Below, in pieces: positions 1-64,000 of a DNA stretch of 64,000 nucleotides (position 1 is its first letter; each line of letters begins with the position of its first letter). A model generated the notes under the pieces. The model did not search any database. It was not told the DNA's origin and worked only from the letters and a program-made list of their open reading frames with translations. Source of the stretch: Oxalicibacterium solurbis (GTDB lineage Bacteria; Pseudomonadota; Gammaproteobacteria; Burkholderiales; Burkholderiaceae_D); contig NZ_BMDP01000003.1 of NCBI RefSeq assembly GCF_014635845.1, forward strand, positions 372,001 to 436,000, in the 5' to 3' direction. A program made the translations under genes and the position numbers.

Positions 1-1
1 C

Positions 2-325
2 GGCATCGTATCGGCGGACGATCTGCAGCGGATGAAACCCGATGCTCTGTTCGTCAACATCAGCCGAGCGGAATTGCTGCAGCCGGATGCGCTGCTGTCG
101 TCGCTGCAGGCTGGTCGGCCTGGATATGCGGCATTGGATGTCTATGAAAGCGAACCGCTGCCGCCGACCTCGCCATTGCTGCAGATGGAAAATGTATTGG
201 CGTCGCCGCACCTGGGCTATGTGGAAAAGGATAGCTACGAGCTGTACTTCCACAGCGCGTTTCAGAACATCGTTGATTTCGCTAATGGCGCGCCGCGCAA
301 TGTGCTGCAGGTTCAGCAGGACTGA
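2..325 (+). CDS. D-isomer-specific 2-hydroxyacid dehydrogenase, C-terminal part (5' truncated by window)
   Basis: Only the last ~107 residues lie in the window and the reading frame is open at the left edge. The segments VNISRAELLQ, AALDVYESEPLP and SPHLGYVEKD match the end of the NAD-binding domain of the D-2-hydroxyacid dehydrogenase family (SerA/GhrA-like): the VN.(S/A)R block, the D-V-(Y/F)-x-x-E-P-L segment and the catalytic-histidine region (S-P-H). Such enzymes reduce 2-keto acids or oxidise D-2-hydroxyacids with NAD(P)H in the cytoplasm. The substrate cannot be told from this fragment. Confidence 0.85.
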   Translation, partial: GIVSADDLQRMKPDALFVNISRAELLQPDALLSSLQAGRPGYAALDVYESEPLPPTSPLLQMENVLASPHLGYVEKDSYELYFHSAFQNIVDFANGAPRNVLQVQQD

Positions 326-329
326 AGCG

Positions 330-1118
330 TCAGCGGAGGATATCGGACTCGGTGTCGGCCGGACCGCGATCGGCGGAACGGCGTTTCTTCGACGGCAGCA
401 GAGTCGCCGTGGTGGTCGCCAGATGACCGCCGCCCCACATCTTGATCCAGCCTGGCGGCCACGGCAGCGCCGGTCCGCTGTAAGGCGGTACGCCGCGGCG
501 CACGGGAATGATCGGCAGCACATCCGGCAACTGGCCGTCGCGGCTGTCCCAGCCCAGCGTATATGTATAGTCGGGCAGCAGCATTTCGCAGACAGCCTCG
601 AACCACGCGGTGTGATCCTCGTCGCGCCCCAGCGCCTGCGCCATGCCGACCGGATCGAACTGCGCCAGCGTGCTCACCAGCTCTTCGGTTGTTTCGCCGG
701 GTGCGTCACCCCAGCCCATCACCGGATTGAAGATGTAATCGGCACCCGAGCCGTACCAGCCTTCGCGCCATGGCCGTTCCATCCAGTTGCGCGGGCCGGT
801 AAACAAGTGCCAGCGCCAGTGCAGGCCTGAGGGTTTGGGCCAGCTGTACAGATACAGGCGCTGATAGCCAGCCTGATGCAACTGCCGCACCATTGCCATC
901 AGGCGAGCGTGCGGCATCTGGTCCGGCGGTGCGCGGCGAAACAGGATGGGTTCGCCATCGGCATGCTGGACTTCGTCGCTCGACAGGTTGAGGTCGAGCG
1001 TGCGCATCTCGTTGCCGAAGCGCGCCGAAATCCATCCCGTCATCAGATTGACGGCCGTGATCACGCCATAGCCACGATGGCGATGGAAGATGATGGTGCC
1101 GGGTGCGATGGGTTTCAT
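330..1118 (-). CDS. Uncharacterised protein, 262 aa
   Basis: The start is taken at the Met of MKPIAPGTII; an in-frame Met 15 codons upstream (1163) is possible. The first ~45 residues (GTIIFHRHRGYGVITAV...) look like a small beta-barrel or SH3-like module. The remainder is rich in Trp, Pro and Gly, with a segment of aromatic residues (WHLFTGPRNWMERPWREGW) in the middle. There are no membrane segments or signal peptide. The gene converges tail-to-tail with the dehydrogenase end (4 bp apart). I do not recognise a family, and no function is proposed. Confidence 0.65.
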   Translation of the reverse strand: MKPIAPGTIIFHRHRGYGVITAVNLMTGWISARFGNEMRTLDLNLSSDEVQHADGEPILFRRAPPDQMPHARLMAMVRQLHQAGYQRLYLYSWPKPSGLHWRWHLFTGPRNWMERPWREGWYGSGADYIFNPVMGWGDAPGETTEELVSTLAQFDPVGMAQALGRDEDHTAWFEAVCEMLLPDYTYTLGWDSRDGQLPDVLPIIPVRRGVPPYSGPALPWPPGWIKMWGGGHLATTTATLLPSKKRRSADRGPADTESDILR

Positions 1119-1448
1119 GGTTACAGCGGTCGCTTGCAAAAAAGGCGGATGCCAATGGGGCATTAGTTTAGCGGGATTTCCACATGTCGACGGTTACGCC
1201 GTCAATTTGTACGTGAAACCACGCCAAGCTGAATTCACGTTGTTGTCACATATTTATCAAAGAATTTTCTTGGCAAATCTGCCATGTCCCGGTATTCATG
1301 GGAGTATTATTCCCGCCTGGCATGCTGGTTAATAAATCAAACAAGAATCTCGCTACGTAAATGGTGCAATGACCGTCGCGTGCCTCGGAAATTTAAATAG
1401 TTTCCGCCACCCAAAATCTTGCACACTTCCTCGGGAAACGGGCGAGCC
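1119..1448. other. Intergenic region between divergent genes
   Basis: A 330-bp AT-rich stretch between the minus-strand uncharacterised gene and the plus-strand AraC regulator. It must hold both promoters. I see no convincing operator, RNA gene or small coding region in it. Confidence 0.5.
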
Positions 1449-2354
1449 ATGCCTGAGGTGCATCAGAGCAGATTACCGGCTTCCGATAGTCGTCTTGCTG
1501 ATGCGGAGATGTCACGTGTGCTCGGTACCACACCATTTCGTATGGTGCTGGATTCGTCCGGTGCGGGTATCGCACATTGGAAACATGATCCCTTGCACGA
1601 TGTCGTACAGCCCATGACGCATCACGTCATCATGGCTTATAACGGCACTGTACAACGCATGGAGCGGCGATCGGGAAGGTCTATTGTTACAGGAACATTT
1701 CGTCCTGGGGTGGTCATCATTATTCCGGAAGGGTCGAGTTCACGATGGGATATCCCGAAACCTGTCGATGTCGTTCAGCTTTATCTCCCTCATGCATCAC
1801 TCGAACGCGTCGTTGATGAGGCGAACATTGCTACACCTGTTGATCTTCTTGAGCGAACTGCGCAGCCCGATCCCGTTACATCCCGCTTACTATTGAGCGC
1901 CGCAGATTGCTTGGTGGGCAATGAAGCGCTAGACACACTTTTCCGACAGCAACTGATAGACCTGTTGGCTACACGTCTTCTCACTGCACACACCGGCTCG
2001 CCAACCACGATTCAGCCAATCAAGGGTGGGCTGGCGCCGAAGACTCTGTTGCGTGCGGTCGAGCGCTTGAGGTCAGACAGTGATGCAGATGTTTCTTTGG
2101 CAGCCCTTGCTGCGGAGGCGGCTTTGTCGAGATTTCACTTCTGCCGTGCCTTCAAGGAAAGTACAGGTCTGTCTCCTCACGCCTGGCTGCGCCAGCACAG
2201 GCTCGATCAAGCCATGAACATGCTGCGCGACACGGACGTCTCTGTCATGTCGGTCGCGGCAACGCTTGGCTATACATCCCAAACCGCCTTTGCTGCGAGT
2301 TTTCGGAAACTGACTGGTGAAACCCCGAGCGATTGGCGCCGACGCATGCGTTAA
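1449..2354 (+). CDS. AraC-family transcriptional regulator
   Basis: A 301-residue protein from the ATG at 1449 (MPEVHQS...); an in-frame ATG lies 30 bp upstream. The C-terminal ~100 residues form the double helix-turn-helix AraC domain: DADVSLAALAAEAALSRFHF, then CRAFKESTGLSPHAWLRQHR, then VSVMSVAATLGYTSQTAFAA and SFRKLTGETPSDWRR. The N-terminal ~180 residues resemble a cupin-like sensing domain (GTFRPGVVIIIPEGSSSRWD). It lies upstream of the flavoprotein, metallohydrolase and haloperoxidase-like genes, so it may control them. The effector is unknown. Confidence 0.85.
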   Translation: MPEVHQSRLPASDSRLADAEMSRVLGTTPFRMVLDSSGAGIAHWKHDPLHDVVQPMTHHVIMAYNGTVQRMERRSGRSIVTGTFRPGVVIIIPEGSSSRWDIPKPVDVVQLYLPHASLERVVDEANIATPVDLLERTAQPDPVTSRLLLSAADCLVGNEALDTLFRQQLIDLLATRLLTAHTGSPTTIQPIKGGLAPKTLLRAVERLRSDSDADVSLAALAAEAALSRFHFCRAFKESTGLSPHAWLRQHRLDQAMNMLRDTDVSVMSVAATLGYTSQTAFAASFRKLTGETPSDWRRRMR

Positions 2355-2785
2355 ACAGCAATCGCACTACAACCAAGTTCCATCCTCCATTTCCCGTCAA
2401 GACGAGAACTCCTCGCGGTGAGTTCGAGCTGTCGACGCCAATCGACGTTCCAAAGCCTGCACGACGGGAATATTGATCTTGCCGGTCGCACTGCCATTCA
2501 TCCTTCTTAGGCAATTTCACCGTTGCATCGACGCGCCCCGTCGCCGAAGCCATCGGGTAATTGACGATAACGCCCACCTTAATAGCAATCTCTCTACAAC
2601 CAGATCAATTGCTCTGGAGTTGTTGCGGGTGCGATTCACTAAATTATGGCTGTGCTCACGACAACAACCGATGAAGACAAAAAATAGTTTGGCAGCTTCA
2701 TCAGCCAGCATGCAATCGCATCAAGCCGCAATCGTGTGCGCGATTCAGTAAATCGTTCACTTCATCTGATCAAAGGAGTAATCAC
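2355..2785. other. Intergenic region with a 19-bp imperfect direct repeat
   Basis: 431 bp between the AraC regulator and the flavoprotein gene. The 19-mer at 2357-2375 (agcaatcgcactacaacca) recurs at 2584-2602 with 17 of 19 identical bases. A minus-strand reading frame at roughly 2350-2577 has no recognisable family match and no clear ribosome binding site; it may be a decayed remnant. The promoter of the downstream genes is expected here. Confidence 0.4.
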
Positions 2786-3991
2786 ATGCGACTCGTTATC
2801 ATAGGTTCCGGCTTCGCCGGTATGTACGCCGCACTTTCCGCGGCGCGTCTGCGCGACATTCACGGCACCTCGCCAAAAGAACTGGAAATTGCACTAGTGG
2901 CTCCGGAGCCGACACTGGTGGTTCGTCCACGGCTCTACGAACCGAATCCGGAAACCCTCACCGCTCCGCTGCTGGATGTGCTGAACGCCATCGACGTCGT
3001 CTATGTGCAAGGCAGCGCCGAGATGGTTGACACGCAATCCCGCACGGTACAGATTTCCGCTGGAAACGGCGCGAGCAAATCGCTTTCCTACGACCGTCTG
3101 GTCGTCGCTACGGGCAGCCGCCTGTTCCGCCCGAACATTCCTGGCCTTGCCGAATATGGCTTCAGCGTCGACTCGCTCGACGATGCGGTTACTCTCGACA
3201 AGCATCTGCATGGCCTCGCCCAGCGTCCGGCTACGAATGGGCGCAACACGATCGTTGTCGTCGGTGGCGGCTTCACCGGCATCGAGGCGGCAACCGAATT
3301 GCCGGGGCGTCTGCGCGCCATTCTTGGCAAGGATGCCAAGGCTCGCATCATCATCGTCGACCGCAACGAAGTGATTGCACCGGACATGGGGGGCGAAGCC
3401 CGCCCTGTTATCGACGAGGCGCTGCAAAAACTCGGCATAGAAACCCGCCTCGGTGCCGGCATTGCCTCGCTCGACGCATCTGGCGTCACCTTGTCCAGCG
3501 GCGAACACATTGAAAGCCAGACCGTGGTCTGGGCGGCCGGTATTCGTGCTGCACCGCTGACACAGCAAATCGGCGCCGAGCGGGACAACTTTGGCCGTCT
3601 GCTGGTCGATCGTGATCTGCGCGTGCCGGGTGTTCAAGGTGTCTTTGCCACCGGCGACGCCGCGCGTGCAGCCTGCGATGACGACGGCAACGTCGCCTTG
3701 ATGTCATGCCAGCACGCCACACGGATGGGCGCGTTCGCCGGCAATAACGCTGCGGCGGAATTGCTCGGCGTTGCGACCAAGCCTTATCACCAAAAAGCCT
3801 ACGTCACCTGTCTCGACCTCGGCGAAGCCGGTGCGCTGTTCACGCGTGGCTGGGATCGTGCGGTGGAAATGGTCGGCGACGTCGCCAAGAAGACAAAGCA
3901 GGAGATCAACACCATCTGGATCTATCCACCGAAAGCCGAGCGCGCCGCTGCACTCGCTTCCGCCGATCCGGAGCGTGTCACCGATCTCTAA
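2786..3991 (+). CDS. FAD-dependent NAD(P)H dehydrogenase, type-2 NADH dehydrogenase-like
   Basis: A 401-residue flavoprotein with a good ribosome binding site (aaaggagt) 7 bases before the ATG. Residues 1-17 carry the FAD-binding GxGxxG motif (VIIGSGFAGMYAA). The NAD(P)H-binding GGGFTGIEAA segment sits near residue 160, and GVFATGDAARA near the C-terminus is the second FAD-contacting motif of pyridine nucleotide-disulfide oxidoreductases. No redox-active CxxxxC is visible, which fits NDH-2-like quinone reductases rather than thioredoxin reductase or lipoamide dehydrogenase. It probably oxidises NAD(P)H at the inner face of the membrane. The precise electron acceptor is unknown. Confidence 0.82.
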   Translation: MRLVIIGSGFAGMYAALSAARLRDIHGTSPKELEIALVAPEPTLVVRPRLYEPNPETLTAPLLDVLNAIDVVYVQGSAEMVDTQSRTVQISAGNGASKSLSYDRLVVATGSRLFRPNIPGLAEYGFSVDSLDDAVTLDKHLHGLAQRPATNGRNTIVVVGGGFTGIEAATELPGRLRAILGKDAKARIIIVDRNEVIAPDMGGEARPVIDEALQKLGIETRLGAGIASLDASGVTLSSGEHIESQTVVWAAGIRAAPLTQQIGAERDNFGRLLVDRDLRVPGVQGVFATGDAARAACDDDGNVALMSCQHATRMGAFAGNNAAAELLGVATKPYHQKAYVTCLDLGEAGALFTRGWDRAVEMVGDVAKKTKQEINTIWIYPPKAERAAALASADPERVTDL

Positions 3992-4105
3992 GACATCCAT
4001 CCGCATGAGCCGCGCTCCCCATGCGGAAAATGATTCACCCGAAGTCGGGCGCGCGTGTTTTCAAAACTGAAGCAGATGATCCACCACACTCAACAGGAGA
4101 TAGAA

Positions 4106-5071
4106 ATGAATCAGATGATCAGCAACACTCAACTGGAAACAAAGAGAAAACCGATCAGCCGCGACACGCACACTGATATGGGCATCGTCAACGCGTCGCA
4201 GGAACTGGTTCCATCGCGCTATGCATTGCGGCTCGGCGAGATGGACGTACTGGTGATCAGCGACGGAGTGCTGCCGCTGCCTACCTCGACGATGGCGACT
4301 AATGTCGCCCCAGCCGATCTGGCAATCTGGCTGGACGACAATTTCCTGCCGCAGGAAGCATACGACTGGCCGTTGAACGTGATGGTGGTGCGTACCGGCG
4401 ATCAGACCATCCTCATCGATGCGGGACTGGGGGCGCAGTTTTCCGGCTTTCCGCGCGCCGGCCAGTTTCCCCAGCGTCTGGAGGCCGCCGGTATTGCCCT
4501 TGAATCCGTCACCGACGTGATCATTACCCACATGCACATGGATCATGTGGGCGGACTGCTCGTCGACGAAATGAAAAAACGGCTGCGTCCGGATGTGCGG
4601 ATTCATGTGTCTCGTACGGAAGTGGAGTTCTGGACCTCACCGGATTTTTCCAACACCGTCATGCCAAAGCCGGTGCCAGGCGTACTGCGTACGACTGCCA
4701 CGAGCTTCTACAACGAATATCGTGACCGTCTGCAGATCTTCGAGGACAAGTACGAGGTTGCGCCAGGCGTGGTTGTGCGTCTCACCGGTGGCCATACTCC
4801 GGGACACAGCGTGGTCGATCTCACATCTGACGGTGAGCGGCTGACGTTCGCCGGCGATGCCATGTTCCCGGTGGGATTTGACCACCCCGAATGGCAAAAC
4901 GGCTTCGAACATGATCCTGAAGAATCGACCCGCGTCCGGATCGGCCTTTTCCAGGAACTGGCAGAGAACGGCGGACTGTTGGTGGCAGCGCACCTGCCGT
5001 TTCCATCCGTCGGCCGGGTAGCAGTCGACGGCGATGCCTTCCGTTGGGTGCCGATCTTCTGGGATTACTGA
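4106..5071 (+). CDS. Metallo-beta-lactamase-fold hydrolase
   Basis: A 321-residue protein. The ATG at 4106 follows a clear ribosome binding site (caggaga). The zinc-binding motif HxHxDH is [10 protein letters not shown] (H142, H144, D146, H147). Later ligands are the GGHTPGH histidine, FAGDAMFP and AAHLPFPS. The layout resembles AHL lactonase, AttM or PqsE-type class B hydrolases, so lactone or ester hydrolysis is plausible, but the substrate is not shown. There is no signal peptide. It lies between a flavoprotein and an alpha/beta hydrolase in the same orientation, suggesting co-expression. Confidence 0.82.
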
Positions 5072-5210
5072 GCGTTGCCGGTTTATGCCTGTAGCAGGGT
5101 ATGGAACCAGAGCGTGTATTCATAGCGTTAATGAATTCCACTCTCTGGTTCAACCATCTGCGAGCAGTCATTTGAGGCACCTGTTCCGATCTTTGTTCAA
5201 GGAGAAGACG

Positions 5211-6194
5211 ATGTCAGAAAACGATTCCGGTTCACCTTTCACAGCAACACGGCGCGAAGTTTTGCAGGGCGGTCTTGCATTGGCAGGGTTGTCCATGATT
5301 CCCCATATCGCAATTGCAGCAACCTCACTAAAAGGAGCGACAACCATGACCAGCAATACAGGTAGCAGTTTCGTCAAAACTAAAGACGGCGTTGAGATCT
5401 TCTATAAGGACTGGGGGCCCAAGAATGCGCAAGCCATCGTTTTCCATCATGGCTGGCCGCTTTCCGCCGATGATTGGGATAACCAGATGATGTATTTTTT
5501 CAATCTGGGATATCGGGTGATCGCACATGATCGCCGGGGTCACGGCCGTTCGTCACAGACCGACACTGGCAATGACATGGATACCTACGCTGCTGATGTT
5601 GCGGCGCTCACCGATCATCTTGACCTGAAGAATGCGATTCACGTCGGACACTCGACAGGCGGCGGCGAGGTGGCCCGCTATGTAGCTCGCGCCAAGCCCG
5701 GTCGTGTAGCCAAGGCAGTACTCATCGGTGCCGTGCCTCCGATCATGATGAAGACGGCAAAGAGCCCTGGTGGTGTGCCGATCGAAGTACTTGATGGCTT
5801 CCGCACCGCGTTAGCGATGAATCGTACGCAATTTTTCCTCGATGTGCCGAGCGGACCTTTCTACGGCTACAACCGAAGCGGTGCGAAGATTGATCAAGGT
5901 GTTATCTGGAACTGGTGGCGCCAAGGCATGATGGGCGGCGCCAAGGCCCACTATGACTGCATCAAGGCCTTCAGCGAGACGGATTTCACGGAAGATCTGA
6001 AAGCGATCACTGTCCCCGTCCTCGTTGTGCATGGTGACGACGACCAAGTTGTTCCTTATCAGAATTCCGCGCCCCTCACTGTCAAGTTGTTGAAGAAAGG
6101 AACGCTGATCACCTATAAGGGCCTGCCTCATGGCCTTTGCACGACGCATCCCCAGATCGTCAATCCAGATCTTCTCGCCTTCTTCAAGGGTTGA
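5211..6194 (+). CDS. Tat-signal alpha/beta hydrolase, non-heme haloperoxidase/arylesterase family
   Basis: From the ATG at 5211 (RBS aaggagaa) the product has 327 residues and begins with a twin-arginine leader: T-R-R-E-V-L at 13-18, then a hydrophobic stretch ending at AIAA. The enzyme body from ~52 ([18 protein letters not shown]) is typical of cofactor-free chloroperoxidases: oxyanion-hole HHGWP, nucleophile elbow GHSTGGG (S148), acid in [10 protein letters not shown] and histidine in [11 protein letters not shown] second, very good ribosome binding site (aaaggag, 5331-5337) precedes an in-frame ATG at 5346 that would give the usual leaderless ~282-residue enzyme. Hydrolysis of esters is likely; the physiological substrate is unknown. 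Confidence 0.87.
5331..5348 (+). promoter_or_regulatory. Internal ribosome binding site and alternative start of the alpha/beta hydrolase
   Basis: The sequence aaaggag at 5331-5337 is 8 bases before an in-frame ATG at 5346. It lies exactly where the Tat leader ends and where leaderless family members normally begin. This would allow a cytoplasmic form to be made besides the exported one. Confidence 0.55.
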
Positions 6195-6232
6195 AGATCG
6201 CGAACTTTCTTCGCTGCGTTGCAATGTCAGGC

Positions 6233-6256
6233 AAGCCCGCCTTCGCGGGCTTTGTC
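6233..6256 (+). terminator. Rho-independent terminator after the alpha/beta hydrolase gene
   Basis: An 8-bp perfect stem aagcccgc/gcgggctt with a cttc loop, followed by tttgt. It lies 38 bp past the stop codon and closes the unit that starts with the flavoprotein gene. Confidence 0.75.
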
Positions 6257-6494
6257 ATGTATGCAGCGACAAAACCTTGTAAGGCTGCGCAGATGTGCGG
6301 CGCTGCATCACGGCGGTGCGCGGATGCGTGAATGCATTCGTCGAACACGTCACGCATGCGTTCCTTATGAAACATTTCGGTGCAGGGCATTGTTTGGCGA
6401 ACAATGATGAGATGCTGGTCTGCTAATTGCTATAGGAGATTTATGCGGGCAGAGCCCTCTGTCTGCGGCAATTATCAGGAAATCAGGATTCATC

Positions 6495-9047
6495 ATGGAC
6501 GCCCACGCCCCGCTGCAGATCGATACGTTTCTTCCCTACATGCGCGACGTCAGCCGCTGCGAACAGTCGCTGCGCGAACTGAACCTGATCTGGCGCATGA
6601 TCGAAGCGTCGGCCAAGATGAACTGCCCGGTCGAAGCAAAAGCCATCCTGCCGACGATGGCGGCCACGCGCGCCGGCTTCAATCGTCTCGAGCAGGAACT
6701 GGTGGCCAGCCTGGTGCGCGAGAAGGTCGCCAACGTGCTGGAGGAAATCGGCACCAAGGCGCAGTACGTGATCGACATCGTCGTGCGCAACCTATACGAA
6801 CGCACGGCCGACGTCGGCTTCCTCGCGACCGACCGCGAGCTGTGTGCCTTCGTCGCCGGCATGCATGACGATACCGACATGATCCGCGCGCGCCTGCGTG
6901 CCTATCGCAACAAGTACACGGTCTACGATGAAATCCTTCTGCTCGACACCGCCGGCAACGTGCTGGTGCAGATCGATGAAGCCACGCCGCTGGAAGGTAC
7001 GACCGATCCGCTGCTGCAGCAGACGCTGGAATCCGACACCTACGTCGAAATCTTCCGCGCCACCGACCTGCGCCCTGGAAAACACGAAGCGCTGATTTAC
7101 GCGCGCCGCATGCATCATCCGGAAACCGGTGCGGTGGTCGGCGCACTGTGTCTGTGCTTTCACTTTGAAGAAGAAATGGCCGGCATCTTCCGTTCGCATC
7201 GCGATCCGGCCGAGCGCTCGAACATGCTGCTGCTGGACGGCGACAACCGCGTCATCGCCAGCGCCGATCCGCGTTGGATTCCGGTTGGCGCGACGGTGCC
7301 GGTCAACCGCAACAACAAGCCGGAGCGCGTCATTTACGGCGGCCGCGAATATCTGGCGCGCACCTTTTCCACTGTCGGCTATCAGGATTACATGGGCCCG
7401 CCGGGATGGCAGGGACAGGTGATGATTCCGGTCGATCTGGCTTTCACGGGCAGTGCGACCGATGCACTGACTTCGCTGGACAAGCGCGTGGCCGACGGCT
7501 TGCTGTCGCACGCCGAATCGTTCTGCCCGCCGCTATTCGAGATCATGAGTGCGGCCGAGACGATCCGCCGTGTGGTCTGGAACGGCCAGGTGATGACGGC
7601 CGGCCAGAACGGTGAACTGCTGAAGCTCAAGACCATCCTGGAACAGATCAGCGAAACCGGCGCGCGCAGCAACGAACTGTTTTCGCAATCGATCCGCGAT
7701 CTGTATGAAACCGTGCTGTCGTCCAGCCTCAGCGATTCGGAATTCGTCTCGCACCTGATGGTCGATCTGCTGGATCGCAACCTGTACGAGCGCTCCGACG
7801 ACTGCCGCTGGTGGGCGCTGACGCCGGAATTGCAGGTGGCGCTGGCCGATCCGGACAAGCTGCCGGAAAAGGTTGCGCGCATTGACGAAATCCTCGACTA
7901 CATCAACTCGCTCTATACGGTCTATACCCGCATCTTCGTCTATGACCGCGACGGCATCATCATCGCCAGTACCGACTTCAAGGGTGACGGCCTGCAAGTG
8001 ATCGGCACCGACATCGACGAAGCGACGCTGGCGCAGGTGCTGTCGCTGACCAACGACCAGCAGTATTACGTGACACCGTTCGCGCCGACACCGTTGTATG
8101 GCGGCCGCCCGACCTACGTCTATCACGCCGCGATTCGCCATCCGGAAAACGCGTCGCAGGTGGTCGGCGGCATCGGCATCGTGTTCGACGCCGAACCGGA
8201 ATTCGCCGCGATGCTGAAAGGCGCGCTCGGCGACAAGAAGGCAGCCAGCGCGCTGTTCGTCGATCGCAGCGGCCGCATCATTTCCAGCACCGATCCGGCA
8301 CGCCCGGTCGGCGCGCAGCTGGAACTCGATCCGGCGCTGCTGAAGATGAACAACGGCAGCAGTGCCTCGCGCATCGTGATCCATGACGGCCACTACGCGA
8401 TCATGGGTTGCACGGTATCGCACGGCTATCGCGAGTTCAAGACCTCGGACGGCTATTGCGAGGACGTGATCGCAGTCGTCTATTTCGCCTTCGGCGAGGA
8501 ACGCCAGCAATCCGGCGGCAAGCATGCGAACGCCATGCTGGAACTGGACCCGGCCGCGCCACCGGGACGCGAGTTCGCCACTTTCTTCATCGACGGTTCA
8601 CTGTTCGCGATCGCCGCCGAATACGCGCAGGAAGCACTGCCGGCGTCGGAAATCTCGCCGATGTCGATGGGCAGCCGTCCCGAGCGCATCGGCCTGCTGG
8701 CGCTGAACCACGAGAACGAATCGCGCCGCTTCGTCTGGGTGTTCGATCTCGGCCATCTGATGCGCGGCACGAAGTCGGAGATCGACAGCAGCAGTCAGGT
8801 CATCGTCATCGAACGCGATGGCAAGAGCATCGGCCTCCTGGTTAGCGAACTGCACGGCGTGCCGGAATTCCAGTCGTCGCAGATCGTGCCGACGCCGCTG
8901 GCTGCGCCGGAAACCGGCATGCTGGTGACCGAAGTGATCCAGGCCAACCGTGGCGAATTGCTGATCCAGGTGATCAATATCGACCATCTGTTCGCCGTGC
9001 TGAACGACGAAGAGATTCCGGCCGCGGCAATGAAGATCGCCGCATGA
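6495..9047 (+). CDS. Soluble protein with tandem Cache-like sensor modules and a C-terminal CheW domain
   Basis: 850 residues. Two units repeat: a helix with RNLYERTADVGFLAT (98-112) or RNLYERSDDCRWWAL (428-442), each followed by a PAS/Cache-like region (YDEILLLDTAGNVLVQIDEA near 144-163; YTRIFVYDRDGIIIASTD near 477-494). Residues ~692-840 are a CheW domain (GREFATFFIDGSLFAIAAEY ... VIVIERDGKSIGLLVSEL ... GELLIQVINIDHLF). No hydrophobic membrane segment, signal peptide or methyl-accepting coiled coil is visible. It is therefore likely a cytoplasmic ligand-sensing CheW that links a signal to a CheA kinase. No other chemotaxis gene is in the window. Confidence 0.8.
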   Translation: MDAHAPLQIDTFLPYMRDVSRCEQSLRELNLIWRMIEASAKMNCPVEAKAILPTMAATRAGFNRLEQELVASLVREKVANVLEEIGTKAQYVIDIVVRNLYERTADVGFLATDRELCAFVAGMHDDTDMIRARLRAYRNKYTVYDEILLLDTAGNVLVQIDEATPLEGTTDPLLQQTLESDTYVEIFRATDLRPGKHEALIYARRMHHPETGAVVGALCLCFHFEEEMAGIFRSHRDPAERSNMLLLDGDNRVIASADPRWIPVGATVPVNRNNKPERVIYGGREYLARTFSTVGYQDYMGPPGWQGQVMIPVDLAFTGSATDALTSLDKRVADGLLSHAESFCPPLFEIMSAAETIRRVVWNGQVMTAGQNGELLKLKTILEQISETGARSNELFSQSIRDLYETVLSSSLSDSEFVSHLMVDLLDRNLYERSDDCRWWALTPELQVALADPDKLPEKVARIDEILDYINSLYTVYTRIFVYDRDGIIIASTDFKGDGLQVIGTDIDEATLAQVLSLTNDQQYYVTPFAPTPLYGGRPTYVYHAAIRHPENASQVVGGIGIVFDAEPEFAAMLKGALGDKKAASALFVDRSGRIISSTDPARPVGAQLELDPALLKMNNGSSASRIVIHDGHYAIMGCTVSHGYREFKTSDGYCEDVIAVVYFAFGEERQQSGGKHANAMLELDPAAPPGREFATFFIDGSLFAIAAEYAQEALPASEISPMSMGSRPERIGLLALNHENESRRFVWVFDLGHLMRGTKSEIDSSSQVIVIERDGKSIGLLVSELHGVPEFQSSQIVPTPLAAPETGMLVTEVIQANRGELLIQVINIDHLFAVLNDEEIPAAAMKIAA

Positions 9048-9274
9048 AGGGAGGCTGAACGCGGCAGCACGATCTGGCGTAGCTGCCGAAATTTATGTGG
9101 AATGGTCGGGCTGCCGCCATCGCGCCGGATTCATTCACATGGGCAACGTGGCCTCGATGACACCCGCGACCGTTTGTCGGCTCATCCATACCGAATGACT
9201 GCAGACATCTTCCGTAGCTCGGAAACGCGCGCTATGATGTGTTTCACCACGATTACATCGCAAGACACAATTCC

Positions 9275-9760
9275 ATGACTCTGCGCATCATTGCTACTGG
9301 CGGTACGTTCGACAAGCATTACGATGAAATCGAAGGCAAGCTGGGCTTTGGCCATGGCCATCTGCCGCATGTAATCAAGCGTGCCCGCATCACGATTCCG
9401 GTTCAGCTCGAACAATTACCCTTCCTCGATTCGCTGGACATGCACGATGCGGATCGCCAGCGCATTGCGGCCTCCTGCTTGCGTGCTGACGAAAAAAGCA
9501 TCGTCGTCATCCACGGCACCGATACGATGAAGGAAACCGCCGAAGTGCTCGGCGCAGCCCAGCTGCCGAAGACCATCGTGCTGACCGGCGCGATGATTCC
9601 GTACGAAGTGAAGAATTCGGATGCGCTGTTCAACTTCGGTTTTGCCTGCGGTATTGCGCAGACGTTGCCGCATGGGGTCTACATTGCGATGAATGCACGC
9701 ATCTTCACCTGGGACGACGTGCGCAAGAATCGCGTCGAAGGCGTGTTCGAGAAGGCCTGA
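9275..9760 (+). CDS. Short asparaginase-like protein (N-terminal domain only)
   Basis: 161 residues. TGGTFDK near the N-terminus carries the first catalytic threonine of type I/II asparaginases, and HGTDTM carries the second Thr-Asp pair; LTGAMIPYEVKNSDALFN also matches the family. Full-length enzymes have ~330 residues with a C-terminal domain that supplies part of the neighbouring active site. Here the protein ends cleanly after the N-terminal domain. The frame is intact with a hairpin behind it, so it does not look like a recent frameshift. Activity as an amidohydrolase is uncertain. Confidence 0.8.
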   Translation: MTLRIIATGGTFDKHYDEIEGKLGFGHGHLPHVIKRARITIPVQLEQLPFLDSLDMHDADRQRIAASCLRADEKSIVVIHGTDTMKETAEVLGAAQLPKTIVLTGAMIPYEVKNSDALFNFGFACGIAQTLPHGVYIAMNARIFTWDDVRKNRVEGVFEKA

Positions 9761-9792
9761 GTCGTAACACGAAAGACGTCCGCGCAAAAAAA

Positions 9793-9816
9793 AGCCCGCA
9801 CTTCCGGATGCGGGCT
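9793..9816. terminator. Hairpin after the asparaginase-like gene
   Basis: A perfect 8-bp stem agcccgca/tgcgggct with an 8-nt loop. The run of eight A residues lies on the left side, so a U-tract follows only for transcription on the minus strand; on the plus strand the tail is aaaagag. It may act as a weak or bidirectional terminator or as a 3'-end stabiliser. Confidence 0.5.
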
Positions 9817-10027
9817 AAAAGAGAATATCAATACTTGGAGAAGTATCGAAGCAGAGAATAACGGCTGATTGTGACGCCGTTATGACGGACAGACTTTGTT
9901 TGCATCACGTGTGCAATGTCATCTGCCTGTCATGATCAAGGCGCGGCTTTTCCTGTATTCGAATCATTCGCTGTCCGCCATCGGATAGTTTGCTGCGACA
10001 CCATATTGCGTATTCCCAGGATCTCTT

Positions 10028-10273
10028 ATGGATAATCTCGATGCCCTGACGGCCGCTGGCCTGCAGTTGCCAAGCCCGGCCTATCTGTTCGGCGCCATCC
10101 TGTTCGGCATCATCGGTTACGCCGCATGGCGATACGGCCGGAAAGCCGGTTTGCCGTATCCGAAGTGGATAGGCGTGGCATTGATGCTGTTTCCTTATGC
10201 CGTATCGCGTACGTCGTTGCTCTATCTGGTCGGCGGTGCGCTGTGCGTCGCACTGTACATTTCACGCGCCTAG
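10028..10273 (+). CDS. Small membrane protein
   Basis: 81 residues with two or three hydrophobic segments: PAYLFGAILFGIIGYAAW near 17-34, WIGVALMLFPYAV near 47-59 and LLYLVGGALCVALYI near 64-78. Basic residues between the first two (RYGRKAG) suggest that this loop faces the cytoplasm. No family recognised. It stands alone in the same orientation upstream of the DUF4153 gene. Confidence 0.6.
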   Translation: MDNLDALTAAGLQLPSPAYLFGAILFGIIGYAAWRYGRKAGLPYPKWIGVALMLFPYAVSRTSLLYLVGGALCVALYISRA

Positions 10274-10363
10274 CAGCGACGCTCTGCCCTGATTTGCGGT
10301 ATGGCGCTGTTGGCGCAATCGGGTAGAGTGCGGCATCGCCCAACATCATCCAGTGGAGGAAGC

Positions 10364-12205
10364 ATGCATATGACTGCAGACAGGGACGAGGAATCGGCAA
10401 TGCCGGAATCCATCGTCAGTGGCCGCGTCGCGCGGCTGCGAATGATCAGCGGTCTGTTGCAAGGCATCATCCTCTATGCGCTCTACTGGTCGGCCAGGCA
10501 CACCGGATGGCCGGCTGCGCACCCCTATCTGTTTGTGCCGCTGGTAACCGTATTTCTGTTGGTGCCGGCACTGTTCATTTCCGGCCTTGGCCATCTCGGC
10601 AATCGACGTCTGGCGATCTGGATGATTGTGGCGACAGCCATCTGCGCTTTACTGGCAATGCACGATGTCTGGCGAAACATGGACATACCCAGCGGTTGGT
10701 CGCTGACCGGCATCAAGCCAGCCGGATATCCGTTTTCCTGGTGGTTGCTGCTCTTCCTGGCGATAGGCTTCTATATCGCACATGCACTGGTACTGGCCGG
10801 GGCTGCAGACAGGCGGCGTATCGCCCGTTATCCGGCGTATTTCGAAGCGTCGTGGAAGCTGTGCATCCAGATCAAGTTCTCGCTGTTGTTCATAGGCGTG
10901 CTGTGGCTGATTCTGTGGCTGGGCAGTGCGCTGTTCATGCTGGTCAAACTCGACTTCCTGCGGCATCTTCTGACGCGCCCGTGGTTCTCGGTGACGGTGA
11001 CGGCTTTTGCATTTGCCGTTGCGTTGCACGTGACCGATGTGCGTCCCGGAATCGTGCGCGGCATACGCGGTTTGCTGCTGGTGCTGATGTCGTGGCTGCT
11101 GCCGGTGGCGACGCTGATCGTCGGCGGCTTCGTCGTCAGCCTGCCTTTCGTCGGCCTTGAGCCGTTGTGGGCGACACGCCATGCGACATCGGTTCTGCTG
11201 GGCGCAACGGCCGTGCTGATCTTGTTGATCAATGCCACGTTCCAGGGTGGTGAGCTGGGGCCACGCATCGTGCGTGTGCTGCGTATCGTTGCACGCATTG
11301 CCTGCCTGTTGCTGTTGCCGATGGTTGTCATTGCCGTCTATTCGCTGTCGTTGCGCGTGCAGCAGTATGGCTGGACTGCCGATCGCGTGATTGCTGCGGC
11401 CAGCCTGCTGGTGGCAGCCTGCTACGCCTGCGGTTACCTGTGGGCGGCTGTTCAGCGCGACACCTGGCTGGCGGGCATTGCGCCGACCAATATCGCGACG
11501 GCATTTGTGATCCTGGCGATGCTGATCGTGTTGTTCTCGCCATTTGGTGATCCGGCACGTCTGTCGGTCTCGAGTCAGATGGCGCGTCTGGAAAGCGGAA
11601 AGATTGCCGCTGCCGCTTTCGATTACAACTACCTGCGTTTCGAGGGAAAGCGTTATGGCAAGGAAGCGCTGGAAGTTCTGAAGAAGACGACGGCCGGTAT
11701 CGATGCACCAGCCATCCGGACGCAGGCCGAAACGGCATTGAACAAAAAGAACCGATGGGATCCCAACGACGGCAATCCGGTTGCCGACGTTACTTCGCGC
11801 ATGAAGGACATTACTGTCTGGCCGAAAAACGAAACGCTGCCGGAGAGTTTCCTGCAACAGCAATGGAACGGCACGACGAACGTGCCGGACTGCCTGCGTT
11901 TCCGTAACAGGCATTGCAACGCCTATCTGAAAGACGTGAATCGCGACGGTCATACCGATATCCTGTTGAGGAACGATAACCGCTATAGCGAGATCGCCAT
12001 CTTTACGCAGGATACGACTGACGGTCGATGGAGCAAGAGCGCCGTTATCTTCGGTGCACGCTGCAAGGACATGACGGAGGCGCTGCAAAGTGGTGATTAT
12101 CGTTTAGTGGAGCCGGCCTGGCAGGATCTGGAAATCGACGGAAGACGTCTCCATATACAACCATCGGAGAAGGACAACCTGCGTTGCGCCGAAGACCATC
12201 GTTGA
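10364..12205 (+). CDS. DUF4153-family integral membrane protein
   Basis: 613 residues from the ATG at 10364, which follows ggagga; a second ATG at 10370 has better spacing. About ten to twelve hydrophobic segments fill the first ~400 residues. A soluble C-terminal part of ~200 residues starts at DPARLSVSSQMARLESGKIA and DYNYLRFEGKRYGKEALEVL, segments I associate with DUF4153 proteins. The C-terminal domain includes the hydrophilic DVNRDGHTDILLRNDN stretch, resembling a calcium-binding or FG-GAP-like loop. The protein is of the inner membrane; its function is unknown. Confidence 0.7.
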   Translation: MHMTADRDEESAMPESIVSGRVARLRMISGLLQGIILYALYWSARHTGWPAAHPYLFVPLVTVFLLVPALFISGLGHLGNRRLAIWMIVATAICALLAMHDVWRNMDIPSGWSLTGIKPAGYPFSWWLLLFLAIGFYIAHALVLAGAADRRRIARYPAYFEASWKLCIQIKFSLLFIGVLWLILWLGSALFMLVKLDFLRHLLTRPWFSVTVTAFAFAVALHVTDVRPGIVRGIRGLLLVLMSWLLPVATLIVGGFVVSLPFVGLEPLWATRHATSVLLGATAVLILLINATFQGGELGPRIVRVLRIVARIACLLLLPMVVIAVYSLSLRVQQYGWTADRVIAAASLLVAACYACGYLWAAVQRDTWLAGIAPTNIATAFVILAMLIVLFSPFGDPARLSVSSQMARLESGKIAAAAFDYNYLRFEGKRYGKEALEVLKKTTAGIDAPAIRTQAETALNKKNRWDPNDGNPVADVTSRMKDITVWPKNETLPESFLQQQWNGTTNVPDCLRFRNRHCNAYLKDVNRDGHTDILLRNDNRYSEIAIFTQDTTDGRWSKSAVIFGARCKDMTEALQSGDYRLVEPAWQDLEIDGRRLHIQPSEKDNLRCAEDHR

Positions 12206-12399
12206 AAAACGATCTCCGATAAGCGGCTTCAGATGCATGATTTTCAACTGAGGCACAACGTCAGATGATTTGGGACTAGAATCAAATCAAGTGGACTGAA
12301 AACGGTCTGCCGTCACAAAGACAATCAACAAGGAGGAAGCGGCGGAGCTCTAATGAGTTGGCACCATTCGTTTGGCTAGCAATCAAACAGGAGAGAACA

Positions 12400-12624
12400 A
12401 TGGACAAGGCACTGAAAGAATGCCCGCTGTGCGGAAGCCCGGCGGAATTGAAGAAGTCTTATTATCTTGAGTCCGAGTTGCCTTACAGCTACGTGCATTG
12501 CACGCATGAGGGATGCGCCCTGCATCACAATGCTCCGCATTTCAGCGGCGATATCGAGGCGAAAAACAGCCAGAAGGCCGTCGAATCGTGGAACAAGCGC
12601 GAGAATATTCCTGCTCACTCCTGA
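12400..12624 (+). CDS. Lar-like zinc-ribbon protein
   Basis: 74 residues with a good RBS (aggaga) before the ATG. CPLCGSPAEL near the N-terminus, a spaced VHCTHEGC pair, and a C-terminal A-x-x-x-W-N-K-R match the small Lar (restriction alleviation) zinc-ribbon family, often carried by phages and chromosomes. Family members can modulate type I restriction, but many homologues are untested. A restriction-type gene set lies 16 kb away, which is suggestive only. Confidence 0.65.
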   Translation: MDKALKECPLCGSPAELKKSYYLESELPYSYVHCTHEGCALHHNAPHFSGDIEAKNSQKAVESWNKRENIPAHS

Positions 12625-12644
12625 CGTCGTAGTAAATCCTGACG

Positions 12645-12676
12645 AAACGGCCTGATGCAATTCAGGCCGTTTTTGT
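12645..12676 (+). terminator. Rho-independent terminator after the Lar-like gene
   Basis: An 11-bp perfect stem aaacggcctga/tcaggccgttt with a 6-nt loop, followed by ttgtttt. Confidence 0.85.
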
Positions 12677-12678
12677 TT

Positions 12679-12798
12679 TCAGCGCATTTGTGCAATCAAG
12701 GTGCCGGCATCGCCGCCAGTGCCATGCGCGACGGTAGAGCAGAAGAAGCTGAGCGCAGCGGCGACAAAGAGAAAACCGATGATCGCAAGTTTGCGCAT
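12679..12798 (-). CDS. Small secreted or membrane peptide, 39 aa
   Basis: The ATG at 12798 is preceded by ggaggt with 5-base spacing, a strong ribosome binding site. The product MRKLAIIGFLFVAAALSFFC... has a basic start and a ~16-residue hydrophobic core, like a signal peptide or a single membrane helix, then a short Gly/Thr-rich tail. No family recognised; called on start-site quality and hydrophobic pattern only. Confidence 0.45.
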   Translation of the reverse strand: MRKLAIIGFLFVAAALSFFCSTVAHGTGGDAGTLIAQMR

Positions 12799-12983
12799 GA
12801 TGACCTCCATGATGGATTCGCCCGGACGGCCAGTCGCCGCCAAAGCATCATCGCAGTCACTCAGCGTAGCCGATATCGGCAATCGCCACATCCTGTTGTC
12901 GGAAAAACGACGATGTTTCCATCCGGCATGCAGCGGCCATGAAAAGTGCCGGCAAGGCGCAAGTCAATGTAGTACCAATAAAA

Positions 12984-13003
12984 AAGCCCGCCGAAGCGGG
13001 CTT
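12984..13003 (-). terminator. Terminator of the lpxO-like gene
   Basis: Read on the minus strand, an 8-bp stem aagcccgc/gcgggctt with a 4-nt loop is followed by a T-rich run (tttttattgg). It lies 20 bp behind the stop codon of the hydroxylase gene. Confidence 0.85.
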
Positions 13004-13022
13004 TGTACAAAATACAGCGTGT

Positions 13023-13925
13023 TCAGATCAACACGATGCCGGCGACCAGAGCGATCAGGAATGACCACTTGATGCCGTAGTACAGCGGGCGATTGCGTGC
13101 TTTCAGACGTTTGAAGGCGGCGCGTACCGAGTAGATGTATTTGAATGCCTTGTTGACCCCGCCGGTGCGGTCGCCCATATCGTTCGGCGCCGCCGTCGCA
13201 GCCATCACCGTGCTGCTGAACCAGTGATTGATCGCTTGCGCCCAGCCCCACTTCATCTGCCGTTCCAGATCGCAGAACAGGATGATGCGGTTCTTGTCGC
13301 TTTCGTTGGCAGCCCAGTGAATATAGGTTTCGTCGAAGATCACCGCTTCGCCGTCGCGCCAGCTGTAGCGAATGCCGTCGACATCGATGAAGCAGCGGTC
13401 ATCGTTCGGCGTCACCAGGCCGAGGTGATAGCGCAGCGAGCCTGCATACGGATCGCGATGCTTGCCAAGATCGGAACCCGGCGGCAACTGCGTGAACATC
13501 GCCGCCTTGACACTCGGTATCGAATCCAGCAGGGCCACCGTGCGCGGGCAGCGCTGCACGGCGGACGGGTGGCTTTCGCCGTACCACTTCAGATAGAAAC
13601 GGGTCCAGCCGCGGCGGAAGAAGGAATTGAAGCCGGCGTCGTCCATGTTGGCCGAAGCCTTGATGGCGCCCTCGCCCTGAAGTGCGATCGCTTCGTCACG
13701 GATGATGTGCCAGTTTTCCGCCAGCTTTTTCAGTTCAGGGTAGCTGTCGACGTCGTGGTAAGGCTTGTCGGGCTGGCTGGAAAACAGCGTCATGAACGCG
13801 TTGATCGGCGCCATGAAGGTCGAGTGGTCCGTCGACTGGCGCAGCCAGCGATAGCGTATCTTGCCGCGGAAATGCGTGTAGCAGACGCTGGCGAGAAACA
13901 GCGTGATAAGGGTCCATTTAATCAT
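13023..13925 (-). CDS. lpxO: LpxO-type aspartyl/asparaginyl beta-hydroxylase family dioxygenase
   Basis: 300 residues. An N-terminal hydrophobic anchor (WTLITLFLASVCYTHF) and a C-terminal hydrophobic segment (WSFLIALVAGIVLI) flank the catalytic domain. The Fe(II) ligands of the family are visible as GKHRDPY (HxD) and YIHWAANESDKNRIILFCD (distal His followed by the 2-oxoglutarate-binding Arg). LpxO hydroxylates the 3'-secondary acyl chain of lipid A with O2 and 2-oxoglutarate at the inner membrane. Two anchors and the length match this group better than soluble peptide hydroxylases. Confidence 0.8.
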   Translation of the reverse strand: MIKWTLITLFLASVCYTHFRGKIRYRWLRQSTDHSTFMAPINAFMTLFSSQPDKPYHDVDSYPELKKLAENWHIIRDEAIALQGEGAIKASANMDDAGFNSFFRRGWTRFYLKWYGESHPSAVQRCPRTVALLDSIPSVKAAMFTQLPPGSDLGKHRDPYAGSLRYHLGLVTPNDDRCFIDVDGIRYSWRDGEAVIFDETYIHWAANESDKNRIILFCDLERQMKWGWAQAINHWFSSTVMAATAAPNDMGDRTGGVNKAFKYIYSVRAAFKRLKARNRPLYYGIKWSFLIALVAGIVLI

Positions 13926-14122
13926 GGCAGAGGGCTGTGATTACGGTGGGAGAGTCGTTAGGAAAGACGCAGTAAAAATGCGAAAAAACAAATTGTACTC
14001 AACTGCCGTCGATCTTGTTTGGCGATCAACGCGTGTTAGCATTTGCGCAACGCCTTCCAAGGCGTATCGGTACATGAATGTGCATGATGTCGACTGTCGC
14101 ATTTTCTGAAAAGGAGAACCGT

Positions 14123-14527
14123 ATGGGCTTACTGGATAACCTGACGAATATGACCGCTGGCGCATTGGGGAAGGATGGCGGTGGCGGCTTGCTGCCGATC
14201 GTTTTGAAGCAGCTGGCCAATTACCCGGGTGGGATACAGGGATTGATTGCCAACTTTCAGCAAGGCGGATTGGGAGAGATTGTGCAGTCGTGGATTGGCT
14301 CGGGAGCGAATCTGCCTGTGACGGCCGATCAACTGGGCAGTGTGCTGGCGCCGTCTACCGTGGATAACATTGCCGCCGAGAGCGGACAGAGCAAGCCGGC
14401 CGTGCTTGAAGCGTTGACCGGGCTGTTACCGAAGATCGTCGATCAAGCAACGGAAGGCGGCAATGTGCCGGCTTCCGGTAGTTTCGATGCGTCTGCCCTG
14501 CTCGGCATGCTGACCAAGCTGGGCTAA
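14123..14527 (+). CDS. YidB-like protein (DUF937)
   Basis: 134 residues from the ATG at 14123 after aaaaggaga. MGLLDNLTNMTAGALG, followed by LLPIVLKQLANYPGGIQGLIANFQQGGLGEIVQSWIG, is characteristic of the YidB/DUF937 family, as is the C-terminal GLLPKIVDQ... segment. These are small soluble or envelope-associated proteins of unknown role. The gene is monocistronic and convergent with icd across a strong hairpin. Confidence 0.8.
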   Translation: MGLLDNLTNMTAGALGKDGGGGLLPIVLKQLANYPGGIQGLIANFQQGGLGEIVQSWIGSGANLPVTADQLGSVLAPSTVDNIAAESGQSKPAVLEALTGLLPKIVDQATEGGNVPASGSFDASALLGMLTKLG

Positions 14528-14537
14528 GAAGAAACAT

Positions 14538-14565
14538 CCGGTTTCGGCGCAAGAGCCGAAACCGG
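14538..14565. terminator. Hairpin between convergent yidB-like and icd genes
   Basis: A perfect 11-bp stem ccggtttcggc/gccgaaaccgg with a 6-nt loop. It lies between two convergent stop codons, so it can serve either strand. No clear U-tract is present on either side. Confidence 0.6.
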
Positions 14566-14572
14566 AAGGCGA

Positions 14573-16864
<2,292 letters not shown>

Positions 16865-16966
16865 TTATCCGCAAAGGGCGCGAAGCTGCTGCCGGCGAAG
16901 AAGGCGTCGGATTTTGCCGACGAACATGTTGACAGCCGATACGTTGGCGATCAAAATTCAATAACC

Positions 16967-16984
16967 GACCAGTCGTCTATAAAT
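16967..16984 (+). promoter_or_regulatory. Putative operator upstream of the TetR gene
   Basis: gaccagtcgtctataaat at 16967-16984 is the exact reverse complement of 17582-17599, before the isochorismatase-family gene. It contains an imperfect dyad (tgacc...gtcta) of the kind TetR regulators bind and lies 7 bp before the start codon of the regulator gene, so it is probably a site for autorepression. Confidence 0.7.
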
Positions 16985-16991
16985 TATTCTC

Positions 16992-17567
16992 ATGCCACGT
17001 CCAGCCAATCCTGAAGTCAGAGAGCGCCTGTTGTCGCTTGGCCGCCAAGTCGTGCACGAAAACGGCTATCACGCTTGCGGCGTACAGGATATTACGGCAG
17101 CTGCCGGCATTCCCAAGGGGTCTTTTTACAGCTATTTCTCTAGCAAGGAAGCATTTGCCGGTGAAATTCTCGAGGCGTATTGGTCCGAGATCGAAGCATT
17201 GCAGACAAATGTGCGGCAAACCAAAGACCCATTGACGGCATTGCGTACGCACTTTCGTTTGATTGCCGATTTCCATGCCCGAACCAATTTCGCGCGAGGC
17301 TGCCTGATCGGCAATCTGGCGATTGAACTTGGCGGCAGCAACGATACATTGCGCGCGCAATTGGAGGACTTGTTCAAACGGTGGGAGGCGGCGGTCGAGG
17401 CCAAGGTAGCCGCTGTACTGCCGAAAGCATCTATGGCCGAACGCCGCAATATTGCGGCCTCATTGGTGGATGCGTTCGAGGGCGCCGTCATGCGCGCCAA
17501 AATCGACCGCAATCGTGGGTCGTTCGATCGATTCGACAAAACTTTGGCAGCAAGGCTCAGCAGCTGA
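16992..17567 (+). CDS. TetR-family transcriptional regulator (AcuR/NemR-like)
   Basis: 191 residues. The N-terminal helix-turn-helix spans ~10-56 (QDITAAAGIPKGSFYSYFSSKEAF). The C-terminal ligand domain, with FARGCLIGNLAIELGGSNDTLRAQL, resembles the AcuR/NemR branch, which responds to electrophiles or small acids; Cys is present in RGCLIG. It lies 56 bp upstream of an isochorismatase-family hydrolase in the same orientation. Matching elements before both genes suggest that it represses itself and the hydrolase. Confidence 0.85.
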   Translation: MPRPANPEVRERLLSLGRQVVHENGYHACGVQDITAAAGIPKGSFYSYFSSKEAFAGEILEAYWSEIEALQTNVRQTKDPLTALRTHFRLIADFHARTNFARGCLIGNLAIELGGSNDTLRAQLEDLFKRWEAAVEAKVAAVLPKASMAERRNIAASLVDAFEGAVMRAKIDRNRGSFDRFDKTLAARLSS

Positions 17568-17581
17568 AATTTTTTTGATTT

Positions 17582-17599
17582 ATTTATAGACGACTGGTC
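17582..17599 (+). promoter_or_regulatory. Putative TetR operator upstream of the isochorismatase-family gene
   Basis: atttatagacgactggtc is the exact inverted copy of 16967-16984. It is positioned 24 bp before the ATG, where repressor binding would block transcription start or the early transcript. Confidence 0.7.
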
Positions 17600-17623
17600 A
17601 CTTATATTTGAAAGGAAATTGCC

Positions 17624-18346
17624 ATGTCTACTCCACATCAGCATCACAATCCGTATGCCGATCCGCAGGATCCACTATTCAAACCGACCGGGTTCGTACT
17701 TGATCCCACGCGTGCTGCGCTGGTGGTAGTCGATCCGCAGAACGACTTCCTTAGTCCGCAAGGCGTGAGTTGGCCTTTTTTCGGCGATAGCGTAACGGAG
17801 AACAATGTTGTGGCCCATCTCGAAGAACTGTTCGCCGCTGCGAAGCGGGCCGGCATGACGGTCGCCGTCTCGCCGCATTACTATTATCCAAACGATCACC
17901 AATGGCAATTTGGTGGCCCGCTCGAACATGTCATGCATGAGATCAACATGTTTGCACGACGCGGACCGTTGACGTTGGAGGAATTCGAGGGATCCGGCGC
18001 GGATTTTCTCGAGTCGCTTAAACCATACATCCTGGATGGAAAAACCATCATCGCGTCACCGCACAAGGTATATGGTCCAGAATCAAACGATCTCGCCTTG
18101 CAATTGCGGAAACGGGGCGTGTCACAAATTCTGCTGGCGGGGATGGCTGCGAATCTGTGTATCGAATCGCATCTGCGCGAACTGATTGAGCAGGGATTTG
18201 AAGTCGCAGTAGTGCGCGACGCCACTGCGGGGCCGCGGATACCGGAAGGCGACGGCTATCTGGCTGCCATGATCAACTTCCGATTTCTCGCGCATGCATT
18301 GCCGACGACGGCGGAAGCAATCGCACAGATGAGCCGCGCAGTGTAA
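17624..18346 (+). CDS. Isochorismatase-family cysteine hydrolase
   Basis: 240 residues with RBS gaaaggaa before the ATG. The family triad is in place: D37 in VVDPQNDF, K148 in SPHKVYGP and the nucleophile C179 in GMAANLCIES, with the usual cis-peptide GMAAN. Such enzymes are amidases or hydrolases acting on small compounds (e.g. nicotinamidase, N-carbamoylsarcosine amidase and related proteins). The His-rich start (HQHHNPY) is unusual. It is likely controlled by the adjacent TetR protein; the substrate is not evident. Confidence 0.85.
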   Translation: MSTPHQHHNPYADPQDPLFKPTGFVLDPTRAALVVVDPQNDFLSPQGVSWPFFGDSVTENNVVAHLEELFAAAKRAGMTVAVSPHYYYPNDHQWQFGGPLEHVMHEINMFARRGPLTLEEFEGSGADFLESLKPYILDGKTIIASPHKVYGPESNDLALQLRKRGVSQILLAGMAANLCIESHLRELIEQGFEVAVVRDATAGPRIPEGDGYLAAMINFRFLAHALPTTAEAIAQMSRAV

Positions 18347-18409
18347 TCGTTGTTAATAAACAGCCGCTTTCAATTGAACTTGAGGCGACTGTCCGTAACG
18401 GCGAGATTT

Positions 18410-19804
18410 CTATTTCCCGATGCAGAAACGACTGAAGATCACACCCAGCAAATCATCCGACGTGAACTCGCCGGTGATGCTGGACAGGCGTTCCTGTGCC
18501 AGACGCAGTTCTTCGGCGAACAGATCGAGTGCCGGTGCAGAAGCTTCGCTGTCATGCGCCGCGTGCTGGGCTGCCATTTCCAGATGGTCGTGCGCGGATT
18601 TCAGTGCGATCAGGTGACGCTCACGTGCGAGGTACAGCGACTCGCCGGTCTGCTGCCAGCCGACCAGGCGCAGCAGTTCGCTACGCAACAAGTCCGTGCC
18701 GGATAGATCGGCAGCCGACAGATAGATATGTGTGGCATCCGGCATGCGATCGATGGCCGGCTTGTGGCCGGACAGGTCGATCTTGTTCCAGATGCGGATG
18801 ACCGGCACGTTCAGCGGGAAGCGTGCGACGATTTCTTCATCTTCCCGCGTAGGGCCGCGGCTGGCGTCCAGCATATGGACGATGACGTCGGCTTTATCAA
18901 CGGCCGACCATGTGCGTGCGATACCGATGCGTTCGACTTCGTCGGTGGCGTCGGAAGCACCGCGAATACCGGCGGTGTCGATGATGTTGATCGGGATGCC
19001 TTCGATCTGGATGGTCTCGATCACTTTGTCGCGCGTGGTGCCGGCGATCGGCGTGACGATGGCAACATCGTTGCCGGCTAGTGCGTTCAACAGCGACGAC
19101 TTGCCGACGTTGGGCTGGCCGGCCAGCACGATGTTCAGGCCGTCGCGCAGCAGTGCGCCTTGCGCCGATTGCTTGAACACCTGTTGCAACGCTTCGCGGA
19201 TCGCATCGAGCTGACCCCGTGCATCGGATTGCTGCAGGAAATCGATTTCTTCTTCCGGGAAGTCCAGCGTCGCTTCAACCAGCATGCGCAGGCGCGTGAC
19301 ACGTTCAACCAGATCGTGAATGGTTTTCGAGAATGCACCAGACAGCGATTCCGATGCGGATTTGGCCGCAGCTTCCGTCGATGCTTCGATCAGATCGGCG
19401 ACCGCTTCGGCCTGGGCCAGATCCAGTTTGTCGTTGAGGAAGGCGCGGTGCGTGAATTCGCCCGGTTGCGCCATGCGCAGGCCGATGCCCTCGCCGGCCT
19501 GCAGGCAGCGCGTCAGCAGCATCTGCAGCACGACAGGGCCACCGTGGCCTTGCAGTTCCAGTACGTCTTCACCAGTGTAGGAGTGCGGCGCCTTGAAATG
19601 GATGGCCAGTCCCTTGTCGATGATGCTGCCATCGCCGTTGAGAAAGCCCAGATACGTTGCCTGCCGCGGTTGCAGTGGCTTATTGGGGCCGCAAACGGCT
19701 GTGATGACGGAGGAAAGATCTTTGCCGGAGATGCGGACGATGCCGATACCGCCGCGCCCCGGTGCGGTGGCGATGGCGGCGATGGGAGAAGAGTCGAAGT
19801 TCAT
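18410..19804 (-). CDS. mnmE: tRNA uridine-5-carboxymethylaminomethyl modification GTPase
   Basis: 464 residues, the normal length. The N-terminal tetrahydrofolate-binding domain begins [24 protein letters not shown]. The inserted G domain carries GQPNVGKSS (G1), DTAGIR (G3) and NKID (G4). The C-terminus FCIGK matches the family FCIGK box with the catalytic Cys. With MnmG it modifies the wobble uridine of several tRNAs in the cytoplasm. The location downstream of yidC in the rpmH-rnpA-yidD-yidC-mnmE block is widely conserved, though a terminator separates the two here. Confidence 0.97.
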
Positions 19805-19857
19805 GGAGCCATTCTATGTTTGTTCAAACAGGCAGCGCAACTGAACAGCAATAAAAA

Positions 19858-19885
19858 AAGCCCGTGAAGTCACGGGCTTTTTGAA
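19858..19885 (-). terminator. Terminator between yidC and mnmE
   Basis: On the minus strand a 9-10-bp stem aagcccgtg/cacgggctt is followed by a T-run (ttttttt). It lies directly behind the yidC stop codon. Confidence 0.85.
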
Positions 19886-19916
19886 TACTTCTGGTAGCGG
19901 TGCGCTTTATATCTTC

Positions 19917-21611
19917 TTACGCCTTCTTGCCGCTGTTGATCTTGCGGTTGATCGCCCATTGCTGCGCGATCGACAGGATGTTGTTGACCACCCAGTACAG
20001 CACGAGGCCGGCTGGGAAGAAGAAGAACATGATCGAGAACGCGATCGGCATGAACATCATGATCTTCGCCTGGATCGGATCCGGTGGTGTCGGATTCATC
20101 TTGGTCTGGAAGAACATCGACACGGCCATCAGGATCGGCAGGATACCGATCGTCAGATGGAAGCCGAAGATGTTGTAGGCGCCGAACAGTACGTCAGGCG
20201 AGGCTAGATCGGAAATCCATAGCCATGGTGCATTACGCATTTCGACGCTGGCGAGCAGCACCCAGTACAGCGAAATGAAGACAGGGATCTGGATCGCAAT
20301 CGGGAAGCAGCCGCCGAGCGGATTGATCTTCTCGGTCTTGTACAGCTCCATCATCGCCGCGTTCATCTTTTGCGGATCACCCTTGTAGCGGGTGCGGATG
20401 TCGGTCATCTTCGGCGTGACCAGCTTCATTCTTGCCATGCTGCGATAGCCGGCAGCCGACAGCGGGAAGAATGCCAGCTTGATCAGGATGGTCAGGACGA
20501 TGATGGTCCAGCCCCAGTTACCGAGGATCTGGTGGATGTGCGTCATCAGCCAGAAGATCGGGCGCGCGATGATCGTCAGCCAGCCATAGTCCTTGACCAG
20601 CTCGAAGCCAGGCGCGACTTCTTCCAGACGGGTGGATTCCTGCGGACCGGAATACAGCGTGGTGTCCATCGAAGCGGTGGCGCCAGGTGCGATCGTGCCC
20701 ACCGGCAGGATGGATCCGACGGCATACAGATTGGTTGCCAGTTTGCGCGTATAGATTTCCTGCTGCACGTCTGCCGGCGGAACGAAGGCGGATACGAAGT
20801 AATGCTGAACCATTGCAATCCAGCCATCCTTCGTCTTGGTTGCATGTTCAACCTTGCCTTCTTCGATCGAATCGAATTTGATCTTCTGGAACTTGTCAGC
20901 GTCGCTGTAGACGGCCGGACCGGTGAATGTGCTGTAGAAGTGCGATTCGTTGTCCACCTTGCCGCCATCACGCACCAGTTGCAGATACAGCGACGGCGTA
21001 ATCGGCGCGCCGGTGTTGTTGACGATATCGTGCTTGATGTCGACGCGGTAGTCGTTACGCTTGAACGTGAACGTCTTGATCAGTTTGACGCCGCCCTGCT
21101 CGGCCGTCATCACCAGTTGCAGCTGGTCGGCATTGCCGAGGTCGCGCGAACCCGGTTGCACGGTGAACATCGTCTTGTGATTCGGATAGACGCCACCTGT
21201 CAGGCCTGTTTGGCCCAGATACGTACGTTCCGGCGTGGAATCGAACAGCACGAGATTTTTGTCCGGATGGCCGCTCTCGTGATGCTTCAGCAGCTCGAGA
21301 CGACGAATCTCGCCGCCGGCGGTATCGATCTCGGCTTTGATCAAGTCCGTCGTAATGGTGATGCGCTCGTTTTTCGAAGCAGCGGCGACTTCGGCTGGCA
21401 CGCCGCCGGTTGACGTTGCCGTTTGCGTAGCCGTCGGGACATGCGCGTCTGCAGCCGCAGCTTCCGGCTTGGAGCCGGCAGCCGGTGCGGCTTTTTGCGT
21501 GGTGTCCGGTCCGAAAATCGGCGGCTTGCCGACATAACGGTTGTAGCTGTCCCACAGCATCAGCAGCGAAAACGAGAACACAACCCACAGGATGGTACGT
21601 TTGGTATCCAT
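19917..21611 (-). CDS. yidC: Membrane protein insertase YidC
   Basis: 564 residues with the Gram-negative layout: an N-terminal membrane anchor (ILWVVFSFSLLMLWDSYNRY), a large periplasmic domain, then the conserved core of five helices. The core contains MARMKLVTPKMTDIRTRYKG, KINPLGGCFPIAIQIPVFISLY and GLVLYWVVNNILSIAQQW. It inserts and folds inner-membrane proteins alone or with SecYEG. An Ala/Thr-rich linker after the first helix is normal for this group. Upstream neighbours are yidD and rnpA. Confidence 0.97.
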   Translation of the reverse strand: MDTKRTILWVVFSFSLLMLWDSYNRYVGKPPIFGPDTTQKAAPAAGSKPEAAAADAHVPTATQTATSTGGVPAEVAAASKNERITITTDLIKAEIDTAGGEIRRLELLKHHESGHPDKNLVLFDSTPERTYLGQTGLTGGVYPNHKTMFTVQPGSRDLGNADQLQLVMTAEQGGVKLIKTFTFKRNDYRVDIKHDIVNNTGAPITPSLYLQLVRDGGKVDNESHFYSTFTGPAVYSDADKFQKIKFDSIEEGKVEHATKTKDGWIAMVQHYFVSAFVPPADVQQEIYTRKLATNLYAVGSILPVGTIAPGATASMDTTLYSGPQESTRLEEVAPGFELVKDYGWLTIIARPIFWLMTHIHQILGNWGWTIIVLTILIKLAFFPLSAAGYRSMARMKLVTPKMTDIRTRYKGDPQKMNAAMMELYKTEKINPLGGCFPIAIQIPVFISLYWVLLASVEMRNAPWLWISDLASPDVLFGAYNIFGFHLTIGILPILMAVSMFFQTKMNPTPPDPIQAKIMMFMPIAFSIMFFFFPAGLVLYWVVNNILSIAQQWAINRKINSGKKA

Positions 21612-21625
21612 AAGCTCTTACTTAA

Positions 21626-21895
21626 TCAGGTTCGGGAATGGCCGCAACCGCAAGCGGTTGAAGAAGAGGAAGTTTGCGTCGGCGATCCGGGGACGGGATC
21701 GACACCGCCAGGGTGCCAAGGGTGGCATTTGCACAGTCGCTTAGTCGACAGCCAGCTGCCTTTCAGTGCGCCGTGCCGACCGATCGCTTCGATCGCATAC
21801 TGCGAGCAGCTGGGATAGAAGCGGCAATTCTGGCCGAGGAAGGGACTGATGCCCAATTGATAGGCGCGCACCAGTAGCAACAGCAAGGTCTTCAT
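21626..21895 (-). CDS. yidD: Membrane protein insertion efficiency factor YidD
   Basis: 89 residues. The signature [31 protein letters not shown] and [15 protein letters not shown] is diagnostic. An N-terminal amphipathic stretch associates with the inner membrane and assists YidC. The start codon overlaps the rnpA stop by 4 bp. The C-terminal tail ([17 protein letters not shown]) is Ser/Cys-rich and variable. Confidence 0.95.
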
Positions 21896-22284
21896 GCGTT
21901 TGCCTCCGATGTGCGCAGGCGCTGGGAATCGAACAACCGCGTCAATTCTTCACGCAACAACACGCGCAGACCGGCGCTGGTAGCGGGCGCCGTTTTTGTA
22001 TTGACGGGTTGCGACAAGCGAACGACGCAGTCGATTGACGGCAGCGCTGTTTGTCGAAACAGTTCGCGTGTCATGCGCTTGATGGTGTTGCGCGTCACGG
22101 CGCGGGGGGCGAGGCGTTTGGCGACAACCACGCCCAGGCGGGCGTGCGGTAGCTCAGTCTTGCGTGTATAGAGGACGAAATGCGCGGTTCGATACACGGG
22201 ACGCAAACGAAAAACGGATGAAAATTCATCCGTTTTAACGATCCGTCGATCGCGTGCAAACTCGAACGAACGGTCGCCGGTCAC
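21892..22284 (-). CDS. rnpA: Ribonuclease P protein component
   Basis: 130 residues. The basic protein has the RNase P signature [19 protein letters not shown], and an N-terminal segment ([22 protein letters not shown]) also matches the family. It binds the RNA subunit and aids 5' processing of precursor tRNAs. It follows rpmH by 9 bp and overlaps yidD, so the three are probably co-transcribed. Confidence 0.95.
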
Positions 22285-22293
22285 GCCATCTGC

Positions 22294-22428
22294 TTAGACA
22301 GCCAGGCGCTTACGGCCCTTGGCGCGGCGTGCATTGAGCACGGCGCGGCCGCCACGGGTCGCCATACGAACGCGGAAGCCGTGGGTGCGCTTGCGGCGTA
22401 CGACGGAAGGTTGATAAGTACGTTTCAT
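22294..22428 (-). CDS. rpmH: 50S ribosomal protein L34
   Basis: A 44-residue very basic protein starting [20 protein letters not shown] and ending [10 protein letters not shown], an unmistakable L34. The ATG is at 22428. It heads the rpmH-rnpA-yidD-yidC unit and is divergent from dnaA, the usual arrangement at a bacterial origin. Confidence 0.97.
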
Positions 22429-22768
22429 TTTGTTGTCTCGCTAATCGGCAAAAGTAATCGGAACATCACGCGCCCATCGCTTGGACGTGGGCAAAAGCTG
22501 GCGCATGTTGATTGCCTCTGAAGCGACAACGCAACGGTCCAACATCGTGGGTAGTGAACCCGGAATTAAACAGCATTTTCCGCTTGTTTGTCAATTACTT
22601 AGCGCTGTTTAGACGGTCTGGCAACTTTTGAAATAAACCGCCAGCCTGTGGATAACTTCGTTCGACGAGGGTAGAATAGCGCGACGCGTGGCGGCCGTCA
22701 GGCATCAATAGACCACCCAAGGGAAGGCAGCAAGGCCTCTCTATATAAGAGATCAAAGCAGACGATTC
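22429..22768. other. rpmH-dnaA divergent intergenic region with a DnaA box
   Basis: 340 bp containing the promoters of rpmH (minus) and dnaA (plus). A perfect DnaA box, tgtggataa, lies at 22647-22655. It probably serves dnaA autoregulation and may contribute to the origin. No coding region is seen. Confidence 0.7.
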
Positions 22769-24151
22769 ATGGAAAACTTTTGGCAAACCTGCTCCGCCCG
22801 CCTGGAACAGGAGTTGACGCCTCAACAATACAGCGCGTGGATCAAGCCGCTGGCGCCGCTCGATTACGAGGACGGTACCTTGCGCATCGCCGCGCCGAAT
22901 CGTTTCAAGCTGGACTGGGTCAAAGCCCAGTTCGCCAGCCGCATCACTACCCTCGCCGCCGAATTCTGGGAAATGCCGGTCGACGTCCAGTTTGTGCTGG
23001 ATCCGCGTCTGTCCGCTGCCAGGAAACCGGCGTTGCGCACAACCAACGGTGAGGCGCCATCGGATAATGATATGCCGGTCGGAATGCCGGAAGCGATTCC
23101 GGTGCCAGTCGAGGAAGCGCCACGGCGCGACCAGAGTCGCATCAATACCGCATTGACGTTCGACAGTTTCGTGACGGGCAAGGCCAACCAACTGGCCCGT
23201 GCGGCAGCCATCCAGGTCGCCAACAATCCGGGCAGTTCGTACAACCCGCTGTTCCTGTATGGCGGCGTCGGCCTTGGCAAAACCCATTTGATCCACGCGA
23301 TCGGCAACCAGATTCTGGCCGACAATCCCAACGTCAAGATTCGCTATATCCATGCAGAACAGTACGTTCGCGACGTAGTGACTGCTTACCAGCGCAAGGG
23401 TTTCGACGACTTCAAGCGCTATTACCATTCGTTGGATCTGCTGCTGATCGATGACGTGCAGTTCTTCGCCGGCAAGAGCCGTACGCAGGAGGAATTCTTC
23501 TACGCATTCGAGGCACTGATTGCGTCGAAGAAACAGATCATCATCACCAGCGATACCTATCCGAAGGAAATTTCCGGTCTGGACGAGCGGCTGATTTCAC
23601 GCTTCGATTCCGGCCTGACGGTTGCCGTCGAGCCGCCGGAGCTGGAAATGCGAGTAGCGATTCTGCTGAAAAAGGCGGAACAGGAAGGCGTGACCTTCTC
23701 CGACGACGTTGCCTTCTTTGTAGCCAAGCACCTGCGCTCCAACGTGCGCGAGCTGGAAGGCGCGCTGCGCAAGATTCTTGCTTACTCCCGTTTCCACGGG
23801 AAAGACATCACGATCGAGGTCGTCAAGGATGCGCTGAAGGACCTGCTGTCGGTGCAGAACCGCCAGATTTCCGTCGAGAACATCCAGAAAACGGTTGCCG
23901 ACTTCTTCAATATCAAGGTCGCCGACATGTATTCGAAGAAACGTCCGGCCAATATTGCCCGGCCGCGACAGATTGCGATGTACCTGGCCAAAGAATTAAC
24001 GCAAAAGAGTCTGCCCGAGATCGGCGAGCTGTTCGGCGGCCGAGATCATACAACCGTGTTGCATGCGGTGCGCAAGATCGGAGCCGACCGAAGCAAGAGT
24101 CCGGAATGCAACCATGAGTTGCATGTGCTGGAGCAAACGCTAAAAGGTTGA
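22769..24151 (+). CDS. dnaA: Chromosomal replication initiator protein DnaA
   Basis: 460 residues. Domain I is [20 protein letters not shown]...; domain II is a short Pro/Glu-rich linker near 85-125. The AAA+ domain has Walker [11 protein letters not shown], Walker [11 protein letters not shown] and the sensor segment [12 protein letters not shown]. Domain IV has the DnaA-box reading motif [15 protein letters not shown]. It binds DnaA boxes to melt oriC and also regulates its own promoter. dnaN follows. Confidence 0.98.
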
Positions 24152-24461
24152 ACTGCCTACGCGCCTGTGGATAACTTTGTGGATATCCGTAGGATAAGTG
24201 GTGGATAGCAGGTGGATAAGTCGGATTAGGGACAAAATCACGCCGGCTTGGGGTTTTTGACCGGGTGTTTCTGTCAAAATACACCGTTGTTGCCGAGCGT
24301 CCGGCCATGCAGGAAGCGTGTTCTTGTTATCGCCTTCCTGCAAGTGAGACAAGCGGACATCGCGGCAAGCGCCGGCGGGCGTGACAAAATCGCCGGCGTT
24401 TGATTTTTATTGAGCACTGCTTCGCGCATTTGTTTAACTATCTATCGATAAGGATCTAACT
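24152..24461. other. dnaA-dnaN intergenic region, candidate oriC
   Basis: 310 bp with a cluster of DnaA-box-like 9-mers in one orientation: tgtggataa at 24166-24174 (perfect), tgtggatat at 24178-24186 and ggtggataa at 24211-24219, plus weaker ones between 24191 and 24210. An AT-richer stretch (ttgatttttattgag and neighbouring bases) lies nearer dnaN. The clustering is consistent with an origin. Its boundaries are not shown by the sequence alone. Confidence 0.6.
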
Positions 24462-25568
24462 ATGCAATTGGTCAAAGCCCAACGAGATGCGCTGTTGCGT
24501 CCGTTGCAGATAGTGAGTGGTATTGTCGAGCGTCGGCACACGCTGCCGATTCTGGCCAATATCCTCATTCGCAAGGATGGTGAGCGCGTTTCTTTCCTAT
24601 CGACCGACATCGAAGTCCAGATCACCACGCATGCGCAGGTCGGCAGCGGTAACGATGCGGCATCCACCACGGTCGCCGCGCGCAAGCTGCTGGACATCCT
24701 GCGTGCGCTGCCTGATTCCGGTGATGTTGCCCTGTCGCTGGCGAACAAGCGCATGACGGTGCAGTCCGGCAAGTCGCGCTTTGCATTGCAGACGCTGGCC
24801 GCCGAGGAATTCCCGACGGTTGCCCAGGCCGAGCAATACAACGCCAAGGTCACGTTGCCGCAGAAGGCGCTGAAGCACCTGTTCAACATGGTGCACTTCT
24901 CGATGGCGCAGCAAGACATTCGCTATTACCTGAATGGCCTGTTGCTGGTGGTCGATGGCAAGAATGTGATTGCCGTTGCGACCGACGGTCACCGCCTCGC
25001 GTTTTGCCAGGTTGCGACCGAGCAGGAATTCCCGCGCCAGGAAGTCATCATTCCGCGCAAGACCATCCTCGAACTGCAGCGTCTGCTGGAAGAAAACGAC
25101 CAGCCGGTCGATCTGGAAATCGCGACCAATCAGGTCAAGCTGACCTTCAGCGATATCGAACTGATTTCGAAGCTGGTCGAAGGCAAGTTCCCGGATTACA
25201 CCCGCGTGGTGCCGAAGGGCTACAAGAACAACTTCACGATCGGCCGTGACACCTTGCTGCGTTCGTTGCAGCGTGCGGCCATCATGACGTCCGACAAGTT
25301 CAAGGGCGTGCGCTGTGTGATCGCGCCCGGCAGCATGAAGATCAGTTCCACCAACGCCGATCAGGAAGAGGCAGTGGAAGAAGTTGAAATCGACTACGGC
25401 GGCGATAGCGTCGATATCGGTTTCAACGTCACCTACCTGCTCGACGTGCTGAACAATCTCAAGAGCGACAATGTGAACATTGCGCTTGGCGATGCCAATT
25501 CATCGGCATTGTTGACCGTACCGGAAAATCCCGACTTCAAGTATGTCGTGATGCCGATGCGTATTTGA
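24462..25568 (+). CDS. dnaN: DNA polymerase III sliding clamp (beta subunit)
   Basis: 368 residues. The N-terminus MQLVKAQRDALLRPLQIVSG matches the first clamp domain, and the C-terminus ends YVVMPMRI, the family M-P-(M/V)-R end. Three similar domains form half of a dimeric ring that tethers replicative polymerase to DNA. RBS aaggat lies 6 bases before the ATG. The order dnaA-dnaN-gyrB fits the replication origin. Confidence 0.98.
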   Translation: MQLVKAQRDALLRPLQIVSGIVERRHTLPILANILIRKDGERVSFLSTDIEVQITTHAQVGSGNDAASTTVAARKLLDILRALPDSGDVALSLANKRMTVQSGKSRFALQTLAAEEFPTVAQAEQYNAKVTLPQKALKHLFNMVHFSMAQQDIRYYLNGLLLVVDGKNVIAVATDGHRLAFCQVATEQEFPRQEVIIPRKTILELQRLLEENDQPVDLEIATNQVKLTFSDIELISKLVEGKFPDYTRVVPKGYKNNFTIGRDTLLRSLQRAAIMTSDKFKGVRCVIAPGSMKISSTNADQEEAVEEVEIDYGGDSVDIGFNVTYLLDVLNNLKSDNVNIALGDANSSALLTVPENPDFKYVVMPMRI

Positions 25569-25635
25569 TAAGGGCTTTTTGCACACGTAAAAACGCCTTT
25601 TGTTTTTCCCCAATGATTGGGCGTGCGAAATCTCG

Positions 25636-25672
25636 TTTTAAAGCGTTTTCAGAGTGAAAAACTGCTTTAAAA
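25636..25672. repeat. Inverted repeat in the dnaN-gyrB intergenic region
   Basis: ttttaaagc at 25636-25644 and gctttaaaa at 25664-25672 are perfect inverted copies with a 19-nt spacer. It lies ~140 bp before gyrB, where a promoter or a transcript hairpin is expected. The role is unknown. Confidence 0.35.
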
Positions 25673-25695
25673 ACAGGGACTTCGCCCCCAATTAG

Positions 25696-28311
<2,616 letters not shown>

Positions 28312-28364
28312 TCTTGTTGTAGGTTCTCAAAATATCTGAAATATTCTCAATTATGTGAAACAAG

Positions 28365-28392
28365 AAAAGGCTCCTAAGGAGCCTTTTTTATA
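28365..28392 (+). terminator. Rho-independent terminator after gyrB
   Basis: A 10-bp perfect stem aaaaggctcc/ggagcctttt with a 3-nt loop and a tttta tail. It separates gyrB from the accessory block that follows. Confidence 0.9.
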
Positions 28393-28603
28393 CAGAATGA
28401 GTTCTGGTTAATGTAGAACACTTTAGTTACGGACTAAATATGGCCATCCATATATGAGATGTGTCACAGCCGAAGTTTACCGCCAAACCAAAATGTTCGG
28501 CATGTCGATGATTGATATCATTATTCAGAAAAAAGGTCTGATTTAGATCTAGTTCATTTCAAATATTAGAAATAATAAGAAATCCAAATTCGGGAAGTAA
28601 CCA

Positions 28604-30940
28604 ATGACAATTACACTCGCCACTCTGCTTAAAGACAGTGGTTATAAGCTCAATCAGTTCAAGCCGGTTCAAATCGCCACGCTGGAAGCTGCTATTACGA
28701 TCAAAGAATCAGGGAAGAAAGAAGTGCCTTACGTCACGTGTTTAGTGCGCGGCAAGCCGATTAGGCTAACGCCTGAAGAGGCGGTTCGGCAGCTTTATGT
28801 GATGGCCTTGCGCGACGATCTCAATTATCCGGTCAGTCGGATGGAAGTCGAGCACGAAGTTACCTTTGGTCGTGAGAAGAAGCGCGCCGATATCTGTGTC
28901 TTCGACAAAGACAAGATTACCTCGCCCTATATCCTTGTTGAAGTTAAGAAGCCTAAACTAAAAGACGGTAAGGAGCAGCTTAAGAGTTATTGCAACGCTA
29001 CAGGTGCGCCGATGGGCGTCTGGACTAACGGCGAGCAAATCTCTTATTACCACCGCAAAGATCCTAACTACTTCGAAGACATTCCTGCCATTCCCTCGGA
29101 GCACGAGAAGCTGTCGGACATTTTGGCTGAGCGCTGGACTATCGACGATCTGGTGCGGTTGGACAAGTTGGTGAATGAGCGAAAGTCCCTTAAGGACCTT
29201 ATCTTGGAAATGGAGGATGAAGTCCTCGCGAACGCTGGCGTAGATGTGTTTGAGGAATTGTTCAAGCTGATATTTACCAAGCTTTACGATGAAATGGAAA
29301 GTGGTCGTGACAAAAAGCGGCACCTTATTTTTAAAAATTACGGGGACACTGAAACCGAACTGAAGGCCAAGATTCAAGGCTTGTTCGATAAGGCTAGCGC
29401 CAAGTGGGAAGGGGTGTTCTCTGACGGTGCGAAGATCGAATTGACCCCTAGCCACCTCGCTGTCTGCGTGGCCTCGCTTGAAAAGGTCAAACTCTTTAAT
29501 TCCAATCTCGAAGTTGTTGATGAGGCTTTTGAATATCTCATTAACAAATCGAGCAAGGGCGAGAAAGGACAATACTTTACACCGCGTTACGTCATCGACA
29601 TGTGTGTGAAGATGATGAATCCGCAGGAGTGGGAAACCCTAATAGATACTGCCTCCGGAAGTTGTGGCTTTCCAGTGCATGGCATCTTTCACGTCTGGGA
29701 GCAGATCATGAAGGAAGAGGGACTATCCAAGAGTCACCTCTTCACTACCGAGAAGAAGCCCGCGCGGTGTGAAGACTATGTGCGAAATAAGGTCTTCGCT
29801 ATTGACTTCGATGAAAAAGCAGTGCGCGTCGGACGCACTCTTAACCTGATTGCGGGTGATGGACAAACTAATGTGCTGCATCTCAATACCTTGGATTATG
29901 AACGTTGGGACGAAAAGACCAGCGACGAACAATGGATCGACATCTACGGCGAAGGTTGGAAGCGCTTGCGCAAATTGCGTGTCGACAAGACTAGCAACCG
30001 CGATTTTTGCTTCGACGTGCTAATGGCCAATCCACCGTTTGCTGGCGATATCAAGGAAACTCGTATACTCGCTAAGTACGAATTGGCTCGCACTGTCAGC
30101 TACGAAAAAATCGCTAAGGTCGATCCGGCTGATTCTTACATTGTCGATGCCCGCAAGCGTCCGCCTACTTTTACTGAGGGGCTGCACGCTAGCAATGAAA
30201 CTATCTTCCAAACGGCCGATGGCAGTTATCGCAAGGTTAAGATCAAGCATCAGAACACTGTAGGTCGAGACATCCTTTTCATTGAAAGAAACCTTTCTTT
30301 CCTTAAACCTGGTGGGCGCATGGCCGTAGTGTTGCCACAAGGCCGTTTCAACAATGCCGGCGACAAGGACTTGCGCGAATATCTAAATGAACATTGCCGC
30401 ATCCTTGCCGTCGTCGGCTTGCACGGCAATGCCTTCAAGCCACACACTGGGACTAAGACCAGCGTACTGTTTGTGCAGAAGTGGAATGATGATCCCAAAG
30501 CTGGGCCGTTATGTCCAAAGAAGGCTGACTACCCGATCTTTTTCGCTACGATGCGCGAGCCTTCTAAGGATAGCTCTGGTGACAAAATTTATCGGGCTGT
30601 ACGACATAGTATGACGGCGAACGAAATCGCGGAGTGTATAGCACTAAAGGAAAAGTGGAGGCGCTTGGATGAAGAGCTAGCAATACTTCGTACCAAAGCA
30701 CGTAACGACAACCCAACAGAGGGTGATCAACGGCGACTCAGCGAAATCGAAGCTTTGCAAGCGGAAAGCTCAGAAGAGATAAAAAAAGCCAGTATTGATC
30801 TGGATGCACCTTTACTTGATGATCACGGACACTTAATCGTCAAACATGACTTGTTCAATCATGATGGCAAGACGGAGGACGGCATTGCCGAGGCGTTCAT
30901 CGAGTTCGCTAAGAAGGAGAAATTAAGTTTTTTTCGATGA
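28604..30940 (+). CDS. Nuclease-DNA methyltransferase fusion (HsdR_N-like domain plus HsdM-like N6-adenine methylase)
   Basis: 778 residues. Residues ~30-150 resemble the N-terminal nuclease domain of type I HsdR, with a PD-(D/E)xK core: D96 in KKRADICVFD and E113-x-K115 in ILVEVKKPK. Residues ~200-720 are HsdM-like: GQYFTPRYV (322-330), the SAM motif DTASGSCGF (348-356) and the N6-adenine motif NPPF (476-479). The C-terminal ~60 residues are charged helical. No SF2 helicase motifs are present, so this is not a normal HsdR. The gene ends in a 4-bp overlap with the specificity gene. The arrangement recalls BcgI-type fusions, but a methylase with an inactive nuclease cannot be excluded. Confidence 0.85.
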   Translation: MTITLATLLKDSGYKLNQFKPVQIATLEAAITIKESGKKEVPYVTCLVRGKPIRLTPEEAVRQLYVMALRDDLNYPVSRMEVEHEVTFGREKKRADICVFDKDKITSPYILVEVKKPKLKDGKEQLKSYCNATGAPMGVWTNGEQISYYHRKDPNYFEDIPAIPSEHEKLSDILAERWTIDDLVRLDKLVNERKSLKDLILEMEDEVLANAGVDVFEELFKLIFTKLYDEMESGRDKKRHLIFKNYGDTETELKAKIQGLFDKASAKWEGVFSDGAKIELTPSHLAVCVASLEKVKLFNSNLEVVDEAFEYLINKSSKGEKGQYFTPRYVIDMCVKMMNPQEWETLIDTASGSCGFPVHGIFHVWEQIMKEEGLSKSHLFTTEKKPARCEDYVRNKVFAIDFDEKAVRVGRTLNLIAGDGQTNVLHLNTLDYERWDEKTSDEQWIDIYGEGWKRLRKLRVDKTSNRDFCFDVLMANPPFAGDIKETRILAKYELARTVSYEKIAKVDPADSYIVDARKRPPTFTEGLHASNETIFQTADGSYRKVKIKHQNTVGRDILFIERNLSFLKPGGRMAVVLPQGRFNNAGDKDLREYLNEHCRILAVVGLHGNAFKPHTGTKTSVLFVQKWNDDPKAGPLCPKKADYPIFFATMREPSKDSSGDKIYRAVRHSMTANEIAECIALKEKWRRLDEELAILRTKARNDNPTEGDQRRLSEIEALQAESSEEIKKASIDLDAPLLDDHGHLIVKHDLFNHDGKTEDGIAEAFIEFAKKEKLSFFR

Positions 30941-32364
30941 GCCCCTGCGATGAGTTGCGCTACGCGCGCTTGTTGGAGGGGCTGGAAGTAACTATCCTAC
31001 CTTATAGCGAAGCAATTTCGGCTGACCCTACCGGGCGACTCGATTCCTCTTTTTTTGAGAAACGATTTATTGAGATCCGCAAACGAGCGGCAGCATGGGA
31101 TCGTCTAGACATTCATGCCAAATCTGTCGTATGTGGTCCTTTCGGTTCGAATCTTCTAAATGAGAATTATGTGGAACGTGGAGTTCCGATGATTCGTCCT
31201 TTTAATCTACGCGATTGCCGGTCTGATCAAGGTGACATTGCCTTGCTAAAAGCCTCCTTCGTTGACGACGAAGAACTAAAAACCTTCGGGCGAAATACGG
31301 TGATGTTTGCACGTGTTGGTGAAGTTGGCGCAGGAGTCAATCTATATGATCGAGCGACGATTAGCCCGAACATCATCGCCGCAGAACTGTTAAAAACTGT
31401 CAATCCATACTTTGTTGGTGTGTTTGCCAACACAAAATTCGGGCGGCTTCAATTAGAGGCGGGAATGAAGGTTGTGGCACAGCCAACTATTTCGACCGAC
31501 TCGATTCGGGCGTTACGAATTCCTCCACTTAATCAAGATTTTCAGCGAAAAATTGCCGAGATGTTTATGAAGGCGGTAGATTTGGAAGATCGCGGAGTCA
31601 AACTACTTACCGATGCTGAGAAATTTCTTCTTCATGCGCTCGGCCTCAAAGAATGGAAAATTCCCGACCCACTTACCTATCTGCGCAGCAGCCGTGAGGC
31701 GTTCGCCGCAGGCCGGCTTGATGCCGAACACTTCAAACCAAAATACGACGAATTGCTTGAGTATCTTGAGAAAACCGGCGAAGCAAAGGCGCTTGGCTCT
31801 ATGTTGGCGATAAATGAACGGGGTAATCAACCAGAATACGCTGAAAAAGGTCTACCAGTTGTCAATTCAAAGCATGTTTTTGGCGGTGAGATTCGACTCG
31901 ATGCTGAAAATAGGGTGGCGGCAGAAGATGCCGCTAAAATCTTGATTGAACCGAATGATGTGTTGATGAATGGCACTGGCGTAGGGACCATCGGTCGTAG
32001 TGCTCCCTATCTTCATTCTGGCAAAGCTATCCCTGATAATCATGTAACCATACTGCGTCCTAAGCCTAACGTAATCGATCCGATTTATCTTTCTGTATTT
32101 ATTAATAGCGTTGCTGGCCAAATGCAGGTCGAGCAGCGTTTGCATGGTTCATCTGGTCAGATCGAACTTTATCCATCCGATATTGCTGAGTTCGTTATTT
32201 GGGTCGCACCTGAAGAAATACAGAAAAAGGTTCGTCAAGCTATCGAAAACGGATTTACATCAAAGCAGCGAGCGATTCACCTTCTCGATACCGCAAAGCA
32301 TGCCGTCGAGATCGCCGTGGAGCAGAATGAAAGGGCGGCTCTAGATTACCTTAGAGGGATTTGA
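30937..32364 (+). CDS. HsdS-like specificity subunit
   Basis: 475 residues, overlapping the methylase gene by ATGA. Two target-recognition halves are visible. The first ends in MKVVAQPTISTDSIRALRIPPLNQDFQRKIAEMF and the second in SGQIELYPSDIAEFVIWVAPEEIQKKVRQAIENG, the repeated I-P-(P)-x-x-x-Q-x-x-I or equivalent pattern of type I HsdS, each followed by a helix. It should direct the fused enzyme to a bipartite DNA site. The length suits a complete two-TRD protein. Confidence 0.8.
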   Translation: MSPCDELRYARLLEGLEVTILPYSEAISADPTGRLDSSFFEKRFIEIRKRAAAWDRLDIHAKSVVCGPFGSNLLNENYVERGVPMIRPFNLRDCRSDQGDIALLKASFVDDEELKTFGRNTVMFARVGEVGAGVNLYDRATISPNIIAAELLKTVNPYFVGVFANTKFGRLQLEAGMKVVAQPTISTDSIRALRIPPLNQDFQRKIAEMFMKAVDLEDRGVKLLTDAEKFLLHALGLKEWKIPDPLTYLRSSREAFAAGRLDAEHFKPKYDELLEYLEKTGEAKALGSMLAINERGNQPEYAEKGLPVVNSKHVFGGEIRLDAENRVAAEDAAKILIEPNDVLMNGTGVGTIGRSAPYLHSGKAIPDNHVTILRPKPNVIDPIYLSVFINSVAGQMQVEQRLHGSSGQIELYPSDIAEFVIWVAPEEIQKKVRQAIENGFTSKQRAIHLLDTAKHAVEIAVEQNERAALDYLRGI

Positions 32365-32369
32365 TAACC

Positions 32370-33158
32370 ATGCCAAACACATTCATCGAGAATCGTGAGG
32401 GCTGGTTGCGGCTTTCCGAGATTGATTACCTTGGACAGTTCGTTAAGGTGTGGCTTGCGTTTAACGCTTGGTATCGCAACGCATATTCCGAGACGCAGGA
32501 TCGAAAAATTCTCAATGAACTTAAGTGGAACGCTAACCCGGTCGGCAACGCGCTGCGTCCACTATTAGAGACTCTGTCTGAGGACGCGGAGCAATTTCGA
32601 AGTGATATTGGACTTCTTCATCATCGTTTAGAGCACTATGAAATTCAGACGGGTAAAGCCGAAGACAAGCATCGAATTACGTTTCGTAAGGTATATCTGC
32701 GTGACAGAGGGCCGAAAGTTGAGACAATTAACTCTTATGGATACACCTTTAAGGTTGATCGTAAAGCAAATGGTTCCTTGGATACCACTGTATTGAACAG
32801 AGCTCGAGCGCCAATATTGCAACATCAGCAGCAAAAATACGACCTTGAAGAGTTAGAAGCCATTCCTGCTTTTGGCACTTTACGACCTACACAGAAAAAT
32901 TGTCTGCGAGAGCTTTACGAAGCCTCGGCCCCTCGAGAGATTCTAGACCTTCTGACGCAGAAAGATATTGAGCCGATAAAATGCGGATCGTTTTCGTTTT
33001 ATTGCTCCCGTGAGGAATTATTTGCTGCAGCAGTTGAGGCTGTTTATCTCTTGCGATGCCATTTGTTTCATGGAGAATTATCGCCAACTAAACAGGCATC
33101 GGAATGCTATGAGCCCGCATATCGAATCGTCCGGCGATTTCTGACTTGTGTAACTTGA
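32370..33158 (+). CDS. Uncharacterised protein with a HEPN-like RX4H motif
   Basis: 262 residues from the ATG at 32370; a TTG at 32361 overlapping the specificity gene stop is also possible. Near the C-terminus AVYLLRCHLFHGELSP (R229 and H234) has the R-X4-H signature followed by G, as in HEPN-domain ribonucleases of toxin and defence systems. The N-terminal FVKVWLAFNAWYRNAY is conserved-looking. The middle (100-160) is hydrophilic. There is no membrane segment. It sits directly behind the specificity gene, so probably part of the same transcript. Ribonuclease activity is inferred from one motif only. Confidence 0.55.
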   Translation: MPNTFIENREGWLRLSEIDYLGQFVKVWLAFNAWYRNAYSETQDRKILNELKWNANPVGNALRPLLETLSEDAEQFRSDIGLLHHRLEHYEIQTGKAEDKHRITFRKVYLRDRGPKVETINSYGYTFKVDRKANGSLDTTVLNRARAPILQHQQQKYDLEELEAIPAFGTLRPTQKNCLRELYEASAPREILDLLTQKDIEPIKCGSFSFYCSREELFAAAVEAVYLLRCHLFHGELSPTKQASECYEPAYRIVRRFLTCVT

Positions 33159-33276
33159 AAACCGGAAGCAATGAAGAACTAGTCGTTATTAATAGCGAAC
33201 TCATTCATGCTGATCTCCGGAAAATACGAATCGGAATTTTACGAAATCTTGGTTATACGGATGAGAGGTTTTATCA

Positions 33277-34266
33277 ATGAGCGATATCAAACTTTTCAAA
33301 GTCAACGACGGTAAGGTCACCGAGCTGCAAGGTGATACATCTGACCTAGAAAAACCACTACAAACTCTAATCGAGGCCAACCTCGAACCCTTACTCCGCA
33401 TTCGCTTTTTGGCAACCGAATACTCCACTGGCAAGACGCACGGTGGGCGTATTGATTCGCTAGGGTTGGACGAAAACAACTGTCCGGTGATTTTGGAGTA
33501 CAAGCGTTCGGTCGGTGAAAACGTTATCAATCAGGGGCTGTTTTACCTCGATTGGTTGATGGATCATCAGGCCGAATTCAAGCTACTGGTGATGGATAGG
33601 CTCGGCAAAATGGCGGCGGATGCTATCGATTGGAGTGCGCCTAGGTTAGTCTGCATTGCGGCAGATTTCACTAAATACGATGGACACGCAGTTCAGCAAA
33701 TTAACCGCAATATCGAGCTTATTCGTTATCGTCGTTTTGGTGAAGAACTGCTTCTATTTGAGTTGGCTAATACGTCGAGCGATCCTTTTGCAAAGGCGCA
33801 TGGAAATAAGGCAACAAAACTAATTAAAGATGTAGGAAATTCCTCTTCTGTGCAAGCAAAGCCTGTAGGCCCAGACAAATCATACGCAGAAATTTTGCCA
33901 ACTCTTTCAGAGCCCTTGAAAGAAGTTCTTGCCTCGTTAGAAAATTACATGCTTTCACTAGGCGATGATGTACAGCGTAAGGAATTACGCTTATACGTTG
34001 CTTTCAAGCGTCTGAAGAACTTTGCAACGGTGGTATTGCAGAAGAATCGATTAATGCTCTATCTGCACCTTGATCCCGCTTCTGTTGTTCAAAGTTTATC
34101 TAATGCCCGAGATGTTGCTCAGCTCGGTCATTGGGGTACTGGAGATACAGAGGTGCCTCTGGCTTCAATGGAAGACTTTGATGCTGTTAAGCCGTTTATT
34201 GTGGCGGCTTATGAGGGACGGGCACTTACTCATATGCATAGTCAAGCCAAACCGCTCGATTCCTGA
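33277..34266 (+). CDS. NucS-like PD-(D/E)xK nuclease with C-terminal DUF5655 domain
   Basis: 329 residues. The core GGRIDSLGLDENNCPVILEYKRS (D60, E74-x-K76) is the PD-(D/E)xK metal site arranged as in NucS/DUF91-like nucleases. ENVINQGLFYLDWLMDHQAEF continues that domain. The C-terminal ~110 residues (ELRLYVAFKRLKNFATVV ... DVAQLGHWGTGDTEVPL ... VKPFIVAAYEG) correspond to DUF5655, a small DNA- or substrate-related module often appended to nucleases. It is in line with the preceding restriction-type genes, 118 bp downstream of the HEPN-like gene. Confidence 0.75.
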   Translation: MSDIKLFKVNDGKVTELQGDTSDLEKPLQTLIEANLEPLLRIRFLATEYSTGKTHGGRIDSLGLDENNCPVILEYKRSVGENVINQGLFYLDWLMDHQAEFKLLVMDRLGKMAADAIDWSAPRLVCIAADFTKYDGHAVQQINRNIELIRYRRFGEELLLFELANTSSDPFAKAHGNKATKLIKDVGNSSSVQAKPVGPDKSYAEILPTLSEPLKEVLASLENYMLSLGDDVQRKELRLYVAFKRLKNFATVVLQKNRLMLYLHLDPASVVQSLSNARDVAQLGHWGTGDTEVPLASMEDFDAVKPFIVAAYEGRALTHMHSQAKPLDS

Positions 34267-34303
34267 AAAGGTTTGTCTTTGGTGCCGATAATTTTTAAAC
34301 AGA

Positions 34304-35014
34304 ATGCCAAATACTTCTTTTTCTGGTTTCGCGGTTAAACCCCCTATTAATCGCAAAAAGAATCGAACAAAAATTCATTGGAATAGTTTGCTCCCAATAT
34401 TAATAAGCATATTGGGTATCGGTGCTTGGATTGCAGGAGAGGCGTTTTATACGGGTTATTGGAATGCGGCTGGAGTGCGGCCGATAGTTTCAATGAGCTT
34501 GCAACAAACAGCATTTGCTGGTTTTGCCGCTGCGTATTACAACTGGGCCTGGTTGCCAGTGGTACTAGGTATTTTTTCCCTATATATCGCAGTTCTTTCA
34601 TTTGGCTTTAAAAATAAGAGTCCATTAAAAATCTTGTGGATTATTAAATCAAAGAAATGGTGGGATGAAAATGTTGAAATCGACAAAACGTTGAGCAAGC
34701 TCTTTAAGTCTCTGTTAGTCGCAGCAATTCTCTTTTTTATTTTGATACTGACGCCACTTACCTTATGGGTGATCAAGGCCATGGAGGACGGTAAGAACGT
34801 ATTTTATAAACAGGCTTGCGCTGTAAAAGCAGCAAAGACTTTGCCTAGTAAAATCATGCTCGACGATGGTACGGCAATTGGTGGACGAATTTTAGCCAGA
34901 TCTGAACACTTAATTGTATTTTTGACTGATACATCAATTGATGTGATCGCCATCGATGGAGAAAAAAGTAGGTTGCTTGATTCAACTCATGTAAGCCTCA
35001 CGAAATGTTTATAG
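34304..35014 (+). CDS. Three-helix membrane protein of unknown function
   Basis: 236 residues. Hydrophobic segments lie near 28-47, 79-101 and 137-157. The last ~75 residues form a soluble domain containing LPSKIMLDDGTAIGGRILARSEHLIVFLTDTSIDVIAI, which looks like a small beta-barrel. AT-rich codon use matches the preceding genes and differs from flanking chromosomal genes. It is 37 bp behind the DUF5655 gene. It could be an effector or simply a neighbour; no family recognised. Confidence 0.6.
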   Translation: MPNTSFSGFAVKPPINRKKNRTKIHWNSLLPILISILGIGAWIAGEAFYTGYWNAAGVRPIVSMSLQQTAFAGFAAAYYNWAWLPVVLGIFSLYIAVLSFGFKNKSPLKILWIIKSKKWWDENVEIDKTLSKLFKSLLVAAILFFILILTPLTLWVIKAMEDGKNVFYKQACAVKAAKTLPSKIMLDDGTAIGGRILARSEHLIVFLTDTSIDVIAIDGEKSRLLDSTHVSLTKCL

Positions 35015-35222
35015 GGTCCTCATATTGGCGGCCCTATCTTAAACAAAAGTTACTGGCTGACGATAGGGATTAGACGAGCTTTCTAGCCCTGAAGCATTGC
35101 ATTCATGGAAGTAATTCATCGAAAAATAATGCGTAAAGAGTACGCAGGATTCCAGGTGCATAACCAGATTTCGTGCGATGATGGCTGTGACGGCACCCTG
35201 CCGTCATGACGAAAGGTCAGCC

Positions 35223-35396
35223 ATGAAAAAGTTCAAAAAACTTCTTGGCGCGGTATGTGTGCTGGCTTCGGTATTGCTCGTACTGGAAGGATGCAGCAGC
35301 GGGTACGCCAGCTATCCGCAGGATACAAATTCAGGCGCTTCTGGTGTGCAGGTATATGGCGAAGTGGATGCGGGTGTATATCACGGTAGCCGTTGA
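35223..35396 (+). CDS. Small lipoprotein
   Basis: 57 residues from the ATG at 35223. A basic start (MKKFKKLLG), a hydrophobic core and V-L-E-G-C form a lipobox-like signal, followed by SSGYASYPQDTNSGASG. An outer- or inner-membrane lipoprotein of unknown role. Confidence 0.5.
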   Translation: MKKFKKLLGAVCVLASVLLVLEGCSSGYASYPQDTNSGASGVQVYGEVDAGVYHGSR

Positions 35397-35490
35397 TTGC
35401 CTGCCACTGTTTGCCTGGAAGTTGTACGAAAACTGACCGCCGGGTCGATGCGATTCCTGTTGCCAGCTCAACTGCCGGACTTGTGAAAAG

Positions 35491-36654
35491 TCAGGCACCT
35501 GCCTTGATCAAACGCCGTAATCCCATCAAACCCAGTAGCGGGCCGGGTAGCAACAGCCACGCTACGGTGCTGCCCCAGTTTTCGACGATTCCTGCACCGA
35601 TCTGAATCGAAACCATCGAAATCGCAAAGCCGATCGCGTTCTGGAATGCCAGTGCGCTGCCGACCATTTCCGGTGGACAGGCTTTGGCCGATAGCGCCGA
35701 AAAATGCGGGGAATCGGCAACCACGCTGATTCCCCAGGCAAGCAGCAACAAAATCTTTGCCGACATTCCCCAAGTGCCGCTCAAGGGAAAAAGCGCGCAA
35801 CACAGGGCAGACGTGGCAAGTGCTGCCGCCGCAACGCGCGCACTGCCTATCCGTTTGCTCCACAAACCGCCGGCCATGCATCCGATGGCACCTGCTGCAG
35901 TCACGACAAACGACCAACCCGATAGTGCCGCAGTCGATTGCGAGGCAACGCCAGAGACGATGATGAACGTCGGCACCAGCGTCCAGAACGCATACAGCTC
36001 CCACATATGGCCGAAGTATCCGAGAGCGGCAGCGCGGAAATTCGGAATCGCAAATATCGAGAGCAGGCGGCGTATGTCGAGCGATCCTGCTCCTGCAGCT
36101 CGTACTAGATGCGGGCCGTCACCCAGCCGCCAGATCATCGCCGCTGCAATCAATGCCAGTGCGGAAGAAACTAGCATGCTCGGTTGCCATGGCCAGCTTG
36201 CGCCGACGGCACGCACGCCGTAAGGCAAGGCCACGCCGATCGTCTGCATGCCGATCAGCTGTGATAACGCATTGCCCGCCCTATCCGGCACCCAGCTGAC
36301 GATCAGCTTCATGCTGAGCGGATAGATGCCGGCCAGGCAGATGCCGATGGCAAAGCGCAATGGCAGTCCGGCCTGCAAGCCGTGCGCGCCAAAGGCAAAC
36401 ATGGCATTCAATATGGCGCCCGATACGGCACAAACGGCGAAGATCCGGCTTGCCGCAAAACGGTCGGCGAGTCCGGAGAGCGAAAACGTCAGCGTGCCGA
36501 TGATGAATCCGAGCTGGACGGCGTTAGTCAGCAAGCCGATGTCGGCAGCGGTCAAATGCCAGGCATGCATCAGGTCGCCGGCTGCGCCATTGGCGGCAAA
36601 CCATAATGAGGTGCCGAACAGTTGGGCGAGAATGATCGAAAAGACGGGAGGCAT
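35491..36654 (-). CDS. Major facilitator superfamily transporter
   Basis: 387 residues with ~12 hydrophobic helices. The loop-2/3 region GLADRFAASRIF corresponds to the MFS G-x-x-x-D-R-x-x signature, and a similar loop occurs between the halves (LWSKRIGSAR). It is likely an inner-membrane secondary transporter; no substrate can be inferred. It is divergent from the DUF427 gene. Confidence 0.88.
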   Translation of the reverse strand: MPPVFSIILAQLFGTSLWFAANGAAGDLMHAWHLTAADIGLLTNAVQLGFIIGTLTFSLSGLADRFAASRIFAVCAVSGAILNAMFAFGAHGLQAGLPLRFAIGICLAGIYPLSMKLIVSWVPDRAGNALSQLIGMQTIGVALPYGVRAVGASWPWQPSMLVSSALALIAAAMIWRLGDGPHLVRAAGAGSLDIRRLLSIFAIPNFRAAALGYFGHMWELYAFWTLVPTFIIVSGVASQSTAALSGWSFVVTAAGAIGCMAGGLWSKRIGSARVAAAALATSALCCALFPLSGTWGMSAKILLLLAWGISVVADSPHFSALSAKACPPEMVGSALAFQNAIGFAISMVSIQIGAGIVENWGSTVAWLLLPGPLLGLMGLRRLIKAGA

Positions 36655-36812
36655 TTCGTCGCGGGCGGCAAGTATTGCCTTGCATCATACACACAGGCAA
36701 GTCGGCCTGCGTCGGCCGGCAACAAAGGTCAAATGGCAGTAATCTGGCTGTTGGTTAGCTGTCCTTCGTTACAGGAACAAGATCGTGCTGCAGATGCAGC
36801 GGGAGAAACACC

Positions 36813-37190
36813 ATGCCAGACAAGCCAGTCAGAATTCCCGGACCGGATCATCCGATTACGATCACACCTGATCCGGCACACATCATCGTCATCGTTGCAG
36901 ACCGTGTCATTGCCGACACGCGCGCAGCGCTTACCTTGCAGGAAGCGTCATATCCCGCCGTACATTACATTCCGCGCGAAGACGTCGACATGGCGCAACT
37001 GCAGCGCACCGACCACGCAACGTATTGTCCGTACAAGGGCGATGCCAGTTACTACAGCATCCCTGCCGGCGGCGCGCGCTCTGGCAACGCAGTGTGGAGT
37101 TATGAATCGCCGCACGAGGCAGTAGCAAAAATCGCGGGCTATCTTGCCTTCTATCCGGATCGCGTCGATGCGATCCGGGTCGATGGCTGA
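36813..37190 (+). CDS. DUF427-family protein
   Basis: 125 residues with RBS cgggaga before the ATG. The family segments are VADRVIADTRAALTLQEASYPAVHYIPREDV, YCPYKGDASYY and WSYESPHEAVAKIAGYLAFYPD. DUF427 proteins are small cytoplasmic beta-rich proteins of unknown activity. It stands alone, convergent with the maleate isomerase-like gene. Confidence 0.85.
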   Translation: MPDKPVRIPGPDHPITITPDPAHIIVIVADRVIADTRAALTLQEASYPAVHYIPREDVDMAQLQRTDHATYCPYKGDASYYSIPAGGARSGNAVWSYESPHEAVAKIAGYLAFYPDRVDAIRVDG

Positions 37191-37215
37191 TACGACGCGC
37201 CCCTCGCCTCGTCGA

Positions 37216-37965
37216 TCAGAATTTGCCCGACAACAGTGCGCCAGCATTCGGCGCGACGGTTTGCAAGCCGAGCTCTTCCAGCATCTGGTAAGTCGTGCAG
37301 ACAGCGGCCGATACGACCGGTAGGCCAATCCTGTCCTGCACCGGCTGGATCGATGACAGCGATGGCATCTGCACGCAGGCCGATAGTACGACGGCATCGC
37401 AATTGGCGACGTTGAGGCGTTTTGAGATCTCGATCAGTGCGTTCGGATCGCGTGCGCCGACTTCCAGGTTGTCCGGTATTTCCAGCGAAATGCAGTCCAG
37501 CACTTCGAACCCTTCGTGCTCGATGTAATCGACGACCAACTCCGTCAGCGGCTTCATGTAGGGGGCCACGATTGCAATTTTTTTTGCGCCAATCTTGCCG
37601 AGTCCGTGAACCAGCGCCCCGGCGCTGGTCACCACCGGTGCCGGGCCGTCATTCTCTAGGGTACGTTGATGCAGGCGCGCCGACGATACGCGGTGATAAC
37701 CACGCCCCATGCTCATGATGGCAACCAGGCAGGCGTAGCCGAGCACGTCCACGCGTGCGTCCGACAGCTCCAGCGCGCAGCGATCCGAGTCGCCGTCCAT
37801 GGCGGCCAGTTCTTCCTTCGTCACGCGTTTCATGCGCATGCGGCTGGAGTGGAAGGTAAAGCGCTCCGGTGCAATCGCTTCCCGCGCGCGCAGTATGGCG
37901 GGAATTTCCGTTTCCATCGTGGTGTTGCTGCTCGGGACAATTTGCCCGATGCGATAAGTCTTCAT
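37216..37965 (-). CDS. Maleate cis-trans isomerase / Asp-Glu racemase superfamily protein
   Basis: 249 residues. SSNTTMETE at the start and two catalytic cysteines, C79 in LGYACLV and C197 in VLSACVQMPS, match maleate isomerase (MaiA/NicE-like). Arylmalonate decarboxylases of the same fold lack the first Cys, so decarboxylation is less likely. It interconverts small dicarboxylates, e.g. maleate to fumarate, in the cytoplasm. The gene follows the GntR regulator gene on the same strand and is divergent from the malonate TRAP and mdc operon, so the regulator may govern both. Confidence 0.8.
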   Translation of the reverse strand: MKTYRIGQIVPSSNTTMETEIPAILRAREAIAPERFTFHSSRMRMKRVTKEELAAMDGDSDRCALELSDARVDVLGYACLVAIMSMGRGYHRVSSARLHQRTLENDGPAPVVTSAGALVHGLGKIGAKKIAIVAPYMKPLTELVVDYIEHEGFEVLDCISLEIPDNLEVGARDPNALIEISKRLNVANCDAVVLSACVQMPSLSSIQPVQDRIGLPVVSAAVCTTYQMLEELGLQTVAPNAGALLSGKF

Positions 37966-38012
37966 GCGGCGCTCCTGTTGTGGTTGATGCTGCGGTGCCG
38001 ACGATGCAATTG

Positions 38013-38675
38013 CTAGGCGGCTTGATTGGAAATGCGCGACAGCGACGCGATCAGGTCGGTAAACCTGTGGCCCTGGATCATGATGTGATCGCGCAGCAGT
38101 TCGCCGGCGGCGTCGCTGCGGCCTTCGATGATCGCCTGGACCACCGCGTCATGTTCGGAAAACGATTTGTCGATGCGGCCATGCACGCGCAGCTGCAGCC
38201 GGCGGTAGGGGCGCAGGCGCCGGTGCAGCGTGCGCGCCTGCTCGATCAGGAAGGCATTGTGGCTGCCGGCGTAAATGCATTGATGGAAAGTCTCGCCGCG
38301 ATAGAAATACTCGTCCGGGTCGGGTGCGTTGCGCGCTTCTTCGCAGGCATGGTGGGCGGCCAGCAGCGCCGCATGATCGGCCGGCGACATGCGGCGCGCC
38401 GCGAGCCGGGCGCACATCGCCTCGATTTCCGACATGACTTCGAACATCTCGATCAGTTTCTGCGGACTGATTTCCGCCACGATCGCGCCGCGTCGTGGCC
38501 GCATGACGATGATCCCCATCGATGCGAGCTGGATCAGCGCTTCGCGGATCGGTGTACGCGAAACGCCGAACTGCGTTGCCAGTTCGGTTTCATCCAGGTG
38601 CTGGCCGGGCGCCAGCTTGCCGACGGCGATCATTTCCTCGATGGCTTCGCGCAGCAGTTCAGAGCGTTTTTTCAT
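38013..38675 (-). CDS. GntR-family regulator with FCD domain
   Basis: 220 residues. The winged helix carries the GntR motif (LDETELATQFGVSRTPIREALIQL), followed by wing GIIVMRPRRGAIV. The C-terminal FCD domain has the conserved segments EVMSEIEAMCARLAARR and FHQCIYAGSHN with metal/ligand histidines. FCD regulators respond to organic acids; malonate or a related acid is likely by context. It is divergent from the TRAP transporter gene. Confidence 0.88.
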   Translation of the reverse strand: MKKRSELLREAIEEMIAVGKLAPGQHLDETELATQFGVSRTPIREALIQLASMGIIVMRPRRGAIVAEISPQKLIEMFEVMSEIEAMCARLAARRMSPADHAALLAAHHACEEARNAPDPDEYFYRGETFHQCIYAGSHNAFLIEQARTLHRRLRPYRRLQLRVHGRIDKSFSEHDAVVQAIIEGRSDAAGELLRDHIMIQGHRFTDLIASLSRISNQAA

Positions 38676-38956
38676 GTGGAGCAGCTTCTTCGCGAATAAA
38701 ACGACCGGCTAATCAATATGCAGGGCGGATTATATTTAATTCTTGACTGTGTATTTGTTAAATGTATTCTTGTATACACAAAAAGAAAAGCAGATGTTAT
38801 GTTGCGCATGCGAACGGTGTGACTCGCCGGCCTTCCCGTCATGGGATTTTCCGGTTTGCCTGTCAGTGAAGCAGGGTTCGTCGGGCGTGCATCGAGTCTT
38901 GCGGACGGGCCGCAAGCCGGAATCTTTCAAACAAGAATTGCATAAGGAGACACAAC
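38676..38956 (+). promoter_or_regulatory. Divergent control region of the malonate locus
   Basis: 281 bp between the GntR regulator and the TRAP binding-protein gene. A sigma70-like promoter is visible: ttgact at 38743-38748, a 16-bp spacer and tattct at 38765-38770. An 8-bp palindrome tgtataca at 38771-38778, typical of FCD-type GntR operators, directly overlaps the start side of that promoter. RBS aaggaga precedes the dctP-type gene. Confidence 0.6.
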
Positions 38957-39982
38957 ATGAGAAGGATTTTCCTGAAGTCGGCATTATCTTCCATCCTGGC
39001 CGGCGCTCTCGCCGTCGGGTTTTCCAGCGCGGCATTCGCCGCACCGAAAGTCATCAAGATTTCGCATCAGTTCCCGGGCGGCGACGGCCCCGAAGCCGAT
39101 TTCCGTCATCGCCTGGCCGTGAAGTTCGCGCAAGAGGTTGAAAAGCGTACGAACGGCGAACTGAAATTCCAGATCTATCCGTCCGCATCGTTGGTCAAGC
39201 CGACCGGCCAGTTTTCCGCGATGCAGACCGGCGCACTCGACATGACGGTGCTGCCGCTCGCCTACGAGGGCGGCAAGATCCCTGAAACCAATCTCGGTCT
39301 GATGCCGGCACTAGTCACCAGCTATGAGCAGGGGCTGCGCTGGAAAACGGCGCCGATCGGCAAAGCGCTGAGCGATGTGGTGGAAGGCAAAGGCGTCAAG
39401 ATCATTACGTGGGTGTGGCAGGCTGGCGGCGTGGCATCGAAGGAGAAAGCCATTGTCGAGCCGAGCGATGCGAAAGGCATCAAGATTCGTGGCGGCAGCA
39501 AGGACATGGACCTGATGCTGAAAGGTGCCGGCGGCTCGATTACCAACATTCCTTCATCCGAAATCTACAACGCGATGCAGACCGGCGTGCTGGACGCAGC
39601 CGTCACATCGAGCACGTCGCTGCTGAGCTTCCGTCTGTATGAAGTGGCGAAGCACGTGACGACTGCGCGCAAGAATACGTTCTGGTTCATGTTCGAACCG
39701 CTGTTGATGGCCAAGAGCACCTATGACAGCCTGACGCCGGCACAGCAGAAGATCGTGACGGAAGTCGGCGCGGATCTGGAAAAGTTCGCGATGGAAGAGT
39801 CGAAGAAGGACGACGTGCGACTCGGCGAAGTTTATGCAAAGAACGGCGCGCAGGCATCCGACATGGATGATGCCGCTTTCGCAAAATGGCGTGAACTGGC
39901 TAAGCAGACCTCATGGAAGAACTTCGCGGAAAAAGTGAAGAACGGCCAGCAACTGCTCGACATGGCGCAAGCGGTCAAGTAA
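38957..39982 (+). CDS. dctP: TRAP transporter solute-binding protein, DctP family
   Basis: 341 residues with an N-terminal signal peptide (basic MRRIFLKS, hydrophobic core, cleavage near AFAAPK). The mature part shows the DctP family segments HQFPGGDGPEADFRHRLA, GELKFQIYPSASLVKPTGQFSAMQTGALDM and YNAMQTGVLDAAVTS. It binds a carboxylic acid in the periplasm, probably malonate in this context, and delivers it to the permease encoded behind it. An intercistronic hairpin follows. Confidence 0.92.
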   Translation: MRRIFLKSALSSILAGALAVGFSSAAFAAPKVIKISHQFPGGDGPEADFRHRLAVKFAQEVEKRTNGELKFQIYPSASLVKPTGQFSAMQTGALDMTVLPLAYEGGKIPETNLGLMPALVTSYEQGLRWKTAPIGKALSDVVEGKGVKIITWVWQAGGVASKEKAIVEPSDAKGIKIRGGSKDMDLMLKGAGGSITNIPSSEIYNAMQTGVLDAAVTSSTSLLSFRLYEVAKHVTTARKNTFWFMFEPLLMAKSTYDSLTPAQQKIVTEVGADLEKFAMEESKKDDVRLGEVYAKNGAQASDMDDAAFAKWRELAKQTSWKNFAEKVKNGQQLLDMAQAVK

Positions 39983-39994
39983 TTCGTCTGATCG

Positions 39995-40029
39995 AAAATG
40001 CCTGCAGCCTGAGGGTTGCAGGCATTTTT
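39995..40029 (+). terminator. Intra-operon hairpin between TRAP binding-protein and permease genes
   Basis: A perfect 12-bp stem aaaatgcctgca/tgcaggcatttt with a 10-nt loop and a T-run. It probably ends most transcripts here, so the binding protein is made in excess over the permease and the mdc enzymes. Confidence 0.8.
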
Positions 40030-40043
40030 CCAGGAATGTCCTT

Positions 40044-40574
40044 ATGAACAAATTGATCCAAGTTTTCGGCGGTGGACTGCGCTGCTTCAATCGGTGGATG
40101 GCGATTATTGCTGCCATGCTGATCGTGATCGCGGCGGTGGCGCTCGTCTATGAAGTCATCACGCGTTATTACGTGAAAATCGCCAATGACTGGATGATCG
40201 AGTTTTGCGTCTATCTGCTGATTGCGGCCACCTTTCTGGCGGCGGCGTATACGCAGGCGGAACGCGGCCATGTCGGCATTGAAGTACTGGATGAAGTGAT
40301 GTCCCCCAAATGGAACCGTATCCGCCTGATGATCGGCGATGCGCTGTCGGCCGTCGTGGTCTTCGTGGTGGCGCACAATGCATGGCATTACAGCTGGGAT
40401 GCATACCAGCAAGGGTGGACAACCAGTTCGACATGGGCGCCGCCACTGTGGATTCCCTATTTTCTGATGGCGTTCGGCTTGAGCACGACGGGATTGCAGA
40501 TGATCGTGCAGATCCTGGAAACACTGGCAGTGCGCGGCGCGCACGAAAAGCCGCAGAATCTGACGGGAGCCTGA
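40044..40574 (+). CDS. TRAP transporter small permease subunit, DctQ family
   Basis: 176 residues with four hydrophobic helices. The segment DWMIEFCVYLLIAATFLAAAYTQAERGHVGIEV is characteristic of the DctQ family. It pairs with the large permease in the inner membrane. It is 1 bp from the DctM-type gene. Confidence 0.9.
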   Translation: MNKLIQVFGGGLRCFNRWMAIIAAMLIVIAAVALVYEVITRYYVKIANDWMIEFCVYLLIAATFLAAAYTQAERGHVGIEVLDEVMSPKWNRIRLMIGDALSAVVVFVVAHNAWHYSWDAYQQGWTTSSTWAPPLWIPYFLMAFGLSTTGLQMIVQILETLAVRGAHEKPQNLTGA

Positions 40575-40575
40575 G

Positions 40576-41922
40576 ATGGGAACGCTAGAAATTGGCCTGT
40601 TGTATCTGGGCGTGACGCTGATCCTGCTGTTTTCCGGCATGCCGATCGCGTTTGCGCTGGGAGCCAGCGCATTGGGCTTCATGTATTTCTTCATGCCGGC
40701 GATGAATCTGGAATTGCTGGCAGAAACGTTGTACGGCGAACTCGATAACTTCACCCTGCTGACGATTCCGCTATTCATCATCATGGGGGCGGCGATCGGC
40801 AAGACGCGGGCGGCGGTCGATCTTTATGAATCGGCCTACCGCTGGATGCACAAGATGCCGGGTTCGCTCGGGGTGGCGAACGTGATCGGCTGCACGGTAT
40901 TTGCCGCCCTGTGCGGTTCCAGTCCCGCAACCTGCGCGGCTATCGGCGGCATGGGCATTCCGGAAATGCGCAAGCGCGGTTACTCCGATGCGCTGTCAAC
41001 CGGCCTGATCGCTGCCGGCGGCACGCTCGGCATCCTGATTCCGCCGTCGATCACGCTGATCATCTATGGATTGATTACCGAACAGTCGATCGGCAAGCTT
41101 TTCCTGGCGGGCGTGATCCCCGGCCTGCTGCTGGCGTTACTGTTTGCCGCCTATGTGGTCTACAGCGCAACCAGGCAGATTCGTCGCGCCGATGCAGCTG
41201 TGGCGGCGGGCGAGACCGATGCCGTCATCGCACCGATGGCCGAAACCTACAGCTGGCGCGAGCGTTTGGAGGTGCTGCCGCGGCTGCTGCCTTTCGTGAT
41301 CCTGATTGTGGTCATCATGTATGCGATGTACGGCGGCCTCGGCACGCCGTCGGAAATCGCCGGCATCGGCGCCTTCGGTGCAATGCTGTTGGTGGCGCTC
41401 GTCTACAAGTGCTATCGCTGGATGGATGTGCGCGCGATTTTCCTCGGTGCGGCGAAAGAGTCGTGCATGATCATGATGATCATCGCGATGGCGTTTCTCT
41501 TCACCTATGTGATGAGTTACCTGCGCATCACGCAAAGCGCGGCGGAATGGATGGCCGCGCTCGAGATGTCGAAGTGGGCGTATCTGTTCTGGGTCAATGT
41601 GCTGCTGCTGGTGCTGGGTTGCTTCCTGCCGCCGGTGGCTATCATTTTGATGGTGACGCCGATGATCCTGCCGGGCATCATCGCCAACGGTTTCGATCCA
41701 ATCTGGTTCGGTATCGTGCTGACGATCAACATGGAGCTTGGCCTGATCACACCGCCGGTCGGCCTGAACCTGTTCGTCATCAAGGGCATCTCGCCGGAAA
41801 CGCGCAACAGCGAAATCCTGCGTGGCGTGATTCCATTCATTCTGATCATGATTGGTTTCATTGCGCTGCTCGCGGTCTTTCCGGAGATCGTTACCTGGCT
41901 TCCCAATAAAATCGGATCGTGA
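40576..41922 (+). CDS. TRAP transporter large permease subunit, DctM family
   Basis: 448 residues with ~12 membrane segments. Segments CGSSPATCAAIGGMGIPEMRKRGY and GGTLGILIPPSITLIIYG are typical of DctM, the sodium-coupled transport subunit. Its stop codon overlaps the mdcA start (TGATG). Substrate malonate is inferred from the operon. Confidence 0.92.
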   Translation: MGTLEIGLLYLGVTLILLFSGMPIAFALGASALGFMYFFMPAMNLELLAETLYGELDNFTLLTIPLFIIMGAAIGKTRAAVDLYESAYRWMHKMPGSLGVANVIGCTVFAALCGSSPATCAAIGGMGIPEMRKRGYSDALSTGLIAAGGTLGILIPPSITLIIYGLITEQSIGKLFLAGVIPGLLLALLFAAYVVYSATRQIRRADAAVAAGETDAVIAPMAETYSWRERLEVLPRLLPFVILIVVIMYAMYGGLGTPSEIAGIGAFGAMLLVALVYKCYRWMDVRAIFLGAAKESCMIMMIIAMAFLFTYVMSYLRITQSAAEWMAALEMSKWAYLFWVNVLLLVLGCFLPPVAIILMVTPMILPGIIANGFDPIWFGIVLTINMELGLITPPVGLNLFVIKGISPETRNSEILRGVIPFILIMIGFIALLAVFPEIVTWLPNKIGS

Positions 41923-43559
41923 TGAAACAGTGGAATACGCTTGCCGATAACCGCCGCCAGAGAATGGCGCGCGGCCTCGCCGTGACCGATCGCATTGTCG
42001 ATCCGGCGAAGATCGTCGCCTTGCTCGAAGCGGTAGTTGAATCGGGCGACCGCGTCTGCCTGGAAGGCAACAATCAGAAGCAGGCGGATTTTCTGGCAAG
42101 TGCGTTATGCAAGGTCAATCCAGCGCGCGTGCACGATTTGCACATGCTGCAGTCGGTGCTCGCCTTGCCCGAACATCTGGATGTGTTCGACAAGGGCATC
42201 GCATCGAAGCTCGATTTTTCGTTCTCCGGCCCGCAGGCAGGACAACTGGCGCGGCTGGTCGCGGCAGGCAAGATCAACATCGGCGCGATCCACACTTATC
42301 TCGAACTGTTCGGCCGCTACTTCATCGACTTGACGCCACGCGTGGCGCTGGTGGCTGCGCAGGCGGCCGACCGCGACGGCAATCTGTACACCGGACCGAA
42401 TACCGAAGACACGCCGCCGATTGTCGAAGCGACCGCATTCAAGAGCGGCATCGTGATTGCGCAGGTCAATGAAATCGTCGACGTGTTGCCACGCATCGAC
42501 GTGCCGGCCGGCTGGGTCGATTTCGTTGTGCAGGCGCCGACGCCGCATTACATCGAGCCGCTGTTCACGCGCGATCCTGCGCAGATCTCCGAAGTGCAGG
42601 TGCTGATGGCCATGATGGCGATCAAGGGCATCTATGCCGAATACGGCGTCGAGCGCATCAATCACGGCATCGGCTTCGATACCGCGGCGATCGAACTGAT
42701 CCTGCCGACTTACGCCGAATCGCTCGGCCTGAAAGGCAAGATCGGACGCCACTGGGCGCTCAATCCGCATCCGGCGCTGATCCCGGCGATCGAGGCCGGT
42801 TTTGTCGAATCCGTGCATTCCTTCGGTTCGGAACTGGGCATGGAACGTTACATCGAGGCGCGCTCCGATGTCTTCTTTACTGGCCGTGACGGCTCGATGC
42901 GCAGCAATCGCGCGATGTGCCAGACCGCTGGCATGTACGCCTGCGACATGTTCATCGGCTCGACGCTGCAGATCGACTTGCAGGGCAATTCATCGACGGC
43001 GACGCTGGGCCGCATCTCCGGTTTCGGCGGCGCGCCGAACATGGGATCGGATGCGCGCGGGCGCCGTCATACCAGCGATGCATGGTTGAAGGCGGGTGAA
43101 CAGGCGCGTCATGGCGATCGCATTCCGCGCGGCCGCAAGCTGGTGGTGCAGACGGTGGAAACCTTTCGTGAACACATGGAGCCGGCGTTCGTTGAACGGC
43201 TCGATGCATGGCAACTGGCGGAACAGGCGAAGCTGGCGATTCCGCCGGTCATGATCTACGGCGACGATGTCACGCATATCCTGACCGAAGAAGGCATCGC
43301 CAATCTGCTGCTGTGCCGCACCGATGAAGAACGCGAACAGGCGATCCGCGGCGTGGCCGGTTATACGCAGGTCGGCATGGCGCGTGACAAGCGCATGGTG
43401 GAAAACCTGCGCGATCGCGGCATCGTCGTGCGCGCCGAAGACCTCGGCATCGACAAGCGCATGGCTACGCGCGATCTGCTGGCGGCAAAAAACATGAAAG
43501 ACCTGGTGCGCGCATCGGGCGGCCTGTACACGCCGCCGAAGCGCTTCCGCAACTGGTGA
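41922..43559 (+). CDS. mdcA: Malonate decarboxylase alpha subunit (acetyl-S-ACP:malonate ACP transferase)
   Basis: 545 residues from the ATG at 41922; a GTG one codon earlier is possible. The family segments FSGPQAGQLARLVAAGKINIGAIHTYLELFGRYF, NLYTGPNTEDTPPIVEATAF and GNSSTATLGRISGFGGAPNMGSDARGRRHTSDAW fit MdcA. It exchanges the acetyl group on the acyl carrier protein for malonate, the first step of the cycle. It starts the mdc block right after the transporter genes. Confidence 0.95.
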   Translation: MKQWNTLADNRRQRMARGLAVTDRIVDPAKIVALLEAVVESGDRVCLEGNNQKQADFLASALCKVNPARVHDLHMLQSVLALPEHLDVFDKGIASKLDFSFSGPQAGQLARLVAAGKINIGAIHTYLELFGRYFIDLTPRVALVAAQAADRDGNLYTGPNTEDTPPIVEATAFKSGIVIAQVNEIVDVLPRIDVPAGWVDFVVQAPTPHYIEPLFTRDPAQISEVQVLMAMMAIKGIYAEYGVERINHGIGFDTAAIELILPTYAESLGLKGKIGRHWALNPHPALIPAIEAGFVESVHSFGSELGMERYIEARSDVFFTGRDGSMRSNRAMCQTAGMYACDMFIGSTLQIDLQGNSSTATLGRISGFGGAPNMGSDARGRRHTSDAWLKAGEQARHGDRIPRGRKLVVQTVETFREHMEPAFVERLDAWQLAEQAKLAIPPVMIYGDDVTHILTEEGIANLLLCRTDEEREQAIRGVAGYTQVGMARDKRMVENLRDRGIVVRAEDLGIDKRMATRDLLAAKNMKDLVRASGGLYTPPKRFRNW

Positions 43560-43568
43560 GGCACGCAT

Positions 43569-43883
43569 ATGGAAACACTGCATTTTCGTCTGGAAAACGG
43601 TTGCACACGCATGCCAGCGCAGGCGCATCTGATCGGTGTGGTCAGCTCGGGCAATCTCGAAGTGCTGATCGAATCGACGGAGCTGAACGGCGGATGCGAA
43701 GTCGAAGTGAATACCGCCGCAGTCGGCTTCGGCGCAATCTGGCAGGCAGTGATCGACGACTTTCATGCACGCTGGTCGCTGGCGAATGTGCGCATCGCGA
43801 TCAACGATGTGGGTGCCACGCCGGCGGTCGTCAGCCTGCGGCTGGACCAGGCTGTCGAATCGTTGCAGGGAGCATCGGCATGA
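43569..43883 (+). CDS. mdcC: Malonate decarboxylase acyl carrier protein (delta subunit)
   Basis: 104 residues. LIGVVSSGNLEVLIE contains the Ser (probably S27) that carries the 2'-(5''-phosphoribosyl)-3'-dephospho-CoA prosthetic group. It is the arm of the complex that moves acetyl and malonyl groups between subunits. Its stop overlaps the mdcD start by ATGA. Confidence 0.93.
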   Translation: METLHFRLENGCTRMPAQAHLIGVVSSGNLEVLIESTELNGGCEVEVNTAAVGFGAIWQAVIDDFHARWSLANVRIAINDVGATPAVVSLRLDQAVESLQGASA

Positions 43884-44776
43884 ACAGTTATCTTGAAGCG
43901 AATGCGCGCCAGCGCATGCACCAGTTGCTCGACGCCGGTTCGTTTACGGAATTCCTGCCGCCGGCACAGCGCATTGTCAGCCCGCATCTGGCGCAACTCG
44001 ATACGCCGTTCTCGTTCGACGATGGCGTGACGATCGGTAGCGGCACGCTCAACGGCAGCAAGGTGATGGCCGCTGCGCAGGAAGGCGGTTTCATGGGCGG
44101 CGCGGTCGGCGAGGTGCATGGTGCCAAGCTGGTCGGCCTGCTCAAGCGCGCCATTGCCGATCGGGTGGACGGCGTGATCCTGATGCTGGAAACCGGTGGT
44201 GTGCGCCTGCACGAAGCGAATGCGGGGCTGATTGCCGTTTCCGAAGTAATGCGCGCCGTGCTCGATGCGCGTGCAGCCGACATCCCGGTGATCGTGCTGA
44301 TCGGCGGTGCCAACGGTTGTTTCGGCGGCATGGGCATCGTTGCCTGTTGCGCCAATGCGATTGTGATGTCGGAAGAAGGCCGGCTGGCGATGTCGGGGCC
44401 GGAGGTGATCGAAACGGCGCACGGCGTCGAGGAATTCGACGCCAGCGACCGCGCGCTGGTCTGGCGCACATCCGGCGGCAAGCATCGCTATCTGCTGGCC
44501 GACTGCGATGCCATCGTGCCGGACGACATAGCGGCTTTTCGTCGCGCGGCAATCGATGCGCTGGCACAGTGCAGGCGGGCGCCGTCGGAAGTGACGCTGG
44601 AAGCGCTGCAGCGCGAACATGCCATGCTCGAACGGCGGCTGACGGCATTCGGCGAATTGAGCGAACCGATGGATATCTGGTCGGCGCTCGGCGTGGTCGA
44701 TCCCGATCGCCTGCCGATGCTGGAGGCGTCGGCATTCGTGCAGCAGACGCAAGCGTTGCGCGCGGGAGAACGATGA
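43880..44776 (+). CDS. mdcD: Malonate decarboxylase beta subunit
   Basis: 298 residues from the ATG at 43880. It is a carboxyltransferase/crotonase-type subunit with FMGGAVGEVHGAKLVGLLKRA, METGGVRLHEANAGL and IGGANGCFGGMGIVACCANA. With MdcE it decarboxylates malonyl-S-ACP to acetyl-S-ACP and CO2. The reading frame continues open upstream, but family alignment and the ATGA overlap fix the start. Confidence 0.94.
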   Translation: MNSYLEANARQRMHQLLDAGSFTEFLPPAQRIVSPHLAQLDTPFSFDDGVTIGSGTLNGSKVMAAAQEGGFMGGAVGEVHGAKLVGLLKRAIADRVDGVILMLETGGVRLHEANAGLIAVSEVMRAVLDARAADIPVIVLIGGANGCFGGMGIVACCANAIVMSEEGRLAMSGPEVIETAHGVEEFDASDRALVWRTSGGKHRYLLADCDAIVPDDIAAFRRAAIDALAQCRRAPSEVTLEALQREHAMLERRLTAFGELSEPMDIWSALGVVDPDRLPMLEASAFVQQTQALRAGER

Positions 44777-45492
44777 TGGAATGGCAGGCGCTGGCAGTAC
44801 AACTTTTCCCGCAAGGGCACGATATCGTCGAACGCGATCATTTTCTCAGCGGCAGCGGCACCGTCGGCGAGAGGACCGTGACGGTGATCGGCACCACCGG
44901 CCACACGCCGATCGGCGTGGAGATCGCCATGGCGCAGGCCGCCGCCATCCTGCAGACGATGCGCGATCATCCGGGCCGGCCATTGGTCATCCTGATCGAT
45001 ACACAGGGCCAGCGGTTACGGCATCGCGACGAAATGCTGGGCATCAATCATTACATGGCGCATCTGGGCAAATGCATCGATGTGGCGCGGCGACGCGGAC
45101 ATCCGGTGATCGGGCTGGTCTACGATCAGGCGCTGTCGGGCGGCTTCATCACCAGCGGACTGATGGCCGACGCCTGCTACGCATTGCCCGATGCGGAAAT
45201 CCGCGTCATGGGCTTGCCGGCGATGGCGCGCATCACCAAGGTGCCGGAAGAAAGATTGGTCGAACTGGCCAAAAGCAATCCGGTCTTTGCACCCGGCGCG
45301 ATCAACTACCTGAACATGGGTGGCGTGGAAGCGATCTGGGAAGGCGATCTGGCGGCATGCCTGATGCAGGCATTGCAGCAGGACGACAAGGCGGATCGCC
45401 GTAGCGCGCGCGGGCTGGCGCGCGGCGGCCGCAAGCTGGCGCTGCCGGTGGCGCAGGCAGTGATGGCAGCGGGCGATGTTCAAGCGGCATGA
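44773..45492 (+). CDS. mdcE: Malonate decarboxylase gamma subunit
   Basis: 239 residues; ATG at 44773, with a second ATG adjacent. LIDTQGQRLRHRDEMLGINHYMAHL and VIGLVYDQALSGGFITSGLMADACYALPDAEIRVMGLPAMARIT are typical of MdcE. It is the partner of MdcD in the decarboxylation step. Its 3' end overlaps mdcG by 17 bp. Confidence 0.94.
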   Translation: MMEWQALAVQLFPQGHDIVERDHFLSGSGTVGERTVTVIGTTGHTPIGVEIAMAQAAAILQTMRDHPGRPLVILIDTQGQRLRHRDEMLGINHYMAHLGKCIDVARRRGHPVIGLVYDQALSGGFITSGLMADACYALPDAEIRVMGLPAMARITKVPEERLVELAKSNPVFAPGAINYLNMGGVEAIWEGDLAACLMQALQQDDKADRRSARGLARGGRKLALPVAQAVMAAGDVQAA

Positions 45493-46132
45493 CAGAATCT
45501 GGCTGAACGCGGCGGGCTGGCAAGCGGCATGTTCGCAGGCTCCCGGCCATGCCAGTGTTTTTGCGCGCTGGGAAGAAAATGACTGGCCGGTCATTGTGCG
45601 CAGGAACGAAGGCGCACAGGAGTCCGGCACACTTTGTCTGGGCTTGCCATTGCCGCCCGATGCGGCCGGCAACAAGTTGCGCATCGGCTTCGTCGTCAAT
45701 GTTGCCGATATCGCGCGTCACGCGATGCCGCTCGTCATCGATGAAGCAATACCGTCGCTACCGGCGCCATGGCGGGAGCGATTTGCGGATTTGTCCGGAG
45801 CAGCTGCCCGCGGTCGCTTGTCTTTTCATGTTTACGGCTCGGCCGCCATGCAGTCGCTGACCTCGCTTCCCTATCTGTCTGCGTCGTCCGACATCGACCT
45901 GCTGTTTTATCCTCGCGATCGCAACCAGCTTGATGAAGGGCTGCAGTTGCTGCGCCTTTACGCAAAGCATCTACCGCTGGACGGCGAGATCGTGTTTCCA
46001 TCGGGGCGCGCCGTGGCATGGAAGGAATGGGCGGATGCGTCGGCCCGGCCGGATGCGATGCGCATCCTCGCCAAAAGCATGCAGGCGGTGAACCTGAGCA
46101 CATGCACTTCGCTGCTGGCCGAACTGGAATGA
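45476..46132 (+). CDS. mdcG: Phosphoribosyl-dephospho-CoA transferase MdcG
   Basis: 218 residues. The nucleotidyltransferase-like site is FHVYGSAAMQSLTSLPYLSA then SSDIDLLF, with the G-S...D-x-D motif. It attaches the prosthetic group made by MdcB to MdcC. The gene overlaps mdcE at its start and mdcB at its end (ATGA). Confidence 0.92.
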   Translation: MFKRHDRIWLNAAGWQAACSQAPGHASVFARWEENDWPVIVRRNEGAQESGTLCLGLPLPPDAAGNKLRIGFVVNVADIARHAMPLVIDEAIPSLPAPWRERFADLSGAAARGRLSFHVYGSAAMQSLTSLPYLSASSDIDLLFYPRDRNQLDEGLQLLRLYAKHLPLDGEIVFPSGRAVAWKEWADASARPDAMRILAKSMQAVNLSTCTSLLAELE

Positions 46133-47082
46133 GTGCCGTGGAACGAAACGATCCGCTTTCATCCTCCTTCGCTGGCCGTGCCGACGGCTTGCCGTTGCAC
46201 ACATCATCCCTGCAGTGCATCCGGCATATAGATATCGCCCGGCTGGCCATACGCAGTCTGCATGCCGAGCTGGTGCTGTATCCGAAGCCGGGCCTGGTAT
46301 CGCCATGGGACAACGGCAGCCACGACGACATGGACGCGGCGTTGTTCATGCGCAGCCTGTTTTCGTTGCGTCATTACTTCACCAGGATTGCGCGTGCCGG
46401 TGCAGAAGCTGTGCCGTTCGCTGTATTGCGCCATCACGGGATCGAAGCGGAACGCACGATGCTGGCGGCGACGCGCGGCATCAACACGCATCGCGGCGCG
46501 ATATTCGCGCTGGGCCTGCTGTGTGCCGCAGCCGGGTATTGCCGGCTGCATGGGTGGCCGTTTTCGACAACGATGTTGCGTCATGCATTGACGACCCAAT
46601 GGGGTGTCGCGCTGGTCGCGCACTCGGCGGCACCGATGTACGGCTCGCACGGCCAGCACGCCGCGATGCGTTTTGCGGTCGGCGGTGCGCGCGAAGAGGC
46701 AGCTGCGGGATTTCCCTCGCTGTTTGACGTCGCGTTGCCGCAGCTGCGCCGTTCGCTGGCGAGCGGGCGCGCTGTAGAGGAAGCGCAGATCGACACATTC
46801 TTCAGCCTGATGGCGCATATCGACGACACGAATATCTATACGCGCGGCGGCGTGGAGGGCGCGGCATTGATGCGCAGCAGTGCGCAGCAGTTCCTGTCGC
46901 GCGGCGGCACCGCACATCCGGACTGGCGCGCTGCCGCGCACGATTGCCACCGGCAGTTCGTCGCGAGGCGACTGTCGCCCGGCGGGGCGGCCGATCTGTT
47001 CGCGGCAACGTGGTTCGTGCATCAGCTGGAACAAGCAGAACAGGCGGCGCAAGTGTCGGTCATGGGCGGCACCGATGGCTGA
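46129..47082 (+). CDS. mdcB: Triphosphoribosyl-dephospho-CoA synthase MdcB
   Basis: 317 residues from the ATG at 46129. AELVLYPKPGLVSPWDNGSHDDMD and GINTHRGAIFALGLLCAAAGY are the CitG/MdcB family segments, as is DDTNIYTRGG. It forms 2'-(5''-triphosphoribosyl)-3'-dephospho-CoA from ATP and dephospho-CoA, the precursor used by MdcG. The MdcH gene overlaps by 8 bp. Confidence 0.93.
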   Translation: MSAVERNDPLSSSFAGRADGLPLHTSSLQCIRHIDIARLAIRSLHAELVLYPKPGLVSPWDNGSHDDMDAALFMRSLFSLRHYFTRIARAGAEAVPFAVLRHHGIEAERTMLAATRGINTHRGAIFALGLLCAAAGYCRLHGWPFSTTMLRHALTTQWGVALVAHSAAPMYGSHGQHAAMRFAVGGAREEAAAGFPSLFDVALPQLRRSLASGRAVEEAQIDTFFSLMAHIDDTNIYTRGGVEGAALMRSSAQQFLSRGGTAHPDWRAAAHDCHRQFVARRLSPGGAADLFAATWFVHQLEQAEQAAQVSVMGGTDG

Positions 47083-48019
47083 CCGTATCGCATTGCTCTG
47101 TTCGGGACAGGCAGGGCAGCATGCCGGCATGTTCGATCTCGCGCGCAGCGATCCGCATGTGGCGCAGTTGCTGCAGAGCTGGCCGCTGGAAGAAGTGTGT
47201 GGCCGCCCGTTGCAGGAGATGCTGGCCGACGAGTCCGGGCTGTTTGACAATCTGGTCGCGCAACCCTTGGTGATCGCGGCGGCGCTGTCGACGTGGGAAG
47301 CGATCCGGCATAGCCTGCCGCCCCCGGCGCTGGTGGCCGGTTACAGCATCGGCGAACTGGCATCGTGGTCGGTGGCCGGGGCGCTGGCGCCAGAGCAAAC
47401 GATACGTCTGGCGGCGACCCGCGCCAGATTGCTGCAAGCCTGCGTCATGCCGGATCGGCCGCAGACCATGCTGGCGATTTCGTTCGCGCAGGCCCGGATG
47501 CCGCTGGCGGATCTGGCGCCCCTGCTGCAGTCGCACGGTTTTCATACAGCCATCGAAGTCGATGCCGACAGCATCATTGCCGGTGGTCTGCTAGATCAGG
47601 CGGATGCGCTGGAAGCGGTGGTCGTTTCCGGCGGCGGCAAGGTAACGCGTCTGCCGATCCAGATTGCATCGCATACGCCGTGGATGCATGAAGCCGTGGT
47701 CCCGTTCGAAAAAGCGGTGGCCGACAGTGGCATGCACGCTCCGGCTTGTGCCGTGCTGGCCGGCATTTCGGGTGCGCGCCTGCATGATGCCGCCGCTGCG
47801 CCGGCTGTGCTGGCGCGCCAGCTGGCGGAGCCGATTCGCTGGCATGCCGTCATGGACGGCATCAACGAAGCCGGTACGACGCTGGCCATTGAACTGGGCC
47901 CTGGTTCTGCCTTGTCCAGAATGTTGAAATCGCGTCATCCACACATCCATTGCCGGGCTGTTGCCGAATTCAGAACGCTGGCCGGCGTCAAAAGGTGGGT
48001 GGAACAGCATCTGGACTGA
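47075..48019 (+). CDS. mdcH: Malonyltransferase MdcH
   Basis: 314 residues from the ATG at 47075. LLCSGQAGQ, GYSIGELASW (nucleophile Ser in G-x-S-x-G) and the ASHTPWMHEAV histidine are the FabD-like acyltransferase signatures. It loads malonate from malonyl-CoA to activate MdcC at the start of the cycle. It is the last gene of the block; no terminator was seen behind it. Confidence 0.93.
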   Translation: MADRIALLCSGQAGQHAGMFDLARSDPHVAQLLQSWPLEEVCGRPLQEMLADESGLFDNLVAQPLVIAAALSTWEAIRHSLPPPALVAGYSIGELASWSVAGALAPEQTIRLAATRARLLQACVMPDRPQTMLAISFAQARMPLADLAPLLQSHGFHTAIEVDADSIIAGGLLDQADALEAVVVSGGGKVTRLPIQIASHTPWMHEAVVPFEKAVADSGMHAPACAVLAGISGARLHDAAAAPAVLARQLAEPIRWHAVMDGINEAGTTLAIELGPGSALSRMLKSRHPHIHCRAVAEFRTLAGVKRWVEQHLD

Positions 48020-48154
48020 GTTTCGCGCCGTCGAGAACGCTGGCTGCCATCATGCCGGAACGCAAGAAAACGACGAACGTCTTCCCCTCCTGGCGTGTCG
48101 CATCTTTCCGACATCCGCGCGTTGCACAGGTTGCCGGACCCCTGCCATCTGATA

Positions 48155-48175
48155 AAATGAGAACAATTCGCATTT
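48155..48175 (+). promoter_or_regulatory. Fur box before the ECF sigma factor gene
   Basis: aaatgagaacaattcgcatt (48155-48174) reads in reverse as aatgcgaattgttctcattt, close to the Fur 19-mer common in betaproteobacteria. It should repress the iron-uptake genes downstream when iron is plentiful. Confidence 0.7.
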
Positions 48176-48290
48176 GCAATAGATGATCCGTTATTCGGGG
48201 AGTAGCTGCAAATGCCGTTCGCGGTTCATCGTTACGTTCGTTTCCCGAAGTCGTCTCGTGCAATCAAACTACTCAGGTTCCTCGTCGCTA

Positions 48291-48785
48291 ATGGCTGCGC
48301 TGGTTCGTCACTATGATGAACTGGTAGACCACGTGCGCCGCCGATTCGGCGACAAGGGATTTGCGACGGAAGTGATGCATGACGTTTGCGTGCAAATACT
48401 GGAACGTCCGCCGCGCGACGACATCAAGACGCCGCAGGCATTTCTGCGCCATGTATCCACGCAGTTGGCGATCGATCGTTATCGCACGGAGAAATTGCGT
48501 GCCAACGTGCTGACGATCATGGAGGAAGTGCCGGAAACCCGCTCGGTTTTTCCGGCGCACATGTCGGAGGCCGAACTGACCGTGGCCTTCCAGCAAAAGG
48601 AACAGGCACTACTGGAAGCGGTACGCGCATTGCCCGAATGCTGCCGCGACGTCTTCATCCTGCACAAGCTGTATCACCTGTCGCAAGCCGAAGTGGCGGC
48701 CAAGCTCGGCATTTCCCGCGGCATGGTGGCGCGCCACATGGCGCGTGCTGTGGTCGGGCTGGCGCCGGTGATGAACGCGTCATGA
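48291..48785 (+). CDS. ECF RNA polymerase sigma factor, FecI-like
   Basis: 164 residues from the ATG at 48291; upstream in-frame starts (GTG 48258, ATG 48183) have no better ribosome site, so the start is uncertain. Region 2 is HYDELVDHVRRRFGDKGFATEVMHDVCVQIL and region 4 is ALPECCRDVFILHKLYHLSQAEVAAKLGIS with the recognition helix SRGMVARHM. It directs transcription of the TonB-receptor gene in response to a signal relayed by FecR. Its stop overlaps the fecR start. Confidence 0.85.
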   Translation: MAALVRHYDELVDHVRRRFGDKGFATEVMHDVCVQILERPPRDDIKTPQAFLRHVSTQLAIDRYRTEKLRANVLTIMEEVPETRSVFPAHMSEAELTVAFQQKEQALLEAVRALPECCRDVFILHKLYHLSQAEVAAKLGISRGMVARHMARAVVGLAPVMNAS

Positions 48786-49696
48786 CCCGCATGCCACCTG
48801 CCATTACCGATCATCCGGAGTCTGCACGGCAGCAGAATACAGTCTCGGGTAACACCATGACACTGGACGACGATGCGCTGATGTTGTTCGAGGATGGCTT
48901 GCGCGCAAATTTGCCAGGAGTCGACGATATTGTCCGACGTGCTGCAGAGCGCAAGCACAAGAAGCGTGCGATAGCGTCCGTTGCAATCGTTGCACTTGCA
49001 GGTGTGCTGTTCTGGCTGGATCCCTCATACAAGAGCGAACAGGTGGCGACCGCCATCGGCGAGCGCAGCACGTGGACGCTGGAAGACGGCAGTGAAGTTT
49101 CATTGAATACCGCTTCCGTATTGCGTGTCGAATACCACTTGCGCTCGCGGCATCTGTACCTGACGCAGGGCGAGGCACTGTTCAAGGTCGAGCATTCGCG
49201 CTGGCGTTCGTTCTGGGTCTACGCGAACCAGACACGGGTTGAAGATATCGGCACCGTATTCAACGTGCGCAATACGGAACGCGGCGCGCAGGTCACGGTG
49301 CTGGAAGGCAGCGTTCAGGTCTCGACAGAAAATGAGCCGGCTGCCGTGCGTCTGCTGCAAACCGGCCAGTCGGTTGAAACCGATGGCAATCACGTGAATG
49401 AAACGGCGCAAATCGATGCGAACGCCATTGCCGCCTGGCATGACGGCAAACTGCATTTCGACAATACGCCACTGGCAGCGGTCGTCGCCGAACTGCAGCG
49501 TTACCGGCAGGCGCCGGTGCGTTTGTCGTCGGCATTGGCGGATCTGCGCATTACCGGCCAGTTCGATATCGACCGTATCGACCAACTGCTGTCGATGCTG
49601 CCCACGCTCGCATCGGTGAATGTACGCCGTGAAGCGGACGGTAGCGTGGCGATCGTGCCGCGCAATGAAGAAAAGCGCGCCGGCGGCGCAAGCTGA
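48782..49696 (+). CDS. FecR-family anti-sigma/sigma regulator
   Basis: 304 residues from the ATG at 48782. The N-terminal cytoplasmic part binds sigma, a membrane helix near 61-77 (AIASVAIVALAGVLFWL) spans the inner membrane, and the periplasmic FecR domain contains GERSTWTLEDGSEVSLNTAS, LTQGEALFKVEHS and GTVFNVRN. The C-terminal region resembles the STN-contacting part (LHFDNTPLAAVVAELQRYR). It passes receptor occupancy to the sigma factor. Confidence 0.9.
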   Translation: MTRMPPAITDHPESARQQNTVSGNTMTLDDDALMLFEDGLRANLPGVDDIVRRAAERKHKKRAIASVAIVALAGVLFWLDPSYKSEQVATAIGERSTWTLEDGSEVSLNTASVLRVEYHLRSRHLYLTQGEALFKVEHSRWRSFWVYANQTRVEDIGTVFNVRNTERGAQVTVLEGSVQVSTENEPAAVRLLQTGQSVETDGNHVNETAQIDANAIAAWHDGKLHFDNTPLAAVVAELQRYRQAPVRLSSALADLRITGQFDIDRIDQLLSMLPTLASVNVRREADGSVAIVPRNEEKRAGGAS

Positions 49697-49847
49697 TTCC
49701 TGGTGCGATGACATGCCGTCATCGCTTTCCCCGCAAGTGCTTGCGAGTCTTGCAATGCATTTTCAAAAAAATTTCGTGCGACAGGTGTACATCGGCGCAG
49801 GCTGATTCGGCATCTTCCATATAAGTCTTTTTTAAATGGGAGATGTG

Positions 49848-52205
49848 ATGAACAAGTTTCAGCGAAAGCTGACCGCAGTCGCAGTCGGCATGATGCTGTC
49901 GGCATCGGTGCTGGCACAAACCGGCCCGGTTGATCTGGATATAGCGCCGCAACCGCTCGGGCAGGCATTGAATGCGCTGGCCCGCCAGTCGGGAGCGCAA
50001 ATCGTGTTTGTCAGCGAGGTAACAGTTGGCAAGTCGGCACCGGCGATCAAGGGCAAGATGACGGTACGCGAGGCGCTGGACCGTTTGCTGGAGGATTCCG
50101 GCTTGCGTATCCAGGCGTCGGATGAGCGTACGTTCGCCGTCGTTCCTGCCGGCACGGCTGCTGCCGGTGAAAGTGTATTGCCGGTGGTGAATGTTTCGGC
50201 AACGACGGGCGATTTGCCGTCAGCTTATGCAGGTGGCCAAGTGGCGCGTGGCGGCAATGTGGGCATGTTGGGAAATACCAATTTCATGGACACGCCCTTC
50301 AATCAGACAAGCTATACGTCCAAAGCCATCGAAGACCAGCAGGCGCGCAGCTTGTCGGACTTGCTGATTGACGATCCTTCAGTGCGTCTTTCGAGTGCAC
50401 GCACCAATATCAACGAAGATTTTTCCATTCGCGGTTTTACTGTTGCGAGCCAGGACGTTGCACTCAACGGCATGTATGGTTTGATGCCGTATTTTCGAGT
50501 TCCGGTGGAAATGGCGGAGCGCGTGGAAGTGTTGAAAGGCCCATCGGCTCTGCTCAACGGCATGCCGACAAGCGGCAATGTCGGTGGCGCAATCAATGTT
50601 GTACCGAAGCGCGCGCATGATGAACCGTTGACACGTGTTACTGCCAATTACGTATCGGACTCGATTGGTGGTGGTCAGGTCGACATTGGCCGGCGATTCG
50701 GCGAGCGCAAGGAATTCGGCGTGCGTTTCAATGGCGCTTATCGTGATGGCGATACGGCGATCGACAAGCAGCAGCAGGAAGATCAGGTGTACGCGCTGGC
50801 CTTAGACTATCGCGGTGAGCGACTACGGACTTCACTGGATTTGATTTATCAGAAGCAGGATATCGATCGCGTTGTGCGTCAATTTCAAGTAAATAGTGGA
50901 TTGACTGCCATGCCGAAAGTGCCGGACTCCGACTTGAACTATCCAGGTTATGGCCGCTCTGAGACCACCGACAAGACGATTGTTGCACGGGCAGAATACG
51001 ATGTAACGGATGACGTGACCATCTACGGCGGCGTGGGGAATCGCAGGCATAGCATGGACGCGCTCGCCGGCAATCCGGAGTTGCTGGACACTGCGGGCAA
51101 TTTCAATTCGGCCCCGGCCTGGCAATTGTTTGACGTAAAAGACGAATCCTATGAGGCCGGTGCAAATGTGCGGTTCAATACCGGATCGATCAAACACAAG
51201 CTGGCCTTGAATTACTCCCGCGTCGAGCAGAATCAGGACATCTACATGACGTTCTTTGCTCCGCGTAATTCGAATTTGTATGCGCCCATATACAGCGATA
51301 CACCCAGTGTGGCGGGGTTGAATCCACAAAAGCTGCCATATATCGAAACCACTCTAACCAGTTATGCCTTGGCCGACACGTTGTCGTTCATGGATGACAA
51401 GGTCAAGCTTACGCTTGGCGCTCGTCATCAGAATGTGGAACAGCAGAATTATGAATTTGGTACGGGAGTGCCAGGACAACCATATGACAAATCTGCAGTT
51501 ACGCCAGTCGTGGGTGTCGTTGTACAACCATCCGATGGCTTATCGCTGTATGCAAACTATATCGAGGGGTTGTCCCCGGGGGCAATTGCACCCATAGGAA
51601 CGACTAACGCGGGCACCATCTTCTCGCCATACAAAACGAAACAGTATGAAGTCGGCACCAAGCTCGACTGGGGCCGTTTCGCAACAACTGTGAGCGTATT
51701 CCAGATCGAACGTCCTAGTGCAACCACGTTCAACAATGTGTTTTCGGTGAACGGCGAACAGCGTAATCGTGGTGTCGAGTTGAATGTCTTTGGTGAAGTT
51801 GCCAAGCATGTTCGCCTGATCGGTGGCGCTGCTTATACGCAAGGCAAGCTCACGCGCGCAGCGGGCGGTGTCAATGAAGGAAATGACGCAGTAGCCGTTC
51901 CTCGTTGGCAAGCAAATCTGGGCATCGATTGGGACAATGTCTTTACACCGGGGCTCGGGCTGAATGCGCGCGTCGTGTATACCGGCGACCAATATGTTGA
52001 TTCGGCAAACAATCTGGAGATCCCTTCATGGACGCGCTTCGATGTTGGTGCGCGATATCAAACGCGCATTGGTTCCAAGCCGGTGACGTTCCGCGCCAAT
52101 ATTGAAAACGTGTTCGATAAAGATTATTGGGCTTCATCCAATGCCGGCTATTTGTATGTCGGTGCGCCGCGCACTTTCCTGCTTTCGGCAACAGTGGACT
52201 TCTAA
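49848..52205 (+). CDS. TonB-dependent siderophore receptor with N-terminal signalling (STN) domain
   Basis: 785 residues from the ATG at 49848 (RBS gggaga); an in-frame ATG four codons upstream lacks an RBS. A signal peptide ends near VLAQ. Residues ~25-100 form the STN domain (LDIAPQPLGQALNALARQSG). The plug (RSLSDLLIDDPSVR ... INEDFSIRGF ... ERVEVLKGPSALLNG) and beta-barrel follow, ending in FLLSATVDF with the C-terminal Phe. It imports a ferric siderophore and signals through FecR. The siderophore is not identifiable from sequence alone. Confidence 0.93.
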   Translation: MNKFQRKLTAVAVGMMLSASVLAQTGPVDLDIAPQPLGQALNALARQSGAQIVFVSEVTVGKSAPAIKGKMTVREALDRLLEDSGLRIQASDERTFAVVPAGTAAAGESVLPVVNVSATTGDLPSAYAGGQVARGGNVGMLGNTNFMDTPFNQTSYTSKAIEDQQARSLSDLLIDDPSVRLSSARTNINEDFSIRGFTVASQDVALNGMYGLMPYFRVPVEMAERVEVLKGPSALLNGMPTSGNVGGAINVVPKRAHDEPLTRVTANYVSDSIGGGQVDIGRRFGERKEFGVRFNGAYRDGDTAIDKQQQEDQVYALALDYRGERLRTSLDLIYQKQDIDRVVRQFQVNSGLTAMPKVPDSDLNYPGYGRSETTDKTIVARAEYDVTDDVTIYGGVGNRRHSMDALAGNPELLDTAGNFNSAPAWQLFDVKDESYEAGANVRFNTGSIKHKLALNYSRVEQNQDIYMTFFAPRNSNLYAPIYSDTPSVAGLNPQKLPYIETTLTSYALADTLSFMDDKVKLTLGARHQNVEQQNYEFGTGVPGQPYDKSAVTPVVGVVVQPSDGLSLYANYIEGLSPGAIAPIGTTNAGTIFSPYKTKQYEVGTKLDWGRFATTVSVFQIERPSATTFNNVFSVNGEQRNRGVELNVFGEVAKHVRLIGGAAYTQGKLTRAAGGVNEGNDAVAVPRWQANLGIDWDNVFTPGLGLNARVVYTGDQYVDSANNLEIPSWTRFDVGARYQTRIGSKPVTFRANIENVFDKDYWASSNAGYLYVGAPRTFLLSATVDF

Positions 52206-52279
52206 TTGCGCATTCGCTTCAGTCCGTCGTGTCGGCATCTGCCGGCCGGCGGATATGTCATTAGTGACAAAGGATATTT

Positions 52280-53509
52280 ATGAGCAAGCAATCATCCATA
52301 CGTACCTGGTCATGGATACATAAGTGGAGCAGCCTGATTTGCACGCTGTTCCTGCTGATGCTTTGCATCACCGGATTGCCGTTGATCTTCCATGAAGAAA
52401 TCGACCACCTGACAGGCGAACCGGAAGCGCCTGTCATGCCTGCCGGCACACCTCGCCAGAGCCTGGATCGCATTACCGAGGCGGCGCGTGCGCATTATCC
52501 GGATCAGGTCATCCAGTTCCTGTCGTGGGATCAGGAGGAGCATCCTCACATGATTTTCGTCGGCATGAACAAATCGCTGCAGGCTTCTCCGGATACGCGC
52601 AAGGCGCTCATCTATGACGGTCGCACCGCGCAACTGCTCGATACGCCGAACGATCAGGAAGGATTCATGTACGTGATGCTGAAACTGCATACGGACATGT
52701 TTGCCGGTTTGCCGGGCAAGCTCTTTCTTGGCGTGATGGGTTTGCTGTTTGTGATCGCGATCGTGTCCGGCGTTGTCTTGTACAGCCCGTTCATGCGCAA
52801 ACTGGAATTCGGAACCATCCGAAAATCGCGCTCGCCAAGATTGAAGTGGCTGGATATGCACAACCTGCTGGGCATCGTGGCACTGGTCTGGACGATGGTG
52901 GTGGGCCTGACTGGCGTGATCAACACACTGAGCGACGTGGTGCTCTATGCTTGGCAGAACGGCCAGCTTGCCGAAATGGTGGCGCCGTATAAGAACATGG
53001 CACCGTTGCAGGAGCAGGGTTCAACGGAAAATGCAGTGCGTGTGGCGGAAAAGGCTGCGCCGCATATGGAATCCTCTTTCGTTGCCTTTCCTGGCACCGT
53101 GTTTACCAGCCAGCATCACTATGCCGTTTTCATGAAAGGCAATACGCCGTTGACGTCGCGCCTGTTGATGCCGGCTCTGGTCGATGCGGAAACCGGCAAG
53201 CTGACCGATATGCGTGAGATGCCGTGGTACGTGCAGACGTTGTTCCTGTCGCAGCCGCTGCACTTCGGCGATTACGGTGGCCTGCCGCTGAAGATCTTGT
53301 GGACATTCCTGGACATTGCAACCATCGTCATTCTCGGAAGCGGACTTTATCTATGGTTGCGCCGCCGTCAGGTCATCGCGGAACTGCCGGAGGCGGAATC
53401 GATTGGCCTGATTGATGACAAGGCAGCAGTGCCGGGCGCGGCAAAAGAAACAGGACAAGAATCAGCATCAGGAACGGTGCAAGAGGCAATACAGGGAGCG
53501 GCACGATGA
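52280..53509 (+). CDS. PepSY-domain inner membrane protein
   Basis: 409 residues. Four hydrophobic helices: ICTLFLLMLCITGLPLIF, a second near FLGVMGLLFVIAIVSGVVLY, a third near LGIVALVWTMVVGLTGVIN and a last near TFLDIATIVILGSGLYLW. The order (W.(H)KW at the start, HxD/E motifs, PepSY loops between) matches the PiuB-like PepSY-associated TM family, commonly placed behind siderophore receptors and thought to take part in ferric siderophore reduction. It ends overlapping the small membrane gene. Confidence 0.85.
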   Translation: MSKQSSIRTWSWIHKWSSLICTLFLLMLCITGLPLIFHEEIDHLTGEPEAPVMPAGTPRQSLDRITEAARAHYPDQVIQFLSWDQEEHPHMIFVGMNKSLQASPDTRKALIYDGRTAQLLDTPNDQEGFMYVMLKLHTDMFAGLPGKLFLGVMGLLFVIAIVSGVVLYSPFMRKLEFGTIRKSRSPRLKWLDMHNLLGIVALVWTMVVGLTGVINTLSDVVLYAWQNGQLAEMVAPYKNMAPLQEQGSTENAVRVAEKAAPHMESSFVAFPGTVFTSQHHYAVFMKGNTPLTSRLLMPALVDAETGKLTDMREMPWYVQTLFLSQPLHFGDYGGLPLKILWTFLDIATIVILGSGLYLWLRRRQVIAELPEAESIGLIDDKAAVPGAAKETGQESASGTVQEAIQGAAR

Positions 53510-53697
53510 ACAACACAGATCGAAACGACGCATCTCGTCCAATCAGCATCTGGCGCTGGCCGCTGATATTGGGCATTGCCAGTGCAGTCGGCCTGCTCAG
53601 CGCACTGATTGGCGACGATGTCTACGACGTGCTGTCGTGGTGTCTGCTGGCGCTGCCGCTGATCATGATCGTGCGTGCGATGCGATCGGCGCAGTGA
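53506..53697 (+). CDS. Small membrane protein behind the PepSY gene
   Basis: 63 residues with two hydrophobic helices (WPLILGIASAVGLLSALI and VLSWCLLALPLIMIV) separated by GDDVYD. It starts by an ATGA overlap with the PepSY gene, so it is translationally coupled. Small proteins of this type often follow PepSY membrane proteins in iron-uptake operons; the role is unknown. Confidence 0.75.
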   Translation: MNNTDRNDASRPISIWRWPLILGIASAVGLLSALIGDDVYDVLSWCLLALPLIMIVRAMRSAQ

Positions 53698-53701
53698 AGA
53701 A

Positions 53702-53908
53702 TCAGGGCTTGCTCTTCTCTCTTCTGAACCACGCCGATATCTTCGGCCAGAAAATGGCAAGCCCGATACCCAGTACGAACAGGAAGATGGCCGCGACCAT
53801 TTTCACGATCGGGTAATTCAAGGCATCGTTTGCCACCAGCCAGCTGGCAACGACGCCGCCTGCCGTCAGCAGGACTCGAACGAACAGACTCAGTATGGCT
53901 TCCTCCAT
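53702..53908 (-). CDS. Small membrane protein, 68 aa
   Basis: Two hydrophobic helices (ILSLFVRVLLTAGGVVASWLV and IVKMVAAIFLFVLGIGLAIFW) and a basic tail (FRREKSKP). Codon bias and hydrophobic pattern support it; the ribosome site is weak. It converges with the iron operon. No family recognised. Confidence 0.6.
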   Translation of the reverse strand: MEEAILSLFVRVLLTAGGVVASWLVANDALNYPIVKMVAAIFLFVLGIGLAIFWPKISAWFRREKSKP

Positions 53909-54007
53909 CCAATACGCTCGATGCCATTATAGGTAGCAGACGGGCGGTTGTCGGATTTTCGGCAAGGACGATCTTCATGGGTGCCCGTCCCGCGCTAAAT
54001 CCGGAAT

Positions 54008-56398
54008 TTACGCAGACGCATCTCTCTCTGCAAAGAGGGATTTTCTGACGATGGCGTGAATGCCGATATTGCCGTTGACGATCTGCGTCAGGCCGAAGTC
54101 GATGGCGACCGACATCAAAGAGACGGCTTCGTCTTCCGTCAGCCCTTTTGCGACCATCAGGAATTTGCGCGTCTTGCGGAAGGCATCGCGCATGGCGAGA
54201 TCCAGCGTGCTTTTCTTGTAGACCTCGGATTGTGCGGTGGCGCCCAGTTCCGCAAGATAGTTGGGATAGCTGAAACCCAGGATGACCCATTCGTCCCGGG
54301 TTTCGATGAAGGGGAAATCCAGATCCTGGAACTGGCTGCTGCTTCCTTTCTTGTGCAACACGAGCTGGAATTCTCCGGTCAGCGAACATTCGATCGCCGT
54401 GCCGCAGATTTCGGAATCGCCCTGCGAGGCATGCGGATCGCCGACGGAGAAAAGTCCGCCGGCCACCTGCACGGGAAGAAATACGCTGGAGCCGGGGGCG
54501 GCGCGCCAGTTGTCGATATTGCCGCCGAAGGAACCCGGCGGTACGGAATCCACATTGCCTTCGAAATTGGGTGCCACTGCCATGACGCCGAAATGCGGCC
54601 TGACAGGAATGCGTACGCCCTTCAGGACATCCCGCTTTTTTTCGATCGTGGAATGATCGACCGGAATGCCGGGATAGTCGATCAGCTCGTGACGTACGCC
54701 GGAAGGGTCTACCTGCGGCGTCCAGCGGAAGCTGTACAGGGCGCGGGCGAACTTCTCGAAACCGGTTTCCTCGATCTCGTAAATCGTGATGACTTCGCGC
54801 TGCTTGGGCGCGGTGATCAGGTCGCGATAGTGATAGCCCCACCAGGTGGCAGCATTGCTGCCGTACGCTTTGCCTGGCACCGCCTGGCTTGGCCTGAATG
54901 CGACGTCGAGGATGCGCACCTCCAGAATGTCGTCCGGCTGCGCATCGCGAATCATGATGGGCCCGGTGCAGATATGCACGCCAAAACCCTCGCCGGGGCC
55001 TCTGCCGTAAACGGAGCCGTCGATCGGCCCCGCGCCGCGGCGATTGATCGCCTTGCCATCGTGATCCCAGCGGAAGATGTCTTCCGCATCGGGATCGCCC
55101 TTGATCATCAGCGCGTGATCGTCATAGGCATGCTGGGTGATCGTTTCTATGGTGAGAAAGTCACCGCTGTTGACGGTCAGGATCGGCTTTAAAGATTTGC
55201 AGAAATATCCCCAGTGAATCGTCTTTCTCGTCGCGGCGAGATGGTGGTGATTTTTTTTCTGTTGCCGCTTCTGTTTCGTTGATGCCAGCCGCAGCGTTGT
55301 GCCGATGGCGCCTTCGGAATGGAATTCGGCGAGTGCATCCCATTCCATATCTTCCTGGTCTTCCAACTTGAGAAAGGCCGGGCTGCCGCGATACGCATTC
55401 GACTGGGGTTTGGGCGCGGCACGCCATTCGCGCGGCGTCACGTTGTATTCCTGGCTGAATGCGCGGCTGAAGTTCGCAGCATCCGTGAAGCCCCATCTGT
55501 CGCAGATTTCCAGAATGGTCAGATGCGCCAGGGCCGGATCGCCCAGATCGATGCGGCAGCGCTCCAGCCTTCTTTTCTTCAGGTATTGCGTGAAGGTGGT
55601 GCCGATGGTCAGGAACAGTTTTTGAACGTAACGGGAGGAAATCTTTTCCGCTTCAGTTAGCTGTTGCAATGAAAACTCTGGCTCGGACAGATTGAGCTCG
55701 ATGGTCTTGCAGACACGCTTCAACTGACTGAGCTGGGTGGAGCTGGATCGCTTGGCGTTGTTCAGCGCTTCGACCTGCGGCCCCTTGTGCTGGGCCAGTG
55801 TCGACAGCAGCAGGCTTTCCAGCGCCACTTCGATTTGCGACAGGTCTTCCGGCTGGATGTCGCCCAGGCTGCCGGAAATCGAATCGAGCAGCGCAAAAAT
55901 GGCATTGGCTGTGCCGCTTCCTCTTTGGATGAGCGTGTGTCCTTCCGGGATGGAGCGGAGCAACCGCAGCAGCAGGCTGACACCTTTGAGACAGATAAAG
56001 GTGGCGTGGAAATCCGAGAGAAATTCAAGCTGCCAGTTCTGGGTGGGGTCGATGATCAGGACATGATTGGTATCGAACTGGCTGGCTTCGGCCGCCGTCC
56101 TGATATAGCCGCTTCCCGCGCGCAGCTGGACAACGAGGACGGCCTGGCCGCCCTGGTTGAGGTAATGGCGGATCAGCCCGCTATCAGGTGTGATGACCTG
56201 CGGCGTGGCATGGATTTCGGCATAAATCGATTGCAGCGTCGAGACGCATTTCCAGCCGTTGCTGCTGAGTTTTGCTTCCGTCTTTCCCTTCGGGCTGAAC
56301 TTGAGCATCAGGTCGGCGAGAATTTCCGTCCACGCATCGCTGCGCAGCGCATTCGGTATGACGTCGGTATTGAATCGCCAGTTTTGCATGATGCTCAA
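54008..56398 (-). CDS. Fusion of AraC-type regulator and acetamidase/formamidase
   Basis: 796 residues in one uninterrupted frame. Residues ~25-200 match the N-terminal sensing domain of AraC regulators of the AraC_binding_2/NitR type. Residues ~225-327 are the double helix-turn-helix (LTEAEKISSRYVQKLFLTIG ... CDRWGFTDAANFSRAFSQEY, NVTPREWR). A basic linker (373-392) leads to an acetamidase/formamidase domain (~395-790) with the family metal/active-site stretch DPHASQGDSEICGTAIE (654-670). The enzyme half should hydrolyse an amide to ammonia and an acid. A regulator with a built-in enzyme of this type is unusual; it might sense and consume its own inducer. No second amidase gene is nearby. 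Confidence 0.85.
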   Translation of the reverse strand: MSIMQNWRFNTDVIPNALRSDAWTEILADLMLKFSPKGKTEAKLSSNGWKCVSTLQSIYAEIHATPQVITPDSGLIRHYLNQGGQAVLVVQLRAGSGYIRTAAEASQFDTNHVLIIDPTQNWQLEFLSDFHATFICLKGVSLLLRLLRSIPEGHTLIQRGSGTANAIFALLDSISGSLGDIQPEDLSQIEVALESLLLSTLAQHKGPQVEALNNAKRSSSTQLSQLKRVCKTIELNLSEPEFSLQQLTEAEKISSRYVQKLFLTIGTTFTQYLKKRRLERCRIDLGDPALAHLTILEICDRWGFTDAANFSRAFSQEYNVTPREWRAAPKPQSNAYRGSPAFLKLEDQEDMEWDALAEFHSEGAIGTTLRLASTKQKRQQKKNHHHLAATRKTIHWGYFCKSLKPILTVNSGDFLTIETITQHAYDDHALMIKGDPDAEDIFRWDHDGKAINRRGAGPIDGSVYGRGPGEGFGVHICTGPIMIRDAQPDDILEVRILDVAFRPSQAVPGKAYGSNAATWWGYHYRDLITAPKQREVITIYEIEETGFEKFARALYSFRWTPQVDPSGVRHELIDYPGIPVDHSTIEKKRDVLKGVRIPVRPHFGVMAVAPNFEGNVDSVPPGSFGGNIDNWRAAPGSSVFLPVQVAGGLFSVGDPHASQGDSEICGTAIECSLTGEFQLVLHKKGSSSQFQDLDFPFIETRDEWVILGFSYPNYLAELGATAQSEVYKKSTLDLAMRDAFRKTRKFLMVAKGLTEDEAVSLMSVAIDFGLTQIVNGNIGIHAIVRKSLFAERDASA

Positions 56399-56436
56399 AT
56401 GAAGGTGCCGCTTGTCTGCGCAGGGCGGACAGGACG

Positions 56437-56456
56437 TTGTCGATACATTGTCGATA
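56437..56456 (-). promoter_or_regulatory. Phased direct repeats, candidate AraC-type binding site
   Basis: ttgtcgata at 56437-56445 and again at 56448-56456, 11 bp centre to centre, about one helical turn. This is the usual geometry for the two helix-turn-helix units of an AraC protein. It lies ~40-60 bp before the start of the AraC-amidase fusion gene. Confidence 0.55.
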
Positions 56457-56483
56457 TATCGCCGTCCGATTCGATGGCGATAT
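56456..56483. repeat. 8-bp inverted repeat upstream of the AraC-amidase gene
   Basis: atatcgcc (56456-56463) and ggcgatat (56476-56483) are perfect inverted copies with a 12-nt spacer, next to the phased direct repeats. It may be part of the control region. Confidence 0.4.
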
Positions 56484-56927
56484 GCCGGGATTTAAAATTT
56501 CCGGATCGGTGGTGTCCGAGAGATCGTCCCTGCTCCTCCGACACCGGATTTATTGTCCAGTTTGGATGATTTTTGTGTCGTCGGCCAGAAGTTGATCAAT
56601 TGCAATCGTTTCGCACGGCAATGCCCGAATCCTCTGATGTGACCGGAAGCGAGAATTGTCGGTGCCTGACGCAAGACTTTCACAATTGCCCGGCAGCCTC
56701 TTGTTCTTGGGCGCACAAATTCTGGTCAGATGGCGAATTGCACATTCGGGAAAACTGACGGATTTGTCATTTTCCGGTCAGCAACAAGACATTGACGCTG
56801 CGGTATATTGGCTGCCCTGTGGCGCCATGCGCCTCGCTTTGCGGCGCACGCAAGAGCGTGTATCCGGCAGGTGTAGATGCCATACCCACCGGATGCTGCC
56901 TGTCTATCAGAAACGGAATTTACCCAG

Positions 56928-59900
56928 ATGTGGATCGTTAAAATCGCCCTGCGGCGGCCGTACACCTTCCTCGTGATGGCGCTGCTGATCTTCCTCGCCA
57001 CGCCGATCACGTTGCAGCGCATGGCGACCGATATCTTCCCCGATATCAATATCCCGGTGATCAGCATCGTCTGGAAATACACCGGCATGTCGGCCGAAGA
57101 GATGGGGCAGCGCATCACCTCCATCAACGAGCGCGTGCTGACGACCACCGTCAACGACATCGAACACATCGAATCGCAAACGCTGGGCGGCGTGGCGGTA
57201 ATCAAGGTGTTCTTCCAGCCGAAGGCGAATATCCAGACGGCGATCGCGCAGGTCACGGCGGTCGAGCAGGTGATCGTGAAGCAGATGCCGCCGGGCACGA
57301 CGCCGCCGTTGATCATCCAGTATTCCGCTTCCAGCATCCCGGTCATCCAGCTCGGCCTGTCAAGCAAGTCGATGTCGGAGCAGGCCCTGTTCGATACGGC
57401 GTTGAACGCGGTGCGCACCAAGCTGGTGACGATTCCGGGCGTGGCGATTCCGTATCCGTATGGCGGCAAGAGCCGCGTGGTGTCGGTCGATCTGGATTCG
57501 CAGGCATTGCAGGCCAAAGGACTGTCGCCGACCGATGTCGTCAACGCCATCAGCGCACAAAACCTGATCCTGCCTAGCGGCACCGCCAAGTTCGGCGATA
57601 CCGAATACACGGTCAAGATGAACGGTTCGCCGCAGGTGCTGGATGAACTGAACGATCTGCCGGTACGCACGACCAGCGGCGCCACCGTCTATCTGGGTGA
57701 AGTGGCGCACGTGCGCGACGGCTTCACGCCGCAGACCAACATCGTGCGCCACAACGGCGAGCGCGGCGTGCTGCTGTCGGTGCTGAAGAACGGCGGCGCA
57801 TCGACGCTGGAAATCGTCGACAACCTGAAGGCCTCGCTGAAAGACATCATGCCGACGCTGCCGGACGGCGTCGACCTGATCACGCTGTTCGATCAGTCCG
57901 TCTTCGTCAAATCCGCGGTGAGCGGCGTCGTGCATGAAGGTCTGATCGCGGGCTGCCTGACGGCGGCGATGATCCTGCTGTTCCTCGGCAACTGGCGCAC
58001 CACCTGCATCATCGCGATCTCGATTCCGCTGTCGGTGCTGTCGTCCATCCTTGCGCTGAATGCACTGGGCGAGACGATCAACATCATGACGCTGGGCGGG
58101 CTGGCGCTCTCGGTCGGCATCCTGGTCGACGATGCGACGGTGACGATCGAGAACATCGAGCGCTATCTGCACATGGGACACGATCTGGAAACCGCGATCC
58201 TCGAAGGCGCGGGCGAGATCGCGGTGCCGGCGCTGGTGGCGACGTTGTGCATCTGCATCGTGTTCGTGCCGATGTTCTTCCTGACCGGCGTGGCGCGCTA
58301 TCTGTTCGTGCCGTTGGCCGAGGCGGTGATCTTCGCGATGCTGGCGTCGTACATCCTGTCGCGTACGCTGGTGCCGACGCTGGTGATGCTGTTCATGCGC
58401 AACGCCAGGCATGGTGACAAAGGTCCGGACCACAAGCCCAGCATGCTGGAGCGCGTGTATACCAAGTTCGACGCGCAGTTCGAACGCATGCGCGGCGTCT
58501 ACATCGTCATCCTCAGTACGCTGTTGCCGCGTCGCCGTTTCTACGCATCGGTCTTTCTCGGTTTCTGTGTACTGTCCAGCGGCCTGTATCTGGCGTTGGG
58601 GCGCGACTTCTTCCCGAGTGTCGATGCCGGCCTGATGCGCCTGCACTTCCGCGCGCCGACCGGCACGCGTATCGAGGAAACCGCAAGGCTGGCCGACCAG
58701 ATCGAAGCCGTCATTCGCGAACGGATTCCGGCCGACGAACTGGATGCCGTGCTCGACAATCTCGGCCTGCCTTATTCCGGCATCAATCTTTCATACAGCA
58801 ACGCCGGCACGATTGGCACACTGGATGGCGAAATCCAGATCGCACTGAAGAAAGGCCATGCGCCGACCGACGACTACGTGCGCGAACTGCGGCGCGAATT
58901 GCCGAAGCGCTTCCCCGGCATCGAATTCTTCTTCCAGCCGGCCGACGTCGTCACGCAGATTCTGAACTTCGGCTTGCCGGCGGCGATCGACGTGCAATTC
59001 TCCGGGAAAGATATCGTCGACAACTACTATCTGGCCACCGAGCTTGAGAAGGAGCTCAAGAAGATTCCGGGCGCGGTGGATGTGCACGTCCACCAGCGCA
59101 TCGACCAGCCGACGGTGCAGCTGAACATGGACCGCAACAAGATGCAGCAACTTGGGCTGAACGCCAACAACGTCGCGCAGAACGTGCTGGTGCCGTTGTC
59201 CGGCAGCTTCCAGACGGCGCCGGCCTTCTGGCTGAATCCGAATAACGGCATCTCCTACGACATCTCGATACAGACGCCGCAATACAACGTCGATTCGCTG
59301 GATACCTTGCTGCGGATGCCGGTCGGTACCGGCAATCCGGCGGTGCCGACGCAATTGCTGGGTAATCTGGTGACCACTCAGTCCGCGCGCCAGCTGGCGA
59401 TCGTATCGCGCTACAACATTTCGCCGGTGGTCGATGTATTCGTCAGCGTCAGCGGGCGCGATCTCGGTTCGGTCGCGTCCGAAGTCGAACGCGAGGTGGC
59501 GAAGATCCAGCATAAATTGCCGAAGGGATCGAAAATCACGATACGCGGCCAGGTGGAAACGATGAAGACATCGTTCGTCGGCCTCGGTATCGGCCTGGTG
59601 ATGGCGATCGTGCTGGTCTACCTGCTGATCGTCGTCAACTTCCAGTCGTGGATCGATCCGCTGATCATCATCAGCGCGCTGCCGGCGGCGCTGGCCGGCA
59701 TTGCGTGGATGCTGTTCCTGACCGGCACCACACTCTCGGTGCCGGCGCTGACCGGCGCGATCATGACGATGGGCGTGGCGACGGCCAACAGTATCCTGCT
59801 GGTATCGTTCGCGCGGCAGCGATTGCTGGCCGGCGAGACGCCGCTGGCCGCTGCGCTGGAAGCCGGCGCCACGCGTATCCGTCCGGTGCTGATGACGGCA

Positions 59901-60128
59901 CTGGCGATGATCATCGGCATGCTGCCGATGGCGCTGGGCCTGGGCGATGGCGGCGAGCAGAATGCGCCGCTCGGCCGCGCCACCATCGGCGGCCTGCTGT
60001 TTGCCACCGTATCCACCCTGTTCTTCGTGCCGCTGGTATTTGCGGGCATTCATTCCCTGCTGGCGAAGCGTGCTGCCAAAAAAAGTTTGCCGCCGCCGCA
60101 CTCCGTTGTTGTTGAAGGAAGTCACTAA
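56928..60128 (+). CDS. RND efflux transporter permease subunit
   Basis: 1066 residues from the ATG at 56928 (MWIVKIALRRPYTFLV); an in-frame ATG 17 codons upstream is less likely because family members start here. Twelve membrane segments in two halves surround large periplasmic loops. Proton-relay acids are in helix 4 (LGGLALSVGILVDDATVTIE). It pumps small molecules out in exchange for protons with the adaptor and outer-membrane factor encoded behind it. The substrate is not evident. Confidence 0.93.
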   Translation: MWIVKIALRRPYTFLVMALLIFLATPITLQRMATDIFPDINIPVISIVWKYTGMSAEEMGQRITSINERVLTTTVNDIEHIESQTLGGVAVIKVFFQPKANIQTAIAQVTAVEQVIVKQMPPGTTPPLIIQYSASSIPVIQLGLSSKSMSEQALFDTALNAVRTKLVTIPGVAIPYPYGGKSRVVSVDLDSQALQAKGLSPTDVVNAISAQNLILPSGTAKFGDTEYTVKMNGSPQVLDELNDLPVRTTSGATVYLGEVAHVRDGFTPQTNIVRHNGERGVLLSVLKNGGASTLEIVDNLKASLKDIMPTLPDGVDLITLFDQSVFVKSAVSGVVHEGLIAGCLTAAMILLFLGNWRTTCIIAISIPLSVLSSILALNALGETINIMTLGGLALSVGILVDDATVTIENIERYLHMGHDLETAILEGAGEIAVPALVATLCICIVFVPMFFLTGVARYLFVPLAEAVIFAMLASYILSRTLVPTLVMLFMRNARHGDKGPDHKPSMLERVYTKFDAQFERMRGVYIVILSTLLPRRRFYASVFLGFCVLSSGLYLALGRDFFPSVDAGLMRLHFRAPTGTRIEETARLADQIEAVIRERIPADELDAVLDNLGLPYSGINLSYSNAGTIGTLDGEIQIALKKGHAPTDDYVRELRRELPKRFPGIEFFFQPADVVTQILNFGLPAAIDVQFSGKDIVDNYYLATELEKELKKIPGAVDVHVHQRIDQPTVQLNMDRNKMQQLGLNANNVAQNVLVPLSGSFQTAPAFWLNPNNGISYDISIQTPQYNVDSLDTLLRMPVGTGNPAVPTQLLGNLVTTQSARQLAIVSRYNISPVVDVFVSVSGRDLGSVASEVEREVAKIQHKLPKGSKITIRGQVETMKTSFVGLGIGLVMAIVLVYLLIVVNFQSWIDPLIIISALPAALAGIAWMLFLTGTTLSVPALTGAIMTMGVATANSILLVSFARQRLLAGETPLAAALEAGATRIRPVLMTALAMIIGMLPMALGLGDGGEQNAPLGRATIGGLLFATVSTLFFVPLVFAGIHSLLAKRAAKKSLPPPHSVVVEGSH

Positions 60129-60129
60129 C

Positions 60130-61413
60130 ATGACCCACGATCGTCACTCTTCCATTGGTATCCACGGCTTGCACGAGCATGAAGCCGCGCGTGGCTTCAA
60201 ACGCATCCTGCTGCTCAAGCGCATGCAGCGCGTCGCACTAGCGATTCTGGGCGTGCTGCTGGTCGGCGGCCTGATTGTCATGGGCCTGCGTTTTGCCAAG
60301 GGCAGCGCGCTGGCGGAAACTTCGCGCGAGCAGCAGATGCGTTACGTCAGTGTCATCTCGCCGAAAAGCTCGGCGCAGGACAATCTGCTGCGCCTGCCGG
60401 GCACGCTGCAGGGCAGCATCGAGGCGCCGATCTATGCGCGCACCAGCGGCTACGTTTCCGGCTGGTACAAGGATATCGGCGACCAGGTGAAAAAGGGCGA
60501 CCTGCTGGCACAGATCGATGCACCAGAAGTCGTGCAGCAGCTGAACGAAGCGAAGGCGGCGCAGGTGCAGGCAACGACCAATCTGCAACTGGCCAAGAGC
60601 ACCTTCGAACGCTGGGATGCGCTGCGCAAGCGCGATGCGGTATCGCAGCAGGAACTGGACGAGAAGCGCAATGCGCTCGCGGTCGCGCAGGCTGCCGAAA
60701 CATCGGCCAAAGCCACGGTGCAGCGCCTGCAGGATCAGGTCGGCTTCAGCCGTATCGTCGCGCCGTTCTCCGGTGTGATCACGCGCCGCAATGTCGATAT
60801 CGGCAATCTGGTCGATGCCGGCGGCGGTTCGCTCGTGCTGTTCACGATGGCCAAGAGCGATACGCTGCGCGTATACGTCTATGTGCCGCAAAGTTACGCG
60901 CCGCAGATCAAGACCGGCAACAAGGCAGAAGTGACGCTGCGCGAACTGCCGGGGCGCAGCTTCACCGGCACCATCGCCCGCACGGCCGGCGCGATCGATC
61001 CACTGACGCGCACGATGCAGATCGAGATTCGCCTGCCGAACCCGGATGGCGTGCTGCTGCCGGGCGCCTATGCGCAAGTCGCCATCAAGGCCACCGGTGC
61101 CACCAGCCAGACCGCCCTGACGGTGCCGAGCAATACATTGCTGTTCCGTCCGGAAGGCATACGCGTGGCGATCGTCGGTGCCGATGGCAAGGTGCATCTG
61201 CAGCCGGTAACGATCAGCCGCGAACTCGGCACCACAGTCGAACTCGGCAGCGGCGTCACCACGCAGGACAGGTTGATCGTCAATCCGGCCGATTCGCTGA
61301 ACGAAGGCGATGTTGTTTCCGTGGCGGCATCGGAAGACGCGTCTCCGGTGAAGGATGCGGGCAAGGGCGCGGCAGACAAGAAAGCGCCGGGCAGCAAGGA
61401 GAAGGCATCGTGA
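60130..61413 (+). CDS. RND efflux periplasmic adaptor (membrane fusion protein)
   Basis: 427 residues from the ATG at 60130; the frame is open further upstream inside the permease gene. An N-terminal anchor (VALAILGVLLVGGLIVMG) is followed by the lipoyl-like GTLQGSIEAPIYARTSGYVS and KDIGDQVKKGDLLAQIDAPE, an alpha-helical hairpin, and the second lipoyl half VGFSRIVAPFSGVITRRNVDIGNLV. The Lys/Ala-rich tail is variable. Its stop overlaps the outer-membrane gene by GTGA. Confidence 0.93.
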   Translation: MTHDRHSSIGIHGLHEHEAARGFKRILLLKRMQRVALAILGVLLVGGLIVMGLRFAKGSALAETSREQQMRYVSVISPKSSAQDNLLRLPGTLQGSIEAPIYARTSGYVSGWYKDIGDQVKKGDLLAQIDAPEVVQQLNEAKAAQVQATTNLQLAKSTFERWDALRKRDAVSQQELDEKRNALAVAQAAETSAKATVQRLQDQVGFSRIVAPFSGVITRRNVDIGNLVDAGGGSLVLFTMAKSDTLRVYVYVPQSYAPQIKTGNKAEVTLRELPGRSFTGTIARTAGAIDPLTRTMQIEIRLPNPDGVLLPGAYAQVAIKATGATSQTALTVPSNTLLFRPEGIRVAIVGADGKVHLQPVTISRELGTTVELGSGVTTQDRLIVNPADSLNEGDVVSVAASEDASPVKDAGKGAADKKAPGSKEKAS

Positions 61414-62948
61414 TCGCGATGCGTCGTCCTCGCTGGCGCTCTCATTGGCGTTCTGCCGCGGCGCCGGCCGTACTGGCTGCCCTGCTCGCGCTGGGCGGCT
61501 GTGCCGTTGGTCCCGACTATCAGCGCCCCGATGCGCCAGTCGCACAGGCATGGAAAACCGAGCCGGGCTGGCAGGCTGGCAATCCGCGCGACGGCGAGCT
61601 GAAGGGCGCGTGGTGGGAAATCTTCGGCGATACGCAACTGAATGCGTTGCAGGAGCAGGCGCTGAAGAACGGCCAGACGATGGTGATTGCGCAGACGCGT
61701 GTCGAGCAGGCGCGTGCGCAGGCCAATGTCGCCAACAGCGCGTATTTTCCGCAGATCGGTCTGCAGGGCGGCGTCACACGCAATCGCACGTCGGCCGAAC
61801 GTCCGCTGAGCAATCGCAATTCGGTCAACAGCTCGATCGTGCAGAACGATTTCAATGCGGCATTCACCGTCGATTACGAAGTCGATCTGTTCGGCCGCGT
61901 ACGCCGCCAGGCTGAAGGTGCGACGGCAAGCATGGAACAGGCGCAGGCCGATTTCGAAAACACGCGCCTGGTGCTGACCGCCGAACTTGCCGCCGACTAC
62001 TTTGCCTTGCGCGAAGCCGATGCCGAAATCGATCTGCTGCGCCAGTTGCTGGCGTCGCAGAACAAGGCGCTCGATTACATCAGCGCACAACATGAACTGG
62101 GCGCGGTATCCGGCCTCGACCTGAACCAGCAGCAAGGCCTGACGGCGGCGACGCAAACGCAGCTGACGTTGCTGGAAGACCAGCGCGCGCGTTACCAGAC
62201 GGCGATCGCTACCTTGATAGGTGTGCCTGCACCCGACTTTACGCTGGCATCGAATCCTGTGTTGGTGCATGTGCCTGCCGTCCCGCTGACGGCACCGGCC
62301 ACGTTGCTGGAGCGCCGTCCCGATGTCGCCGCGGCCGAGCGTGCGATGGCGGCTGCCAATGCGCAGATCGGTGTGGCGCGTAGCGCCTACTTTCCGTCGC
62401 TGTTCCTGTCCGGACTGGTGGGCAGCGATGCCAACAAGATCGGCAATCTGTTCACCGCGCCGGCGGCGCTGTGGGCGATCGGTGTCAGCGCAACGCAGAC
62501 CGTGTTCGACGGCGGCCGCATCGGCGCCAACGTCGATTTCGCCGAAGCCGGTTATCGGCAGGCGGTTGCCGGCTACCGGCAATCGGTGCTGACGGCTTTT
62601 CAGGAAGTGCAGGATGGCCTGAATACCGATGCGGCGCTGACGCAGGCCGGCGCATCGGCCAAAATCGCTGCCGACAGCGCCGACCGCTCACTGGGTTTGT
62701 CGATTGACCGTTATCAGAGCGGTGTGGCCGCCAATCTGGAAGTCGTCGTCGCGCAGCAGACGCTGCTCGGCTATCGCCGGCAGGAAGTGCAGTTGCGCGG
62801 ACAGCGTTTGCTGAATACAGTGAAACTGATCAAGGCACTTGGCGGCGGCTGGCATGCGCCTGGAATGACGATGCCGGCGGCGGCATCCGCCGAATCTGCA
62901 ACGGCAACATCTGTAACATCCGCAACATCCGCAACCCCAGCCAACTGA
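61410..62948 (+). CDS. RND efflux outer-membrane factor (NodT/OprM family lipoprotein)
   Basis: 512 residues from the GTG at 61410, overlapping the adaptor gene by 4 bp; an ATG 9 bp later is possible. A lipobox LGGC ends the signal, followed by AVGPDYQRPDAPV, the NodT/TolC-like start. Two repeated halves (EQARAQANVANSAYFPQIGLQG ... AAANAQIGVARSAYFPSLFLSG) are the internal repeats of TolC-type channels. It completes the tripartite pump. Confidence 0.93.
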   Translation: MIAMRRPRWRSHWRSAAAPAVLAALLALGGCAVGPDYQRPDAPVAQAWKTEPGWQAGNPRDGELKGAWWEIFGDTQLNALQEQALKNGQTMVIAQTRVEQARAQANVANSAYFPQIGLQGGVTRNRTSAERPLSNRNSVNSSIVQNDFNAAFTVDYEVDLFGRVRRQAEGATASMEQAQADFENTRLVLTAELAADYFALREADAEIDLLRQLLASQNKALDYISAQHELGAVSGLDLNQQQGLTAATQTQLTLLEDQRARYQTAIATLIGVPAPDFTLASNPVLVHVPAVPLTAPATLLERRPDVAAAERAMAAANAQIGVARSAYFPSLFLSGLVGSDANKIGNLFTAPAALWAIGVSATQTVFDGGRIGANVDFAEAGYRQAVAGYRQSVLTAFQEVQDGLNTDAALTQAGASAKIAADSADRSLGLSIDRYQSGVAANLEVVVAQQTLLGYRRQEVQLRGQRLLNTVKLIKALGGGWHAPGMTMPAAASAESATATSVTSATSATPAN

Positions 62949-62960
62949 CGCGAGCGAACG

Positions 62961-63635
62961 ATGAAGATCCTGGTGATCGAAGACGAGCCGAAGACCGTGG
63001 CCTATCTGCTGCGTGGCCTGACCGAGCAGGGGTATGCGGTCGACGTCGCCAACAACGGCATCGACGGCCAGCACCTGGCGCTGACCGGCGATTACGATGC
63101 GATCGTGCTCGACATCATGATGCCGGACCGCGACGGCCTGTCTGTGCTGCAAGCTCTACGGCGAGAAAAGGACACGCCGGTCATCATGCTGACCGCGCGC
63201 GGTGAAGTCGACGACCGCATCCACGGCCTGCGCAGCGGCGCCGACGATTATCTGGTAAAGCCTTTCTCCTTCCTCGAACTGCTGGCGCGGCTGCAGGCGC
63301 TGGGGCGGCGCGGCCGCCCGCAGGAAGCCGCGCATATCCGCATCGCCGACCTGCACATCGATCTGATCGCACGCCGTGCGGTGCGCGGCGCACGGCGGCT
63401 GGATCTGACGGCGAAGGAGTTTGCACTGCTTGCCGCACTGGCGCGGCATCGCGGACAGGTATTGTCGAAAACCGTGATCGTCGAAATGGTGTGGGACGTC
63501 AGTTTCGACAGCAATACCAACGTCGTGGAAGTGGCGATCAAGCGCCTGCGCGCGAAGCTTGACGAACCGTCCGAAGCCAAGCTGCTGCACACGATACGGG
63601 GCATGGGCTATGTGCTGGAAGAAAAGCATGAGTAA
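62961..63635 (+). CDS. OmpR-family response regulator, CusR/CopR-like
   Basis: 224 residues. The receiver has the acidic pair E7-D8, phosphoacceptor D51 (VLDIMMPDRDG) and the switch Lys in YLVKPFS. The winged-helix DNA-binding domain carries LTAKEFALLAALARHRGQVLSK and NTNVVEVAIKRLRAKLDE. This branch often controls metal efflux, but the adjacent pump is not clearly metal specific. The stop overlaps the kinase start. It presumably controls the pump operon. Confidence 0.9.
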   Translation: MKILVIEDEPKTVAYLLRGLTEQGYAVDVANNGIDGQHLALTGDYDAIVLDIMMPDRDGLSVLQALRREKDTPVIMLTARGEVDDRIHGLRSGADDYLVKPFSFLELLARLQALGRRGRPQEAAHIRIADLHIDLIARRAVRGARRLDLTAKEFALLAALARHRGQVLSKTVIVEMVWDVSFDSNTNVVEVAIKRLRAKLDEPSEAKLLHTIRGMGYVLEEKHE

Positions 63636-64000
63636 AGCTGCATCGTCATCGCCGCATGTCACCGGAAGTGCGACCGGACATTCGATCGCGCGCCGTCTGG
63701 CGCTGATGTTCGCGCTGGCGGCTGCCGGCGTGTTCTTCGCAGTGGGCGTCGCGCTGTACAACATCCAGTGCAACGAATTGCATCGTCATCAGCGGCAGGA
63801 AATTCTCACGCGCTACGAATTTGTCGAAAGCCTGATCGCGCGCCGCATGTTCAATACCGAGAAGTGGGCGCTGCTGGAAAGCAAGCTGAAGGAACTGACG
63901 CCGCAGGAAGGCAACGTGACGTACATCGTCACCAGCGACGATCCGCGCTATCGCCTCGGCACGCCTTTTCCGTCCGATGTGAAAACCGTCAAGGAAGGCG
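63628..64000 (+). CDS. Sensor histidine kinase, N-terminal part (truncated by window)
   Basis: The ATG at 63628 overlaps the response-regulator stop. The first 124 residues show a cytoplasmic start, a membrane helix (RLALMFALAAAGVFFAVGVALY) and the beginning of a periplasmic sensing region (EFVESLIARRMFNTEKWALLESKLKEL...). Layout and position fit a CusS/CzcS-like heavy-metal sensor kinase, but the catalytic part lies beyond the right edge. Confidence 0.8.
   Translation, partial: MSKAASSSPHVTGSATGHSIARRLALMFALAAAGVFFAVGVALYNIQCNELHRHQRQEILTRYEFVESLIARRMFNTEKWALLESKLKELTPQEGNVTYIVTSDDPRYRLGTPFPSDVKTVKEG

Follow-up and report, generated by a model that had tools for sequence, protein, structure and literature searches.

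An AraC-type regulator and an acetamidase/formamidase were found joined in one open reading frame on the minus strand of the window (the whole stretch of DNA analysed, 64 kb in length), and this fusion is real, widespread and conserved. We lean, if only slightly, towards reading its product as a single-chain activator and amidase, that is, as an operator-bound, amide-responsive and self-limiting switch of an amide regulon. The reading is built on features of sequence: the fusion and its conservation, the conservation of individual residues, and operator-like sites with their placement. Enzyme-fused regulators are informative about how cells link the detection of a compound to its use; in the present case a conserved family, a small predicted regulon and a candidate operator showing promoter geometry emerged from sequence alone. 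The gene and its regulator half were mapped as follows:

54008–56389, minus strand: fusion gene read from an ATG start, 793 aa (796 aa from the alternative TTG start at 56398)
55760–56389, minus strand: N-terminal sensing/dimerisation domain, AraC_binding_2-like (residues 1–210 of 793)
55418–55726, minus strand: AraC-type DNA-binding domain with two HTH (about residues 222–324), a part in which the AF2 model is confident

Frame and regulator half: The minus strand was read in a single frame of 796 residues that opens with TTG 56398 and closes with the stop at 54008, with neither internal stop codon nor frameshift. A preliminary description of this DNA had placed both halves in one uninterrupted frame of that length, and it had the coordinates right; the gene lies on the minus strand. 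ATG 56389 (793 aa) is a likelier start than TTG 56398, because the alignments with homologues begin at about this position. The assignment of an AraC regulator and an acetamidase/formamidase to one chain was borne out by Pfam, which found HTH_18, HTH_AraC and FmdA_AmdA. HTH_18 scored 58.8 bits in the window protein (cutoff 33.6; HTH_AraC was also matched), and HTH_18 and FmdA_AmdA were matched in all 47 aligned fusions; the double HTH domain is that of AraC/XylS regulators. AraC_binding_2 scored 18.2 bits in the window protein, under the cutoff of 27, and was matched in 40 of the 47 aligned fusions (E ≤ 0.001). Among these 47 sequences the sensor was weakly conserved (mean 0.39, 5 columns at ≥95 %), and the HTH part reached a mean of 0.65 with 22 such columns. 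The best NCBIfam match of the N half was FeaR, with 83.5 bits against an equivalog cutoff of 199 that was not reached. FeaR itself has the layout AraC_binding_2 plus HTH_18; the N half of the fusion appears to share this two-domain layout of FeaR-type AraC/XylS regulators, but unlike them the fusion has a C-terminal amidase and an R-G-x-P linker. By Foldseek the N half matched the AraC-like activator CuxR (E 3.6e-10); the overall rmsd of 13 indicates a different arrangement of the domains. The AlphaFold model of the full protein had a mean pLDDT of 80.6 and a pTM of 0.67.

Distribution: Of 101 loci examined (the window and L033–L132), 79 have both halves in one frame; the set was seeded with the fusion, so that the fraction is no estimate of prevalence, and four of the 79 (L082, L087, L102 and L108) are truncated at the end of a contig. 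Homologues of the same architecture therefore exist, and the doubt raised in the preliminary description, that homologues might always be split, is excluded. A contig scan with the window protein gave 161 stretches matching a pattern, of which 143 encode relatives; the best 80 of the 143 were used, and the genera represented include Parvibaculum, Novosphingobium, Asticcacaulis, Ancylobacter, Roseibium, Burkholderia and Thiomonas. Eight of 12 genus mates carry the fusion (G001, G002, G003, G005, G006, G008, G009 and G011); in four of the eight the halves were aligned separately, within one open frame of 821–852 aa. Among the matches listed for the other 87 of the 100 genomes around the window's genome (a set of 100 that contains the own genome), none covers both halves. 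A long frame in G022 that aligned with part of the amidase has an FmdA_AmdA domain and lacks an AraC domain. A broader sample comprised 199 Pseudomonadota genomes (own genome included), of which 12 matched at 1e-60, and both halves lay in one match in five, again including the own genome (G000, G134, G190, G246 and G267); the G190 match contains one TAA, as reported.

Amidase phylogeny: In a FastTree analysis of 79 fused and 78 stand-alone amidase domains (157 in all), one branch (support 98) has every fused domain on the same side. The neighbours of the fused clade are stand-alone enzymes, many of them seemingly with a Tat signal (signals judged by eye), and the amidases that partner the fusions fall into three separate stand-alone groups. 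A stand-alone amidase was located ≤2.5 kb from the fusion in 53 of the 79 loci. In five sphingomonad/caulobacter loci a stand-alone amidase adjoins a stand-alone AraC-type regulator, besides the fusion:

L062, 19612–22239: stand-alone amidase/regulator pair
L075, 15625–17697: stand-alone amidase/regulator pair
L077, 20086–22144: stand-alone amidase/regulator pair
L086, 18786–20943: stand-alone amidase/regulator pair (regulator searched with Pfam)
L088, 18603–20868: stand-alone amidase/regulator pair

Amidase half: Two features define this part of the window protein:

54011–55252, minus strand: acetamidase/formamidase domain (residues 380–793)
54389–54439, minus strand: amidase signature DPHASQGDSEICGTAIE (residues 651–667)

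The domain belongs to FmdA_AmdA (PF03069), having the fold and the conserved polar residues of that family and scoring 100.5 bits in Pfam (cutoff 27), and the signature, which had been named earlier as the amidase site, stands in frame. Against the NCBIfam equivalog of the formamidase FmdA it scored 52.8 bits, the cutoff of 500 not being reached. A match of 585 bits was obtained with 3b9t (Methylobacillus flagellatus, "Tat signal protein" in the PDB), with a Foldseek TM-score of 0.90–0.91 depending on the target and 59 % identity in the structural alignment; 3b9t is stand-alone and Tat-annotated, whereas in the fused copy a DNA-binding half precedes the enzyme. No other part of the protein is as conserved as the amidase (mean 0.73, 131 columns at ≥95 % in the 47 aligned fusions). 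Ten residues, H475, D490, N627, D629, D654, H656, E663, E670, E699 and D767 (796-aa numbering), were retained by every one of the 79 fusions, and the same ten N/D/E/H residues predominate in near and distant stand-alone amidases. D661 (same numbering) is likewise kept in all 79, with asparagine in 7 of 13 distant stand-alone amidases. Lysine 683 is altered in 21 of 79 fusions and retained by 78 of 79 stand-alone amidases; valine 774 is replaced by alanine in 39 of 78 fusions and present in 80 of 80 stand-alone amidases. At otherwise 95 %-conserved fusion columns the window protein deviates five times (G486D included) and other fusions up to eight times. A degenerate amidase is unsupported at the ten conserved positions; positions 683 and 774 do vary. 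Judged by these residues, the amidase half is most likely catalytically competent; since positions fixed in stand-alone amidases vary in the fusions, activity, rate or substrate may have shifted.

The amidase half could instead be mainly a sensor, its old active site recognising the amide and altering DNA binding, with useful turnover slight or absent. In MocR/GabR regulators the aminotransferase half serves in this way. A nearby stand-alone amidase in 53 of 79 loci would make catalysis by the fusion redundant, conservation is far higher in the amidase than in the domain supposed to be the sensor, and the fusions have drifted at several positions that are fixed in the stand-alone enzymes; a pure sensor, however, could have lost some of the ten family-conserved residues that all 79 fusions retain, and we consider a sensor role unlikely, if still the most serious of the alternatives. 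MocR/GabR regulators consist of a GntR winged helix and an aminotransferase fold, and no Pfam match to a GntR or an aminotransferase domain was found in the window protein or the 47 fusions. Like the trigger enzymes PutA, BirA and Ada, they hold an enzyme fold and a DNA-binding function in one chain; the fusion differs from all of these in its DNA-binding and enzyme families. To our knowledge, no AraC–amidase member has been reported among the trigger enzymes.

Linker: The two halves of the window protein are joined by a linker with the following features:

55253–55417, minus strand: linker predicted to be disordered (residues 325–379; pLDDT <50 for residues 328–376)
55379–55390, minus strand: conserved linker motif R-G-x-P, here RGSP (residues 334–337)
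55346–55348, minus strand: in-frame linker ATG with an AGGA-like sequence upstream, a possible internal start for a free amidase

Mean conservation of the linker in the 47 aligned fusions was 0.27, with three columns at ≥95 % (R334, G335 and P337), and its length varied from 45 to 91 residues. R-G-x-P was present in 79 of 79 fusion linkers (shuffled linkers give 5.2), at 9–16 residues past the HTH, as RGRP (53), RGWP (12), RGSP (6), RGKP (3), RGLP (3), RGMP (1) and RGVP (1); after the HTH it was absent from all nine stand-alone regulators of the set. RGRP is the core of the AT-hook. An AT-hook identity was rejected, as the AT-hook profile gave no match at E ≤ 1 in the window protein and none at E ≤ 0.001 in the 47 fusions, and the window has RGSP, though RGRP stands in 53 of 79 linkers. 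The basic character that had been ascribed to the linker does not extend to the family: net charge ranged from −10 to +6 (window +1), and the median of 0 rules out a basic linker as a functional element. A conserved internal translation start was also rejected; an in-frame ATG occurs in just 24 of 79 linkers, so that such a start is not a family feature. In the window species, initiation at 55346–55348 could possibly yield a free amidase.

A long and variable linker (45–91 residues) that is predicted to be disordered would suit a plain bifunctional protein, in which the regulator works through the N-terminal domain of its half, the amidase comes as an additional enzyme and the fusion serves merely for co-expression. 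The separate regulator and amidase neighbours in L062, L075, L077, L086 and L088 are consistent with such an arrangement, but R-G-x-P is invariant within the variable linker and no split form of the fused clade was found among the 157 amidase domains, a sample seeded with the fusion; we regard co-expression as an improbable explanation.

Candidate operator: A new finding is the candidate operator CAAG-N3-TTGTGCGCC-N6-CAAG, a 22-bp direct repeat. A first motif run covered 60 of the 79 fusions (the 19 others, whose starts were doubtful or truncated, were omitted) and was inflated by near-identical Ancylobacter loci. A second de novo search was carried out with 25 representatives of <72 % identity, the upstream region of the window included, and gave a motif score of 191 at width 28, compared with 92–96 in four shuffles. 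Ten alphaproteobacterial fusion promoters were hand-picked from this result for a 34-bp matrix, which was run over whole loci. Since the window and some further fusion promoters that were scanned had been among the 25 inputs, the match in the window is not wholly naive; the amidase and porin promoters of the own genome were not among these inputs. The best hit of the matrix in the window was:

56696–56729, minus strand: candidate operator CTGACCAGAATTTGTGCGCCCAAGAACAAGAGGC

This match scored 15.3 (runner-up 11.2). At the stand-alone amidase locus of the own genome the top match lies directly upstream of the gene, with a score of 13.9 (next 6.7). A held-out scan covered 73 loci, all longer than 9 kb and neither among the ten used for training nor among eleven that are close to these; the top match was upstream of a fusion or a stand-alone amidase in 22 of the 73. 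Length by itself would predict 3.3, and the mean over 100 column-permuted matrices was 3.46 (maximum 11). The top match fell outside the target region in the other 51 loci, some of which lack a fusion and some of which have the site at the head of an operon. In L070 the site immediately precedes an SBP_bac_3 gene, and L067, L080 and L084 have sites nearly identical to it; in L086 a site immediately precedes a Rieske oxygenase gene. The SBP-ABC-amidase-fusion cluster on each of the plasmid loci L136 and L137 has a site immediately ahead of its SBP gene.

Upstream scores of stand-alone amidases were ≤3.4 in 14 of 14 cases on stretches without a fusion (for L042–L045 the whole genome was searched and held no fusion; for the remaining ten the contig only), at least 7.3 in 11 of 13 cases within the genus, and, in a third group of 45 that includes the fusion-free L051, at least 7.3 in 19 and lower in 26. 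The strict pattern, with up to 3 mismatches, was searched in 12 of the 13 genus genomes (G004 was left out) and gave 10 matches, the reversed control giving 0. Two stand before fusions (G000 and G002), seven before stand-alone amidases (G000, at C3:611868–611896, G002, G003, G005, G006, G008 and G009) and one before a Porin_4 gene (G000 C3:245048–245076); three belong to the own genome, the window site at 56696–56729 among them. The fusion-bearing genus mates G001 and G011 had no match to the strict pattern, nor had the fusion-free G007, G010 and G012. An operator-like site is thus common to the fusion's own gene, the stand-alone amidase and the porin.

The link between fusion and operator is a predicted one, and in sphingomonads a stand-alone AraC-type regulator lies beside site-bearing operons; the operator might be real and belong to another, co-occurring regulator. 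Candidate sites at fusion genes in both alpha- and betaproteobacteria, and the failure of the pattern to match in the fusion-free genus mates G007, G010 and G012, argue against such an owner, to which we give a very small chance.

Promoter geometry: In 45 sites, hand-chosen from the matrix matches with close relatives included, a TATAAT-like −10 hexamer was found 12–19 nt downstream in 28 and at exactly 16 nt in 20; the matrix itself contains no −10 box. The spacing is the layout expected of an activator that would be bound against the −35 region. The window's own site, at the long distance of 307 bp upstream of the fusion ATG, had no −10-like hexamer in the 12–19 nt test, and a consensus scan upstream of the window gene found no sigma-70 promoter. 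Of the earlier idea that the protein switches its own gene, an operator-like site upstream of the fusion was recovered; autoregulation of the window copy is less certain, because its site has no −10-like hexamer. The site is 148 bp from a divergent gene for an AcrB/AcrD/AcrF-type pump (start 56877). Within 56390–60128 of the window the candidate operator lies between the fusion and this pump gene, and could act on the pump gene too.

Proposed mechanism: For the single-chain activator and amidase that we prefer, we infer DNA binding, an amide as inducer, catalysis and a self-limiting loop. The AraC half would bind the direct-repeat operator CAAG-N3-TTGTGCGCC-N6-CAAG, placed against the −35 region. 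In the presence of amide it would activate the uptake genes (porin, ABC transporter) and the hydrolysis gene (stand-alone amidase) and, in many species, the fusion's own gene as well. The amidase half, most likely active, would deplete amide near the switch; because the amidase sits on the regulator, induction would need an amide supply that outruns the amidase, and would end when the supply ends. It is possible, if rather doubtful, that one-protein self-limiting amide switches form a conserved class, with a single fusion event, three kinds of partner amidase, an R-G-x-P that touches DNA or docks the amidase, and a coupling of catalysis to promoter binding.

Plasmid copies and annotation: Twelve plasmid records hold a region covering at least 80 % of the fusion protein. 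Six plasmid records list the gene as "acetamidase/formamidase family protein" or "AraC family transcriptional regulator"; the proposed switch would give a function to proteins listed under these names, and the fusion could provide a compact amide or nitrile biosensor. On Rhizobium johnstonii pRlX5 (L137, 8457–10866) the fusion is annotated as a hypothetical protein and an acetamidase/formamidase family protein. An artefact of assembly or annotation, or a pair of split genes, was ruled out by the same one-frame fusion in 79 loci from many genera, and has next to no probability: nothing was found in its favour, beyond the annotation of one relative, L137, in two pieces.

Relation to described systems: The fmdCABDEF cluster of Methylophilus methylotrophus is described as encoding a formamidase together with a porin for amides, an uptake system dependent on a binding protein and a putative positive regulator, and as induced by formamide and urea (PMC10781810). 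These parts are comparable with those seen around the fusion, but regulator and enzyme are separate genes in Methylophilus. In Variovorax boronicumulans an AraC-family regulator upstream of the amidase gene amiD was proposed to control amiD (PMC11573777); there too, unlike in the fusion, the genes are separate, and AmiD belongs to the amidase-signature family. An AraC–amidase fusion was not described in any of the titles and beginnings of abstracts listed for the open-access articles searched.

Neighbouring genes: Proteins were chosen for Pfam searches by clustering neighbouring six-frame ORFs, which was noisy in GC-rich DNA (shadow ORFs) and served just for this choice; two Ancylobacter neighbour proteins had no Pfam match. 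Porin, amino-acid-type ABC transporter and RidA-type genes were found beside the fusion, as were nitrile hydratase genes in Caballeronia zhejiangensis p2. Such neighbours suggest that amides, in some cases derived from nitriles, are taken up and degraded. On p2 (L135, 1–10929) the fusion is divergent from genes for SBP/ABC, acetamidase, a GTP-binding protein, nitrile hydratase alpha/beta and CbtA/CbtB, which form a nitrile-to-acid cluster. In L036 the fusion is followed by Porin_4 and DUF1275 genes, the porin having its own site; in the own genome the DUF1275–porin pair is found elsewhere on the contig, away from the fusion, and again with a site. The pairs were located at:

L036, 6364–8716: DUF1275 and Porin_4 genes, beside the fusion
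L148, 704–2845: DUF1275 and Porin_4 genes, apart from the fusion (own genome)

Beside the fusion in the window (49836–53506) lie the genes of a TonB-dependent receptor and a PepSY-TM protein, a pair which we take to be iron-uptake-like and which has no evident amide link. Alpha subunits of Rieske ring-hydroxylating oxygenases recur near fusions in sphingomonads and Parvibaculum (L086, 17495–18772; L053, 6386–7693). The stand-alone amidase of the own genome and its candidate operator are situated directly downstream of a tRNA-Phe gene (L041, 10866–11122), which is a common integration spot.
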